Below, piece by piece: positions 1-64,000 of a DNA stretch of 64,000 nucleotides (position 1 is its first letter; each line of letters begins with the position of its first letter). Position numbers and translations under genes: made by a program. The DNA comes from Clostridia bacterium 41_269 (GTDB lineage: Bacteria > Bacillota > DTU086). The stretch spans positions 31,787 to 95,786 of the forward strand of contig LGEZ01000004.1 of the NCBI GenBank assembly GCA_001508005.1, written 5' to 3'. Under the pieces are notes generated by a model, which saw only the letters and a program-made list of their open reading frames with translations, made no database searches and was not told the origin of the DNA.

Positions 1-789
1 GATTACGGCAGCACCATTTTAACATGTACTCCTTCTTATGCTCTGTACATAGCGGAAGTTATGGAAGAAATGGGAGTGGATCCTAAAAAAGACATAAAGT
101 TAAGGTATGGTATTTTTGGAGCTGAGCCCTGGAGTGAAAACATGAGGCAGGAAATAGAGAATAAACTGGATATAACTGCCATTGATATTTACGGACTCAG
201 TGAAGTTATCGGTCCAGGGGTAGCTGTGGAGTGTTTATATAAAAACGGACTTCATATTGCGGAGGATCACTTTATTGTGGAAGTAATTGATCCTGAAACC
301 GGGGAACCGCTGCCCGAAGGAGAAAAAGGGGAGCTGGTTTTCACTTCGCTGACCAAAGAAGGGCTGCCCATAATACGATACAGGACAAGGGATATAGCAA
401 GCATTACCACTGAGCCCTGTCCATGCGGCAGAACCCATGCCCGAATGAGCAGAGTCAGCGGCCGCACTGATGATATGCTTATTATTCGCGGTGTAAATGT
501 ATTCCCATCCCAGATTGAGAACGTTCTTCTGGAGATAGGTTATACGGAACCCCATTACCTTCTAGTGGTTGACCGGGAAAACAATTTGGATGTGCTTACT
601 GTTTGGGTTGAAGTTTCATCTAAGCTTTTTGCCGATGAGGTTAGGAAGCTGGAGCAGTTGGGCAGAAAGATTCAGGAGGAAATCGAATCTGCTTTGGGTA
701 TATCTGTTCGGGTTAAGCTTGTGGAACCCAAAACCATTGAAAGAAGCGAAGGAAAGGCTAAAAGAGTTATTGATAACCGTAAATTTTAA
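1..789 (+). CDS. paaK: Phenylacetate-CoA ligase family (AMP-forming), C-terminal part; 5' end outside the window
   Basis: Frame stays open from base 1 ([25 protein letters not shown]...). Contains [38 protein letters not shown] and [17 protein letters not shown], typical of PaaK enzymes. Confidence 0.9.
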
Positions 790-806
790 GGGGGTGGCCT
801 TTTAAA

Positions 807-1238
807 ATGAAGGTTAATCAAATTTCAGTTTTTTTGGAGAACAAGTCGGGAAGGCTGGCTGCGGTGACAAGAATCCTTGCGGAGAACAATATAAATATTA
901 GAGCTCTTTCCATTGCAGATACTTCTGATTTTGGGATTTTACGGCTTATTGTTGATAAGCCTGATACAGCATTTGAGGTGCTCAAAAAGGAAGGGTTCAG
1001 CGTAAGCCTCACAGAAGTTATCGGAGTAGAAATGCCCGATAGACCCGGTGGACTGGCAGGGGTATTGGATATTCTTGAAAAAAATAATTTTAATATCGAA
1101 TATCTTTACGCATTTATCGGCAGAGGGGATAACGGAGCTTTGGTAATTGTCCGGGTAGAGAGACTGGAAGAAGCAGTAAGGTGCCTTGAGGAGAATGGTG
1201 TAAAGGTTGTAACGGGAGATAGGCTTTATCAGCTTTGA
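807..1238 (+). CDS. Tandem ACT-domain protein
   Basis: MKVNQISVFLENKSGRLAAVTRILAENNINIRALSIADTSDFGILRLIV plus a second ACT repeat (MPDRPGGLAGVLDILEKNNFNIEYLYAF). Commonly found next to paaK. Confidence 0.88.
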   Translation: MKVNQISVFLENKSGRLAAVTRILAENNINIRALSIADTSDFGILRLIVDKPDTAFEVLKKEGFSVSLTEVIGVEMPDRPGGLAGVLDILEKNNFNIEYLYAFIGRGDNGALVIVRVERLEEAVRCLEENGVKVVTGDRLYQL

Positions 1239-1265
1239 TTATCAGTAAGAAATGGGGAGGAATTA

Positions 1266-2369
1266 TTGGTGTTTAAAAAGCCTATATGCCGGCAGGAAAT
1301 ACTGGATATTAAGCCCTATGTTCCCGGAAAGCCCATTGAGGAAGTTGAGCGAGAATTTGGGATCAAGCAGGTGATTAAACTTGCTTCCAATGAAAATCCT
1401 CTGGGACCTTCCCCAAAGGCAGTGGAGGCCCTTAAATCAAAAATAAAAGATATTTACATGTATCCTGACGGAAGCTGTTACTACTTAAAGGGTGCCATTG
1501 CGCAAAAATTAGGTGCAGAAGAAGAAAATATTTTGGTGGGTAACGGTTCCGATGAAATAATAAAGCTTATTTCGGAGGCATATCTTTATCCTGGGGATGA
1601 AGTTATAATTCCCAAACCTTCCTTTTCTGAGTATGAATTTGGGGCAAAGGTAATGGGCGGAAAATGCGTTTTTTCACCCCTTAAGGATTTTCGCATTGAT
1701 CTTTTTGATATGCTTGAAAAGCTTACTTCTAAAACAAAAATGATTTATGTGTGCAACCCAAATAACCCAACAGGGACCATAGTTTACCGAGAAGAAGTTG
1801 AGCAGTTTTTAAATGAAGTACCTGATCATATACTGGTTATTTTTGATGAAGCTTATTATGAATATGTGACGGACAGCCACTATCCCCAGACAGTGAATTA
1901 TGTTTTAGAAGGCCGTCCCAATGTGGTGGTTCTTAGGACCTTTTCTAAAATTTATGGGCTTGCGGGCCTTAGGGTAGGCTATGCTGTGGGACCCAGCAGT
2001 GTAATAGCTGATGTAGACAGGGTGAGGGAACCTTTCAATGTCAATATGCTTGCTCAAGCAGCGGCAGTGGCTGCCTTAGAAGATGAAGAACATGTAAAAA
2101 GGAGCTTTGAAATCAACAACGAAGGAAAAAGCTTCCTGTACGATAAATTTGAAAAGTTAGGAATAAAATATTGGCCCACAGAAGCAAACTTTATATGGGC
2201 AGATATTGGGAAGAATGTAAAAGAAGTTTTTCAAGAAATGCTTAGAAAGGGAGTTATTATTAGAACAGGAGATATATTTGGTTATAATACTTTCGTACGG
2301 ATTACAATAGGAACCCCGGAACAAAATAAAAGACTGATAGAGGTTTTGGAAGAAGTTCTTTTAGCCTGA
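1266..2369 (+). CDS. hisC: Histidinol-phosphate aminotransferase (class I/II PLP aminotransferase)
   Basis: KLASNENPLGPSPKAVEAL, VCNPNNPTGTIV, FDEAYYEY, RTFSKIYGLAGLRVGY motifs. Confidence 0.9.
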   Translation: MVFKKPICRQEILDIKPYVPGKPIEEVEREFGIKQVIKLASNENPLGPSPKAVEALKSKIKDIYMYPDGSCYYLKGAIAQKLGAEEENILVGNGSDEIIKLISEAYLYPGDEVIIPKPSFSEYEFGAKVMGGKCVFSPLKDFRIDLFDMLEKLTSKTKMIYVCNPNNPTGTIVYREEVEQFLNEVPDHILVIFDEAYYEYVTDSHYPQTVNYVLEGRPNVVVLRTFSKIYGLAGLRVGYAVGPSSVIADVDRVREPFNVNMLAQAAAVAALEDEEHVKRSFEINNEGKSFLYDKFEKLGIKYWPTEANFIWADIGKNVKEVFQEMLRKGVIIRTGDIFGYNTFVRITIGTPEQNKRLIEVLEEVLLA

Positions 2370-3155
2370 TCAGCTCAGCCCAAGAATTTTTCTTATTTTT
2401 TTTGCTTGGGATCTGCTTACGGGAACCTGGCTCCTTTCTTCATCATTTACTATAAGGGTTAAGGTTCCATTGTATTCAGGTATTACTTCCCTGGCTTGTT
2501 TTATATTGACGATATAGGAACGGTGGCAGCGGTGGAAAATATTGGAATCCAATCGTTTTTCCAGCTCTTTTAAAGTGAACCGGGTGAGATATTTGTTTTT
2601 TGCTGTTTTGACAAAGGTATAGTCATCACTTGCAAATACATAAATAATTGAATCCTGATCCAAAAGAAGGGTTTTCCCTTTGTATTCCACAGGAATGAGC
2701 CCCAGGTTTACATGGGGCTTTTCTGTTTCTTCATCCCTTTCGCTCTTTACCCCTTTCTGCTGTTCCCTTCTTTCTGCATACTTAAAAATTTTCTGCATGG
2801 TATGATCAAACCGTTCGGGGTCAATGGGTTTTAGAAGGTAATCCACTGCATTTACCCCAAAGGCGTCAATGGCATATTCATCATAAGCAGTGATAAAAAC
2901 AATAAAAGGTATTCTTTCATTATTTTCCTGAGCGTGTTCATTAAGCTTTTTGGCAAGTTCCAGACCGTTTATTCCAGGCATGTTGATATCCAAGAAAAGC
3001 ACTGAGTAATCAAGAGCTGTTATTAATTCCCAAGCTTCTTGGGAATTTGCTGCTTCTCCTACAATCTGAAGCTTATCTTCATATTTTTCCAGCAGGTATC
3101 GGAGTTCTTGGCGGGCAGGATATTCATCATCTACTATGAGAGCCTTTAACTTCAT
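2370..3155 (-). CDS. LytTR-family response regulator
   Basis: N-terminal receiver (VDDEYPARQELRYLL, LDINMPGINGLELA, FITAYDEYAIDAF, DYLLKP) and C-terminal LytTR domain (LEKRLDSNIFHRCHRSYIVNI). No sensor kinase adjacent. Confidence 0.9.
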   Translation of the reverse strand: MKLKALIVDDEYPARQELRYLLEKYEDKLQIVGEAANSQEAWELITALDYSVLFLDINMPGINGLELAKKLNEHAQENNERIPFIVFITAYDEYAIDAFGVNAVDYLLKPIDPERFDHTMQKIFKYAERREQQKGVKSERDEETEKPHVNLGLIPVEYKGKTLLLDQDSIIYVFASDDYTFVKTAKNKYLTRFTLKELEKRLDSNIFHRCHRSYIVNIKQAREVIPEYNGTLTLIVNDEERSQVPVSRSQAKKIRKILGLS

Positions 3156-3199
3156 GAAACTTTCCTCCCGAAATGCTTTTAATAATTAAAACATTCTAT

Positions 3200-3241
3200 T
3201 TTAGTAATATATCCTTTAAATTTAGTAATATATCTTTTAAA
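3200..3241. repeat. Two tandem 21-bp near-identical direct repeats in a divergent intergenic region
   Basis: tttagtaatatatcctttaaa / tttagtaatatatcttttaaa, one mismatch, between the LytTR regulator and the GerMN lipoprotein gene. Confidence 0.8.
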
Positions 3242-3300
3242 GCTTGTATAAGTATTATAGTACCTATCCGTAAAATTATAAAGAGAGGAGAGATAAAAAG

Positions 3301-3894
3301 TTGCTTAGAAGGCTACTTATGGGGTTTCTTATCGCTTTTTTGAGCCTTTTATTGCTTTCAGGTTGTGGAATGCTTGGAAAACAGGTTGAGCCTACAGTTG
3401 AAGCAGAACCTAATTTAGCTTCAGAAAATAGTGCAGTTGTGGAGGAAGGCAGCAGTGAAAATACAGAGGTTCCGGGAGAAACCATTGAAGTTGTCTTATA
3501 TTTTGCAGATCAAGAAGGAAGGAAATTGGTTCCTGAGATTAGAAAAATAAAAAAAGTTGAAGGTTTAGCTAGGGCAGCTATAAATGAACTTATAAAAGGT
3601 CCCAACACAGGCAGCGGTCTTCAGCCCACTATACCCAAGGGCACCGTTCTTAATGATATAAATATTAAAGATGATGGGCTGTGTATTGTTGATTTCAACG
3701 AAAAACTCATTGAAAAAAAATTACAAACAGTTTCAGAAGAGCTTACAGTTTATTCCATTGTTAATACCCTTACCCAATTTCCTACTGTGGATAGGGTAAT
3801 GTTTCGTATAGAAGGACAGGATCCCGACAGCATGGGTAGCGCTATTTTAAGCAGCAGCCCTTTAATAGAAAACAGCAGTCTTATAAAAGAATAG
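3301..3894 (+). CDS. GerMN-domain lipoprotein (spore germination/sporulation GerM-like)
   Basis: Lipobox LLLLSGCG; GerMN-like VVLYFADQEGRKLVPEIRKI...AINELIKGPNTGSGLQPTIPKGTVLNDINIKDDGLCIVDFNEK. Confidence 0.82.
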   Translation: MLRRLLMGFLIAFLSLLLLSGCGMLGKQVEPTVEAEPNLASENSAVVEEGSSENTEVPGETIEVVLYFADQEGRKLVPEIRKIKKVEGLARAAINELIKGPNTGSGLQPTIPKGTVLNDINIKDDGLCIVDFNEKLIEKKLQTVSEELTVYSIVNTLTQFPTVDRVMFRIEGQDPDSMGSAILSSSPLIENSSLIKE

Positions 3895-4006
3895 GAATAT
3901 ATTACCACCCCCAATAATTGCTTTTGTTAGAGGAATTCTACCAAAAATCGAGAAAAATTTTTTCAATATAGGGATATAAAACTAAACTTTACTTTTCATA
4001 AAAAAA

Positions 4007-5614
4007 GTGGAGCAGCTGCCATGGGGGTGGTCTTCTATGTGTCCATTAAATGTAAGGGTAAGAGGCATAATCTTTTGTGCAGTACTATTGCTTGTTTCCA
4101 TTATTGCTTTTCCTGAAAACGCCGGGGCAGTGGGTATAAAGATTTTTGTTGATGGGAAGCAGATCAGTACTGATGTGGAGCCTTACATTGATTCCAATAA
4201 CAGAACCATGGTTCCTTTAAGATTTGTTTCCGAAAGCCTTGGAGCAAAAGTTGATTGGACTCATGGAGAAAAAGAAATTTTGATAACTAAAGATGCTGTT
4301 CAGATCAAATTGTTTTTGGGAAAAGCAGTAATGGAGCGCAACGGTAAAGAAATTAAAATAGATACCGCTCCCGTGTTAAAAAACAGCAGGGCTATGGTGC
4401 CTCTGCGCTTTGTAAGTGAGCGTTTAGGATGTAACGTTAATTGGGATGATGTCCAAAAAGCTGTTTACATTTCAAGTAAAGTTTGTAAAGCTTCATCAGA
4501 GGAAAAAGATGCAGATAAAGAAAACAGCGGATCGGATGGGGGAACTTCGGAAATAAAGCGAGGATACGTTACAGGAAGTATTGTGAATATAAGATCAGGA
4601 CCCGGAACAAATTATTCAATTGTGGGGCAGGTAAGGCAGGGAGCTCCTCTTGTTGTTTATGATGAAAAAGATGGTTGGTATAGGGTGAGTACTACCACCG
4701 GTATAAAGGGATGGATTGCCGGCTGGCTGGTATCCTTATCTGGCGACAGCAGTAGGGGAAGCGGAGGGGGTGGAGATAGGGATGATATCCCAACAGGGAA
4801 TACGGATAATACTACAGCAGCTATTGTAATCGTTGGTTCAGCGAACATTAGGAGTGGCCCCTCAACAAGCTATCCGGTGACAGCAACTTGCTGCAAGGGA
4901 GAAGAGGTTCTTATTCTTGGGGAACAGGACGGATGGTTTAGGGTAAGAAAGGAATCAATAGAAGGATTTATATCAAAAGGGATAGTTGCTGTAAAACAGT
5001 CTCCTAAAAAAGTTTATCCTACTCCTCTTAATGGAAGGATTATAGTAATTGATCCCGGCCATGGTTCAGTTAAGTCAGGCGGACTGGTGGATCCAGGAGC
5101 TGTGGGACCTTCAGGACTTAAAGAAAAAGATGTTGTTCTCATTATTGCTCAACGTGCGGGAGAAATTCTTTCTTCTAAGGGAGCAACGGTGATATATACT
5201 AGAACGGATGACACTTATATGGGGCTGTCCCAAAGAGCTGAATTGGCCAACAATTATGGAGCTGATGTGTTTGTAAGCATACATTGTAATGCCAGCTTGA
5301 GTACAGAGGTTCAAGGAACATCAACGTATTATTATGTATCATTGAGCATGACGCAGGATAAGATAGATGCACGAAGAAAACTTGCAGCTCTTGTTCAGGA
5401 AGAACTTGTAAAAGAGTTGGGAAGAAAAAATCTTGGGTTGAAAGAAGGCAACTTTTTGGTTCTGCGAAATACAACTATGCCCTCAATACTTGTGGAAACA
5501 GCTTTTATATCCAATCCCACTGAAGAAAGGCTTTTGGCAGATCCCAGTTTCTGTAGACGTGCTGGAGAAGCTATTGCAAGGGGTATAATTAGATATTTTG
5601 AAACTGAATCATAA
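4007..5614 (+). CDS. N-acetylmuramoyl-L-alanine amidase with copper-amine-oxidase-like N domain and two SH3 domains
   Basis: IFVDGKQISTDVEPYIDSNNRTMVPLRFVSE; two SH3b-like repeats (GSIVNIRSGPGTNYSIVGQV, GSANIRSGPSTSYPVTA); amidase_3 (IVIDPGHGSVKSGG...VSIHCNAS...LVETAFISNPTEE). Confidence 0.92.
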   Translation: MEQLPWGWSSMCPLNVRVRGIIFCAVLLLVSIIAFPENAGAVGIKIFVDGKQISTDVEPYIDSNNRTMVPLRFVSESLGAKVDWTHGEKEILITKDAVQIKLFLGKAVMERNGKEIKIDTAPVLKNSRAMVPLRFVSERLGCNVNWDDVQKAVYISSKVCKASSEEKDADKENSGSDGGTSEIKRGYVTGSIVNIRSGPGTNYSIVGQVRQGAPLVVYDEKDGWYRVSTTTGIKGWIAGWLVSLSGDSSRGSGGGGDRDDIPTGNTDNTTAAIVIVGSANIRSGPSTSYPVTATCCKGEEVLILGEQDGWFRVRKESIEGFISKGIVAVKQSPKKVYPTPLNGRIIVIDPGHGSVKSGGLVDPGAVGPSGLKEKDVVLIIAQRAGEILSSKGATVIYTRTDDTYMGLSQRAELANNYGADVFVSIHCNASLSTEVQGTSTYYYVSLSMTQDKIDARRKLAALVQEELVKELGRKNLGLKEGNFLVLRNTTMPSILVETAFISNPTEERLLADPSFCRRAGEAIARGIIRYFETES

Positions 5615-5732
5615 AATATGAAAAATAATAGTAAGCCACTGCTTTTCTTTTATTGACTGTAATTTTACTAAAGACTAAAATTATTAAAATAGATTGAAAA
5701 AGTAAATTTTTTATGAGGAGATGCTGTAGGGT

Positions 5733-6254
5733 TTGATACCCATATTGGGTGCTGTTTTGATATTTCTGGCACGGGTAGTCGATGTTTCCGTTGGTACCAT
5801 AAGAATAATTCTTTTGGTGCGGGGTAAGCGTTTTGCTGCAGGATTTTTGGGATTTATTGAAGCACTGGTGTACATTTTTGCTCTTGGTTTTGTAATTAAC
5901 AAACTTGATAGTCTGTTAAATATCATTGCCTACTGTTTAGGTTTTGCTGCAGGTAACGTTTTGGGCAGTTATATAGAAGAAAGAATGGCAATGGGGTATA
6001 CCACTGTTCAGGTTATTACGCTGTCAAGACCCAGGGAGCTCTGTGTTCGCTTAAGGGAACTGGGTTACGGTGTTACTGTATGGGAAGGTGAAGGCAGGGA
6101 AGGAAGAAGGTTGGTTTTAAATATCATCTTGAAGAGAAAAGATCTGCCCGATCTTTTAAAAATAATTGGAGAATGGGATTTTAAAGCTTTTGTTACCATT
6201 CTTGATGCCAGAGCCACAAAGGGAGGCATTTTAACTGTAAGTGGAACAAAATAA
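5733..6254 (+). CDS. UPF0316/DUF2179-type membrane protein
   Basis: LARVVDVSVGTIRIILLVRGKRFAAGFLGFIEALVYIFALGFVI...NVLGSYIEERMAMGY pattern. Confidence 0.82.
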   Translation: MIPILGAVLIFLARVVDVSVGTIRIILLVRGKRFAAGFLGFIEALVYIFALGFVINKLDSLLNIIAYCLGFAAGNVLGSYIEERMAMGYTTVQVITLSRPRELCVRLRELGYGVTVWEGEGREGRRLVLNIILKRKDLPDLLKIIGEWDFKAFVTILDARATKGGILTVSGTK

Positions 6255-6322
6255 GAAGAATAGTGCCTTTCTTTTTTTTTTGATCAGTTTGATAAAAATA
6301 ATCCAAAAACATTAAGGAAAAA

Positions 6323-7207
6323 TTGAAAAGGAGACGGACTGAAGTGGTTCTTGGAAGTAAAGAAGCATCCAAGCCTATTGGAATGTTTGATTCCGGAGTG
6401 GGAGGGCTTTCCATTGCTTTGGAACTGCTAAAACAGCTCCCAGGAGAAAGAATTATATATTTTGGAGATACAGCCAATGTACCCTATGGAGAAAAAAGTG
6501 AATCTCAGCTCATAGCCCTGGCAGATAGGATTACCTTTTTTTTGGTGCAGAAAGGGGTAAAGGCAGTGGTTGATGCCTGCAATTCCACTTCTTCTGTGGC
6601 TTTGGACTATCTTAAGGAACGGTATGAACTGCCCATTATAGGTGTTATAGAGCCGGGGGTAAGGGAAGCTATAGAACGGACAAAAAACGGCAGAATTGGA
6701 GTTATTGCTACTACTGCTACCATTATGAGCTCTGCTCATAAAAGGGCTGCCCAAAAGCTGGACCCTTCTGTAAAGGTGTTTGGTCAGGCATGTCCCAAGT
6801 TTGTTCCTCTGGTTGAAGCGGGAAAGGTTTCGTGTAAAGAGGCAGAAAATGCATGTTTTGAATATTTGATGCCTCTTGTAAAAAAGAGAATAGACACATT
6901 GATTCTCGGCTGTACCCATTATCCTTTTTTGATTCCAGTTATAAGAAGAATTGTAGGGCCGGAGGTGGCAATTGTTGATCCTGCTGTGGGCACCATTAGG
7001 GAATTAAAAGAAATTCTTGAGAAAAAGAACATGAGAAAATTATCCCAACCCACAGGGTTTAAGGAACAGGAATATTATGTAAGTGGTGATCCTATCCTTT
7101 TTAAAGAAGTGGGCGAAAAACTTATAGGAACTTCTTTGGGAAGAGTTTTTCGCGTTGCAATAGATGATAAAATAATAGAAAATATAAAAAATGGAAGTGC
7201 AGGGTAA
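6323..7207 (+). CDS. murI: Glutamate racemase
   Basis: IGMFDSGVGGLSIALELLKQLPGERIIYFGDTANVPYGEKS; DACNSTSSVALD; LGCTHYPFL. Confidence 0.95.
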   Translation: MKRRRTEVVLGSKEASKPIGMFDSGVGGLSIALELLKQLPGERIIYFGDTANVPYGEKSESQLIALADRITFFLVQKGVKAVVDACNSTSSVALDYLKERYELPIIGVIEPGVREAIERTKNGRIGVIATTATIMSSAHKRAAQKLDPSVKVFGQACPKFVPLVEAGKVSCKEAENACFEYLMPLVKKRIDTLILGCTHYPFLIPVIRRIVGPEVAIVDPAVGTIRELKEILEKKNMRKLSQPTGFKEQEYYVSGDPILFKEVGEKLIGTSLGRVFRVAIDDKIIENIKNGSAG

Positions 7208-7237
7208 TTAATTTATTTTAATTGGGGGTATAAGGTT

Positions 7238-7999
7238 ATGAGGATACAGGTATTGGGTTGTTGGGCTCCATATCCCCGTGCCGACCAGGCCTGTTCTGGA
7301 TATCTTCTTAGTGCAGGAGGTAAAAATATACTTTTGGATTTGGGACATGGTGCTTTTGGGAAACTTGTTAATGTATTTAATTATTTACAGCTGGATGCTG
7401 TTTTTATTTCCCACCTTCACATGGATCACTGTGCTGATCTCAGTTGCCTGCGCCATGCCATTTTAGGCTGCAGAAGGCTTGGTAAAATTGATGATAATTG
7501 GAAACTACCCCTTTTTATTCCAAAGGAGCCGCAGCAGATGTTTGAAATTTTCAGTGACTATAATGATGTTTTTGAAATTACTCCTATAGACAGTTTCCTT
7601 AGTGGGCAGAATATAAAAATGGGGAGTGCAGCTCTTGATTTCCTTTCCGTTGAACATCCCATTCCCACATATGGAATAAAGGTTCTGGATGAGGAAGAGG
7701 GTAAAAAGTTCGTGTATTCTTCAGACACAGCTTATATGGAAGAACTAGTTGATTTTGCAAAAGAAGCGGATATTTTTCTTTGTGAGGCCAGCTTGCTGGA
7801 AAGGGATTCTCAGTATATTGATAAAGGACATCTTACTTCTAAATTAGCTGGAAAATTAGCAGAAGAAGCTCAAGTTAGGAAGCTTATTTTAACTCACTTC
7901 TGGCCGGAATATAATTTAAAAGATCTGACAGCTGAGGCAGAAGAGACTTTTACCGGACAGCTGGAAACTGCAGAGCAGTTTAAGGTATACTCATGTTAA
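7238..7999 (+). CDS. MBL-fold metallo-hydrolase (RNase Z-like/YhfI-like)
   Basis: SAGGKNILLDLGHGAFGKL; FISHLHMDHCADL; VYSSDTAYMEEL; HLTSKLAGKLAEEA; LILTHFWPEY. Confidence 0.86.
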   Translation: MRIQVLGCWAPYPRADQACSGYLLSAGGKNILLDLGHGAFGKLVNVFNYLQLDAVFISHLHMDHCADLSCLRHAILGCRRLGKIDDNWKLPLFIPKEPQQMFEIFSDYNDVFEITPIDSFLSGQNIKMGSAALDFLSVEHPIPTYGIKVLDEEEGKKFVYSSDTAYMEELVDFAKEADIFLCEASLLERDSQYIDKGHLTSKLAGKLAEEAQVRKLILTHFWPEYNLKDLTAEAEETFTGQLETAEQFKVYSC

Positions 8000-8036
8000 A
8001 AGAAAAACTTAGAAAAAATTATGTAACAGGGGAAAG

Positions 8037-8834
8037 ATGGGTATGGAGGAATTAAGCCACAAGGAGAAAAAGGTAGAAAGGATTGGAAATAGGCCCTTTG
8101 ATGCCATAAGGCCTGTTAAAATAATCCGGAATTTTATCAGTTATGCCGAGGGTTCTGTACTTATAGAAATGGGAAACACTAAAGTGATATGTACGGCTAC
8201 TGTTGAGGAAAAGGTTCCATCCTTTTTAAAGGGTGAAGGTATGGGTTGGATTACAGCAGAATATTCCATGCTGCCCAGGTCCACTAGGGAAAGGACTGTT
8301 AGGGAAGCAGCAAAAGGAAGGGTTGGAGGAAGAACTCATGAAATACAGCGTTTGATAGGCCGTTCTCTCAGATCAGTGGTTGATCTTACTGTTTTAGGAG
8401 AAAGAACACTACGGATTGACTGCGATGTTATTCAAGCTGATGGGGGTACAAGGACGGCTTCCATAACGGGCAGTTTTATTGCAATGGTGGATGCTCTGGA
8501 ATATTTGAGAGAAGGAGAGTTAATATCCCACCTGCCGGTAAATGATTTTATGGCGGCAGTGAGTGTTGGAAAGGTTGATGGTGAAATTATGCTGGACCTG
8601 TGTTTTGAAGAGGATTCCAGAGCTCAGGTGGATATGAATGTGGTTATGACAGGGAAAGGGAAAATTGTCGAAATTCAGGGCACTGCTGAGCAGGAACCCT
8701 TTGAACGTTCTGAGTTGGATAAAATGCTTGAAATTGCTTCCAAAGGTATAAAGGAGCTTATAGATATTCAAAAAGAAGTTTTGGGTTCCACAGCCCAAAG
8801 GATTGGTCAGGTGATAAAATGCGAAAGCTTGTAA
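8037..8834 (+). CDS. rph: Ribonuclease PH
   Basis: [11 protein letters not shown]...[67 protein letters not shown]. Confidence 0.97.
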
Positions 8835-9415
8835 TTGCTTCCAGAAATAAGGGAAAAATTTCTGAGCTCAAAGAACTTTTAAAAGAATATAATTTTGAAA
8901 TTCTATCCCTTGATGATTACCCTGAAATTCCCGAAATCAAAGAAACTGGTAAATCTTTTAAGGAAAACGCACTGATTAAGGCCCGAATTGCTGCTCAAGA
9001 AACAGGTTGTTTGGCTCTAGCTGATGATTCTGGGCTTGAAGTGGATGCATTAGGCGGTGCTCCTGGAATTTATTCTTCCAGATTTGCTGGTCCCAATAAA
9101 GATGATGAAGCAAACAATAAAAAGCTTTTGGAGCTGCTGGAGGGAGTGCCCTTTGATAAAAGGACAGCCCGTTTTCGCTGTGTGGTAGCAGCTGTGGATC
9201 CCCAGGGAATTGAGATCACTACGGAAGGAGTATGTGAGGGAAAAATTGGATTTGAGCCTAAGGGCAGTTTTGGATTTGGTTATGATCCCATATTTATTGT
9301 TGATGGATATGGTTTGACTATGGCTGAACTTAAGCCGGAGATTAAAAATAGAATCAGCCATAGGGCAAAGGCTTTTAAAAAAATAGCGGCTGTATTGAAA
9401 GGATTATTGGATTAA
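8819..9415 (+). CDS. rdgB: XTP/dITP diphosphatase (RdgB/HAM1 family)
   Basis: [54 protein letters not shown]. Overlaps the 3' end of rph. Confidence 0.95.
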
Positions 9416-9559
9416 AATTGGGGCACAATAAAAGAGAATTTCAAAAAATTTAAAAAATGATTTGGGATTGTGCTTAAGGCTCATTAATGGTATAATAAAT
9501 TAGAGCTTGACGGAATTAAAAATTTAATATATACTTAGTCACTGCTGGTGGTTAAATGT

Positions 9560-9633
9560 GCGGGTGTAGCTCAGTGGTAGAGCCCTGGCCTTCCAAGCCA
9601 GTCGCGTGGGTTCGATTCCCATCACCCGCTCCA
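9560..9633 (+). tRNA. tRNA-Gly(TCC), CCA encoded
   Basis: Cloverleaf by eye: acceptor gcgggtg/cacccgc, anticodon loop cttccaa, T-arm gggttcgattccc, cca end. Confidence 0.95.
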
Positions 9634-9659
9634 TTGTTTTATTATGATGGTTTTTACAA

Positions 9660-9736
9660 GCGCCTGTAGCTCAGCTGGACAGAGCAACGGACTTCTAATC
9701 CGTGGGTCGCAGGTTCGAATCCTGCCAGGCGTACCA
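9660..9736 (+). tRNA. tRNA-Arg(TCT), CCA encoded
   Basis: Anticodon stem acgga/tccgt, loop cttctaa; acceptor gcgcctg/caggcgt; cca end. Confidence 0.94.
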
Positions 9737-9764
9737 GGTTTTAATATTATTGAATTTTTAGCGG

Positions 9765-9811
9765 ATTACCCCCTCAAAAGAATCTGTTGTCTAGGGAGGG
9801 GGTAATTTTCA
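9765..9811 (+). terminator. Rho-independent-like terminator after tRNA-Arg
   Basis: Inverted repeat attaccccct ... agggggtaat followed by ttttc. Confidence 0.6.
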
Positions 9812-10046
9812 TATTTATGGATGTTATGGAATTAATTTATTTTATTTTAAAAAAGGTTTGCATATTTACTTATGGTTAGGTACAATATAAACCGTGAATG
9901 TTTTAAAGAATATAAAAACACAGCTTTTGGTAATAGGTGGGGAAATACTTAAAAAATTTTTTGCTAAGCAATATAAAAAATAAAAATAGATAACCAAGGG
10001 TGCTTGACAAAAAACCCATATCTCTGTTATATTATTTCTGCGCTGT

Positions 10047-10124
10047 GGTGGATGTAGCTCAGTTGGTCAGAGCACCAGATTGTGGCTCTGGGGGTCGTGG
10101 GTTCGAGTCCCATCATCCACCCCA
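10047..10124 (+). tRNA. tRNA-His(GTG), encoded G-1, CCA encoded
   Basis: Anticodon loop ttgtggc between ccaga/tctgg; acceptor gtggatg/catccac with G-1 opposite C73. Confidence 0.94.
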
Positions 10125-10157
10125 AATAGAAGCTAAATTTTTTATTGCTCTGTTTAT

Positions 10158-10232
10158 TGGGGCGTAGCCAAGCGGTAAGGCAGCGGGCTTTGGACCCGCG
10201 ATGCGCAGGTTCGAATCCTGCCGCCCCAGCCA
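10158..10232 (+). tRNA. tRNA-Gln(TTG), CCA encoded
   Basis: Anticodon stem gcggg/cccgc, loop ctttgga; acceptor tggggcg/cgcccca. Confidence 0.94.
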
Positions 10233-10259
10233 TAATGGGAAAAGGAAGGAACGTTATGT

Positions 10260-10335
10260 GGGCCATTAGCTCAGTTGGTAGAGCACCGGACTTTTAATCC
10301 GGGTGTCGGAGGTTCGATCCCTCCATGGCTCACCA
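10260..10335 (+). tRNA. tRNA-Lys(TTT), CCA encoded
   Basis: Anticodon stem ccgga/tccgg, loop cttttaa; acceptor gggccat/atggctc. Confidence 0.95.
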
Positions 10336-10362
10336 TATTATTTTTTAAATGATTTTCTTTTT

Positions 10363-10448
10363 GCGGGAGTGGCGGAATTGGCAGACGCGCTAGACTTAGG
10401 ATCTAGTGAGCAGTGCTCGTGGGGGTTCAAATCCCTTCTCCCGCACCA
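10363..10448 (+). tRNA. tRNA-Leu(TAG), long variable arm, CCA encoded
   Basis: Acceptor gcgggag/ctcccgc; anticodon loop cttagga between ctaga/tctag; class II variable arm; 86 nt. Confidence 0.94.
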
Positions 10449-10501
10449 TTTATTATCATTATTTTTGTTTTTTATGGCATATTTATTGAGGTACTTTTTT
10501 A

Positions 10502-10545
10502 ACCTCGGCAAAAGGGTTTTTCCCGCTGCCGAGGTGTTATTCTAT
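10502..10545 (+). terminator. Terminator after the tRNA cluster
   Basis: acctcggca ... tgccgaggt followed by gttattctattt. Confidence 0.55.
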
Positions 10546-10702
10546 TTGGTTAAAAAATGTTTATGGTTTAGGGAAGTTTTATCAACCATTAAATGTAGCT
10601 AGGTTTGCTGATATGTGGTACACTAAGCAGGTGTATAAAAAATATTATTTTTAAATTTTAAAAATGGCACCGTTAGTTGTAAATTAAGAAGGGGGAGCAT
10701 AA

Positions 10703-12007
10703 ATGAAAGCTGAAGTGGAAAAGATAGAAAACAATTGGGTTAATCTTAAAATTGAAGTAGAGGCCGAAAAAGTCAATCAAGCTCTTGATAGGGCTTATCG
10801 TAAATTAGTCAAAGAGGTAAGCATTCCTGGATTTAGAAAGGGAAAGGCTCCAAGGAAGATACTGGAGAACTTTTTGGGAACGGAGCCTTTATATGAGGAA
10901 GCTCTGGATTTCATTATGCAGGAAATTTATACTGAGGCTGTGGAGCAGGCAAAAATTCAACCCATTGATGCTCCTCAAGTAGCTGTGGAGCAGTTTGAAG
11001 AAGATAAGCCTTTAATTTTAAATATTAAAGTAGAAGTTAAACCAGAAATTAAGCTTGGTGAATATAAAGGAATAAAGATAAAAAAACCAGTGGTTGAGGT
11101 GAAGGAAGAAGAAGTTCAGGAATATCTTGAAAAGCTTCAGAAACGCCATGCCAGAATAAAAACAGTTGTCGATGGAACCGTTGAACAGGGTGATATTGCC
11201 ATTATTGATTATAAAGGATTTATAGATGGACAGACTTTTGCTGGAGGCATAGCAAGTAATGTTTCCATTGAAGTGGGCTCCGGCCGTTTTATTGAGGGAT
11301 TTGAGGAGCAGTTGGTGGGAGCCAAAGTAGGAGAAACTCGAGAGGTAAAGGTTACCTTCCCTGAAGATTATCGAGATAAAAACTTAGCAGGAAAAGAAGC
11401 TGTTTTTAATGTTACAATTAAAGAAATAAAACGCAAAGAACTTCTGCCTTTGGATGATGAATTTGCAAAGGATGTAAGCCAATTTAATACTTTAGAAGAA
11501 TTGAAAGAGGATATAAGGAATAAGCTAAAGGAAGAAAAGGAGAAAAAAGTCCGTCAAGAAATAAGGGATGAAGTTATAAAGAAAGTTGTTGAAAATGCTG
11601 AGTTAGAAGTTCCTGAAACTCTTATAAAACGCCGCATTGATGCTCATATTAAGAGGTTGGATGAGAGATTGAAAATGCAGGGGTATTCTTTAGAGGAGTA
11701 CTGTGAAGCTGCAGAAACTACAGAAGAGGAACTTAGGGAGAAGTATAGGGAACAGGCAATTGAAAGTGTTAAAACAGATTTAGTATTGGAAGAAATTGCA
11801 CAGAGGGAAAATATAAAAGTATCTGAGGATGAAATTTTTGAAGAAATCCAAAATTTAGCTAAAGATTATAATGAAAGTGTAGAAAATGTTCAGAAACACT
11901 TGAGATTAAAGGATAACCTGCAGGCATTAACCTATGGGCTGCTTATAGATAAAACCATCAAGTTTTTGGTTGATCACAGCAGCCCGGTGGAAAGCAGTAA
12001 TGAGTGA
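10703..12007 (+). CDS. tig: Trigger factor (peptidyl-prolyl isomerase chaperone)
   Basis: SIPGFRKGKAPRKILE...; FKBP domain GDIAIIDYKGFIDGQTFAGG...GSGRFIEGFEEQLVGAKVGETREVKVTFPEDY. Confidence 0.97.
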   Translation: MKAEVEKIENNWVNLKIEVEAEKVNQALDRAYRKLVKEVSIPGFRKGKAPRKILENFLGTEPLYEEALDFIMQEIYTEAVEQAKIQPIDAPQVAVEQFEEDKPLILNIKVEVKPEIKLGEYKGIKIKKPVVEVKEEEVQEYLEKLQKRHARIKTVVDGTVEQGDIAIIDYKGFIDGQTFAGGIASNVSIEVGSGRFIEGFEEQLVGAKVGETREVKVTFPEDYRDKNLAGKEAVFNVTIKEIKRKELLPLDDEFAKDVSQFNTLEELKEDIRNKLKEEKEKKVRQEIRDEVIKKVVENAELEVPETLIKRRIDAHIKRLDERLKMQGYSLEEYCEAAETTEEELREKYREQAIESVKTDLVLEEIAQRENIKVSEDEIFEEIQNLAKDYNESVENVQKHLRLKDNLQALTYGLLIDKTIKFLVDHSSPVESSNE

Positions 12008-12044
12008 TCTTTAATTTTTTAACTTTTTTATTGAGTGAGGTGAA

Positions 12045-12650
12045 ATGAATATGTCAATTTTAGTTCCAATGGTTGTTGAACAAACTAACCGTGGAGAGCG
12101 GGCCTTTGATATTTATTCTCGTTTGCTTAAAGATAGAATAGTATTTATAGGAGGACCCATTGACGATAATGTTGCAAATCTTGTGACAGCACAGCTGCTT
12201 TTCTTAGAAGCAGAGGATCCTGAAAAAGATATACACCTTTATATCAACAGCCCTGGGGGCTCCATAACTGCGGGAATGGCTATATATGATACTATGCAGT
12301 ACATAAAACCAGACGTTTCAACCATATGTTTTGGGCTTGCAGCAAGCATGGGTGCATTCCTTTTAGCCGCAGGAGCTAAAGGAAAGCGCTACGCACTGCC
12401 CAACAGCGAAATAATGATTCATCAACCCATGGGTGGAGCCCAAGGTCAGGCTGTGGATATTGAAATACATACCAAAAGGCTTCTAAGAGTTAAGAAAAAC
12501 CTCAACAGAATTCTTGCAGAAATTACTGGTAAAACTTTAGAGGAAATAGAAAGAGATACTGATAGGGATTATTTTATGTCAGCAGAGGAGGCAAAGGAAT
12601 ATGGTTTAATTGATAAAGTGATTTCTTCGAGGGAATTACCTCCTAAATAG
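12045..12650 (+). CDS. clpP: ATP-dependent Clp protease proteolytic subunit
   Basis: [63 protein letters not shown]. Confidence 0.98.
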
Positions 12651-12666
12651 TTGAATGTGAGGTGGA

Positions 12667-13926
12667 ATGATGTATAAATACACAGATGATAAGGGGCAGC
12701 TGAAATGCTCCTTCTGTGGAAAAATGCAGGATCAAGTAAGAAAACTTGTTGCTGGCCCAGGTGTGTACATTTGTGATGAATGTATTGAGCTCTGTAATGA
12801 AATATTAGAAGAGGAGCTCAACGATGATTTTGGACAGGAAATAGGTGATATTCCTAAGCCTTCTGAGATTAAAGAAATTCTTGACCAATATGTTATTGGG
12901 CAGGAAAGAGCAAAAAAAGCACTGTCTGTCGCTGTTTATAACCATTATAAGAGAATAAATTTAGGCCTCAAAATTGAGGACGTTGAGCTTCAGAAAAGCA
13001 ATATAATTATGCTGGGCCCCACAGGAAGCGGTAAAACGCTTCTTGCCCAGACCTTAGCAAAAATTTTGAATGTTCCTTTTGCCATAGCAGATGCCACTTC
13101 ATTAACTGAAGCAGGTTATGTAGGTGAGGATGTTGAAAACATACTGCTCAAACTGATCCAAGCTGCAGATTATGATGTGGAAAAAGCGGAAAAGGGGATT
13201 ATATATATTGATGAAATCGATAAGATTGCAAGGAAATCCGAAAATCCCTCAATAACCCGAGATGTTTCCGGAGAAGGGGTTCAGCAGGCGCTGCTGAAGA
13301 TTCTTGAAGGTACCATTGCCAGTGTTCCTCCTCAAGGAGGACGAAAGCATCCCCATCAGGAATTCATACAGCTTGACACAACAAATATATTGTTTATCTG
13401 TGGCGGTGCCTTTGACGGAATTGATAAGATAATTCAGAACCGCATTGGTAAGAAAGGAATTGGATTTGAAGCTGATATACGAACCAAAAAAGAGACGCAA
13501 ATTGGCAATGTATTAAAACACATTCTGCCCGTTGATCTTCTTAAATACGGGCTGATACCTGAATTTGTGGGTCGTGTTCCCATAATTGTTACCCTTGATG
13601 CCCTAGATGAAGAAGCTTTAGTTAGGATATTGACTGAACCTAAAAACGCTTTGGTTAAGCAGTATCAAAAGCTTTTCGAAATGGACGGTGTGGAGCTGGA
13701 ATTTGAAAGGGAAGCTCTAATAACCGTTGCTAAGGAAGCTATTAAGAGGGATACTGGTGCAAGGGGATTAAAAGCAATTCTTGAGGATATAATGCTTGAT
13801 GTGATGTATGAGATTCCTTCGAGAAAAGATGTGGCAAAGTGCATAATAACAGAGGATGTCATTAAAAAGAAAAAAGCTCCTATACTCATACTCAAAGACA
13901 GCGGCAAAAAAATGGAAACAGCATAA
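12667..13926 (+). CDS. clpX: Clp protease ATP-binding subunit ClpX
   Basis: Zinc finger [30 protein letters not shown]; Walker [21 protein letters not shown]. Confidence 0.98.
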
Positions 13927-13940
13927 TTAAAAAAATTTAA

Positions 13941-13969
13941 GGAGCAGCGGGAAACTGCTGCTCCTTTTT
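13941..13969 (+). terminator. Terminator downstream of clpX
   Basis: ggagcagc gggaaact gctgctcc followed by ttttta. Confidence 0.8.
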
Positions 13970-13989
13970 ACGGTATACAGAAATTTTTT

Positions 13990-14229
13990 TCAGCTTTTTG
14001 CATGTTTAAGGGTTTTTCCATCGGGAAGAAGATAATCTGGTGCCTGCTGTCCTTTCATACGATATTGATATCTTACACAGCTTTGGTAGTCTTTTAAACA
14101 GTATCTGTTTATGTAAATATTTTTTAACAATTCTGTCTTAATTTTTTAACAATTCTGTCTTAAACTTGTTATAAATTTATAAATAGGGCAAATGTTATGA
14201 TATTGGCATTTATCTTGAATATCCTTCAT
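13990..14229 (-). pseudogene. Small Cys-rich protein gene interrupted by an in-frame TAA inside a 22-bp tandem duplication
   Basis: Minus-strand in-frame translation MKDIQDKCQYHNICPIYKFITSLRQNC*KIKTELLKNIYINRYCLKDYQSCVRYQYRMKGQQAPDYLLPDGKTLKHAKS*; start preceded by a gggggg Shine-Dalgarno-like run. Each half is below the ORF-track length cutoff. Confidence 0.6.
14120..14163. repeat. Perfect 22-bp tandem duplication
   Basis: ttttttaacaattctgtcttaa x2, period 22. Confidence 0.92.
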
Positions 14230-14404
14230 TTAAAACCCCCCATCATATATTTTACATATGTCCATTTTTTGGCTATTATAATATCATAATGAGATTCACT
14301 GTCAATTTAGCTTTTTTAATAATTTTTAGTTTTTGGTAGTTTTGGTATTATAAAATACGTCATTAGCTGTTTAGGATATTTGGCTTAAATTAAATGGACA
14401 GGGA

Positions 14405-15598
14405 GTGATTCTGTTGGGTAAAAATGTATTTACTTCGGAATCAGTAACGGAAGGGCATCCGGATAAAATGGCAGATCAGATATCTGATGCTATCCTGGAT
14501 GCAATACTTGCTAAAGATCCCCTAGCCAGGGTTGCTTGTGAAACCATGGTTACTACGGGATTAGTTATTGTTACAGGTCAAATAACTACAGACTGCTATG
14601 TGGATATCCCAAACATAATAAGAAGGACTGTTTGTGAAATAGGTTATACCCGTGCAAAATATGGTTTTGATTGTGAGACTTGTGGTGTAATTACTTCCAT
14701 TGATGAGCAGTCACCTGATATTTCTATGGGAGTAAATAAAGCTTTGGAAGCCCGTACTGGAGAAATGGAGGATGATGAAATTGAGGCGTGGGGAGCAGGG
14801 GATCAGGGAATGATGTTTGGTTACGCAACAAACGAAACTCCAGAATACATGCCTGCACCCATAGTTTTTGCCCATAAAATTGTAAAGAGGCTTGCGGAGG
14901 CCCGAAAAACAAAAGAAATTCCCTATCTACGTCCTGATGGGAAGTCTCAGGTTACAGTGGAATATGAGGGAGACAAGCCGAAGCGAATTGATACAGTTGT
15001 TGTTTCTGCTCAGCACAGTCCCGATGTGGATTTAAAAACCATTGAAGAAGATATAATTGAAAAAGTTGTTAAAAAAGCTCTTCCGCAGGAATATCTTGAT
15101 GAAAATACAAGGTACTTAATTAATCCCACAGGCAGATTTGTTATTGGAGGCCCTCAGGCAGATACAGGATTGACAGGCAGAAAGATTATTGTTGATACTT
15201 ATGGAAGTATGGGTAGACATGGTGGGGGATGCTTTTCTGGTAAAGATCCTACAAAAGTTGATAGATCTGGAGCTTATGCAGCACGCTATGTAGCAAAAAA
15301 TATTGTAGCTGCCGGTCTTGCGGACAAATGCGAAATTCAAATTGCTTATGCCATAGGAGTTGCTAAACCTGTTTCCATAGCTGTACATACTTTTGGAACT
15401 GAAAAGGTTCCCAAAGAGCGAATAATTGAATTGGTAAAGAAGCATGTGGATCTGCGTCCTGCAGCGATAATCCGAAAGTTTGACCTATTAAGACCCATTT
15501 ATAAGCAGGTTGCTGCCTATGGTCATTTTGGAAGACCAGATTTAGATCTGCCTTGGGAAAAAACTGATCTTGCAGAAATATTTAAGGCTGAAATATAA
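14405..15598 (+). CDS. metK: S-adenosylmethionine synthetase (probable TTG start at about 14414)
   Basis: [62 protein letters not shown]. Confidence 0.98.
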
Positions 15599-15618
15599 GG
15601 ATTAATAAGAATATTGAA

Positions 15619-15650
15619 AAGTCCTGTACTGCACAGGACTTTTTTATTTT
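15619..15650 (+). terminator. Terminator downstream of metK
   Basis: aagtcctgt actgc acaggactt followed by ttttatttt. Confidence 0.85.
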
Positions 15651-15734
15651 AGATCAGCTGAGTATAATGAGCAAAGATCGGATAGAAAGCAGATGTTGGG
15701 CAATAATAGTAAAGGAGAGTAAAAAAAGCATCGG

Positions 15735-17441
15735 ATGTGCAAAAGGAGGAAGCTTGGGGTTGTGAGTGAGCTGACCATTGGCATATCAGGTCTTCTCAAT
15801 TTTATTCAGATATTTTTCGCTGTGGTGATCGGTTTATATTTTTGGAATCTCCTGCGGAGTCAGCAGAATAATAAAGCTGTTATTGAACGGGAATCAAAAA
15901 AAGAGATGGAAAAGCTTCAAAAAATGCGGAATATAAGATTAACCGAACCCCTTTCTGAAAGGACCCGTCCCACAACCTTTAAAGAAATTGTAGGCCAGGA
16001 AGAGGGTCTTAAAGCTTTAAGAGCTGCGTTGTGCAGCTCCAACCCTCAGCATGTAATAATATATGGCCCTCCAGGAGTTGGGAAAACTGCAGCAGCCCGA
16101 CTTGTTTTGGAAGAAGCAAAAGCAAATCCCAAATCTCCTTTCAATAAAAATTCCAAATTTGTTGAAGTGGACGGCACAACTGCACGGTTTGATGAAAGGG
16201 GCATAGCGGATCCCTTAATAGGATCAGTTCATGATCCTATTTATCAAGGTGCTGGTGCAATGGGCATAGTTGGAATACCCCAGCCTAAACCCGGTGCTGT
16301 TACTAAAGCCCATGGGGGTATTCTTTTTATTGATGAAATAGGAGAGCTTCATATGACTCAAATAAACAAGCTTTTAAAAGTCTTGGAGGACCGTAAAGTT
16401 ATGCTGGAAAGTGCTTATTACAGCTCTGAAGATACCAATATTCCCAGCTACATACATGATATTTTTCAGAAAGGCCTGCCTGCAGATTTTCGGTTGGTGG
16501 CTGCAACAACAAGAATGCCCCATGAGATACCTGAAGCAGTTCGCTCCCGCTGCGTAGAGATTTTTTTTAGAGAGCTTACTCCTGATGAAATAGGTATTAT
16601 TGCTTCCAATGCTGCAGAAAAAATTAATTTTGAATTGAGCGGAGAAGCTTTAGAAACGATAAAGAAGTTTGCAAAAAACGGAAGAGAAGCGGTTAATATA
16701 GTTCAGATTGCTGCTTCTCTTGCTGATATAGAACTGCGTAAGAATATTGAAGCGTCGGATGTGGAATGGATCATTAATCACGGTCAATATTCACCAAGAA
16801 TAATAACGAAGGTTCCAAAACGGCCCCAAATTGGATATGCAAATGGTCTTGCTATGTATGGACCCAGCATGGGTGTTCTCCTTGAAGTAGAAGTAAGTGC
16901 TGTTTCTGCTTTTTACAAGAAAGGAATTATAAACATTACTGGGATAGTAGAAGAGGAGGAAATGGGTTTAGAAGGGAAGAAAATTCGAAGAAAAAGTATG
17001 GTTAAGAGTTCCTTAGAAAATGTGCTCACAGCTTTAAGAATCAATTTTAATATTGAGCCCAGGGATTATAATCTTCATGTAAATTTTCCTGGAGACATTC
17101 CCATTGATGGTCCTTCTGCAGGGGCAGCTGTAGCTGCTGCTGTGTACTCAGCGGTAAAAGGAATTCCAGTGGACAATACTGTGGCAATGACCGGGGAGGT
17201 TTCCATTAAGGGTTCTATTCTGCCTGTAGGAGGAATTGCAGCAAAAATTAATGCTGCTCGTAATGCAGGGGCAAAAAAAGTGCTGATCCCAAGGGATAAC
17301 TGGCAGCATCTATTCCAAAAGTTTAAGGACATAGATATAGTACCCATTGATAATGTAAAAAACTTGATAAAGGAAGCATTGATTTTTCCTGCAGATGCAT
17401 CTTTAAGTGCATTTGGTTTTGGAGAAAAAGCAGGGCTTTAA
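15735..17441 (+). CDS. lonB: Sporulation-type Lon protease LonB
   Basis: N-terminal TM segment, [26 protein letters not shown], and C-terminal Lon Ser-Lys protease domain (DGPSAGAAVAAAVYSAVKGIPV...MTGEVSIKGSILPVGGIAAKINAARNAGAKKVLIP). Confidence 0.93.
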   Translation: MCKRRKLGVVSELTIGISGLLNFIQIFFAVVIGLYFWNLLRSQQNNKAVIERESKKEMEKLQKMRNIRLTEPLSERTRPTTFKEIVGQEEGLKALRAALCSSNPQHVIIYGPPGVGKTAAARLVLEEAKANPKSPFNKNSKFVEVDGTTARFDERGIADPLIGSVHDPIYQGAGAMGIVGIPQPKPGAVTKAHGGILFIDEIGELHMTQINKLLKVLEDRKVMLESAYYSSEDTNIPSYIHDIFQKGLPADFRLVAATTRMPHEIPEAVRSRCVEIFFRELTPDEIGIIASNAAEKINFELSGEALETIKKFAKNGREAVNIVQIAASLADIELRKNIEASDVEWIINHGQYSPRIITKVPKRPQIGYANGLAMYGPSMGVLLEVEVSAVSAFYKKGIINITGIVEEEEMGLEGKKIRRKSMVKSSLENVLTALRINFNIEPRDYNLHVNFPGDIPIDGPSAGAAVAAAVYSAVKGIPVDNTVAMTGEVSIKGSILPVGGIAAKINAARNAGAKKVLIPRDNWQHLFQKFKDIDIVPIDNVKNLIKEALIFPADASLSAFGFGEKAGL

Positions 17442-17536
17442 TAAGCTGATTTTTAAACTTGAAAGGTGGGTATTTCCTTAAAATTTTATTGAATTTTAAC
17501 AGCTTTGAAGACTTGAAGCAGTTGAGATAGCGTATA

Positions 17537-17552
17537 TTGACAAATGTGTCAA
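17537..17552. promoter_or_regulatory. Palindrome overlapping a -35-like TTGACA upstream of the FmdB-family gene
   Basis: ttgaca-aatg-tgtcaa perfect inverted repeat, with a tatatc -10-like sequence 17 nt downstream of TTGACA. Confidence 0.35.
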
Positions 17553-17638
17553 ATTGAATTATATCTTTTAAGTGGTGTTTTTTTTATATTTTATAATATT
17601 TTATAGGGAATGTATAGAGATAGAGAGCTGGAGGTGGG

Positions 17639-17899
17639 ATGATGCCTAAATATGATTATAAGTGTGAAAACTGTGGAGTATTTGAAAAAGTTCAGCCTAT
17701 TACTGAAGAGGCATTAAGAACATGTCCGACCTGCGGCGGGAAGGTAACAAGACTTATAAGCAGTAATGTAAATGTGATTTTTAAAGGAAAAGGTTTCTAT
17801 AGAACGGAGTATAAGAGGCAGGAGCTTATGAATAAGATTAAAAAGCAGGAAGAAAAAACTCCAGGAACGGATAAGAAATCAGATAAGGCTGTGGGTTAA
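17639..17899 (+). CDS. FmdB-family zinc-ribbon protein
   Basis: [40 protein letters not shown] with two CxxC pairs. Confidence 0.9.
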
Positions 17900-17936
17900 A
17901 ATCTTAAACTAATGAGATTATTTAGGGCTAAAAAGT

Positions 17937-17965
17937 GGGGTTTCCTTTGGGAAACCCTTTTATAA
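17937..17965 (+). terminator. Terminator downstream of the FmdB-family gene
   Basis: gggtttcc tttg ggaaaccc followed by ttttata. Confidence 0.75.
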
Positions 17966-18116
17966 TTCCTTTTCAAGGGCTTTGTTTGCAATCTTGCTTC
18001 TTTTCTTGCACATGGGCTGCATAAATAATAGAATAAACCTTATAGGAGAACTAAGAATATATTTTCCTTAAGGGTAGAGAATAAAAATGTCTGTTTTTTA
18101 AAATGGGGGTGAAGGA

Positions 18117-20492
18117 ATGGAAAACAAGATCAGCACAGAAAGTGGTCAGGTTCGAGAATTACCGCTGCTACCCCTGCGCGGAGTGGTGGTATTTCCATAT
18201 ATGGTTATACATTTGGATGTGGGAAGGGAAAAATCCGTCAAAGCAATAGATGAAGCTATGACGAACGACAGGCTTATTTTTTTAACTATGCAGAAGGATG
18301 CGCAGACCGATGACCCTGGAGAAGACGATATATATCACATCGGTACTATTGCTGAGATTAGGCAGCTTCTGAAGCTTCCTGGTGGTACCATAAGAATTTT
18401 GGTTGAGGGTTTGAGCAGGGCTAAAATAATTAATTTTGTTCATGAAGAGCCCTTTTTAAAAGTTGCTGTTAAAGAAGCTGTGGAATCAGAGGAAAAAACT
18501 GCTGAAATAGAAGCGTTAATGAGGGCAATTATAGATAAGTTTGAAAATTACGTGAAAATCAGTAAGAGAATACCACCTGAAACAGTAGTTTCAGTTGTAA
18601 CCATTGAAGAGCCTAATAGGTTTGCTGATATTATTGCTTCTCAGCTAACTCTTAAGCTTAAGGATAAGCAGTCTATTTTAGAGGCTGTAGATGTTAAAAA
18701 GAGGCTGGAGCTGCTGTATGAAATCCTGACTAAGGAGCTTGAAATACTTGAGCTGGAAAGGCAGATAAGCGAACGGGTCCGTAAACAGATGGAAAAAACT
18801 CAAAAGGAATATTATCTCAGGGAGCAGATAAAAGCTATTCAGAAAGAATTAGGGGACAAAGATGACAGACTTTCAGAAGCGGAGGAACTGAGAGAAAGAA
18901 TTGAAAAGGCAAAAATGCCAAAAGAAGTAAGAGAAAAGGCTCTTCAGGAAGTAGAAAGGTTGGAAAAGATGCCTCCCATGGTTGCAGAGGCTGCCGTTGT
19001 AAGAAATTATCTTGAATGGCTTTTAGCTTTACCATGGAATAAGAGTACCAGGGACAGATTGAACATTGAAAAAGCTGAACAAATTTTAAATGAGGATCAC
19101 TATGGTCTTGAAGAAGTGAAGGAAAGAATTTTGGAATACCTGGCAATTCGCAAACTTGCCAATAAAATGAAAGGACCCATTTTATGTTTTGTAGGTCCCC
19201 CCGGTGTGGGCAAAACATCCCTTGCAAAATCCATAGCAAGGGCTCTTAACAGGAAGTTTGTTCGTATTTCTTTAGGTGGAGTACGGGATGAGGCTGAAAT
19301 ACGAGGACACCGCAGGACCTATGTTGGAGCTCTGCCGGGGCGAATAATTCAAGGGATGAAGCAGGCGGGTACTAAAAATCCAGTATTTCTTTTAGATGAA
19401 ATTGATAAAATTGGAGCTGATTTTAGGGGGGATCCTTCGGCAGCTCTTCTGGAAGTTTTGGACCCTGAACACAATCACTCTTTCAGCGATCATTTCATAG
19501 AGGTTCCTTTTGATCTTTCTAAAGTGCTTTTTATTACCACTGCCAATGTTACTTACACTATACCTAGACCCCTTTTGGACCGCATGGAGGTAATTTATAT
19601 TTCAGGTTATACGGAATATGAAAAGCTTCAGATAGCCTTAAGGCATTTAATTCCCAAGCAGATTAAAGAACATGGTTTAAAGGAAAATCAATTGGAAATA
19701 TCTGAAAATGCAGTGCGCCGTATAATTAGGGAATATACCCGCGAAGCAGGGGTTCGAAATCTAGAAAGGCAGATTGCTGCTATCTGCCGAAAAGCAGCTA
19801 GAGAAATAGTAACGGGTAAGGCCAAAAGAATCCATGTGTCCTCCAAGACTGTGGAGAAGTGGCTTGGGGCTCCCCGCTACCGTTTTGGAATTGCAGAGGA
19901 AAAGGATGAAATAGGAGTTGCTACAGGATTAGCGTGGACTGAAACTGGAGGAGATGTGCTTAGCATTGAAGCTACCGTCCTAAAAGGAAAGGGAAACATA
20001 ACTTTGACAGGACAGATGGGTGATGTCATGAAAGAATCTGCACAGGCTGGTATAAGCTACATTCGCTCAAAAGCTGAAGAATTGGGGATAGAACCTGATT
20101 TTTATCAGAACTGCGATATACACATTCATATTCCAGAGGGTGCTATTCCTAAGGATGGTCCCTCAGCAGGCATAACCATGGCTACTGCAGTTATTTCCTC
20201 TCTTACTAAGAAGCCCGTGAGAAGAGATGTAGCCATGACTGGTGAAATTACCCTGAGGGGGCGCGTTCTCCCCGTTGGAGGAATTAAAGAGAAGGTTTTA
20301 GCAGCTCATAGGGCGGGTATAAGAAAGGTAATTCTTCCTAAGGAAAATGAAAAGGATCTGGAGAAAATTCCAAAACAGGTGAAGCGGAAGCTGGAATTTA
20401 TTTTAGTGGGGCACATGGATGAGGTGCTGCCCATTGCCTTTGGAGCGAATGAAAAAAACGGCGAAAAAGAAAAAAAAGGTGGGCACTCTTAA
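18117..20492 (+). CDS. lon: ATP-dependent protease La
   Basis: [97 protein letters not shown]. Confidence 0.98.
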
Positions 20493-20557
20493 AGGGGTGC
20501 CCTTTTTCATGTAATTGTATGGGCTCATAGGGAATAGTATTTATTTGGGGTGGTTAT

Positions 20558-20952
20558 ATGCATTTTTACATAATGCTGGCAGGAACGGCAGCTTCTTTGG
20601 TTTTTTCTTTTGTTTTTTCATTAGTGGGAATATTAATTTATTATGTCCTTCCTGGAACCCAATATAATTTATCCTGGATGTTAAACGCTGTCCTTTATAT
20701 TTCACCTTTTTTGGGAGGACTTACCGCAGGGTGGCTTGTGAAAAAAGGGGATGGATAAACGGTGGTTGGATAGGTTTAATTTACGGTATTGTTGTCCTAA
20801 TTTTAAAAGTTTTGCTGTTGGGAACAGCGAATTTTTCTCCTCTTCTGCTTTTCATGGATTTTTGCTTGGGGTGTATGGGGGGAATTTGCGGAGTGAATGG
20901 ATCACTTTATTATTATAAACGAAAAAAAGAATACAAAATGGGAAGATATTAA
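20558..20952 (+). pseudogene. TIGR04086/YrzE-like small membrane protein split by an apparent -1 frameshift
   Basis: ORFs 20558..20758 and 20731..20952 join into one 4-TM protein if one nt is added at gtgaaaaaaggggatgg (A6G4): ...LGGLTAGWLVKK / RGWINGGWIGLIYGIVVLILKVLLLG... Confidence 0.65.
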
Positions 20953-21059
20953 AAGTACGGTTTAAATAATTTACCCATTATCCAGTTAGCTAAGTATTGA
21001 CATAGATGGAGCTATGGCTGATAATCGTTTTAAAGCTAACTGAAAAATATTTTGTTGTG

Positions 21060-21101
21060 TGAGAAGAGAAGAGATGAGATTTTGAGAAGAGAAGAGGTGA
21101 G
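21060..21101. repeat. Two 19-bp purine-rich near-identical direct repeats
   Basis: tgagaagagaagagatgag / tgagaagagaagaggtgag, 23-nt period. Confidence 0.8.
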
Positions 21102-21130
21102 CTGAGATGAGCTGACTGGTGAAAAAAAGG

Positions 21131-21163
21131 CCAGTGCTCATGTGAGCACTGGTTTGTTTTTTA
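21131..21163 (+). terminator. Intrinsic terminator before dctP
   Basis: 10-bp perfect stem ccagtgctca/tgagcactgg followed by a T-rich tract. Confidence 0.85.
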
Positions 21164-21190
21164 TCAATGGCTTTTGATTAAATCCTATTA

Positions 21191-22255
21191 TTGGGGGTGC
21201 AGGGCTTGAAAAAAAGGAACTTGTTGAAAGTCATTGCTGTTCTTTTATTATCTATGCTGGTTTCTGCAGGTTGTGGGGGAAAAGGAGCATCTGAGGAAAG
21301 CAGCAGCAAGGAAGGGGAATCCATTGTTTTGAATTATGCTTTTTTTGCACCGGCCAATACCTTTCCTGCCAAACAAATGGAGAAATGGAAAGAGGAAGTG
21401 GAAAAAAGAACTAACGGCAGAGTGAAAGTTCAGCTGTTTCCTGGGGGGACCCTTCTTACGGAGAAAAATATGTATGATGGTGTAAAGAATGGTGTCGCAG
21501 ATATAGGGCTGTCCGTAACTACTTACGAACCGGGAAGATTTCCGCTTCTTGCTATTTCGGATATGCCTTCAGGGTACCCCAATGCAAAAGTTGCAAGCCA
21601 GGTTGTTTATGACCTGGTGCATGAGTTTACCCCTGAGGCATTCAAAGATCTTAAGATAATAACAGTGTTTGCCACTGAGCCTTCCTACTTGCAGACTGTA
21701 AAACCTGTAAGAAATTTAGAGGATCTTAAAGGTATGCAGCTCAGAATAGCTGGTGCTTTGACACCTGTGCTTAAATCCCTGGGTGCTTCTCCTGTTGGAA
21801 TGGCAATGGCTGAAGTTCCTGAAGCACTTCAGACTGGAATTATCAAAGGGTATGTAAGCTCTCGAGAAGTTCTGATGGATCTTAAGCTGGCAGAACAGAT
21901 AAAGTATGTAACTGATTATCCTCTAACTATCAATACCTTTGTGGCTGTTATGAATAAAGATGTATGGGAATCCCTCCCTGAGGATATTAAGAAGGTCATT
22001 GATGACTTAAGCCGTGAAATGGCAGTCTGGACAGGGGAATATATGGATAACCATGTTAGGGAAGCTCTTGAGTGGGCTGTGGAAGAAGAAGGACTTGAAG
22101 TAATAAAGCTTTCTCCTCAGGAAAAAGAAAAATGGGATAGAATACTAAAGCCGATCCAGGATAACTATGTTAAAGAGTTGGAAGCAAAGGGTTATCCAGC
22201 GGAAGAGTACAGAGATAGGCTTTATGAGCTTATTGAGAAGTACAGCAGCAGTTAA
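21191..22255 (+). CDS. dctP: TRAP transporter substrate-binding lipoprotein (DctP family)
   Basis: Lipobox VSAGCGG; LNYAFFAPANTFPAKQMEKWKEEVEKRTNGRVKVQLFPGGTL; YLQTVKPVRNLEDLKGMQLRIAG. Confidence 0.92.
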   Translation: MGVQGLKKRNLLKVIAVLLLSMLVSAGCGGKGASEESSSKEGESIVLNYAFFAPANTFPAKQMEKWKEEVEKRTNGRVKVQLFPGGTLLTEKNMYDGVKNGVADIGLSVTTYEPGRFPLLAISDMPSGYPNAKVASQVVYDLVHEFTPEAFKDLKIITVFATEPSYLQTVKPVRNLEDLKGMQLRIAGALTPVLKSLGASPVGMAMAEVPEALQTGIIKGYVSSREVLMDLKLAEQIKYVTDYPLTINTFVAVMNKDVWESLPEDIKKVIDDLSREMAVWTGEYMDNHVREALEWAVEEEGLEVIKLSPQEKEKWDRILKPIQDNYVKELEAKGYPAEEYRDRLYELIEKYSSS

Positions 22256-22287
22256 ATTTCACTCCACACAAAATTGGGGGTGTTTAT

Positions 22288-22878
22288 ATGAGCAGTGGCG
22301 GCAATCTTTCAGTGCAGAGGAACAACGAAGGCCTATTTAGAGAAGAAATCTTCCGTTCGTCTGAAGCAGTAAAGTCTGTTCCTCTTTTGGTTGTAGAGAG
22401 TTTAGATCGAATAAGTGTTTTTCTAAACACTTTTCTTGCAAAGGTGGCCGGAGTCTGTCTTATTCTCATGATGTTTACGGTGGTTTTGAATGGAATTATG
22501 AGGGTTGTATATGAGCCCTTTTTTGGAACAGCAGAGGTGGTTGGATGGCTTTGTGCCCTAACTACCTCTTTTTCCTTAGGATATACCCAATTGAAGCGGG
22601 GCTATGTGGAAATGGATATGTTTCTAAACAAGCTTTCATCAAAGTTTCGCAGGACAGTTAAGGGATTTATGCTTTTTGCTTCTGCAGTATTTTTTTCTCT
22701 AGTTTGCTGGCAGATAATAATCTATTCCATTAATGTATTAAAAAATGGAAATGTTTCTGAAACCATTGGAATTTCTTTCTATCCTTTGATATTTTTTGCC
22801 GCGCTGGGTTTTGCTGGATTATCCCTGGCACTCATTGTTGATTTTTTAAAGCATATAATTGGAGGTGCTGAGGGATGA
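22288..22878 (+). CDS. dctQ: TRAP transporter small permease (DctQ)
   Basis: Four-TM profile; LDRISVFLNTFLAKVAGVCLILMMFTVVLNGIMRVV; GISFYPLIFFAALGF; between dctP and dctM. Confidence 0.88.
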   Translation: MSSGGNLSVQRNNEGLFREEIFRSSEAVKSVPLLVVESLDRISVFLNTFLAKVAGVCLILMMFTVVLNGIMRVVYEPFFGTAEVVGWLCALTTSFSLGYTQLKRGYVEMDMFLNKLSSKFRRTVKGFMLFASAVFFSLVCWQIIIYSINVLKNGNVSETIGISFYPLIFFAALGFAGLSLALIVDFLKHIIGGAEG

Positions 22879-24164
22879 CATTAATAACCCTTTCTTTTGC
22901 TGGTCTGATACTGCTTTTTGTTCTTATGTTTTTAGGCATGCCCATCAGTTTTTCTATGTTTATTGTAGGCTTTTTGGGGCTTATGCTGACTGTTTCTCCT
23001 AAAGCGGCATTTACAGTTATAACAGCGGATCTTTGGAATGAGTTTTCAAAATACACCATGAGTGTAATACCCCTTTATGTTCTGATGGGGGAGATCGTTT
23101 TTAGAACTGGCGTAACGGAAAAACTCTTTCGGGCTGCATACAAATGGGTGGGTCAGCTAAAAGGGGGAATGGCAGGAACTGTTGTGTTGGCAAGTGCAGG
23201 TTTTGCTGCAATATGCGGCAGTAATTCTGCCACTGCGGCTACTATGGGCACTGTGGCCCTGCCTGAACTAAAAAAGTACGGCTATGATAATGCTTTGAGT
23301 TTAGGCACCATTGCGGCTGGGGGGACACTTGGAGTGATTATGCCTCCCAGCACAGTACTCCTCGTTATTGCTCTGCAGACAGAGCAGTCCGTAAGGTCTC
23401 TGTTTATTGCCAGTGTTATTCCAGCTATCATACTGACTTTGCTTTTTCTCCTGACTATATTGTTTATATGTCAGAAGAACCCTCAACTTGGTCCTGCGGG
23501 ACCTAAAACTCCAATTAGAGATAAACTGTATTCTTTAAAGGATGTTCTACCCGTTTTAGGTCTTTTTGCCTTTGTAATTGGAGGGCTTCATTTGGGCTGG
23601 TTCACACCCACGGAATCAGCTGCCTTTGGCGCTTTTGGTGCTGTTGTACTATCCCTCTTGATGAGAAGCTTAAGTTTAAAGATGCTGGAAGAAGCAGCCC
23701 TTAATACTCTCAAATCTTCAACTATGGTAATAATGCTGATGGTAGGTGCAATGGTTTTTGGACGTTTTTTAGCTATAACACGGCTGCCTTATGAGATTGC
23801 TGCCTGGACTGCAAAACTGGATGTTGATGGAGTAATTATACTTCTTGCAGTTTTAGCTGTTTTTGTAATTGGGGGAGCCGTAATGGATGCTTTAGGCTTT
23901 TTGATAATTTCCCTGCCTATTTTTTATCCCACTATTATTTCTTTGGGTTATGATCCTGTGTGGCTAGGAGTGGTGCTCTGTATAGTTACCAGCGCTGGAG
24001 CTATAACACCGCCTGTGGGGGTTAACGTCTTTGTAGTAAAGGGCTTTGCTCCAGAGGTTCCCATGGGTTCCATTTTTAAAGGTGCTGTTTACTATTTGGG
24101 TGCCTATGCTCTACTGATTACACTGCTCATATGTTTCCCCAACATAATTACTTTTTTACTATAA
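22875..24164 (+). CDS. dctM: TRAP transporter large permease (DctM)
   Basis: FLGMPISFSMFIVGFLGL; AAICGSNSATAATMGTVALPELKKYGYDNALSLGTIAAGGTLGVIMPPS. Confidence 0.95.
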   Translation: MTLITLSFAGLILLFVLMFLGMPISFSMFIVGFLGLMLTVSPKAAFTVITADLWNEFSKYTMSVIPLYVLMGEIVFRTGVTEKLFRAAYKWVGQLKGGMAGTVVLASAGFAAICGSNSATAATMGTVALPELKKYGYDNALSLGTIAAGGTLGVIMPPSTVLLVIALQTEQSVRSLFIASVIPAIILTLLFLLTILFICQKNPQLGPAGPKTPIRDKLYSLKDVLPVLGLFAFVIGGLHLGWFTPTESAAFGAFGAVVLSLLMRSLSLKMLEEAALNTLKSSTMVIMLMVGAMVFGRFLAITRLPYEIAAWTAKLDVDGVIILLAVLAVFVIGGAVMDALGFLIISLPIFYPTIISLGYDPVWLGVVLCIVTSAGAITPPVGVNVFVVKGFAPEVPMGSIFKGAVYYLGAYALLITLLICFPNIITFLL

Positions 24165-24304
24165 AAAACTTAAAAACTTAAAAAGAATTTAAAATAAAAA
24201 TTAAATTAATTTCCCATAAAATATGCGGCACTTGACTTTACTGAAGTTCACCGCTATTATAATTGTAGGTTGCAGCTAATAATTATTTAATAAAAATAAA
24301 TATT

Positions 24305-24555
24305 AAAGCCGATGAACAGGAGTGGTAGCCTGTTTACTACCGCAAGAGAGGAAAACCCTTAGGCTGGAAGGTTTTCTCGGTGAGGGACGGGTGACGTCGC
24401 CTGGGAGAATCCCTGCTGAAAGGGCTTTATGCCTTAGTAAGGGGGACGGTGGGACCGTTAAACCCGAATGAGTTTTGCGTACTTAATGTACGAAATAAGG
24501 TGGTACCGCGGAAGAGCTCCTTCCGTCCTTAACGGGAGGGGCTTTTTATTTAGAT
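24305..24555 (+). ncRNA. T-box leader upstream of valS
   Basis: T-box core aataaggtggtaccgcgg (24494-24511), AGAGAGG and GCTGGAAGG stem I motifs, terminator agctccttccgtccttaacgggaggggcttttta. Candidate Val specifier GTC at 24396-24398 (position inferred). Confidence 0.93.
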
Positions 24556-24579
24556 AACAATCCAGGAGGAGGGCAGAAT

Positions 24580-27237
24580 TTGATGAATTCAGGAGAGCAC
24601 GAAATTCTGTCTAAAACCTATGATCCTAAAAAAGTAGAGCAGAAGTGGTATGACTTTTGGAAAGAGAAGGGGTTTTTTCATGCTGAAGTCGAGGAGGAAA
24701 AAGAACCTTTCTGCATTGTTATGCCTCCTCCCAATGTTACGGGTTCTCTTCATTTGGGACATGCCTTAAATAATACCCTTCAGGATATCCTGATCCGTTT
24801 TAGAAGGATGCAGGGCTATAACACTTTATGGCTTCCTGGGACAGATCATGCGGGTATTGCTACTCAAACTCGTGTTGAGGAACATCTGACAAAAACTGAA
24901 GGTAAAAGCAGACATGATTTGGGACGGGAAAAATTTCTTGAGAGAGTTTGGCAGTGGAAGGAAAAGTATGGTGGACAGATAACCAAGCAGCTTTCCCTGT
25001 TAGGATGTTCCTGTGACTGGGATAGGGAACGATTTACAATGGATGAGGGCTGTTCCAGGGCAGTCAGGGAAGTTTTTGTTTCCCTGTATAAAAAAGGCTT
25101 AATATACAGAGGCAATTATATAATTAACTGGTGTCCCAAATGCCAGACAACCATTTCGGACATAGAAGTTGAGCATGAAGAGCGGGAAAGCAGGCTGTGG
25201 TACGTGCGCTATCCTTTAAAGGATGGTACAGGGTATATAACTGTTGCCACAACGCGTCCTGAAACCATTCTTGGAGATACTGCGGTGGCGGTGAATCCAG
25301 ATGATGAAAGATATACTGATATGATAGGCAAAACAGCTGTGCTTCCAGTGCTGGGAAGAGAGATCCCCATTATTGCTGATGACTATGTAGATCCAAATTT
25401 TGGTACTGGTGCGGTTAAGATAACTCCTGCACATGATCCCAATGACTTTGAAGTAGGCAGACGTCATAATCTGCCTCAGATTACTGTAATAGATCAAGAA
25501 GGAAAGATGACTAAGGAAGCTGGCAAATATGAAGGTATGGACCGTTATGAGTGCAGAGAGCAGCTTGTCCGCGACTTGGAAGACATGGGGCTACTTGTAA
25601 AAGCTGAAGAATATACCCATTCCGTAGGATGCTGCTATCGCTGTGGAACGGTTATTGAACCCCTAGTATCTGAACAGTGGTTTGTAAAAATGAAGCCATT
25701 AGCGGAACCGGCAATTAAGGCTGCTTTAGAAGGAAAGGTCAGGTTTATTCCTGAGCGTTTTACAAAAATTTATTTAAATTGGCTTGAGAATATTAATGAC
25801 TGGTGCATATCGAGACAGCTGTGGTGGGGACATAGAATACCTGTTTGGTACTGCAACCAGTGCGGATCTGAAATGTGTGAATACGAAGATCCTGAAGCAT
25901 GTACAGCTTGCGGTAGCAGAGATATTTATCAAGACCCTGATGTTTTGGATACGTGGTTCAGCTCTGCTTTATGGCCTTTTTCTACTTTAGGCTGGCCCGA
26001 AGAAACGCCGGAACTTAAGCATTTTTATCCCACATCTGTTTTGGTAACAGGAAGGGATATTATTTTCTTTTGGGTTGCCAGAATGATCTTTATGGGCCTT
26101 GAATTTATGAAAGAAGTTCCCTTCCATGAAGTGTTTATTCATGGTTTGGTTTTAGATTCCCTTGGGAGAAAAATGAGCAAATCCTTAGGAAATGGTGTTG
26201 ACCCCATTGAAGTGATAGATCAGTACGGTTCAGATATTCTACGATTTATGCTTGTGACGGGAAATACTCCTGGAAATGATATTAGATTTCATTTTGAAAG
26301 GCTTGAAGGAACCAGAAATTTTGCAAATAAAATATGGAATGCCTCACGCTTTGCATTAATGAATTTAGGAGATTACGAAGGTGGCGGAGAAGAAATTAAG
26401 CCTGAACTGGAAGATAGGTGGATTTTGAGCAGGTACAGCAAAACTGTAAAAGAGGTGACAAAAAATCTTGAAAATTATGAGCTTGGTGAAGCAGCCCGCA
26501 GTCTTTATGATTTCATATGGAATGAGTTCTGCGATTGGTATATTGAGCTAGCAAAAGATCGATTATATGGTAAGGTTTCCGAAGAAAGCAGGAGAAGGGC
26601 TCAGTTTACTTTGAGTTTTGTTTTAGGAAATACTATGAAGCTCTTACATCCATTTATGCCCTTTATAACTGAGGAAATTTGGCAGAAGCTTCCCCATGAA
26701 GAAGCAAGTATTATGATTTCCAGCTGGCCGAAACCCAATAGTGAATTAGAGGATGAAAAAGCAGAAGAGCAGATGAACCTAATAATGGAAATTATAAGGG
26801 GAATAAGAAACATTAGGGCAGAAATGAACATTAAGCCTTCTCAAAAAGTTGAGATAATCGCTTCTGTTAAGGATGATGCTACTGCTGATATCATCCATAG
26901 GGGTATGGATCATATTAAAAAGCTTGCTGGGGTATCAAAGGCAGAGATAGTGATAGATTTAAAAGAGAAGCCTCAAAAATCTGCTGCTGCAGTGGTATCA
27001 GGGGCAGAGATTTATGTACCATTGGAAGGAATTATAGATTTTGAGGTTGAAATAAGGCGTATTGAAAAAGAACTGTCAGAAATTAGTCAGGAATTGAAAA
27101 AAACAGATAAAAAACTCAGCAATGAGGGATTTTTGAAAAAGGCTCCTCCTCAAGTAGTAGAAAAGGAGAAAAATAAAAAGCTGGAACTTGAGCAGAAGAA
27201 AACTGCTTTAGAAGAAAGACTAAAAATGCTGAGGTAA
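24580..27237 (+). CDS. valS: Valyl-tRNA synthetase
   Basis: [64 protein letters not shown]. Confidence 0.98.
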
Positions 27238-27242
27238 CTGCT

Positions 27243-28556
27243 ATGAATTACTTTGAAGCCGAGAAATATCTTTTAAATCTTGATTGTTTTGGAATAAAAC
27301 CGGGGCTTAGGAGGATTAAAGTCCTACTGAACAGACTGGGGAATCCCCACTTAAATTTAAGATATGTTCATATTGCTGGGACCAACGGAAAAGGGTCAAC
27401 GGCTGCTATGATTGCAGCGGTTCTAAATGAGGCGGGGTATAGAGTGGGTCTTTATACCTCGCCTCATATTTATAGTTATCGGGAACGCATTTCCGTAAAC
27501 GGAAAAATGGTAACGAAAAAAGAGTTTGCTGAAATTCTTTCTCTTATTAAAGGGGTTTCTGAAAAACTAGATGAACATCCTACAGAATTTGAAACTTTAA
27601 CAGCCCTTGCTCTTTTTTATTTCAATAAAAGAAATGTTGATATTGCTGTAATGGAGGTGGGAATGGGTGGGCGCTTTGATGCCACTAATATCATTCCTTT
27701 ACCGGAAGTAAGCATAATAACAAATATAAGTATGGATCATACCCAGTATTTAGGAGATAATATAGAAAGGATTGCTCGGGAAAAAGCTGGAATTGTAAAA
27801 AGGAATGGTATTTTGGTAACAGCTGAAGAATCGGAGAAAGTGCGGGAAGTTTTTAAGCGTGAATGTAGTAAGAGGAATGCTTTATTTTTGTATGTTGGTG
27901 ACAAAATTTTTTTTAAAAAAAGTAGGATTCTAACAATTAACGGTCTTTTCATGCAGGAATGTCTACTGAAGGGTAGAATATTTTCAATGGATGACCTCCT
28001 TCTTTCTATGATCGGAGGTCACCAGATTTTAAATGCAGCCACTGCTCTTTTAGCCTTAGAGGTTTTGGTTGAAAAGGGGTTTTTTATCAAAGAAATTCAT
28101 ATTAGAAGGGGTTTTGCCAAGGCAAAATGTAAAGCTCGCGTGGAAATTTTAAGTGGAAAGCCCCTTGTGGTTTTGGATGCTGCCCATAATAATGCCAGCA
28201 TAAAGATGCTGAAGAATATTTTGATGGAAGATCTGAAGGTAGATAAACTCGTCCTGGTTACGGGAATGCTGGAGGATAAGGATAGGCTGGGTGCTGTTAA
28301 AATTTGGGGAAAATATCCCCGTGCTGTAATAGTAACAAAACCAGATAGTAATCGAGCTGGAAATTGGAGAGTATTAGGGGATTATTTTCATAAATATATC
28401 AAGAATGTAGATATATGCGAGGAAATTGAAGACGCTGTTTTTAATGGTTTTAAGCTGGCACAAAAGATAAAAGGCTGCCTTTGTGTTGCAGGGAGTTTTT
28501 ATATCATAAGAAATGCAGAAAGAAAACTGCAAAAGCTTTTAAAGAACAGCCAATAA
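27243..28556 (+). CDS. folC: Bifunctional folylpolyglutamate synthase/dihydrofolate synthase
   Basis: YVHIAGTNGKGSTAAMIAAVLNEAGYRVGLYTSPHI; VMEVGMGGRFDATNII; SMDHTQYLG; LDAAHNNASIKML. Confidence 0.95.
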   Translation: MNYFEAEKYLLNLDCFGIKPGLRRIKVLLNRLGNPHLNLRYVHIAGTNGKGSTAAMIAAVLNEAGYRVGLYTSPHIYSYRERISVNGKMVTKKEFAEILSLIKGVSEKLDEHPTEFETLTALALFYFNKRNVDIAVMEVGMGGRFDATNIIPLPEVSIITNISMDHTQYLGDNIERIAREKAGIVKRNGILVTAEESEKVREVFKRECSKRNALFLYVGDKIFFKKSRILTINGLFMQECLLKGRIFSMDDLLLSMIGGHQILNAATALLALEVLVEKGFFIKEIHIRRGFAKAKCKARVEILSGKPLVVLDAAHNNASIKMLKNILMEDLKVDKLVLVTGMLEDKDRLGAVKIWGKYPRAVIVTKPDSNRAGNWRVLGDYFHKYIKNVDICEEIEDAVFNGFKLAQKIKGCLCVAGSFYIIRNAERKLQKLLKNSQ

Positions 28557-28653
28557 ATGTATAAAATAGGGTATTTATGGAGCAAAAATCTATAATTCTG
28601 TAAGAAAAAATAAATAATTTATTAATACTTGACTTGAAAAGATATGCTATACT

Positions 28654-28680
28654 ACAGTTATGTGAACTGTGTTTTTTTTG
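28654..28680 (+). terminator. Terminator-like hairpin downstream of folC
   Basis: acagtt atgtg aactgt followed by gtttttttt. Confidence 0.6.
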
Positions 28681-28840
28681 AGCATATATTTTAGGTCTTT
28701 TCTTTAAGTTTGATGTACTTGGTTTTTAAAGGTAAAAGAGCCATTGAGTTTTAAAGGGGAGGAGGTGAAACCACAGCTTATCGGTGGTAGGGTTTGAAGT
28801 ATAAAGCATTTAGATTTCCACCGAGAGAGGGTGAAGTGCT

Positions 28841-29086
28841 ATGGTATCTCAGCTGTTATTAGTGCTGTTGGTTTTGGGTATATTCTTAGCGGTTTTTTTG
28901 AAGGACTTATTATACTCTGCATTGTCGCTTGGTATTGCAAGTATTATTTTGGCAATAATTTTCTTTCAAATGGAATCGCCATATGCAGGGGTATTTGAAT
29001 TAAGTGTTGGTGCAGGAATGGTTACAATTCTCTTTATAGCGGCTATCTCGTTGATTAATTCAAAGGAGGGACAGCAGGGTGAGTAG
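28841..29086 (+). CDS. Group 4 hydrogenase/Mrp-type small membrane subunit (MbhD/NuoJ-like)
   Basis: About 80-aa hydrophobic protein (VFLKDLLYSALSLGIASIILAIIFFQMESPYAGVFELSVGAGMVTILFIAAISL), first gene of the complex-I-like cluster. Confidence 0.75.
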   Translation: MVSQLLLVLLVLGIFLAVFLKDLLYSALSLGIASIILAIIFFQMESPYAGVFELSVGAGMVTILFIAAISLINSKEGQQGE

Positions 29087-29324
29087 CAGATATGTACCTC
29101 CGTCCATACTGGGTGCGGGAGTAATTGTGATAGGACTTGTGGGTTATTTCATCTTCAGTGCGGTGGTAGGCAATCCTGCGAGTTTTGAATCAGTTGCTGC
29201 CCCAACCGCTGATTTTCGCATTACCCTTTGGATCGGTAGGGCCTTAGATGTTTTAGTCCAAGGCGCATTGGTTCTTTCTGGCGTAATGGGAGTGGTTGCA
29301 CTGTTAAGGGGGATTAGGGTATGA
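29079..29324 (+). CDS. Group 4 hydrogenase small membrane subunit (MbhE/MrpB-like)
   Basis: Overlaps neighbouring genes; hydrophobic; ...GRALDVLVQGALVLSGVMGVVALLRG. Confidence 0.65.
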   Translation: MSSRYVPPSILGAGVIVIGLVGYFIFSAVVGNPASFESVAAPTADFRITLWIGRALDVLVQGALVLSGVMGVVALLRGIRV

Positions 29325-29623
29325 CACTGACCTTTAATTTTGCTGTTGCGGTGGTAATTTTTGTGTTGGGTTTGTTCTGTATTGTAGCAAACCGCAGTAT
29401 GATTAAGACTCTTATCGGTATAGAAATTTTGAATAGAGCAGTCACCCTTACTTTTATTACCAGTGGTTACTTTGGAGGCAAAGCTGCTTTAGCACAGTCT
29501 GTTGCGGTTTTGAGTATTACCATTGATGCAGTTGTTGTTGCTGTGGCGCTGAGTATAATCATTAACGCCAAGCGCCTGTATGGTGATATCAATACTGAAT
29601 TGCTGACAAGACTAAAAGGGTAA
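29321..29623 (+). CDS. NuoK/MrpC-like subunit
   Basis: VANRSMIKTLIGIEILNRAVTLTFITSGYFGGKAALAQSVAVLSITIDAVVVAVALSIIINAKR. Confidence 0.88.
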   Translation: MTLTFNFAVAVVIFVLGLFCIVANRSMIKTLIGIEILNRAVTLTFITSGYFGGKAALAQSVAVLSITIDAVVVAVALSIIINAKRLYGDINTELLTRLKG

Positions 29624-29650
29624 AAGGGTGAAGGAATGGGGGAATGAGCT

Positions 29651-31486
29651 GTGAATAGCTATGCATGGGTCGTAGCGCTGCCATTTATTGGCACTGCTCT
29701 AATGCCTCTGATGAAGCTTGGAGGCAAGCGGGCTGAAAGCTTTTTTGCAAACTTGATCTGTTTTGGTACTGCAGTTTTTGCTCTAACGCTTATTCCTACA
29801 ATTAGAGAAGGAGAAGTTGCCATAGTTGAGTGGATACCGGGGTTAGTTAAATTTACTGCCTTTACAGACGGGCTTTCAATATTCCTTACAACTGTTGCAG
29901 CATGTATAGGCGCACTTATTGCTCTTTATTCCGTTGAATACATGAATGAAGAAAAGGACTTACTGCGTTATTGGGCTATGTTTACATTGTTTGTAGGCGG
30001 CATGATTGGTTTGGCACTAACAGCCAACCTCTTGATGCTCTATGTGTTTTGGGAAGTTGTGGGTCTTACCTCCTATGCTCTTATTGGTTACTATTATAAT
30101 GACCCCAAAGCTGCTCGTGCTGGTTTAAAGGCTTTTCTAACTACCAGACTTGGTGACGTGGGTCTTTTAGTAGGTATATTGGCTCTGTATTTTTCTATGG
30201 AACCCCATACTTTTAATTTCTTAGAAATAGCTGAAGCTATTGAGGCAGGAGAAATCTCAGGGAATATCCTGGCGATAGCAGCTTTTGGAATGCTTCTGGG
30301 TGCAATGGGTAAATCTGCACAAGCACCGCTTCACGTTTGGTTGGCCGACGCTATGGAAGCTCCTACAACAATTAGTGCTTTAATTCACGCTGCTACAATG
30401 GTTAACGCTGGTGTTTACCTTATGGCAAGAACATATCCTATTTTCCATACAGTACCAGGGTGGGCTAATACGGTATTGCTGGTTGGAGCTATAACTGCTT
30501 TCTTAACCGCTACTCTGGCTTTGGTGGAACCTGATTTAAAACGCGTTCTTGCTTATTCAACGGTAAGCCAGCTGGGTTATATGTTTGCTGCAGTTGGAGC
30601 GGGAAGCATTTTTGCAGCAAAATTCCATTTGATTAACCATGCGCTGTTTAAAGCCCTTCTCTTTCTCTGTGCCGGAGCAGTAATTCATCACCTTCATGGT
30701 GTAAGGAACATGTACGAAATGGGCGGCGGCGTAGGTAGACAGATGAAGTTTACGGGGACCTGTTATCTGATTGGTACCCTTTCATTGGCTGGTATTCCCA
30801 TATTTAATGGATTTTGGAGCAAGGACTTAGTAATAGGGGCTACTTTGGAGGCAGGAAATGTTCTTGGTGCAGCACTTCTTGTACTTGCAGCAGTTCTAAC
30901 CGTTATTTATTCCTTTAGGGCTTATTATTTGGTATTCTGCGGTACTTCTGATAAGCATTTGCATGATCCTGGTGTGGTTATGAAGATACCTCTGGGACTG
31001 CTGGCAATTGGTGCTCTGGTTTCATGGCTAGGCGTGGGCTTTTTCTCCACCAAGATGCACGACAGTGGTCTTGAAGTACATGCCATGAGCGTAGGAGAAC
31101 TTCTACATCATACAGTGACCAGTGTAGCATTACTTCTTTCCCTTGGAGCAGTAGCATTAGGATTGCTCATTTACTGGTCGGTGAAGGATTCCGGAAAGGC
31201 ACTAGAGAAAGCAGCACCAACACTTGCCAATATACTTAAAGCAGGATACGGAATTGAAAGCATTTACCTGACGGTATTCTATGGAACAAGAGAGATTGGA
31301 AAGTCCATACTTTCAGCTATTGACGAGTATGTATTGGAGAAGGGAATAAACCAAGGATTGGCTTCATTATCGTTGGGTGCCGGAAAAGCCGGAAAAGTGA
31401 TGCACCCAGGGGATGTTTCATACAACGTTGTGGGCATTATCACGGGTATGTTGCTGGTACTTATAGTTATGTTTTTAGCAGTGTAA
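29651..31486 (+). CDS. NuoL-like antiporter-type proton-translocating subunit
   Basis: LMLYVFWEVVGLTSYALIGYYY; APLHVWLADAMEAPTTISALIHAATMVNAGVYLMAR; VSQLGYMFAAVGAG. Confidence 0.93.
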   Translation: MNSYAWVVALPFIGTALMPLMKLGGKRAESFFANLICFGTAVFALTLIPTIREGEVAIVEWIPGLVKFTAFTDGLSIFLTTVAACIGALIALYSVEYMNEEKDLLRYWAMFTLFVGGMIGLALTANLLMLYVFWEVVGLTSYALIGYYYNDPKAARAGLKAFLTTRLGDVGLLVGILALYFSMEPHTFNFLEIAEAIEAGEISGNILAIAAFGMLLGAMGKSAQAPLHVWLADAMEAPTTISALIHAATMVNAGVYLMARTYPIFHTVPGWANTVLLVGAITAFLTATLALVEPDLKRVLAYSTVSQLGYMFAAVGAGSIFAAKFHLINHALFKALLFLCAGAVIHHLHGVRNMYEMGGGVGRQMKFTGTCYLIGTLSLAGIPIFNGFWSKDLVIGATLEAGNVLGAALLVLAAVLTVIYSFRAYYLVFCGTSDKHLHDPGVVMKIPLGLLAIGALVSWLGVGFFSTKMHDSGLEVHAMSVGELLHHTVTSVALLLSLGAVALGLLIYWSVKDSGKALEKAAPTLANILKAGYGIESIYLTVFYGTREIGKSILSAIDEYVLEKGINQGLASLSLGAGKAGKVMHPGDVSYNVVGIITGMLLVLIVMFLAV

Positions 31487-31499
31487 GGGGGGAAATGAG

Positions 31500-32960
31500 T
31501 TGGCTGATACAATAATGGGCTTAATTTTGCTTATCCCCATCATTGGAGCGCTTGGTGTACTGTTTGTTAATCCGTCTAGAGTTAGAGCCTTTTCAGGAGG
31601 AACAGCAGCTGTTGTTACAGTGCTTTCACTATGGCTGACATTTTTACAATGGGGAAATGCTCCAATAGAAGTTTCCTGGCCGTGGATTGAAGGATTGGGA
31701 ATAGATTTTTCCTTTAGAATTGATGGGCTTTCAACAATAGCAATGGTTGCGGCATCTGCTCTTACAGCTCTTGCAATAGCCTTTATGCCTCACGAATATA
31801 AAAGCAAAGAAGTTGAGCAGCCATCATTTTACGGCTGGATGATGGTCTTTTTAGCAGCAATGAATGGTGTAGCAATGGCAGCAAACACGATTCAATTTTA
31901 TCTATTCTGGGAAGCACTACTTATTCCATCCACTGCAATGCTTGCATTCTGGGGCGACCGTGAGGATAGGGGTAAGATAGCTCTTAAGTACTTTGTATAT
32001 ACTCACGTCGGTGCAGTGTTGATACTCCTAGCGATTTTATGGGTTTTCACAGTAAAAGGAGTTACAGATATCTATGCATTTAGAGAAGCTCTAGCTGACG
32101 TAGATCCTTCTATTTTAAAAGTATTGGTATGGTTGTTCGTGTTGGGATTTGGATTTAAGCTTGCAATGTTTCCGTTCCACAGCTGGCTTCCAGATACTTA
32201 CGAAGCTGCACCTCTACCAGCTGCCATAGCTATGTCAGGCGGTATGATGGGAGTAGGTATTTACGGTATTATTCGATTTGTATTTACACCATTCCCAGTG
32301 GAAATAATTTCTCAGTTAAGCGTTCCCATAATGACCTTTGCTCTGATTACCTTATATTACGGCGGTATTATGGCTTTTGCTCAAAAGAATTTAAGAAGAT
32401 TTCTTGCTTATTCCAGTATGAGCCAAATGGGATATGTACTGTTTGGTATAGGTTCGGCTCATGGACTAGGTATTGGAGGAGCTGCATTCCATATTATCAA
32501 CCATGGTGTAGCAAAAGTTTTGCTGTTCATGGTTGTAGCAGTAATTATCTATACAACTGGAAAGAAAAGCATTGATGAAATAAGCGGGTTATGCACAAGG
32601 ATGCCGGTTACAGCATTTTGTGCTTCGGTAGGTGCATTATCATTATGCGGTTGTCCACCGCTTTCCGGCTTTCAGAGCGAGTGGATGATTTTTGCAGGTG
32701 TGGCTTCCAGCGGAAATACCCTGTTTACAGTTGTAGCAATTGCCGGTGCAGTTTTAACCAGTGCTTATGCATTATCCTTTGTAAGGTATGCCTTTTTTGG
32801 AAGGCCTATGCAGGGAGCTGAAAATATTAGAGAGGTTCCCCTGAGGATTCTTGCTCCGATGCTTATTTTGGCCCTTGCAGCAATAATTGTAGGTGTTTGG
32901 CCGGCACCCTTTGTTGAATGGGTAAGCGGAGCATTGGGTTCGTTGCAACTGGGTATTTAG
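31500..32960 (+). CDS. NuoM-like antiporter-type subunit
   Basis: FYLFWEALLIPSTAMLAFWG; FPFHSWLPDTYEAAPLPAAIAMSGGMMGVGIYGIIRF; SSMSQMGYVLFGIG. Confidence 0.93.
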   Translation: MADTIMGLILLIPIIGALGVLFVNPSRVRAFSGGTAAVVTVLSLWLTFLQWGNAPIEVSWPWIEGLGIDFSFRIDGLSTIAMVAASALTALAIAFMPHEYKSKEVEQPSFYGWMMVFLAAMNGVAMAANTIQFYLFWEALLIPSTAMLAFWGDREDRGKIALKYFVYTHVGAVLILLAILWVFTVKGVTDIYAFREALADVDPSILKVLVWLFVLGFGFKLAMFPFHSWLPDTYEAAPLPAAIAMSGGMMGVGIYGIIRFVFTPFPVEIISQLSVPIMTFALITLYYGGIMAFAQKNLRRFLAYSSMSQMGYVLFGIGSAHGLGIGGAAFHIINHGVAKVLLFMVVAVIIYTTGKKSIDEISGLCTRMPVTAFCASVGALSLCGCPPLSGFQSEWMIFAGVASSGNTLFTVVAIAGAVLTSAYALSFVRYAFFGRPMQGAENIREVPLRILAPMLILALAAIIVGVWPAPFVEWVSGALGSLQLGI

Positions 32961-32963
32961 GAG

Positions 32964-34457
32964 GTGCAGACCATGACAGGACAGTATATACTTTTGATGT
33001 TCGTTGCGCTGTTTGGAGGTAGTCTTGTTTCATATATAGTGGGTCACTGGTCGAAAAAACCATGTAAAGCTTCTGGATTAGTAGCTTTAATTGCTCTGCT
33101 GTTAACTCTAGCTGCATTTATTCCCCTTGCTCAGCAGGTGGCTGCTGGGGAAATTCCTGCAGCAGCAATTGGGGATGGGCTTTTTGCCATTGTTCTGCAG
33201 GCTGATGCCCTTTCGGTCTTTATGATAGCAGTAATACTACTCTTAAGCCTTGCTGCAACAATATATTCCTGGAATTATATGGAAGAAGATGAGGGTGTAG
33301 AGAAATATTATGGGCTGCTTCTATTAATGATTGCTGGAATGATCGGAATAACTCTCTCTACTGATCTGTTTAACCTGTATCTGTTCTTTGAATTAATGGC
33401 AGTATCATCTTATGCTTTGGTTGCATTTAGAAAGGAAAATTGGGAGCCCATTGAGGCAGCATTTAAATATCTTGTAATGAGTGCGGTGGGTTCAGCATTT
33501 GTTCTTCTCGGAATTGCAATAACTTTCATGTATACAGGTAATCTTCAGTTTGCTGCAGTTGCACAAAATATTGCTGATGTTCCAACACAGGTAGTTCTTC
33601 TGCTTGTGGCAATGTTCTTAGGGGGCTTTGGAGTTAAAACAGCTATGGCACCCTTTCATACATGGCTTCCAGATGCGCACTCAGCTGCGCCCACGGGAAT
33701 TAGTGCTATGCTGTCTGGCGTTGTGATTGAAACAGGATTTTTTGCAATGCTTAAGGTTTTATTAAATATTTTTGCTGGAGTAAACTTGACCATGGGTTTG
33801 GTTCTTGCACTGTTTGCTGTAGTGACAATGTTTGCTGGCAACCTGCTTGCTTTGGTGCAGAAAGATATTAAAAGAATGTTAGCTTATTCTAGTGTTGCAC
33901 AGATAGGATACATTTTAATGGGAATAGGATTAGGTATATATTATGGTGCGGTTTCAGGTTTGACGGGTGGGCTTTTCCATATAATGACCCATGCTTTTAT
34001 GAAGGGATTAGCATTTCTGTGCGCAGGAGTCATAATTCACCAAATTGGAACTAGGGAAATTGCTGATATGAGAGGTGTAGGAAAATATATGCCACTTACT
34101 GCAGCAGGATTCACAATAGCAGCATTAGCACTTGCTGGTGTTCCCCCATTTAGTGGATTTATGAGTAAATGGTTAATTTACAATGCTGGTGTTGAAGTGG
34201 GTTCAACTGTGGGTATAGTTTTCGCGGCAATTGCAATTGCCAACAGCATTCTTTCACTGGGTTACTACTTGCCTGTAATAAGCGCATTTTATGCAAAGGA
34301 TACAGCTACTGAAATTCATCTCCATGATGCACCCACATGGTGTGCTGTTTCCATAGCAGGATTAATTGTATTGACTGTTGCACTGGGAATTTTCCCACAG
34401 GTTGGACTGAAGTTTGTTTATCCAGCGGTTAATGTTATTGCAGGTTTGATTGGATAA
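32964..34457 (+). CDS. NuoN/MrpD-like antiporter-type subunit
   Basis: LYLFFELMAVSSYALVAFRKE; APFHTWLPDAHSAAPTGISAMLSGVVIETGFFAMLKV; SSVAQIGYILMGIGLG. Confidence 0.92.
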   Translation: MQTMTGQYILLMFVALFGGSLVSYIVGHWSKKPCKASGLVALIALLLTLAAFIPLAQQVAAGEIPAAAIGDGLFAIVLQADALSVFMIAVILLLSLAATIYSWNYMEEDEGVEKYYGLLLLMIAGMIGITLSTDLFNLYLFFELMAVSSYALVAFRKENWEPIEAAFKYLVMSAVGSAFVLLGIAITFMYTGNLQFAAVAQNIADVPTQVVLLLVAMFLGGFGVKTAMAPFHTWLPDAHSAAPTGISAMLSGVVIETGFFAMLKVLLNIFAGVNLTMGLVLALFAVVTMFAGNLLALVQKDIKRMLAYSSVAQIGYILMGIGLGIYYGAVSGLTGGLFHIMTHAFMKGLAFLCAGVIIHQIGTREIADMRGVGKYMPLTAAGFTIAALALAGVPPFSGFMSKWLIYNAGVEVGSTVGIVFAAIAIANSILSLGYYLPVISAFYAKDTATEIHLHDAPTWCAVSIAGLIVLTVALGIFPQVGLKFVYPAVNVIAGLIG

Positions 34458-34503
34458 TGGTTAAGGGTTTACGATTAACTGTGGAAATGGAGGAGGAGAA
34501 TAA

Positions 34504-34947
34504 ATGGACGGAAACTTAAGCCTGGCACTGCCGCCAATAGCGTTTATTATCTTCACGATTGTGGCATACCTTCTCATGGGTATGGGTAAGATGATGGCAG
34601 TTCCTTTCAAAGATGTAGAAGGAAAAACGGACCCTTACCTCTGCGGTGAGGATTTGGCATTAGGTATGATTGTGCCGAGCTACTGGCAATTCTTCTCCAT
34701 TGCTATACTATTTACAATTCTGCATATTGCAGTTTTTATAGTTGCCTTGATGCCCAGCCCAGCTGTGTTATTTACAATTATCTACATTATTCTGATTGGT
34801 TCAGCTGTAGGTGTTCTTATTGGGGAAGTTAAGCTGACCATACCTCCAAAAGAAAAGGCTGTGGCAAAACTGCAGGCTAGGGCTAAAATCATTGACAGAT
34901 CAGCCACAGAAGCTGTGGAAAGCGGCGGAGCTCAAGTTGTTAATTAA
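34504..34947 (+). CDS. NuoA-like membrane subunit
   Basis: Three hydrophobic segments and TDPYLCGEDLALGM, reminiscent of the NuoA CGE motif; located between N- and B-type subunits. Confidence 0.65.
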   Translation: MDGNLSLALPPIAFIIFTIVAYLLMGMGKMMAVPFKDVEGKTDPYLCGEDLALGMIVPSYWQFFSIAILFTILHIAVFIVALMPSPAVLFTIIYIILIGSAVGVLIGEVKLTIPPKEKAVAKLQARAKIIDRSATEAVESGGAQVVN

Positions 34948-34991
34948 TGTATTGCTAATTAATATTGATTCCTGTTATTATTAAAGGAGGG

Positions 34992-35432
34992 AGTTTGATG
35001 TTTCAGTCGTTGGTTAACTGGGCTAGGGTAAAGTCACCATGGATTTTGCATTGGAATACAGGCGCATGTAACGCATGTGATATAGAGGTACTGGCAGCAT
35101 TGACCCCTAGATTTGATGTTGAACGTTTTGGTGTTTTGCTTCAGGGAACACCAAGACATGCAGATGTGATCGTATGCACTGGCCCCGTCACAAAACAGGT
35201 TAAAGATCGCTTAATAAAGGTTTATAACCAAACTCCTGATCCAAAATTCGTAGTGGCAGTAGGCTCTTGTGCTTGTTCCGGAGGAGCCTTTAGAGGATGT
35301 TATAACATACTAGGGGGTGTTGATCAGGCAATACCTGTGGATGCATATATACCCGGATGTGCGGCAAGACCGGATGCGATAATTGATGGTGTCGTTAAGC
35401 TTCTTGCCAAGCTTCAGGGTAAAGCTGGATAG
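34992..35432 (+). CDS. [NiFe]-hydrogenase small subunit/NuoB-like protein
   Basis: LHWNTGACNACDIEVLAALTPRFDVERFGV; ADVIVCTGPVTKQ; AVGSCACSGGAFRGCYN; YIPGCAARPDAIIDGV (proximal 4Fe-4S ligands). The ORF track begins at 34965; 34998 or the upstream start codon may be used. Confidence 0.9.
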   Translation, partial: SLMFQSLVNWARVKSPWILHWNTGACNACDIEVLAALTPRFDVERFGVLLQGTPRHADVIVCTGPVTKQVKDRLIKVYNQTPDPKFVVAVGSCACSGGAFRGCYNILGGVDQAIPVDAYIPGCAARPDAIIDGVVKLLAKLQGKAG

Positions 35433-35448
35433 GAGGGTGGAAAACTGA

Positions 35449-35922
35449 ATGGAAAGAGAGTACAAAAACAGTGATGTTAAGCTGAAGGAAAGTTTAGAAA
35501 GTGCTTTTGGAGAAAAAGTAAAAGTTGAAAATACTAGACCGCACCGTTTATTTGTAACAGTCAGCAGAGACGATGCATTAGAAGTGGTAAAGTTTCTAAA
35601 TGAAAAACACGGTTTAACTTATGTATCAACTATTACAGGTTTGGATGCGGAAGACCATTATGAGGTAATATATCATTTTCTGATTGAGAACACTTCGCTG
35701 AGCGTAAGAGCTGTTATACCCAAAGAGGATAAACCTTGGGTGGATTCCATAGTGCATATAATTCCGGGAGCAGACCTTTATGAAAGGGAAATTAAAGATT
35801 TATTAGGTATATATCCCAAGGGACATCCCAATCCAAGTAGACAAACGCTCCCCGATGATTGGCCTGAAGATGAGTATCCCTTGCGGAAAGATTGGCCTGC
35901 TAAGGAAAGGGGGATAAGATAA
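35449..35922 (+). CDS. NuoC-like 30-kDa subunit
   Basis: VKFLNEKHGLTYVSTITGLDAEDHYEVIYHF...PGADLYEREIKDLLGIYPKGHPNPSRQTLPDDWPEDEYPLRKDW. Confidence 0.93.
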   Translation: MEREYKNSDVKLKESLESAFGEKVKVENTRPHRLFVTVSRDDALEVVKFLNEKHGLTYVSTITGLDAEDHYEVIYHFLIENTSLSVRAVIPKEDKPWVDSIVHIIPGADLYEREIKDLLGIYPKGHPNPSRQTLPDDWPEDEYPLRKDWPAKERGIR

Positions 35923-37094
35923 TGGCGGAAGTAAAAATTCCTATAGGGCCGCAGCATCCTGCTTTAGAAGAACCGGAACTATTTTTACTCACCGTTGATG
36001 GTGAGCAGATAGTTGATGCTGAAATGCGTATCGGGTACAACCATCGCGGTATGGAAAAGTCAGCCGAGTTTAGAACCTTTATGCAGACACTATACTTGTA
36101 TGAAAGAATATGCGGTATCTGCTCCCATTCACACACCACATGTTACATTCAAGCAGTTGAAGAAATAGCAGGACTTGAAATACCTCCAAGAGCTAAATAT
36201 ATTCGCACCTTGATTGCCGAATTAGAGCGCATTCACAGCCACCTTCTGTGGTTAGGTATTGCAGGTCATGAAATTGGATTTGATACACTATTTATGTACA
36301 GCTGGAGAGATCGTGAGTTTGTTCAGGATATATTAGAAGAAATTACAGGTAACCGGGTTAACTACGCGATTAATACCATTGGCGGTGTAAGAAGGGATAT
36401 TCCTGAGAATAAGATCGATGACTACTTAAAAGCATTGGATATACTTGAGGAACGCTGTGGTTACTATACAAAAGTGGCTTTTGAGGAAGGAACACTTGCT
36501 GCAAGGCTTGGTGGAGTGCACTATTTAAGCAAAGAAAAGGCAATTGAACTTTGTGCCTGCGGACCCTTTGCAAGGGCATCTGGAGTTGCTACAGATGTGC
36601 GTTTTGAGGAGCCATATTTGGCTTATCCTGAAATTCCCTTTAATTTAATAACATATGACAGCTGTGACATTTTTGGAAGAGCTGTGGTAAGAATTTTAGA
36701 AACAATAGAATCTATTAAAATATGTAGGTACATTTTGAAAAATCTCCCCCCAGGAGAAATTAAACTGGAAAAAGTTCCAAAAAAGATACCTGAAGGAGAA
36801 GCAGTAAGCAGGTATGAAGCACCTCGGGGAGAGGATATTCACTATGTTCGCAGCAATGGTGGAGAAAAGCCATATAGGGCAAAGGTACGTGCTCCTACAA
36901 TGCAAAACCTTCCTGCAACCATGGAAAGCCTAAAGGGCAGCTATATTGCTGACGCTCCTATAGCCATTGCATCCATAGATCCTTGTTTCAGCTGTACGGA
37001 CAGAATTGCTGTTGTACGGGATATCCGTTCCGGTAAGGAAAGCCGCGTGAGACTGAGAGATCTCAGCAAGTACGGCAAAGGGGGGAGACGTTAA
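35922..37094 (+). CDS. Group 4 [NiFe]-hydrogenase large subunit (NuoD-like)
   Basis: PIGPQHPALEEPELF; L1 motif ERICGICSHSHT and L2 motif DPCFSCTDR, i.e. both Ni-ligating CxxC pairs; C-terminal extension after L2. Confidence 0.94.
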   Translation: MAEVKIPIGPQHPALEEPELFLLTVDGEQIVDAEMRIGYNHRGMEKSAEFRTFMQTLYLYERICGICSHSHTTCYIQAVEEIAGLEIPPRAKYIRTLIAELERIHSHLLWLGIAGHEIGFDTLFMYSWRDREFVQDILEEITGNRVNYAINTIGGVRRDIPENKIDDYLKALDILEERCGYYTKVAFEEGTLAARLGGVHYLSKEKAIELCACGPFARASGVATDVRFEEPYLAYPEIPFNLITYDSCDIFGRAVVRILETIESIKICRYILKNLPPGEIKLEKVPKKIPEGEAVSRYEAPRGEDIHYVRSNGGEKPYRAKVRAPTMQNLPATMESLKGSYIADAPIAIASIDPCFSCTDRIAVVRDIRSGKESRVRLRDLSKYGKGGRR

Positions 37095-38032
37095 TGACTG
37101 CTGAATTGGTTCAGATTTTGTTATTTCCCGGCTTTGTCTTCTTGTTTGCCTATGCTATGTTTGTGGAGTGGTTTGACCGCAAAGCATACGCATTGATGCA
37201 GAACAGAGTTGGACCTCCGTGGTTCCAGCCCTTTGCGGATTTTATAAAGCTTATGGCTAAGGAGTATATTATTCCCAAACGAGCAAATCCGGTATTTTTC
37301 CTAGCACTTCCCACGGGAATATTGGCTTTTGTCCTGACAACTATAGTTTGTATACCTGTGGCAAGCAACAAAGCAATGTACTCCTTTGAAGGAGATATTT
37401 TGGTTGTAGCGTTTCTTCTTACAGCTGCAAGTATGGTAATTTTCCTAATGGGTTGGTTTTCCAATAACCCATTTACTATCGTTGGTGGAACTCGTGCTAT
37501 AAGCCAAATGATTTCATATGAAGTACCCTTGCTGTTTGCACTGCTGACTCCAGCAATAATGGCAGGAAGTTGGAGCATTGCTGAAATTACAGCGTTTTTC
37601 CGTGCAAATCCCATTCTTCTGATCTTCCAGATACCAGCATTGATAATTGCACTAATTGCCCTTCAGGCTAAACTAGAAAGGGTACCCTTTGATATACCTG
37701 AAGCAGAAACTGAAATTGTAGGAGGTCCTTTAGCTGAGCTATCGGGAAGGGGACTTGCTCTGTTCCACCTTGCTACCGATATCGAAATGATAGTAGGAGT
37801 TACCCTTTTAGCTAACTTATTCCTTGGAGGTTTTTCGTCAAACATTGCCATTGGGCTAATTGAGTTTTTTGTAAAAACTTTAGCGCTTGTGTTTATTTTG
37901 ACAGCAATGCGCACAGTTATGGCGAGAGTTAGAATCGAGCAGCTGGTACTGTTCTGTTGGCATAGACTGGTTCCTGCTGCGCTTGTTCAAGTGCTTATCG
38001 CTGTTTTAATAAAAGGGTGGTGGCTGACATGA
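37094..38032 (+). CDS. NuoH-like membrane subunit
   Basis: FVEWFDRKAYALMQNRVGPPWFQPFADFIKLMAKEYI; RVPFDIPEAETEIVGGPLAELSGRGLALF. Confidence 0.95.
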   Translation: MTAELVQILLFPGFVFLFAYAMFVEWFDRKAYALMQNRVGPPWFQPFADFIKLMAKEYIIPKRANPVFFLALPTGILAFVLTTIVCIPVASNKAMYSFEGDILVVAFLLTAASMVIFLMGWFSNNPFTIVGGTRAISQMISYEVPLLFALLTPAIMAGSWSIAEITAFFRANPILLIFQIPALIIALIALQAKLERVPFDIPEAETEIVGGPLAELSGRGLALFHLATDIEMIVGVTLLANLFLGGFSSNIAIGLIEFFVKTLALVFILTAMRTVMARVRIEQLVLFCWHRLVPAALVQVLIAVLIKGWWLT

Positions 38033-38520
38033 AAAAATTTGGCGTTATGATAAGTGAGGTACTGCCGCACTTGGGTAGAAAACCTGCAACCATTCTGTAT
38101 CCTTTTGAAAGGGTTCCTGTTCCTGAAACCCTTAGAGGTAAGCCTGTTCTAGATACTGAGAAATGTAGAGGCTGCAGGGTTTGTGTTTGTGAAATGGTCT
38201 GTCCAGCAGAAGCTTGTAAAAAAATAACCATTGGAGAAGATGTTGAGCGTCTGGCATTCTGGTATGATCGCTGTGTTTTCTGTGGTGAATGTGCTGAAAG
38301 ATGTCCCTATGGTGCAGTTACTATGACAAAGGAATTTGAGCTGGCAGCATATGATTTGGATTCCTTATATGCGCACCCTGAATTTCCAAAGTCAGAAGAA
38401 GCCCTTCAGTATATTGAAAAATTGCGTGAAAGAAGACGTATGAAGGAACAGAGAGAGAAGGAAGGAACAAAAGTTCAGTGTGATAAGAAAGCTGATGGAA
38501 ATGAAAAACAGCAAAACTAA
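38029..38520 (+). CDS. NuoI-like 2x[4Fe-4S] ferredoxin subunit
   Basis: CRGCRVCVCEMVCPAEAC and CVFCGECAERCPYGAV; ATG at 38029 is a better start than the track start at 38017. Confidence 0.92.
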   Translation: MKKFGVMISEVLPHLGRKPATILYPFERVPVPETLRGKPVLDTEKCRGCRVCVCEMVCPAEACKKITIGEDVERLAFWYDRCVFCGECAERCPYGAVTMTKEFELAAYDLDSLYAHPEFPKSEEALQYIEKLRERRRMKEQREKEGTKVQCDKKADGNEKQQN

Positions 38521-39076
38521 AAAAAGCGAATATGTAAAAATTATTGAGGAATTAAAGAAATTTTTTAAAAATGCAGAAAGGATTGCAGTTGTGGGTGTGG
38601 GACAAGAATGCAGGCAGGACGATGCTGTAGGAATTATCACAGTGGAAAGACTGTATAAGGAGCTCAGTGGAAGCTTTAAGCTTCCACTGAGCATTTCTGA
38701 AAAAAATTTTTGTATAGGTAACAAAATAGTAAAATTTTTTATAGGTGCTGAAACCCCTGAAAGTTTAACGGGAAAAATTAGAAAATTTAAAGCTACCCAT
38801 GTGCTTTTTATTGATGCTGCACAGCTTGCAAGAACGCCTGGAGAAATGGAATTGGTGCCTTTAGCAGAGATACAGGGTGAAAAAATTTCAACCCATAATA
38901 TTCCCCTTTCTCTTTTGGGAAAATTTTTAGAGCTTGATATGGGGTGTAAAACCTTACTTTTAGGAATACAGCCTAAAGATATGGGTATACTTTTTGAAAG
39001 AAAGCTTTCCGAAGTTGTTGATAAAGCTGCATCAAAAGCAGCTTCAGCTGTTCGAGATGCTTTAATTGGGCCGTGA
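38480..39076 (+). CDS. HycI-type [NiFe]-hydrogenase maturation protease
   Basis: RIAVVGVGQECRQDDAVGIITVERL; FIGAETPESLTGKIRKFKATHVLFIDAAQLARTPGEMELV; STHNIPLSLLGKFLE. Confidence 0.88.
   Translation: MIRKLMEMKNSKTKKSEYVKIIEELKKFFKNAERIAVVGVGQECRQDDAVGIITVERLYKELSGSFKLPLSISEKNFCIGNKIVKFFIGAETPESLTGKIRKFKATHVLFIDAAQLARTPGEMELVPLAEIQGEKISTHNIPLSLLGKFLELDMGCKTLLLGIQPKDMGILFERKLSEVVDKAASKAASAVRDALIGP
38662..38692. repeat. Perfect 15-bp inverted repeat with 1-nt spacer inside the maturation protease CDS
   Basis: gctcagtggaagctt t aagcttccactgagc. Confidence 0.97.
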
Positions 39077-39101
39077 ATTTAAACGTTCACGGCATTTTTT
39101 A
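39070..39101 (+). terminator. Terminator of the hydrogenase operon
   Basis: gccgtgaa tttaaacg ttcacggc followed by atttttt. Confidence 0.85.
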
Positions 39102-39223
39102 GTTAAATAACAAATATTATCTTATATCACCTTAGAAGGATTTTATAGGGTGGTATATTGTAATAAATAATTGAACAATTTTTTTTATTTAGTAGTTAAT
39201 GTAGAAAATGAGGCGGATTTACA

Positions 39224-39820
39224 ATGGTCAAAGTAATTTTAGCATCAGCATCACCTCGGCGTGCAGATCTTTTAAGCAAATTGGGAATTAACTTTATCCA
39301 AAAGGAAAGTTCAATAGTAGAGAATAATGTTAAAGAAAAGTCCCCTGAAAAGTTTGTAAAAAGACTTGCCTTATTAAAAGCTCAGGATGTTGCAGCGAAT
39401 TTCAAAGAGGGTATTGTTATTGGTGCAGACACTGTGGTTGTATATTACGATCAAATTATGGGTAAACCGAAAGATTTCCAGGATGCTGTAAGAATGCTTG
39501 AAAAGCTTAATGGATCAGTTCATTTGGTAATAAGCGGTGTGGCTATAGTGGATGCTAAAACAGGGAAATTCCTAGTTGATTCAGAAACAACAAAAGTATA
39601 TTTTAGAAAACTTTCAAAAAGGGATATTTTAAAATATGCTGCTACAGGTGAACCTATGGACAAAGCTGGGGCTTATGGAATTCAAGGGCTAGGAGGCATA
39701 CTAGTTAAAAGAATAGAGGGGTGCTACAACAATGTGGTGGGTCTTCCTTTGGGAAAGCTGGTTGAAATGATGAAAGATTTTGGGGTGGATTTTTGGGATG
39801 TGGTAAAGAAGGAGGAGTAG
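39224..39820 (+). CDS. maf: Maf-family nucleoside triphosphate pyrophosphatase
   Basis: ILASASPRRADLLSKLGI; VIGADTVVVYYDQIMGKPKD; YGIQGLGGILVKRIEGCYNNVVGLPLGKL. Confidence 0.96.
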   Translation: MVKVILASASPRRADLLSKLGINFIQKESSIVENNVKEKSPEKFVKRLALLKAQDVAANFKEGIVIGADTVVVYYDQIMGKPKDFQDAVRMLEKLNGSVHLVISGVAIVDAKTGKFLVDSETTKVYFRKLSKRDILKYAATGEPMDKAGAYGIQGLGGILVKRIEGCYNNVVGLPLGKLVEMMKDFGVDFWDVVKKEE

Positions 39821-39823
39821 GAT

Positions 39824-40528
39824 TTGTCAGAAAAACCAGAGTATCATTTAACCATAAAAGATATGCCCCCAGATCAAAGACCGAGGGAAAGATTATTTGT
39901 GGTGGGACCAGAATCTTTAAGCAATACGGAACTCCTTGCCATATTACTGAGAACAGGTACAGTAGAGGAAACCAGTTTGGATTTGGCTAAAAGGATTTTA
40001 AACCAAAACGGCGGCCTCCGTTTTTTAGCAGAATCAGATGTGGAACAGCTTAAAAACATACATGGTGTAGGTACTGCCAAAGCGGCACAAATTAAAGCTG
40101 CTGTTGAACTTGGCAAAAGGATTTTTTCCATCAGTAGTTGGGAAAGCCCCAGCATAAAATCGCCGCAGGATGCAGCTAATTTGCTTATGGACAGCATGAG
40201 ATACTTAGATCGGGAGCACTTTAAAGTGGTTTATTTAAATTCGAAGAATCGTGTTCTTGGTGTGGATTTAATTTCAATAGGTACCCTTAATGCATCCCTT
40301 GTGCATCCAAGGGAGCTTTTTAAAAAAGCCGTTGTAAGAAGCGCTGCTGGAATTATTTTAGTTCATAATCATCCTAGTGGAGATCCCCACCCTAGTGAAG
40401 AAGATAAACTGGTTACTAAACGCATGGTAGAAGCTGGAGAAATTATAGGAATTGAAGTGCTTGATCATATAATAATTGGTGATGGAATATATGTAAGCTT
40501 GCGGGAGATGGGATGTTTTACAAGTTAG
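39824..40528 (+). CDS. radC: RadC-family JAB-domain protein
   Basis: LSNTELLAILLRTGT; HNHPSGDPHPSEEDKLVTKRMVEAGEIIGIEVLDHIIIGDG. Confidence 0.96.
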   Translation: MSEKPEYHLTIKDMPPDQRPRERLFVVGPESLSNTELLAILLRTGTVEETSLDLAKRILNQNGGLRFLAESDVEQLKNIHGVGTAKAAQIKAAVELGKRIFSISSWESPSIKSPQDAANLLMDSMRYLDREHFKVVYLNSKNRVLGVDLISIGTLNASLVHPRELFKKAVVRSAAGIILVHNHPSGDPHPSEEDKLVTKRMVEAGEIIGIEVLDHIIIGDGIYVSLREMGCFTS

Positions 40529-40634
40529 GATATATATTATAATATTATTGTTTACAAAAATATTATTGTTTAATATATAATATTGGGCGTTTATGGCGAT
40601 TTAATAATTTTTTTCTTTTAAGGAGGAGCTAAGA

Positions 40635-41672
40635 ATGATATTTGCACGGGATATAGGAATAGATCTTGGTACAGCTAATACCTTAGTTTATGTCAAGGGC
40701 AAAGGTATTGTTATTCAGGAGCCTTCAGTAGTCGCTATTCAAAGTGAGACTGGGAATGTGCTTGCTGTGGGTATTGAAGCTAAACGGATGATTGGCAGAA
40801 CTCCAGGTAATATTATTGCCATTAGACCAATGAAGGATGGAGTTATTGCTGACTTTGACGTAACCCAGAGTATGTTAAAGTATTTTATAAGAAAAGCTGT
40901 TAACACCAACAGTATTTTTATAAAGCCCAGGGTAGTAATATCAGTTCCTTCAGGAGTTACTGCTGTAGAAGAAAGGGCAGTGAGAGAGGCTGCTCTTCAG
41001 GCTGGAGCAAAGGAAGTTTTTTTGATTGAAGAACCCATGGCCGCTGCCATAGGAGCAGGAATGCCTGTTCATGAGCCCACGGGCAATATGATTGTAGATA
41101 TTGGTGGAGGAACCACAGAAGTAGCAGTTATCTCATTAGGAGGTATCGTAACAAGTAAATCCATAAGAGTTGCAGGCGATGAAATGGATGAGGCTATTTC
41201 ACAATATATTAAAAATAAATATAATCTTGCTATAGGAGAAAGAACAGCTGAGGAAATAAAAATAAATTTGGGAGCAGCATATTTTGATGATTCTGAAGAG
41301 GGAAGAGAAAGACAAAAGAGAACTTTTGAAGTTAGAGGAAGGGATTTGGTAACGGGTCTTCCAAAAACTCTGGAAATCACAGCGGAGGAAATACATCATG
41401 CCTTAAGCGATCCTGTGGAAAGTATTTTGGGAGCTATTAAAGCCTGCCTTGAACAAACACCACCGGAACTGGCAGCTGATATTATGGACAGGGGCATTGT
41501 GATGGCTGGTGGAGGGTCGCTGCTTTTTGGATTGGATAAATTGGTTAGCGAAAAAACAGGAATGCCGGTACATTTAGCTGATGATCCCTTGACTGCCATT
41601 GCCTTTGGAACAGGAAAAGTTCTTGAAAATATTAATTTGCTGCAGAGGGTACTTATTCCAAGTAAAAAGTAA
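40635..41672 (+). CDS. mreB: Rod shape-determining protein MreB
   Basis: [49 protein letters not shown]-type motif ([18 protein letters not shown]). Confidence 0.98.
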
Positions 41673-41692
41673 CGTATTGTTCTATAAAGGTT

Positions 41693-42535
41693 GTGGTCTG
41701 CTTGCGGAGACTAAGTAAATACAAAACATTTTTTTTAACCGTTGTTGTGGCACTGGCTTTGATTTCGTTAATAAAATATACTGGATTCGAAAGGCCTTTT
41801 TTAAACAGTACAGAGGCATTTTTTAGAGAGTTGCTGGCTCCAGTTCAGGGTGCTGTTATGAAAGCAGCTTCTAAGGTTGACAGTTTCTTTAATGCTGCTT
41901 TTTCTTTTATGAAATTGCGTTCTGAGAATGAACGGCTAAAAAAAGTCATTGAAGACTTGAAAGAAGAGAATGCAGTATTAAAAGAATATCGAGAGGAAAA
42001 TATTCGTTTAAAAAGGCTTTTGGATCTTAAGGAGACTCTTAACGAGCATTATAGTTTAACTGCAGCAAGAGTAATTGGGAGAAATCCTGAAAACTGGTAC
42101 AGTACATTAACCATTGATAAAGGTTTTAGGGATGGGATAAGGAAAAATATGCCCGTAATTAGTGATAGAGGTCTGGTTGGTCGAATAGCCAGTGTTTCTG
42201 CTAATACGTCGGAAGTTCTTTTAATTACGGATCGGGAAGGAGCCGTGGCTGCAATGATACAGCAGACACGCACTCCTGGAGTAGTGGAAGGATTGGGACC
42301 CAATACAGATGAACTGCAGCTAATACATCTACCCTATGATGCACCTGTGGGAAAAAATCAGGTTGTTATTACTTCTGGTCTCGGAGGGGTTTTCCCAAAG
42401 GGACTTAGGATTGGCTATGTAAAGGGTGTTTACCCTGAAGCCAACGGTTTAATGAAGCGTGCCGTTATTGAGCCCTTTGTTGATTTTGACAGGCTGGAAG
42501 AGGTCATGATTATTACTGGAGTGGAGAACTTGTGA
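41693..42535 (+). CDS. mreC: Rod shape-determining protein MreC
   Basis: N-terminal TM, coiled coil, AARVIGRNPENWYSTLTIDKGFRDGI...VISDRGLVGRI. Confidence 0.94.
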   Translation: MVCLRRLSKYKTFFLTVVVALALISLIKYTGFERPFLNSTEAFFRELLAPVQGAVMKAASKVDSFFNAAFSFMKLRSENERLKKVIEDLKEENAVLKEYREENIRLKRLLDLKETLNEHYSLTAARVIGRNPENWYSTLTIDKGFRDGIRKNMPVISDRGLVGRIASVSANTSEVLLITDREGAVAAMIQQTRTPGVVEGLGPNTDELQLIHLPYDAPVGKNQVVITSGLGGVFPKGLRIGYVKGVYPEANGLMKRAVIEPFVDFDRLEEVMIITGVENL

Positions 42536-43038
42536 TTATGCATCGTTTAGCTTTTTATGGAATTCTGTTTTTGGCTTCCGTTGTGCTTCAGTCTACTCTG
42601 TTTCATTTCTTTAAAATTTGTGGAGTAAAGCCCGATCTTATCCTCCTTATTGTCATAATTTCATCTTTTTTTAGAGGGGAAAAATTTGGAGCAGCACTTG
42701 GTTTTGTTTATGGTATTTTTGAAGATTTGATTGTGGGTAGGTACATAGGAATTCAGGCTTTAACTAAGATGGCCACGGGATATGCTGTGGGAATATTGGG
42801 AAAAAAATTATTTCATGATAATTTAATTTCTCCAACAATTGCGGCTTTTATTGGTTCCTTAATCCATGGTTTTCTTTATATAATTGTTCTTTTCTGCTTA
42901 GGTTTTTATTCCAACCCCTTTCGCAGTTTTTTCCCAGTCATTAATGTTGCGTTTTACAACATGCTTATAACCCTTGCTGTTTTTTTAGTACAGCTTTATT
43001 CCTCCAAAAGAAAACTATTTAGAACGTTAGGAAGGTAA
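42532..43038 (+). CDS. mreD: Rod shape-determining protein MreD
   Basis: Membrane protein with GVKPDLILLIVIISSFFRGEKFGAALGFVYGIFEDLIVG; operon position. Confidence 0.93.
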   Translation: MIMHRLAFYGILFLASVVLQSTLFHFFKICGVKPDLILLIVIISSFFRGEKFGAALGFVYGIFEDLIVGRYIGIQALTKMATGYAVGILGKKLFHDNLISPTIAAFIGSLIHGFLYIIVLFCLGFYSNPFRSFFPVINVAFYNMLITLAVFLVQLYSSKRKLFRTLGR

Positions 43039-43044
43039 TGCGTT

Positions 43045-45126
43045 GTGGCTGTAGAGTTTTTTAAACTGGAAAAACTGCTAAGAAAAAGGGAACAGGACTT
43101 ACGTATCACTGTTTACTTTTTTTTAGTTGCGTTTGTGTTTTTTATCCTAGTTTCACGCCTCTTTTACCTTCAAATAATTCATAATCAGCAGTTTAAACAG
43201 CTTTCTGAAAGCAATCGGTTGCGTTTAATTCAGATACCAGCTAGGCGGGGAGATATACTTGATTCAAAGGGACGGGTTATTGCTACCAGTGTCCCGGTTT
43301 TTTCTATATCCATTACACCTTCGGAGGATCTTGATCTCGAAAAAGTCGCTGAGAAATTGGCTGATATTATAGATGAATCAGAAATAACTCCTGAAAAGAT
43401 AATTGAAACAGTAAAAAAACAGCCCAGAAGATATGAACCAGTTGAGATTGCCCGGCTTAAATGGGGCGAAAAGGTATGGGAGATAATGGCAAGAATTGAG
43501 GAAAACAGAAAGGAACTGCCTGGGGTAAGTATTGAAGAACAGCCTCTGCGCTATTATCCCCATGGTGAACTCCTTGGAAATATATTGGGATATGTGGGCA
43601 AAATTAGCGAAGATGAGCTTGAGAAATATTCAATGTATAAGTACAGCATGCAGGACTGGATAGGGAAAACGGGTATTGAGCGATTTGCAGAACTTATTCG
43701 CTATAAAGATGGCAGAATTATTGGCCTTAAAGGGCAGGATGGGGTGCGTCAGATAGAGGTAGATGCAAATAACAGGAAAATACAGGAGCTTGTATCAATT
43801 TCTCCCACGCCGGGATATGATGTGGTACTTACAATTGATTTGGATCTGCAGCAGGCGTTAGAAAAAGCAATGGATGAGGTTATTGCTGATGTCAAAAAGG
43901 CAAATCCAAAGGCTATGGCTGGAGGGGCAGTGGTTTTGGATGTGAGGACCGGTAAGATACTGGCTGCTGCCAGCAGGCCTGCTGTTAATCCAAATGACTT
44001 TGTTGATGGTTCCTTCTCTGAAAAAAGGGATTATTATAATGATCCCAAGAAAAGGCCTCTGTACAATAGGGTATTTCAGGCTACATATCCTCCAGGATCC
44101 ACTTTTAAAATGGTAACGGCTATGGCTGCTTTAGAAAAAGGTGTTAATCCCCAGGATAGTGTAATATGCAGGGGAGCATACTGGAGGCCTCCGCATATTA
44201 AATGCTGGGATGTACATGGCAGGGTTAATCTATACAGCGCCCTTGCAAAGTCGTGCAATACTTATTTTCAAGAAGCGGGACGCAGGGCAGGTATAGATAA
44301 AATTGTTGAGATAGCAAAAGAATTTGGTTTAGGAGAAAAAACCAATACTTTAGGGATTTTAAATGAAAGCAGCGGTATTTTGCCAAGTCCTCAGTGGAAA
44401 AAGAAACAGTACCAATCAATAATTGAAAACAAATATAAGGCTGAACTTGATGCGTTGAAAGAAGAATATGATAGTATGTTGGAAAAAGCGGATAGTGCTG
44501 AAGAGCAGGAAGAGATCAAACAAGAATATGAAAGCAGAAGAAAAATTTTAGAATCTCAATATGAAATAGATCTTAATTTCTACACTAAATGGCAGCCTTT
44601 TGATACATACAATACTTCAATTGGACAAGGTTCCAATAATTATACTATTATTCAGCTGGCGAATTATGTTGCTACTATTGCCAATGGAGGGAAAAGATAT
44701 CGTCCTTACTTGATTGAAAAAGTGGTTTCTCCCGAGGGTAGGGTGGTATTGGAGTACAAGCCAGAATTGATTAATAAAGTCAAGGTTTCGGATGAAATTC
44801 TTGCTCATGTCAGACGGGGAATGAAAGCTGTTACGGAACCAGGAGGGACAGCATATTTTCTGTTTAGTGATTTTCCAGCAAATATTGGAGTGGGAGCAAA
44901 ATCGGGTACTGCACAGACAGGAAGAAGCGGTGACCGTAAAGATAAAGATTTTCATGGAGTGTTTGTAGCTTTTGCGCCTTACGACAATCCTCAGATAGCG
45001 TTTGCATGCATTATTGAATATGGAGAGAGCGGCGGCAGTTCTGCAGGTAGAGTAGCCAAGGCAGTATTTGAAGAATATTTTGGATTGAATGATAAAGAAA
45101 AAGAGGAAAGGGAAGATATGTCGTAA
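43045..45126 (+). CDS. mrdA: Penicillin-binding protein 2 (MrdA family)
   Basis: RRGDILDSKGRVIATSVPVFSISI; YPPGSTFKMVTAMAAL (SxxK); AKSCNTYF (SxN); AKSGTAQT (KSGT). Confidence 0.95.
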   Translation: MAVEFFKLEKLLRKREQDLRITVYFFLVAFVFFILVSRLFYLQIIHNQQFKQLSESNRLRLIQIPARRGDILDSKGRVIATSVPVFSISITPSEDLDLEKVAEKLADIIDESEITPEKIIETVKKQPRRYEPVEIARLKWGEKVWEIMARIEENRKELPGVSIEEQPLRYYPHGELLGNILGYVGKISEDELEKYSMYKYSMQDWIGKTGIERFAELIRYKDGRIIGLKGQDGVRQIEVDANNRKIQELVSISPTPGYDVVLTIDLDLQQALEKAMDEVIADVKKANPKAMAGGAVVLDVRTGKILAAASRPAVNPNDFVDGSFSEKRDYYNDPKKRPLYNRVFQATYPPGSTFKMVTAMAALEKGVNPQDSVICRGAYWRPPHIKCWDVHGRVNLYSALAKSCNTYFQEAGRRAGIDKIVEIAKEFGLGEKTNTLGILNESSGILPSPQWKKKQYQSIIENKYKAELDALKEEYDSMLEKADSAEEQEEIKQEYESRRKILESQYEIDLNFYTKWQPFDTYNTSIGQGSNNYTIIQLANYVATIANGGKRYRPYLIEKVVSPEGRVVLEYKPELINKVKVSDEILAHVRRGMKAVTEPGGTAYFLFSDFPANIGVGAKSGTAQTGRSGDRKDKDFHGVFVAFAPYDNPQIAFACIIEYGESGGSSAGRVAKAVFEEYFGLNDKEKEEREDMS

Positions 45127-45255
45127 AAAAAACGAAATTTGATGGAAAAATCCAGCTTATTTTTATTTTTAACCGGCAGGATTTGGTGTTTATTCGTAGA
45201 ATTGTGAAAAGCAAAAGCTGCACCTAAATTCGCTGTTAATGAAGGAGAAAAGGTT

Positions 45256-45821
45256 ATGAGAAAAGATATTGATAAAATACATATGCTTATGCAGCTGCTT
45301 TCACCTAGTGAGGTTTTGCAGTATAATAAGCCTCCTGAAATTTATCCCCATCTGTATGCAGATGATACTCAATCGGAAGATTTTTTTATAGAAAAGAAGC
45401 ACAAGGATCAAGATTATTCTCGCTGCAGCGGTAGGGAAAACAATGAAGTAGAAATACCTTCTGATATGACCATATTAATACAGCGCACCCTCCGTTCTGG
45501 GCAGAGCATTCGATATCCAGACATGTTGTTATTTTAGGGGATGTAAATCCCGGCGCTGAAGTAATAGCCGGTGGAAATATATTGATTTTTGGAACCTTAC
45601 GGGGTGTAGCCCATGCAGGGGCTTATGGGAATACAAGAGCAGTGGTAGCAGCCTTTAAATTAAATCCAACACAGCTTAGGATTGCCAACTATATTTCAAG
45701 GGCACCGGACAATGCTGAGGATGAATATGTCTCCCAGCACCCTGAGGTTGCGAGAATTTGCGAGGGTAATGTTGTCATTGAAAAATTGAGCTTGGGGGCT
45801 AATAAGGTTTCAACCCAATAA
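45256..45821 (+). pseudogene. minC: minC with frameshift and missing or degenerate N-terminal domain
   Basis: TILIQRTLRSGQSIRYP (frame 1, ends 45537) continues in another frame as HVVILGDVNPGAEVIAGGNILIFGTLRGVAHAGAYGNTRAVVAAFKLNPTQLRIAN; one G appears missing at cca-g-acatg. Confidence 0.8.
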
Positions 45822-45869
45822 TGGTTTCAGTATTAACTGTCAGTATCAACTGTAAGGGGAGGCATTAGA

Positions 45870-46667
45870 ATGGGAGAGGTTATTGTTATTACTTCAGGAA
45901 AAGGTGGGGTAGGAAAAACCACAACTGTGGCTAATATTGGTACAAGCCTTGCCAAAGAAGGTTACAGTGTGGTTTTAGTGGACACAGATATAGGGCTTCG
46001 CAATTTGGATGTGGTGCTTGGCCTTGAGAACAGAATTGTATATGATATAGTGGATGTTACCAACGGTCACTGTAGATTAAAGCAGGCACTCATCAGGGAT
46101 AAAAGATTTGAAAGCTTATATCTGCTTCCCGCAGCTCAAACAAAAGATAAAACTGCGGTAACCACGGAGCAGATGAAAGAGCTGTGTCAAAATTTAAAAG
46201 AAGAGTTTGATTATGTTATAATTGACTGTCCTGCGGGTATTGAGCAGGGGTTTAAAAATGCCATTGCTGGTGCTGAGAGAGCAATAGTGGTAACCACACC
46301 TGAAGTAGCAGCTGTTAGGGATGCTGATCGAGTTATTGGTCTTCTTGAAGCAGCGGGTTTAAAGGAACCAGATTTAATCATTAATCGTATTCGTCCTGAT
46401 ATGGTAAAACAGGGGAATATGATGGATATAGATGATATTATAGATATTTTAACAGTAAACCTTATAGGGGTTGTTCCTGAGGATGAAATGATTGTTATTT
46501 CAACCAACAAAGGTGAACCTGCTGTACTAGATCCTCGGTCCAATGCAGGGGAAGCATATAGAAATATTGCAAAAAGAATAACTGGAGAAGATATACCCAT
46601 TATGCCCCTGGAAGTTAATGAGGGGATTATGGCACTTTTTAAACGTCTTATAGGCAGGAAAAAGTAG
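45870..46667 (+). CDS. minD: Septum site-determining ATPase MinD
   Basis: VIVITSGKGGVGKTTTVANIGTSLAKEGYSVVLVDTDIGLRNLDVVLGLENRIVYDIVDV. Confidence 0.98.
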   Translation: MGEVIVITSGKGGVGKTTTVANIGTSLAKEGYSVVLVDTDIGLRNLDVVLGLENRIVYDIVDVTNGHCRLKQALIRDKRFESLYLLPAAQTKDKTAVTTEQMKELCQNLKEEFDYVIIDCPAGIEQGFKNAIAGAERAIVVTTPEVAAVRDADRVIGLLEAAGLKEPDLIINRIRPDMVKQGNMMDIDDIIDILTVNLIGVVPEDEMIVISTNKGEPAVLDPRSNAGEAYRNIAKRITGEDIPIMPLEVNEGIMALFKRLIGRKK

Positions 46668-46684
46668 GAGAGGGTGAGGGGCTT

Positions 46685-46966
46685 TTGTTAGAATTATTAC
46701 AAAGGCTTTTTGGTAGAGAAGAAGCAGATAAGAGTAAAAATGTGGCTAAAGAAAGGCTGCGGCTCGTGCTGGTTCAGGACCGCTGCAGCATATCTCCCCA
46801 TATTTTAGAATCCCTTAAAGAAGATATGATTGGTGTAATTTCAAAGTACTTAGAAATTGACGAAAAAGGTCTTGAGGTAAATCTCAGCAATGAAGATAAC
46901 TACCTGGCTTTGGTAGCAAGTATACCTATTTTGCGGATGAAGAGGACATATGCTGAAGAAAAATAG
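46685..46966 (+). CDS. minE: Cell division topological specificity factor MinE
   Basis: NVAKERLRLVLVQDRCSISPHILESLKEDMIGVISKYLEIDEKGLEVNL. Confidence 0.94.
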   Translation: MLELLQRLFGREEADKSKNVAKERLRLVLVQDRCSISPHILESLKEDMIGVISKYLEIDEKGLEVNLSNEDNYLALVASIPILRMKRTYAEEK

Positions 46967-46984
46967 CAGAACCAAAAAACAAGA

Positions 46985-47005
46985 CTGCTTCTTAGGAAGC
47001 AGTTT
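46985..47005 (+). terminator. Hairpin ctgcttc-ttag-gaagcag + ttt after minE (left copy of 21-bp direct repeat)
   Basis: Perfect stem; identical 21-bp sequence recurs at 47281-47301. Confidence 0.8.
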
Positions 47006-47280
47006 CAGATTGTTGATAATAGGTCTCTGCCGCAGTTTTCTCACTCCTGAACTCACGCTGGACAACTCTAAGCAAAACTTAAAGTCAAAACCGGACCGCC
47101 CCAAATTCGACATCCTATCTCAGTTGGTGCTGGCGCTCACCTCCTGTTCGCGCCTCCCGGTTTTGCCTTACGCTTTGTTAAGAGCTGTTAGCCAGCGTTC
47201 GTTAAGTCGTTTCGCAAACTACAGCAAAGACCTATTAAGATTTTAAGATTTATTTAAGAAAGTTTGTCAACAGGCTGGGG
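47006..47280. mobile_element. 275-bp imperfect long palindrome (MITE/foldback-like) flanked by 21-bp direct repeats
   Basis: Ends cagattgttgataa ... ttgtcaacaggctg are approximate inverted repeats; internal inverted pairs aataggtctctgccgcagttt/aaactacagcaaagacctatt, acgctgg/ccagcgt, caaaaccgg/ccggttttg. Confidence 0.68.
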
Positions 47281-47310
47281 CTGCTTCTTAGGAAGCAGTT
47301 TTTTTATTGT
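47281..47310 (+). terminator. Right copy of the 21-bp terminator hairpin, followed by poly-T
   Basis: ctgcttcttaggaagcagtttttttatt. Confidence 0.85.
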
Positions 47311-47411
47311 TTTCATTTGTTCATAGATAAGCCCTATAACATGTTGTATAATTTAAAAGAAAGCTTAAAGCATTAAAGCTTTCCTTTTTACAGCTCCTGG
47401 AGGGATAGGAT

Positions 47412-48533
47412 ATGGAGAGAAAGATGTATCTGAAAAATATAGATTATGTTTTTTTAGCGTGTGTTATCGGCATTTTAATTATGAGCGGTTTTGTTCTCAG
47501 CAGTGCAACCCTTAATGTAAGCAGCGATCCCTTTTTTTATGTCAAACGTCAGGTAGTATGGATAATTTTGGGATTTATATCAATGGTATTAGTTACTTTA
47601 ATTGATTACAACAGCCTTAGAAATTATGTAAAGTTTCTATATGTTTTTAATATACTCATTTTGCTTTTGGTAATTGCCATAGGAAAGCAGAGAAGCTGGA
47701 TAAACCTCGGTCCTTTTTTGCTTCAACCATCAGAATTTGCAAAGGTAATAGTTATCATTACCTTTGCAAAATATCTTTCTGACCGTCAGGGCAAACTCAA
47801 CACATTAAAGGATCTTATACCATGTTTTATTCATGTAGGAATTCCCATGATCTTAGTTATGTTTGGTGATTTGGGAACCTCTCTGGTTTTTGCGGCTATA
47901 TTGTTTGGAATGCTTTTTGTGGGGGGCGCAAATGCAAGACTTCTCCTCTATATTATCGTCATGGGGCTTCTAATAATTGTTTTGCTGCTGGTTGCTCATT
48001 TTAATTTTGGACTTCCCCTTCCTTTAGAGGAATATCAGCTTATGCGGTTGGTTGTTTTTTTAAATCCTTACAACGATGGTTTTAACGGCCAGGGGGCTGG
48101 CTATCATATAATTCAGTCTCAGGTTGCCATTGGTTCCGGAGGTTTTTGGGGAAAGGGGTTGTATAAAGGTTCCCAGGTACAGCTGAACTTTCTTCCTGAG
48201 CACCATACGGATTTTATCTTTTCTGTAGTAGGAGAAGAATTGGGATTTGTAGGAGCCTGTGTTCTCCTGGCTCTGTATTTTGGGTTGATTTACCGAGGAT
48301 TAAATATTGCTTCGAGGGCTAAAGATATGTTTGGTACCCTTTTGGTAGCAGGTGTGATTTCCATGATATTCTTTCATGTAATGGAAAATGTGGGAATGAC
48401 TGTGGGGCTAATGCCCATAACGGGAATACCTCTTCCCCTGTTCAGCTACGGGGGAAGCTCAATGCTGGCGACAATGACTGCCATTGGACTTGTGCTGAAC
48501 GTTAATATACGCAGACAGGTAATTAGATTTTAG
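47412..48533 (+). CDS. rodA: Rod shape-determining SEDS protein RodA
   Basis: RSWINLGPFLLQPSEFAKVIVIITFAKYLS; SQVQLNFLPEHHTDFIFSVVGEELGF; PLPLFSYGGSSMLATM. Confidence 0.95.
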   Translation: MERKMYLKNIDYVFLACVIGILIMSGFVLSSATLNVSSDPFFYVKRQVVWIILGFISMVLVTLIDYNSLRNYVKFLYVFNILILLLVIAIGKQRSWINLGPFLLQPSEFAKVIVIITFAKYLSDRQGKLNTLKDLIPCFIHVGIPMILVMFGDLGTSLVFAAILFGMLFVGGANARLLLYIIVMGLLIIVLLLVAHFNFGLPLPLEEYQLMRLVVFLNPYNDGFNGQGAGYHIIQSQVAIGSGGFWGKGLYKGSQVQLNFLPEHHTDFIFSVVGEELGFVGACVLLALYFGLIYRGLNIASRAKDMFGTLLVAGVISMIFFHVMENVGMTVGLMPITGIPLPLFSYGGSSMLATMTAIGLVLNVNIRRQVIRF

Positions 48534-48641
48534 GAATTTTATAGTTTTCTCCTTTTCGGGTCAGGAAGATAACAAAAGTAATATCTTTTTCTAGAGAAGC
48601 ATATATTCTTAAAAAGCAGCCTGTCCCGGGAGGAGAGAGAT

Positions 48642-49437
48642 TTGAAAAAATTTTTTAGGCTCAGCAGAAAAGCTAAAACCAGCGTTTCAAGCTTGGATGA
48701 CTTTGATTTTCTAAAAAAAAAGTAAGCATGCAAAAAGAAAAAACATATTTATTCGCTCTGCAGCTGCAGTAGTTTTATTTTTGATGATTGTCGGCTTATC
48801 TTTCATTTCAGGTTCTAAAGTTTCCAGGATAAAGGAAGTATTTACCTATTACTTGATTGATGAAAAGTCTGATTTAAGCCACCATATTTCAGAAACTGTA
48901 AAAAATGGAATTTGGATGGATCCCTTTGAAAAGGGAGTACTAAAAACCTTTCTGCACAATGCAAAAGAGGACAGAGACAGCTTAGATGGTCGAGAATTCG
49001 TTATACCGGTGTCGGGAAAAATTCAGAGGGAATTTGGGTGGGAAACGTCGCCACAAGGAGATAAGCTGCTTCATCCGGGGATAGATATTTTAGCAGAGAA
49101 ACCGGGTGCCGAAGTAAAGGCTGCCCTTGGTGGAAAAATTAAATCAGTAGGAGAAAGCCGGCGTTTAGGAAAATATGTGGAGATTGACTGCGGTCAGGGA
49201 CTTATTACTATTTATGGTAACTGCTGGGAGATTGCTGTGAAAGAAGGTCAGAGAGTCGAACAGGGAGAGGTAATTGCCAAATTGGCTCCCCATTCTGGTG
49301 CTTACCTTCATTTTGAAGTTAGGAAGGACGGAGAAATTATTAATCCCGTTGAAGGATTTATGGGAGTTGATAAAGAAGTATGGCACTTTTTCTTTATATT
49401 TCTGTTTATATCTGCTTCATTTAAGTTTTATAAATAA
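48642..49437 (+). pseudogene. M23-family SpoIVFA-like membrane protein, apparent frameshift at an A9 run
   Basis: TTG-initiated LKKFFRLSRKAKTSVSSLDDFDFLKKK* (frame 3), then frame 1 SKHAKRKNIFIRSAAAVVLFLMIVGLSFISG...; M23 domain IPVSGKIQREFGWETSPQGDKLLHPGIDILAEKPGAEVKAALGGKIKSVG...LHFEVRKDGEIINP. Confidence 0.7.
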
Positions 49438-49523
49438 AGTTTTATGAATAATTTTGGTATACTATTGGACAAGCATTCAAAATAAAAATTTGATTTCTAT
49501 GCAGCTTTGAATGGAGGATAAAA

Positions 49524-51380
49524 ATGCTTAAGGAAAAAATATTTGCTGTACTTTCCCAAGTGGAAAAGCCGTCCCGTTATATTGGCAATGAGTGGAATAT
49601 TATTAGAAAAAATTGGGATGATGTAGCTGTTAGAATGGTTTTTTCCTATCCTGATATTTATGAAATAGGCATGTCCCATTTGGGGCTTCAAATACTTTAC
49701 GGACTGGTCAACAGCAGAGAAGACTTTTTAGTGGAAAGGGTTTTTGCTCCATGGATTGATATGGAAGAAAAAATGCGTCGTTTGGGCATACCTTTATTCA
49801 GTCTAGAGTCTTTTAGACCGGTAAAGGATTTTGATGTTGTGGGCTTTACCCTTCAGTATGAACTTAATTTTACCAATATACTTAATATGCTTGATCTTGC
49901 GGGAATTCCCTTAAAATCTTCAGAAAGAGGAGACAATGATCCCCTTGTGATTGCAGGAGGTCCCTGTGCTTTTAATCCCGAACCCCTATCCCAATTTTTT
50001 GATTTTTTTTTAATCGGAGATGGAGAAGAAGCTTTACTGGAAGTTTTAGATATAGTCAAGGAAAGCAAAGATTATAGTGATGGAAAATTTGATAGGGAAC
50101 AGCTTTTAAGAAAAGCTGCAGAAGTTGAAGGTGTATATGTTCCTAGGTTTTATTCTTTTGAATATAACCCCGATGGTACTGTAAAATATTTTTCCTCAAA
50201 AATTTCTTTAAAAAAGATTACCAAAAGAGTAGTCAAAAATTTTGATGAAGTTTATTTTCCCACAAGACCCCTTGTTTCCATTACTGAGATAGTACACGAC
50301 AGGATGATGTTGGAAGTGGCAAGGGGATGCGGGAGGGGCTGCCGTTTCTGCCAAGCAGGTATTATTTACCGCCCAGTTCGGGAAAAATCCAAAAATATAC
50401 TCCTAAAGCAGGCAGAAGAAATGGTACAGAGCACTGGGCATGGTGAGATTTCCCTCGTTTCCCTTAATACTGCAGATTATTCTTCTATTAACAGTCTTGC
50501 CCAAGAGCTGGCAGAGAAGCTTGAAAGTAAAAGGATAAGTATATCTCTTCCTTCCCTTAGGGTGGACAGGTTTTCTGTAGACCTTGCACGAGCAGTACAG
50601 AGGGTTCGCCGGGCTACTCTTACCTTTGCTCCAGAAGCTGGTACGCAGCGGCTAAGGGATGTTATAAATAAAGGGGTTTCTGAAGAAGATCTATGGGAAG
50701 CAGTGGCTGCAGCCTTTGAAGCGGGCTGGGACAGAATCAAACTTTATTTTATGATTGGTCTTCCTACGGAAACAGAGGAAGATATTGAAGGAATTGTTCG
50801 TCTTTCCCGCAGAGTACTTGAATTGGGCCGCAAAATAAGGGGTAAAAATGCAGGAAGGGTTAAAGTAACGGTGAGCGTTTCATCTTTTGTCCCCAAATCC
50901 CATACACCTTTTCAATGGGCAGCACAGGATAAAATGGAAATACTTAAGGAAAAGCAGGATTATTTAAAAAAGAGGCTTTTAGGAAAAGGTCTGATTTTTA
51001 ATTGGCATGATGCTGAGCAGAGTTTTATTGAGGCAGTTTTGGCAAAGGGCAATAGAGAAACAGGAGACGTGCTGCTTTCCGCCTGGTTAAAGGGGTGCAG
51101 ATTTGACAGTTGGGCGGAAAGTTTTGACTTCAGCAAATGGATGGGTGCCTTTAAGGAACAGGGATATGACCCATTCAGCCGTGTGAATTTTCCGTGGGAA
51201 ACAGATGCTGTGCTTCCCTGGGATCATATTGATACAGGAGTGTCAAAGAATTTTTTAATTCGAGAATATAAGCGGGCGCTGGAAGGGATCCCTTCTGAGG
51301 GATGTATTAAGGGACGGTGTACAGGCTGCGGTCTCTGCCCGACTCTGAAGGTTTATCCGGAAATAAAAGGCGGTGGTTAG
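49524..51380 (+). CDS. TIGR03960-type B12-binding-domain radical SAM protein
   Basis: EVARGCGRGCRFCQAGIIYRPVREKS (CxxxCxxC); YPDIYEIGMSHLGLQILYGLVN; canonical position before the TIGR03936-type gene and rng. Confidence 0.92.
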   Translation: MLKEKIFAVLSQVEKPSRYIGNEWNIIRKNWDDVAVRMVFSYPDIYEIGMSHLGLQILYGLVNSREDFLVERVFAPWIDMEEKMRRLGIPLFSLESFRPVKDFDVVGFTLQYELNFTNILNMLDLAGIPLKSSERGDNDPLVIAGGPCAFNPEPLSQFFDFFLIGDGEEALLEVLDIVKESKDYSDGKFDREQLLRKAAEVEGVYVPRFYSFEYNPDGTVKYFSSKISLKKITKRVVKNFDEVYFPTRPLVSITEIVHDRMMLEVARGCGRGCRFCQAGIIYRPVREKSKNILLKQAEEMVQSTGHGEISLVSLNTADYSSINSLAQELAEKLESKRISISLPSLRVDRFSVDLARAVQRVRRATLTFAPEAGTQRLRDVINKGVSEEDLWEAVAAAFEAGWDRIKLYFMIGLPTETEEDIEGIVRLSRRVLELGRKIRGKNAGRVKVTVSVSSFVPKSHTPFQWAAQDKMEILKEKQDYLKKRLLGKGLIFNWHDAEQSFIEAVLAKGNRETGDVLLSAWLKGCRFDSWAESFDFSKWMGAFKEQGYDPFSRVNFPWETDAVLPWDHIDTGVSKNFLIREYKRALEGIPSEGCIKGRCTGCGLCPTLKVYPEIKGGG

Positions 51381-52082
51381 GTGCGGATTAGGTTTGAATT
51401 TTCCAAAGGAGATGCTGCCCGTTTTCTTTCCCAGCTGGATATGGTAAGACTATTTGAGAGAGCTGCTCGGCGTGCAGGTCTTCCCATAGCCTATACCCAG
51501 GGTTTTAATCCCCATCCTAAAATTTCCTTTGGGCCAGCTCTTGCTGTGGGAATCATTGGTGAGAGGGAATATGCTGACCTTGAATTTGAATCTCCTGTGG
51601 ATGTAGAAAAAACAATCTTGGATTTAGGAGCTCAAATGCCAAGCGGTATAAGAATTCGAAGTGGCAAGGAGGTTCCTAAGGGGAGTCCATCCATTAATGC
51701 AGTGGTGGATAGAGGGGAGTATGTAATATTCTGTGTTCTTGGCACTTCTTTCTCTAAAGAAGAAATAAATAACGCAATCTTAAAAATTCTTTCTCAAAAG
51801 GAAATACATGTGGAAAAGAAAACAAAAAAAGGCATGGAAATTAAAAACATACGCCCGGGAATATATGCTTTAGAAGGGGAAATTAAAAGTGGAAACTTAC
51901 TAACAGTAAAAACTCTTCTTAAGCTTAGTTCTTCAGGTTCAGTTTCTCCATTTTCTGTTTTTGAGGTGTTTTTAAAAGAACTTAATGTTTCTTTGGAACA
52001 GGGTTCCCTTAAGATTGTACGCAAGGGAATTTTTGCCTATCAAGGGGGGAGGCTTCTTACTCCCCTGGAAATACTGCATTGA
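51381..52082 (+). CDS. TIGR03936-family radical-SAM-associated protein
   Basis: IRFEFSKGDAARFLSQLDMVRLFERAARRAGLPIAYTQGFNPHPKISFGPALAVGIIGEREYADLE. Confidence 0.92.
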   Translation: MRIRFEFSKGDAARFLSQLDMVRLFERAARRAGLPIAYTQGFNPHPKISFGPALAVGIIGEREYADLEFESPVDVEKTILDLGAQMPSGIRIRSGKEVPKGSPSINAVVDRGEYVIFCVLGTSFSKEEINNAILKILSQKEIHVEKKTKKGMEIKNIRPGIYALEGEIKSGNLLTVKTLLKLSSSGSVSPFSVFEVFLKELNVSLEQGSLKIVRKGIFAYQGGRLLTPLEILH

Positions 52083-52101
52083 AAAAGAGGAATGATTTAA
52101 A

Positions 52102-53562
52102 ATGGAAAAAGAAATTTTAATTCAGTCAGATGAAGAAGATACCAGAGTTGCAGTGTTGGAAGAAGGGCGACTGGTGGAGATATATTTTGGGAAGTATGGA
52201 GGACTTGTGGGAAATATATTTAAAGGAAAAGTAGCCAATATAATTCCGGGAATTCAGGCAGCATTTGTAGATATTGGTCTTGAGAAAAACGCATTTTTAT
52301 ATGCTGGAGATGTGGTTGCCAATAAAAGTGTTTCCCTTAAGCATAAAAACGACTTTAGCAGTATAGAGTATCTGCTGAAACCAGGGCAGGAAATAATGGT
52401 ACAGGTTACTAAGGAACCCCTTAATAAAAAAGATGCACGCCTTACCATGCAGATTACAATTCCTGGAAGGTTTGCTGTTTTGATGCCTTATTTAGACCAC
52501 GTGGGGGTATCCCGTAAGATAAAGGATGAAAAGGAAAGGGAAGGGCTTAGAGCTGCCGCAGCGGAGCTTAAGCCTGAAGGTATGGGTATAATAGTTAGGA
52601 CAGTTGCAGAAGGAATTTCACCAGAAGAGCTCTATGATGATATAAGGCATCTTACAGGCATGTGGCAGGAAATACTTGAAAAAAGTGAAAAGGTGAGTGC
52701 CCCTGCGGTTCTTTATCAGGAAAGGGATTTAGTGGAAAGGACTGTAAGGGATCTTTTTAACGAAGAAGTGGTTCGCCTTCAGGTTAACGACCGTAATATC
52801 TATGAAAGAGTCTGCGGTATTTTAGGAAGTAATGAGCATCAGTTGAAAAATAGGATTTTTTTGTGTGAGGATGTGGACCTCTTTGAAAAATACAATATAA
52901 CCCCTCAGGTAATGAGAGCTTTAAGGCATAAGGTATGGTTGAAATGCGGGGGCTTTATTATTATTGAACATATGGAAGCCCTAACGGCAATAGATGTTAA
53001 TGCCGGCAAATATACTGGAAGCCGTGATTTAGAGGAAACCATTTTTAAAACAAATTTGGATGCTGCTGTGGAAATAGCAAGGCAGCTTAGATTAAGGAAC
53101 ATTGGAGGCATAATTATAGTTGATTTTATAGATATGGCAGAAGAAGAGCACAGGCAGAAAGTGCTTGAAGTACTTGAGAGAGAGCTGCAAAAGGATAAAA
53201 CCCACACTAAAATTATGGGAATTACGAAACTTGGTCTAGTAGAAATAACCCGTAAAAAGGAATATAGACCCCTGGAAGGGGTACTTCTTCAAAAATGTCC
53301 CTGCTGTGACGGGAAAGGTAAGATTTTTTCCCAGGAAGCATTAAGTTTAAGTACAAAAAAGGAGATTGCAAACCGCTTAAAAAAGATCCACTCACCAGCC
53401 CTGATAGTAAAAGTTAATCCTTATATTGCAGCGGTTCTCTGCAGGGAGGGAAATGGTTGGCTTAAGGAAATGGAGCAGAAAACTGGAAAACGAATAATAG
53501 TGGAGTCTCAGGAGAACCTTCATGAAGAAGATATAATTATGGAGGAGCTTTGGGATAATTGA
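52102..53562 (+). CDS. rng: Ribonuclease E/G family
   Basis: GNIFKGKVANIIPGIQAAFVDIGLEKNAFLYAGDV; GGFIIIEHMEALTAIDVNAGKYTGSRDLEETIFKTNLDAAVEIARQLRLRNIGGIIIVDFIDM. Confidence 0.96.
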   Translation: MEKEILIQSDEEDTRVAVLEEGRLVEIYFGKYGGLVGNIFKGKVANIIPGIQAAFVDIGLEKNAFLYAGDVVANKSVSLKHKNDFSSIEYLLKPGQEIMVQVTKEPLNKKDARLTMQITIPGRFAVLMPYLDHVGVSRKIKDEKEREGLRAAAAELKPEGMGIIVRTVAEGISPEELYDDIRHLTGMWQEILEKSEKVSAPAVLYQERDLVERTVRDLFNEEVVRLQVNDRNIYERVCGILGSNEHQLKNRIFLCEDVDLFEKYNITPQVMRALRHKVWLKCGGFIIIEHMEALTAIDVNAGKYTGSRDLEETIFKTNLDAAVEIARQLRLRNIGGIIIVDFIDMAEEEHRQKVLEVLERELQKDKTHTKIMGITKLGLVEITRKKEYRPLEGVLLQKCPCCDGKGKIFSQEALSLSTKKEIANRLKKIHSPALIVKVNPYIAAVLCREGNGWLKEMEQKTGKRIIVESQENLHEEDIIMEELWDN

Positions 53563-53592
53563 TAAATAATTAGGATTTTTAGGAGGTATAAT

Positions 53593-54687
53593 ATGAAGAC
53601 CGGTAGTGTTAACCTTCCCCTTCACGGCGGGAAGTGCCCTCCTTGGCTTTTTAATAAAATGAAAAAGCTCAGCGGCGTGCTGCTGGAAGCGGTAGTGTTG
53701 GAATACGGTCCCACGGAGGTTTTGAGAAGATTTTCTGATCCTTTCTGGTTTCAATCCTTTGGATGTCTTTTGGGTTTTGACTGGCATTCATCTGGTTTAA
53801 CTACTACGGTTTGTGGCGCAGTTAAAGAGGCATTAAAGGAGAGAAATTGGGATTTGGGAATTTTTATTGCAGGAGGAAAAGGAGGAACTTCTAGAAAAAC
53901 TCCTATGGAAATTGAAGAATGGGGAGAAAAGTTTGCTTTTCCCCAGGAAATTTCAAAGCTTATTTATGCAAGCAAAATGGCTGCAAAAGTTGACAGTGCT
54001 GCTGTTCAGGATGGATATCAGCTTTACCACCACACCTTTATTTTTACACCAGAGGGCAGCTGGGCTGTTGTACAGCAGGGGATGAATGAACAGACAAAGT
54101 ATGCCCGACGGTATCACTGGCTCAGCCGCAGAAACCTTAAGTTTGATAATGAACCCCATGAGGCCGTATGCTGCGATCAAAAGGGCAGAGCACTTAATCT
54201 TGTTGCTTCAGAAAGTGAGGCTAACAGAATAACTGCAGTTGCACTGAGCAGGGAAAAGCCGTACAAAGTTGTAAGGGAATTCAAAAAAATTTTTACCCAG
54301 AGAAATCTTGATATGCCTGCTTTTCACAATATTCCCAAAGCAGAAAGTCTGGAAAGGACACTTATTAAAACTTATGAAAGATGCCCTAAGGATTTTGAAG
54401 AGCTTTTGTCTTTGAATAGAGTAGGGCCCAAAACCATTCGGGCCTTAAGCCTTGTAGCTGAAATAATTTATGGGGCTAAACCCAGCTACAGGGATCCTGT
54501 GAGATACAGCTTTGCCCATGGAGGCAAAGACGGCACTCCATACCCTGTGGACCGCAATCTATACCAGAACACTATAGATTCTTTAAGAAATATAGTTGAG
54601 GAAGCAAAAATGGACAACAGAGAAAAAATAAAAATGCTTAAAAAACTAAGCTTGTGGTCAGAAAAAATAAATTCTACTTCAGTTTGA
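53593..54687 (+). CDS. DUF763-family protein
   Basis: [78 protein letters not shown]-terminal HhH-like [20 protein letters not shown]. Confidence 0.87.
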
Positions 54688-56298
54688 ATTTTTTAACGAT
54701 GTTTTCCAAGCGCTTTACATATTCAAAAAGATTGTTGGCACCAGCACTTATTTCCTCATTAGAAGCTGCCTGTTCTTCAAGGGAAGCAGCTATTGATTGG
54801 GCAGCTTCTGCAGCTTCTATGGAAAGGTTAAGCACCTTTTCTATATCTTCCAATAGTTCTTTTCCTTTTCGATTGATTTCTTCTGCTGCTGCCATATTAG
54901 ATACTGTTTGTTCTTCTGTGAGTTTAACAACTTTAGTAACTGCTTTTATACAGTTTCCTGTGTTTTCAATAACCCTGCTTCCCTGTTTAACCTGTTCATT
55001 TCCTTTATGCATAGCTGAAACCGCTTCTTTGGTCTTTTCTTGAGTTTCTGATATTATGGTCATGATTTCTTTTGCTGCGGCGGAACTTTCTTCAGCAAGT
55101 TTTCTAACTTCCTCAGCCACCACAGCAAATCCCCGTCCCTGCTCCCCAGCCCTTGCGGCTTCTATGGCAGCGTTTAGAGCCAGAAGATTGGTTTGTTCCG
55201 CAATATCTGTTATTGTGGCGATAATTTTTTCTATCATCTGGGACTGTTTGTCCAGCTCTTCCATAACAAGGGTGATATTGTTTACTGTTTCTTCTATGGC
55301 CTGCATCTGTTTGATTGATTCATTGAGGGAATCTGCTCCTATTTTTGTTTCCTTTGATGTTTCCTTAGCCAGATTCATGGCTTCCCTGTTGTTTTCCAGC
55401 ATCATTTCCAGCTGTTGACACATGGACTGGGCCAATTCCTTGGCATTTTCCATGGCGGAGGTCTGTTCCTTCGCTCCTGCCGCTATTTCTTCCATGGTTG
55501 CACTTATGGTTTCACTGGCGGAAGCAACCTCTTCACAGGCTACTACCTGTTCCTGCCCCAATTTTTCAATATTAATGGTAATTTCTTGTAGGTTTTTGAT
55601 AATAGAACGCAGAGCCTGGATCATTTTGTTTATTTCAAAAGCCTGCTGCCCCAACTCGTCCTTGGAGCGGGGCTGGAGCATCTGTCTTAGGTCTCCCATT
55701 GCTACTTTTCGAGCACCTTCTTGCACTGAATTTACAGTATCTTTTATAGTTTTGTTTAACCAAAAAGCCGCTGCTAGGCCCGCAGCTATGGGTATGCTTG
55801 ATAAAATTAAGCTTTTTGTAATATCTTTAATAAAAGCAGTTATTACAATACTTAGCAGGACGGGGACTAAGGTTGCTGCTAGGATCTTGTTCAAAATTCT
55901 GCTTCTTAAAATTACCTGTCCGCATCTAATACCATATAAATGCTTCCCCCTACAAATACCGGGCAGGAGGTCTCAATGAGAAGTTCTCCGGTTGCCCTTG
56001 GATAAAGCTGAGCAAGGGGCTTGCTGCTTCTTAAAGACCTTAAAACGACTTCGTTGTCAAAAACCATTCCTTCCCGGAGGGGGTTTGAATGTACCACAGC
56101 AGTTCCGTTTTTATCTCCAAGAACAATATATTCGTAATCTTCCAGCTCCTTCAAAAAAAGTTCCTGAATCTGCGGCTTTGCTTTTTCTATATTATTTGAT
56201 GATAAAATTGCTTCCACTTTTTTGGCAAGGTCAGCAGCTTTTGACAAGCCCCTTTTTGCTAGGGCTGAGTTCAACAGTTTGTGCTCATCTTTGGCCAA
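54674..56298 (-). pseudogene. Methyl-accepting chemotaxis protein with N-terminal sensor domain, split by an apparent 1-nt frameshift
   Basis: 54674..55894 encodes TM-HAMP-signalling domain ([41 protein letters not shown]-like). 55912..56298 encodes the sensor part ending VLDADR*. Adding one nt at gatgcggacag gives ...[26 protein letters not shown]. Confidence 0.72.
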
Positions 56299-56504
56299 TG
56301 AAGTCCCCTCCCTAGCTTAAAATTTAAATTAAGTTTAAAAATAATGTTGCAATTTTTAATGAATTGTTAATTCTATGCTGCAGGTATAAAACCCTTTTTG
56401 TAATAATGAAAAATTGATAGAACTGGTTTTTTTGGATTCCATTGGCTGAAAACTATCATAAACAATCATACTTTCTTTAGATTTCTTGACACTTGAACTT
56501 TAGT

Positions 56505-56608
56505 GTGCTACAATCTGCTGTGCGATCCTTTGATCGTTTTAGCCGCTCAGCATCTGGGTTTAAAAATTTCTTACCCAGGCTGGCGAGTTTTAATGTGGAG
56601 GTGCAGAT
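56505..56608 (+). promoter_or_regulatory. Candidate ribosomal protein L21 leader
   Basis: Position directly 5' of rplU; hairpins cgatc-cttt-gatcg and ctgggt-...-acccag with intervening ttttagccgctcag. Confidence 0.6.
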
Positions 56609-56610
56609 TT

Positions 56611-56922
56611 ATGTACGCAATTATCGAAACAGGAGGAAAGCAGTATAGGGTTAAAGAGGGAGATGTAATAGACGTGGAGAAGCTCCCCGTTGAAGAGGGT
56701 GAAACAGTTGAAATAAGCGAAGTTCTGGCTGTGGGGGAAAAAAGTGACTTAAAGGTAGGAACCCCATATGTTCCAGGAGCAAAGGTTAGACTTCGTGTTG
56801 AGAAGCACGGCAAAGGTGATAAAATTATAGTGTTTAAATATAAGCCTAAGAAGGGATATCGGCGCAAACAGGGACACAGACAGCCTTTCAGTAGGGTTAA
56901 AGTGGAAAAAATTGAGGTTTAA
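56611..56922 (+). CDS. rplU: 50S ribosomal protein L21
   Basis: [25 protein letters not shown]...[25 protein letters not shown]; the ORF-track start at 56503 is upstream leader sequence. Confidence 0.96.
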
Positions 56923-56936
56923 AATGGCTGTTTAAA

Positions 56937-57275
56937 ATGATAAAGGTAGAGTTTTTTGTAGATGCTGGAGATAATATAAGAGGCTTTTCTATAAAAGGTC
57001 ATGCTGAATATGCTGAATACGGCAGAGATATAGTTTGTGCTGCAGTGTCAGCTGTGTCCCAAACGGCAGTAATTGGACTGCAGAAGCTTTTGGGGAAAAA
57101 ACCCGAAGTTTTTCAGGAAAAAGGAAAGCTTGTATGTATGCTTCCCAAAGATTTGGATGGGGAAGAAAGAAAGATTGGAGAGGTTGTTTTTAAAACCATG
57201 TATTATGGATTAGAGGCAATTAAAAATGAATATGAGGGATATTTAAGTCTGATTTGGAGGAGGTGTGAAAGTTGA
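56937..57275 (+). CDS. prp: Ribosomal-processing cysteine protease Prp (YsxB)
   Basis: [34 protein letters not shown]; located between rplU and rpmA. Confidence 0.94.
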
Positions 57276-57568
57276 TTAGAATGGATTTACAGCTGTTTGC
57301 ACATAAAAAAGGTGTAGGTAGCTCAAAAAACGGTAGGGATAGCGAATCAAAGCGTTTAGGAGTAAAGAGATTTGACGGTCAGTATGTAAAGGCCGGAAGT
57401 ATAATTGTCCGTCAGAGAGGTACAAGGATTCACCCAGGTCTCAATGTGGGCAGAGGCGGAGATGATACCCTTTTTGCCAAGGTATCGGGATATGTAAAGT
57501 TTGAAAACAAAGGAAAAAACAGAAAAATAGTTAGTGTATACGAAGATCTCCCTTCTGTTGTAGGTTAA
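57272..57568 (+). CDS. rpmA: 50S ribosomal protein L27 with N-terminal cleavable extension
   Basis: [39 protein letters not shown]. Confidence 0.97.
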
Positions 57569-57602
57569 GACGGCTGTTTGTTTAACGTATAAAATATTAA
57601 CA

Positions 57603-57634
57603 CCCCTGGTTGTGCCAGGGGTTATGTTGTTTTT
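57603..57634 (+). terminator. Terminator downstream of rpmA
   Basis: cccctgg ttgtg ccagggg followed by ttatgttgttttt. Confidence 0.75.
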
Positions 57635-57648
57635 GGGGAGGGATACGG

Positions 57649-58152
57649 TTGGCAAAAAAGATCTACATAGGTGTAATAGGTTCAGCGAAATGTGATAAAA
57701 ACACAGCCTATACTGCAGAGCGGGTAGGAGAACTTTTAGCGAAAGAAGGAGCTGTTATAATCTGTGGTGGATATGGGGGAGTTATGGAAGCCTGTTCCCG
57801 GGGAGCTTCTTTAGCTGGCGGAATGGTAATAGGTGTCCTTTCGGGAGAGGACAGAAAAGGAGAGAATCCATATTTAAGTGCTTCCATTGTTACGGGGATG
57901 GGAGAAGCCCGCAATGCTGTGATTGTGAGGAGCAGCCATGCGGTAATAGCTGTTTCAGGTGGGTATGGTACTCTATCGGAAATTGCCCTGGCTCTGAAAA
58001 TGCAAAGGCCAGTTGTAGGTATAAATACATGGAGAATTGACCAAGGTGATGGTAATAAGCACATTATCTATGCAGAAAGCCCTGAAGAGGCAGTAAAAAT
58101 TGCTTTGGATATGGGTAGGAAAAGCAGTGAGTTTGTGGAAAATGATTTTTAA
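57649..58152 (+). CDS. TIGR00725-type LOG/Rossmann-fold family protein
   Basis: AKKIYIGVIGSAKCDK...LLAKEGAVIICGGYGGVMEACSRGASLAGGMVIGVL...AVSGGYGTLSEIALALKMQRPVVGI; TTG start at 57649 with upstream ggggaggg. Confidence 0.88.
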   Translation: MAKKIYIGVIGSAKCDKNTAYTAERVGELLAKEGAVIICGGYGGVMEACSRGASLAGGMVIGVLSGEDRKGENPYLSASIVTGMGEARNAVIVRSSHAVIAVSGGYGTLSEIALALKMQRPVVGINTWRIDQGDGNKHIIYAESPEEAVKIALDMGRKSSEFVENDF

Positions 58153-58182
58153 AGGGAAAAAAATTTTTAATTAGGAGGAAAG

Positions 58183-58776
58183 ATGTCAACAAAAAATACT
58201 CAAGGCCTGTTTACTGCTGAAGAGGTGTTGGAACTTCTTCGCTTTCAAAAACATGACAATCTAAATCATTTTCAGGTTATATTAGGGTTTCTGCAGCTGG
58301 GAAAATTCGATAGAGCTCTAAATTACGTCAAACATACCATAGAAAATATAAGTCAAAATGGGAAAATAATGCTTTTAGGATGTCCTTATTTATCTGTAAC
58401 TTTGTTAAAAAAACAGCTTTATGCTCAAAGAAATAACATTTATTTAAATTTTGAACTTACAGATAGGTTCCTGAAACAGAGGTATATAAACAATTCTTTT
58501 GTTCTTTGCTGTGAAAGGCTTATTAATCTTGTAGAAGAAAATAAAAGTATGGATTTGGAAAGAAAGGATGTTCTCCTTCGCTTTGACAGGCTTAACGGGC
58601 AAGTAATTTTGGAATTGTCCGTAAAGCCATGTTTTAATAAAGAGAGGGAAGAGATGGCTGATGGCGTTAGACTTCTGCTAAAGGAGTTGGATAATAAAGG
58701 TTTGATTAAGGAAAGATACTGTGATGAGAAACTAACGCTTATAATAACTCTTCCTGAAAAAAGTGAGGTCGAATAG
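58183..58776 (+). CDS. Spo0B-like phosphotransferase-domain protein
   Basis: [31 protein letters not shown] resembles the SPOB_a/His dimerisation helix; located directly before obg as in Bacillus. Confidence 0.78.
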
Positions 58777-58778
58777 GG

Positions 58779-60065
58779 GTGTTTATTGATAAAGCAAAGA
58801 TTTATGTTCGGGGTGGTGATGGAGGAAATGGTGCCGTTGCCTTCAGAAGGGAAAAATTTGTTCCCAAGGGAGGGCCCAGTGGAGGTAGCGGTGGAAGGGG
58901 CGGTAATGTAATTTTCAGGGCTGATGAGGGTTTGAGAACTTTAATAGATTTTAAATACCGCCGCCATTATTATGCGGAGCGGGGAGGTCATGGAGAAGGA
59001 AAAGACCGTCACGGAAGAAATGGAAAGGATCTTATAGTAAGGGTTCCTGTGGGAACGGTTATTAAGGATGCAAAAACTGGTGAGGTTATTGCGGACCTTA
59101 TTTATAACGGTCAGGAAGTGGTTGTTGCTCGAGGCGGCAGGGGTGGCCGAGGGAATGCCAACTTCGCCACTCCCACTAACCAAGCTCCTACCTTTGCAGA
59201 AAAGGGGGAGCCCGGGGAAGAAAGGGAAATTATTTTGGAACTAAAACTTTTAGCGGATGTGGGATTGGTGGGTATGCCCAATGTGGGAAAGTCCACCATC
59301 ATTTCTAAGGTTTCAAAGGCCAGACCCAAAATTGCCAACTACCCTTTTACCACACTGGTTCCCAATTTAGGTACTGTTTATCTTTCTGAAAATGACAGTT
59401 TTGTCATTGCGGACATACCAGGGCTCATTGAGGGTGCTCATCAGGGAAGCGGGCTTGGGCATGAATTTCTGCGTCATGTGGAAAGGACTAAGCTCTTAGT
59501 ACACGTTTTAGATGTTTCTGAAAGTGAAGGACGTGATTGTATAGAAGATTTTGAAACCATTAATAGAGAACTTTATGCCTATAGTCCGGCTTTGGCAGGG
59601 AAAAAGCAGGTGGTGGCTGCAAATAAAATGGACCTTCCTGGTGCTGAAGAAAATCTTAAAAAACTCAAATCTTATTTAGGGGACAAATATGAAATTTTTC
59701 CCATATCAGCCCTTACTGGAGAAGGACTTAAGCCTCTTATTTACAGACTGGGTGAACTTCTTAAAGAAATAGAAGCCCATACTAATGAAAAAGGGCCAAG
59801 TTATATCATGAGCGAACAGGTGGTAATTAAAGCTGAGGAAAAAGAAAAGTTTAAGATCGAAAAGGAAAATGGGATTTTTGTGGTTTCAGGTAAAGAAGTA
59901 GAAAAACATGTTGCAAAGACAGATTTAAATAATGAAGAAGCTGTAAGGAGGCTTCAGCTTATTTTTAAAAGGATGGGACTGGAGGACGCTTTAAAAGAAA
60001 TGGGAATAAAGGAAGGGGATACTGTAAAGATAGGCAATGTGGAATTTGAATATTACGATGTATAG
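58779..60065 (+). CDS. obg: GTPase ObgE/CgtA
   Basis: [80 protein letters not shown]-terminal OCT domain. Confidence 0.98.
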
Positions 60066-60074
60066 CCGTGAGAG

Positions 60075-61238
60075 GTGGTAATAGTGGTAATAATAGGTGA
60101 GAATGAAGAGGGCCACAGAAAAATATTAAAGGGAATAAAAAGAGTTGTTGTAAAGATTGGGACCAGTTCCATCACTCAAGAAAACGGCCTTCTAGATATG
60201 AAAAAAATGGAAAAAATAGTTAATGATATTATCGCAGTAATGGATCGAGACGTAGAAGTCATATTGGTTTCTTCAGGCGCTGTGGGTGCCGGCACAGGTC
60301 GTCTAGGCTTAAAGGACCGACCCAAAACAGTTCCCGAGAAACAGGCGGCAGCTGCTGTGGGACAGGGTGTATTGGTGCATTCATATGAGAAGCTTTTTGA
60401 TAAATATGGAAAAATTGTGGCACAGATACTTTTAACTAGGGAAGATATAGCTGACAGAAATAGATTTCTCAATGCCCGCAACACTTTTATAACACTTTTG
60501 GGATACGGAGTTATTCCTATCGTTAATGAAAATGATACGGTAGCTATTGAGGAAATACAGTTTGGAGATAACGATCGCCTATCAGCTTTAGTTGCCTGTC
60601 TTGTAGATGCAGACCTTTTAATAATTTTGAGCGATATAGATGGGGTTTATACTTGTGATCCCAAATTAAGTAACGAGGCAAAATTGATATCAGTTATTGA
60701 AAATTTGAACAGCTTTGAAAAAGCCACTAATTTTTTGGGAATGCCAGGCAGCAAATTCAGCACAGGGGGTATGATTACTAAGTTTCAGGCGGCAAAAATT
60801 GCTGCTCAATCAGGTATTCCTGTGGTAATTGCTAATGCTATGAGCGAAAATGTTCTTTTAGATATTTTAGAGAGAAAGTCGGTGGGTACTCTTATCCTTC
60901 CCATTGGAAGGCTTCATGCTAAGAAAAGATGGATCGGCTTTGGATCAAATATATGCGGGAAAATTTATGTGGATAAGGGGGCAGAGAAGGCCATTGTTGA
61001 AAACGGTAAAAGTTTGCTTCCATCGGGTATTATCAGAACGGATGGTTCCTTTGTGGTTGGTGATGTAGTAAGTGTTGTGAATACTGATGGGAAGGAAATT
61101 GCTAGAGGGATAGTGAATTATAATGCAGCGGAAGTAGAAATGATTAAGGGAAGGCACAGCGATGAAATTGAAGAAATTCTGGGCTACAGGGTTTGTCCAG
61201 AGGTTATACATAGGGACAACCTTACTGTAATGGTGTAA
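60075..61238 (+). CDS. proB: Glutamate 5-kinase
   Basis: GIKRVVVKIGTSSITQENGLLD; VSSGAVGAGTGRLGL; PIVNENDTVAIEEIQFGDNDRLSALVA; C-terminal PUA domain. Confidence 0.97.
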   Translation: MVIVVIIGENEEGHRKILKGIKRVVVKIGTSSITQENGLLDMKKMEKIVNDIIAVMDRDVEVILVSSGAVGAGTGRLGLKDRPKTVPEKQAAAAVGQGVLVHSYEKLFDKYGKIVAQILLTREDIADRNRFLNARNTFITLLGYGVIPIVNENDTVAIEEIQFGDNDRLSALVACLVDADLLIILSDIDGVYTCDPKLSNEAKLISVIENLNSFEKATNFLGMPGSKFSTGGMITKFQAAKIAAQSGIPVVIANAMSENVLLDILERKSVGTLILPIGRLHAKKRWIGFGSNICGKIYVDKGAEKAIVENGKSLLPSGIIRTDGSFVVGDVVSVVNTDGKEIARGIVNYNAAEVEMIKGRHSDEIEEILGYRVCPEVIHRDNLTVMV

Positions 61239-61277
61239 AATGTAAAGAGTTATTTTTTAAATTAAAAATTTATATTT

Positions 61278-62552
61278 TTGTTGAGAGGAGTGGGGGCATT
61301 GGTTCAACAGGAATTAGAAGTTATGGGAATAAAAGCCAAGGAGGCCAGCAGAATTTTAGCTTCTGCTCCAAGCAACCAAAAGGATGCGGCTTTGGAGAGT
61401 ATGGCTAAAGCTTTAAGGGAAGGGGCAAATATGATTCTAGAAGCCAACAGCAAGGATATGGAAGCTGGTAGAGAAAAGGGCCTTTCGAAGGCTATGCTGG
61501 ATAGACTTCTTTTGACCCCAGAACGCATTGAAGAAATGGCTAAAGGACTTGAAGCTTTAATAGCCTTACCCGATCCTGTGGGGAAAATTGATTCCATGTG
61601 GACCCGACCCAATGGACTGCAAATTGGGAAAATGCGTGTGCCGTTGGGAGTTATAGGTATAATTTATGAATCAAGACCCAATGTGACTGTGGATGCTTCA
61701 GGTCTCTGCATTAAGACAGGAAATGCGGTTATATTAAGGGGAGGGTCAGAAGCTTTTAATTCCAATGTAGCTATAGCTGGGGTTATAAGCAGTGCATTGG
61801 GCAAGGTGGGGCTTCCTGAGGAGGCTATACAGCTGGTTAAAACCACCGATAGGGAAGCTGTAAATATTATGCTAAAGATGAATAAATACCTTGATGTTTT
61901 AATCCCTAGAGGGGGAGCAGGACTTATACGTCTGGTAGTTGAAAATGCCAGCGTGCCGGTTCTGGAAACAGGTGTGGGCAACTGTCACGTTTATGTTGAT
62001 GATGCTGCTGATTTGGAAATGGCAGTAAGAATTGCTGTTAATTCAAAAGTTCAGCGCCCTGCAGTATGCAATGCTGCAGAAACCCTTTTGGTTCACAGTG
62101 GCATTGCTGAAAAATTTTTACCCTTGGTAGCTGAGGAACTGCAGGCCCATGGGGTAGAACTTAGGGGATGTGAAAGGACAAGGAAAATACTCCCTAATAT
62201 AAAGGCAGCTACTGAAGATGATTATTATATGGAATTTTTGGATTTAATTATGGCAGTTAAGATAGTGGACAGTCTGGAAGAAGCAATAGATCATATTCAT
62301 ACTTATGGAAGCGGGCACACTGAGGCTATTGTAACTGACAATTACCATCATGCCAGAGCTTTTGTTCAAAAGGTGGATGCTGCTGCTGTTAATGTTAACG
62401 CATCAACCCGCTTTACCGATGGATATCAATACGGATTGGGGGCCGAAATTGGTATAAGCACCCAAAAACTTCATGCCCGTGGTCCCATGGGTCTAGAAGA
62501 GCTGACTACATCTAAATTTGTTGTTTATGGAAATGGGCAGATTAGAGAATAA
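61278..62552 (+). CDS. proA: Gamma-glutamyl phosphate reductase
   Basis: MRVPLGVIGIIYESRPNVTVDASGLCIKTGNAVILRGGSEAFNSN; VPVLETGVGNCHVYVDDAAD; FTDGYQYGLGAEIGISTQKLHARGPMGLEELTT. Confidence 0.97.
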   Translation: MLRGVGALVQQELEVMGIKAKEASRILASAPSNQKDAALESMAKALREGANMILEANSKDMEAGREKGLSKAMLDRLLLTPERIEEMAKGLEALIALPDPVGKIDSMWTRPNGLQIGKMRVPLGVIGIIYESRPNVTVDASGLCIKTGNAVILRGGSEAFNSNVAIAGVISSALGKVGLPEEAIQLVKTTDREAVNIMLKMNKYLDVLIPRGGAGLIRLVVENASVPVLETGVGNCHVYVDDAADLEMAVRIAVNSKVQRPAVCNAAETLLVHSGIAEKFLPLVAEELQAHGVELRGCERTRKILPNIKAATEDDYYMEFLDLIMAVKIVDSLEEAIDHIHTYGSGHTEAIVTDNYHHARAFVQKVDAAAVNVNASTRFTDGYQYGLGAEIGISTQKLHARGPMGLEELTTSKFVVYGNGQIRE

Positions 62553-62579
62553 AACATCGACGATCTAAAAAATAGCAGC

Positions 62580-63131
62580 TTAGTTTTTATCAGCGGCATT
62601 ACTGCCGCTGTATTTTTTGTAAAAAGCTTCTTTTTCATCAGGTTTGAGGCTCCGGTCTATAACAGCTGCTATAAGCAGGATAGCTGGTATGTTTATGAGC
62701 CAGCGGGTAAGGGCAAATTTTACCCCCAGGGCGGACATTTCAAATATAAGCATAGGTATCTTAAGGGTTGACCAGGCACATAGAAAAACTATAATGTTAT
62801 AATACTTTACTCCTTTTTTTGCCATAACTTCTGCAACAGGAAACGCACCGTACAGAGGACCTGCGGCAGCAGCACCGAGAAGGATGCTTAAAACAGGTCC
62901 TTTTAAGCCTGCATTTTCTCCCATGTACCTCATAACTGTTTTTTTGGGCACCCATGTATCCAGAAGTCCCAATAGTATAAATACAGGAGGCAGTATTCCC
63001 AGCATTTCCATAAAGTTGGAAAAGGTATGGTGAAAAATCATTTTTCCCTTTTCAGGATCGAGGAAAAGAATTATCAGATCAAATGAAATGATCAGCAGAA
63101 AAACTTTGTAAATTTTAAGGAATTTTTTCAT
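62580..63131 (-). CDS. Permease half-subunit (DUF318/ArsP-like)
   Basis: VFILLGLLDTWVPKKTVMRYMGENAGLKGPVLSILLGAAAAGPLYGAFPVAEVMAKKGV; paired with the adjacent gene. Confidence 0.78.
   Translation of the reverse strand: MKKFLKIYKVFLLIISFDLIILFLDPEKGKMIFHHTFSNFMEMLGILPPVFILLGLLDTWVPKKTVMRYMGENAGLKGPVLSILLGAAAAGPLYGAFPVAEVMAKKGVKYYNIIVFLCAWSTLKIPMLIFEMSALGVKFALTRWLINIPAILLIAAVIDRSLKPDEKEAFYKKYSGSNAADKN
62591..62617 (+). terminator. Terminator for proA, embedded in the 3' end of the convergent permease CDS
   Basis: cagcggca ttac tgccgctg followed by tatttttt. Confidence 0.7.
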
Positions 63132-63610
63132 GGTTTTACCACCATTCCTAATATTAAAGCTGCAATGAAGGAATAGATATAACTTAAACCGTTGCGAAGT
63201 AAAGTTTCTTTCTTGCCGAAGTATTTTATTTCAAGGGGTGCGGTGACAATTCCTACCATCATTAGGGTGGAGACAAATACTGCTACCTGCATAATTCCTG
63301 CTCCCCTATCCAACACAGATTTTGCTAGCGGGAAAGCTATAAAGCCGGGTATTAAAGTGATGGAACCGACTATGGAGCTTAAAAACATTCCCCCAAAACC
63401 CGATTTTTCGCCTAAAAATTTAACAATAAGCTGAGGGGAAATGTATGTCAAAAGTATTCCAACCAGAGCAAGGACGCTGGCAAAATCAGGTAAAATTGAG
63501 GAAAAAGATTTATATGCCTTGGCAAGGGAAGTTTTTGTTTTTTCTTTATCTTTAGTGAAGGAAAAGATTAGTGCACTTATGGCCAAAATGTATGCAATAA
63601 GGGTAAACAT
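63128..63610 (-). CDS. Permease half-subunit (DUF318/ArsP-like)
   Basis: LVGILLTYISPQLIVKFLGEKSGFGGMFLSSIVGSITLIPGFIAFPLAKSVLDRGAG; overlaps the next gene by 4 nt. Confidence 0.78.
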   Translation of the reverse strand: MFTLIAYILAISALIFSFTKDKEKTKTSLAKAYKSFSSILPDFASVLALVGILLTYISPQLIVKFLGEKSGFGGMFLSSIVGSITLIPGFIAFPLAKSVLDRGAGIMQVAVFVSTLMMVGIVTAPLEIKYFGKKETLLRNGLSYIYSFIAALILGMVVKP

Positions 63611-63726
63611 TGTTATTCCTCTCCTTGTACTATAGAGTTAGTTTTAATTAGCTCCAAGCCAATAGACTTGATCCTTGACAACCACATAGGAATTCCCGGG
63701 GCAACTCAGATAAATATTCTCGTAAA

Positions 63727-63923
63727 GGCAGGGGGCTTCGATCAACCTCCTTAGGAAGCTTTCGCTGTCCTGAAGTAAAGAGTGAAGCCCTGCCCATACC
63801 AGAGGACTCGAATGAGCACGTTGTGGATACAGCTTGCTGTATGCCGCGAGTTACGCGCAAGGTTGAGTGGCTCGTAAGGGTTGCGGGGACCCTGCCTAAA
63901 TTCAATGAAAGTAGGGATATAGA
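63727..63923 (+). ncRNA. Candidate IS110 bridge-RNA-encoding region
   Basis: Stems ggcagggggcttc(63727-63739)/gaagccctgcc(63784-63794) with large internal loop; atacag-cttg-ctgtat (63827-63842); cgcg-agtta-cgcg (63845-63857); agggt-tgcgggg-accct (63877-63893). Confidence 0.42.
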
Positions 63924-64000
63924 ATGTTCTATGGTGGCGTTGATGTGGCCAAGTATTGTCATGAGGTATGCCTTGTTGATGACGCTGGCGATGTTGTACT
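63924..64000 (+). CDS. IS110-family transposase, N-terminus only (runs off the window)
   Basis: ATG TTC TAT GGT GGC GTT GAT GTG GCC AAG ... = MFYGGVDVAKYCHEVCLVDDAGDVV, matching the DEDD-type GIDVAKxxH start. Not in the ORF track because it has no stop. Confidence 0.85.
   Translation, partial: MFYGGVDVAKYCHEVCLVDDAGDVV

What the first reader, a model, noticed from the sequence alone, without database searches (positions are those of the whole stretch)
63650..64000. IS110-family element start with a candidate bridge RNA in its left noncoding end
Seen: an ATG at 63924 opens MFYGGVDVAKYCHEVCLVDDAGDVV, missed by the ORF track because it runs off the end. About 270 nt of noncoding sequence precede it, with several stem-loops including a long stem (ggcagggggcttc/gaagccctgcc) enclosing a large internal loop. 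Established: IS110-group recombinases are guided by a bispecific bridge RNA encoded in the noncoding end. Inference: 63727-63923 encodes that RNA here, with the internal loop a candidate target- or donor-binding loop.
Basis: partly seen in the sequence, partly recalled or inferred. Interest (0 to 1): 0.66.

Follow-up and report, generated by a model that had tools for sequence, protein, structure and literature searches.

The report
RNA-guided transposon aimed at ribosome-binding sites
The window ends inside a jumping gene of the IS110 family whose small guide RNA carries the sequence complementary to bacterial ribosome-binding sites, and comparison of related copies shows that this RNA decides where the element inserts, usually just in front of a gene.

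Summary
The window stops at a contig end about 75 bases into an IS110-group recombinase gene. The element begins at 63626 and has a 298-nt left end. Positions 63727-63880 fold as a two-loop bridge RNA like that of IS621. A covariance model built on it finds about 50 relatives in 32 of 399 genomes of the phylum. Paired columns covary strongly (139 double-change cells; 0/500 shuffles reach this). The 5' side of the first loop (63746-63752, CCTCCTT) repeats the left flank of the insertion, and the 3' side (63775-63780) is complementary to the right flank. Across relatives both guides covary with their flanks (0 of 100,000 permutations each), and several relatives with different guides sit at correspondingly different targets. 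The second loop carries the element's own right-end sequence. A sigma-70-type promoter (TTGACT-17 bp-TACTAT) forms when the ends join. An empty site in a relative confirms a CT core. In most members the guide is the anti-Shine-Dalgarno sequence, so the element lands directly upstream of ribosome-binding sites. IS900 of Mycobacterium has a similar reported target, so the target class is not new. The anti-SD guide explanation and a ~27-bp subterminal inverted repeat appear to be.

The parts
63128..63610 (-). neighbouring gene (ArsP_1-like permease half), the gene whose ribosome-binding site is the insertion target
   Evidence: PF03773 E=1.2e-6, just under its cut-off; ATG at 63610, SD AAGGAGA on the - strand at 63626-63620
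63618..63625 (+). left target half CCTCTC plus core CT (63624-63625); on the - strand this is the Shine-Dalgarno sequence
   Evidence: boundary from two own-genome copies, seven G039 copies and an empty site in a relative
63626..63923 (+). left end (LE) of the IS110-group element, noncoding
   Evidence: alignment of 13 related left ends
63628..63633 (+). -10 box (TACTAT) of the junction promoter; the -35 TTGACT lies in the right end, 17 bp spacing in the circle
   Evidence: same spacing in 11 of 11 elements with both ends
63670..63696 (+). left copy of a 27-bp subterminal inverted repeat (24/27 match to the right end)
63727..63880 (+). core of the bridge RNA (target-binding and donor-binding stem-loops)
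   Evidence: model R1 165 bits; covariation
63746..63752 (+). left target guide CCTCCTT (anti-Shine-Dalgarno), 5' side of the target-binding loop
   Evidence: covaries with left flanks, 0/100000 permutations
63772..63780 (+). right target guide GAAGTAAAG, 3' side of the target-binding loop (pairs with CTTTA.. of the right flank)
   Evidence: covaries with right flanks at RT+1..+4; own right flanks CTTTATATT and CTTTCGTGT
63815..63821 (+). left donor guide AGCACGT, equals the end of the element's right end (AGCACGT-CT)
   Evidence: in L074 guide and donor both read AGTAGGT
63850..63861 (+). candidate right donor guide GTTACGCGCAAG, discontiguous pairing to CTTGTAC
   Evidence: inference from sequence by analogy with IS621; not tested statistically
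63924..64000 (+). start of the IS110-family DEDD recombinase gene, cut by the contig end

Best explanation
This is the left end of an IS110-group insertion sequence. Its left noncoding end encodes a bridge RNA that pairs with target DNA through loop 1 and with the element's own joined ends through loop 2. On excision the element circularises (inferred), the right-end -35 and left-end -10 come together, and the bridge RNA and recombinase are transcribed (promoter seen in sequence, expression inferred). The left target guide CCUCCUU pairs with the strand bearing AAGGAGG, i.e. a Shine-Dalgarno sequence. The right target guide pairs with the A/T-rich spacer upstream of it. Strand exchange at the shared CT core puts the element directly upstream of a ribosome-binding site, leaving SD and start codon intact and the gene pointing away from the recombinase gene. 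Shown: anatomy, RNA structure conservation, guide-flank covariation on both sides, CT core with an empty site, SD context. Inferred: RNA production, binding and catalysis, by homology with IS621.
For: Two own-genome left ends and two own-genome right ends lie at contig ends. Seven full copies in complete genome G039 all have left flank CCTCCTT, and all seven have an ORF start 7-12 nt beyond the SD. LTG versus left flank matches 6.84 of 9 positions per locus; 0 of 100,000 permutations reach this; the excess sits mainly at -9, -8, -6 and -5 and is small or absent at -12..-10. RTG versus right flank: 0 of 100,000 for +1..+4, no signal at +5..+6. Guide switches follow the target: L064 guide AGTCGCCTTT / flank AGTCGCCTTT; L061 AGATCCTT / AGATCCTT and right side CTTCGCT / CTTCGCT; L058 CCCCCTT / CCCCCTT. 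RNA covariation 139 double-change cells against 37 shuffled. Empty tuf site CCTCCTTAATTATGTAG versus CCTCCT-[element ending CT]-TAATTATGTAG. Junction promoter in 11/11. Conserved IS110 domains and similarity to IS621 structure entries.
Against: No transcript or activity data. The window copy's own recombinase is cut at 25 aa and the rest is missing from the assembly, so its intactness is unknown. The window's right flank is one of two contigs (C23 or C11), not resolved. The window's left flank (CCTCTCCTT) matches its guide at only 6 of 9 positions. Some loci do not fit (right side of L071, L063, L085; left sides of L070 and L087). The LDG pairs poorly with the CT core itself.
Confidence: 0.93

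Rival explanations
1. The structured left end is an mRNA leader or translational regulator of the recombinase (such as the sRNA-regulated leader of ISPpu9), and the SD preference is read by the protein alone.
For: IS110-family leaders can regulate tnp expression (PMC8450116, abstract seen); most members share one guide, so those loci alone cannot separate RNA from protein reading.
Against: Members with different loop sequences sit at correspondingly different sites, and the right guide covaries independently. A protein reader does not predict this.
Confidence: 0.04
2. Insertion is not SD-guided; copies upstream of SDs are survivors of random insertion because other sites are harmful.
For: In G039 all 7 copies sit before an ORF start, while only 41 of 99 AAGGAGG sites in a 400-kb sample do, so selection probably adds to the bias.
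Against: The boundary falls at the same base of CCTCCTT in the seven copies (one with an extra T), and non-SD targets match non-SD guides.
Confidence: 0.02
3. It belongs to the IS1111 subgroup (the ~27-bp subterminal inverted repeat being the sTIR) and the left RNA is something else.
For: IS1111 elements have sTIRs, IS110 types are said to lack them (PMC11187229); this element has a 24/27 inverted repeat.
Against: RNA and long noncoding end are on the left, right end short; best solved-structure relatives are IS621 and ISCro4; the repeat lies well inside both ends rather than flanking the donor.
Confidence: 0.03

Closest known systems
IS621 and IS110-group bridge RNA systems (Durrant et al. 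2024, PMC11208160)
   Same: RNA in the left end, two internal loops, LTG/RTG and LDG arrangement, CT core included in pairings, promoter formed at the RE-LE junction, DEDD recombinase with Transposase_20 domain
   Different: The target is the Shine-Dalgarno region instead of the IS621 target (REP elements, own knowledge); the recombinase is longer (407 aa versus 328 aa in the PDB chain); a ~27-bp subterminal inverted repeat is present instead of the 2-3 bp described for the IS110 group
IS900 of Mycobacterium avium subsp. paratuberculosis (PMC8141618; Doran et al. 1997 title cited there)
   Same: IS110 family; reported target motif CATGNNNNNNTCTCCTT, i.e. start codon plus SD on the opposite strand
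   Different: Different phylum; reported antisense hed ORF spanning the element, none here (longest antisense stop-free stretch 115 aa); I found no paper in the held library linking IS900 or SD targeting to a bridge RNA guide
IS1111-type elements and seekRNA (PMC11187229)
   Same: Guide RNA selects target; subterminal inverted repeats present
   Different: IS1111 RNA is in the right end; here it is in the left end

Membership tests
IS110 group (bridge RNA type) | DEDD_Tnp_IS110 and Transposase_20 domains in the recombinase | tested here: met
   Full-length relative L025 has both; the window fragment shows only the N-terminal start
IS110 group (bridge RNA type) | Structured RNA with two internal loops in the left end | tested here: met
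IS110 group (bridge RNA type) | Target guides complementary to left and right target, covarying | tested here: met
IS110 group (bridge RNA type) | Donor guides matching the joined ends | tested here: inconclusive
   LDG AGCACGT equals RE AGCACGT; L074 varies in concert; RDG only a discontiguous fit by eye
IS110 group (bridge RNA type) | CT-type core, no target duplication beyond it | tested here: met
   empty tuf site, variable base after CT at right ends
IS110 group (bridge RNA type) | Junction promoter in the circular form | tested here: met
   TTGAC[TA] and a TA-N3-T -10 box 17 bp apart in 11 of 11, by sequence only
IS110 group (bridge RNA type) | No long subterminal inverted repeats | tested here: not met
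   20-26 of 27 inverted matches in the core clade; a described tendency rather than a mechanistic requirement
IS110 group (bridge RNA type) | RNA expressed and bound by recombinase, RNA-guided recombination | not testable with these tools
   needs RNA-seq and a recombination assay
IS1111 group | Bridge/seek RNA in the right end, long right end | tested here: not met
   right end roughly 70-90 bp, RNA on the left
IS1111 group | Recombinase falls in the IS1111 clade | not tested
   no ISfinder reference set was at hand; nearest solved structures are IS621 and ISCro4

The most novel reading that the evidence does not exclude
The guide, which matches the anti-Shine-Dalgarno tail of 16S rRNA, does two jobs: as DNA guide it aims the element at translation-initiation regions, and as RNA it also pairs with Shine-Dalgarno sequences on mRNAs, including the recombinase's own weak one, thereby tuning translation.
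Probability: 0.06. Interest if true: 0.75.

Novelty: new variant of a known kind. Interest (0 to 1): 0.55.

Why it matters
It gives an RNA-level explanation for insertion in front of ribosome-binding sites, which was previously reported as a target motif for IS900. It shows natural retargeting: relatives with a changed loop sit at correspondingly changed sites. It adds a thermophile-rich Firmicutes set of full-length bridge systems with a very common 7-base target, useful for studying how short guides tolerate genome-wide targets and how gene-proximal insertion is survived.

Tried and rejected
Extending past 64000: impossible, contig end. Rfam at gathering thresholds: no family matched here. 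Plasmid, phage and viral collections: no match. Class-level search: the class holds only four genomes. Orthologue of the window permease in G001-G003 for a local empty site: not found, so a tuf site in relatives was used instead. IS900-like antisense ORF: absent. An IS110 relic at C4 of the same genome is a distant relative (24-42% aa identity) without this RNA by model search.

Full report
What is there. The window ends at base 95786 of contig C26, which is also the end of that contig. The same 361 bp recurs, 96% identical, at the end of contig C15, and both contigs stop at the same base inside the gene, as expected when an assembly breaks in a repeat. Aligning the two copies and seven full copies from a complete genome of the same phylum (G039) places the left boundary: flank ...CCTCTCCT, then TGTACTATAGAGTTAG..., so the element starts at about 63626. 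Two right ends were found in the same genome at the ends of contigs C23 and C11...CTATTGACTCTTCGTAGCACGTCT followed by TTATATTAAATT or TTCGTGTAGACC. A full-length relative in G039 is about 1.6 kb with a 407-aa recombinase carrying DEDD_Tnp_IS110 and Transposase_20. It is above the cut-off of NCBIfam 'IS110 family RNA-guided transposase' and similar to the IS621 and ISCro4 structure entries.

The RNA. Nine related left ends fold to two stem-loops with internal loops. A covariance model (R1) found matches in 32 of 399 genomes of the phylum. On 43 distinct aligned sequences, 93% of paired cells are standard pairs, 32 of 45 pairs show changes on both sides, and no shuffle of 500 reaches these values; sliding the partner by 1-3 columns drops pairing to 36-46%. 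The alignment was fitted to the structure, which favours it, but the margin over the controls is large.

Guides and targets. In IS621 the 5' side of loop 1 has the sequence of the left target, the 3' side is complementary to the right target, and the core dinucleotide is included (PMC11208160). Here the 5' side reads CCTCCTT in the window and in most relatives, and the left flanks read CCTCCTT or close to it. The test does not rest on the majority: relatives with other guides have correspondingly other flanks, for example L064 (AGTCGCCTTT in both), L061 (AGATCCTT in both), L058 (CCCCCTT in both) and L074 (CCGCCCCCTT versus CCGCCTCCTT, apparently inside a coding sequence). With one entry per genome and guide, observed matches over nine positions are 212 against 181.8 +/- 4.9 expected, 0 of 100,000 permutations; for the 13 guides lacking CCTCC it is 82 against 62.7, 5 of 100,000. 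Positions -12 to -10 show little or no excess and serve as internal control. On the right side, RT+1 to +4 give 50 against 25.2, 0 of 100,000, while +5 and +6 give no signal. Adding two further loci, one of which does not fit, leaves 54 against 28.4, 0 of 100,000. Permutation does not model shared ancestry, but the flank is host sequence and is acquired anew each time an element moves.

Core and empty site. In G039 one copy lies before tuf. A relative (G149) has the uninterrupted site CCTCCTTAATTATGTAG where G039 has CCTCCT-TGTAC...GCACGTCT-TAATTATGTAG. One CT in the empty site becomes a CT at each end, which is the expected core recombination.

Donor loop and promoter. The 5' side of loop 2 reads AGCACGT, the last bases of the right end before the core. 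In L074 both read AGTAGGT. Joining the ends gives TTGACT-17 bp-TACTAT for the window's element and an equivalent promoter in 11 of 11 elements with both ends.

Where it lands. On the strand opposite the recombinase the flank is AAGGAGG followed by a start codon. In G039 all seven copies precede an ORF of at least 111 codons at SD-like spacing; over all loci 27 of 45 do so (ORF of 40 codons or more), against 41 of 99 AAGGAGG sites in a 400-kb sample and 15% of random positions. The 27 of 45 includes loci cut by contig ends and loci with non-SD guides. Motif recognition plus selection against insertion inside genes explains this. In the window the gene is an ArsP_1-like permease half, in the second copy an NAD-epimerase-like gene (judged by eye from the translation). 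The 3' end of 16S rRNA genes should also resemble the guide (own knowledge), but no insertion there was noticed among these loci.

Known and new. The mechanism is that of IS110-group bridge RNAs. SD-like targets were reported for IS900 (motif CATGNNNNNNTCTCCTT, PMC8141618). No paper in the held library joined 'bridge RNA' with 'Shine-Dalgarno' in this sense; the library lacks most subscription journals and preprints. IS900's own RNA was not examined here. The ~27-bp subterminal inverted repeat (24/27 in the window's element, shuffles at most 17; 20-26/27 in the core clade; absent in two distant members) departs from descriptions of the IS110 group and remains unexplained.

Hosts. Relatives with names are mostly thermophilic or syntrophic Firmicutes: Thermosediminibacter litoriperuensis, Thermovorax subterraneus, Thermacetogenium sp., Syntrophomonas sp. 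and uncultured Thermoanaerobacterales.

Noticed in passing
window 63670-63696 and right ends L043/L044: 27-bp imperfect inverted repeat (24/27) between the left end and the right end, well inside both; in the circle the two arms would lie roughly 100 bp apart around the junction
   Followed up: partly
L064 (G084), L061 (G267), L074 (G390): Members of the same clade with guides that are not anti-SD and targets that changed with them: natural retargeting
   Followed up: partly
L027 (G039:C1:2112200-2117200): A copy sits directly upstream of the ribosome-binding site of tuf (elongation factor Tu); effect on expression unknown
   Followed up: partly
window 47049-47204 (-): Rfam TwoAYGGAY RNA match (53.7 bits, cut-off 43)
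   Followed up: no
window 24303-24533 (+) and 9560-10445 (+): T-box leader just above cut-off (93.4 bits, cut-off 93), and a cluster of six tRNA genes
   Followed up: no
L042 (G000:C4:79500-85000): Second, distant IS110-type recombinase remnant in the same genome (24-42% aa identity), with an in-frame TGA in one reading
   Followed up: partly
window 62580-63610 (-): Two adjacent half-size ArsP_1-like permease genes
   Followed up: no
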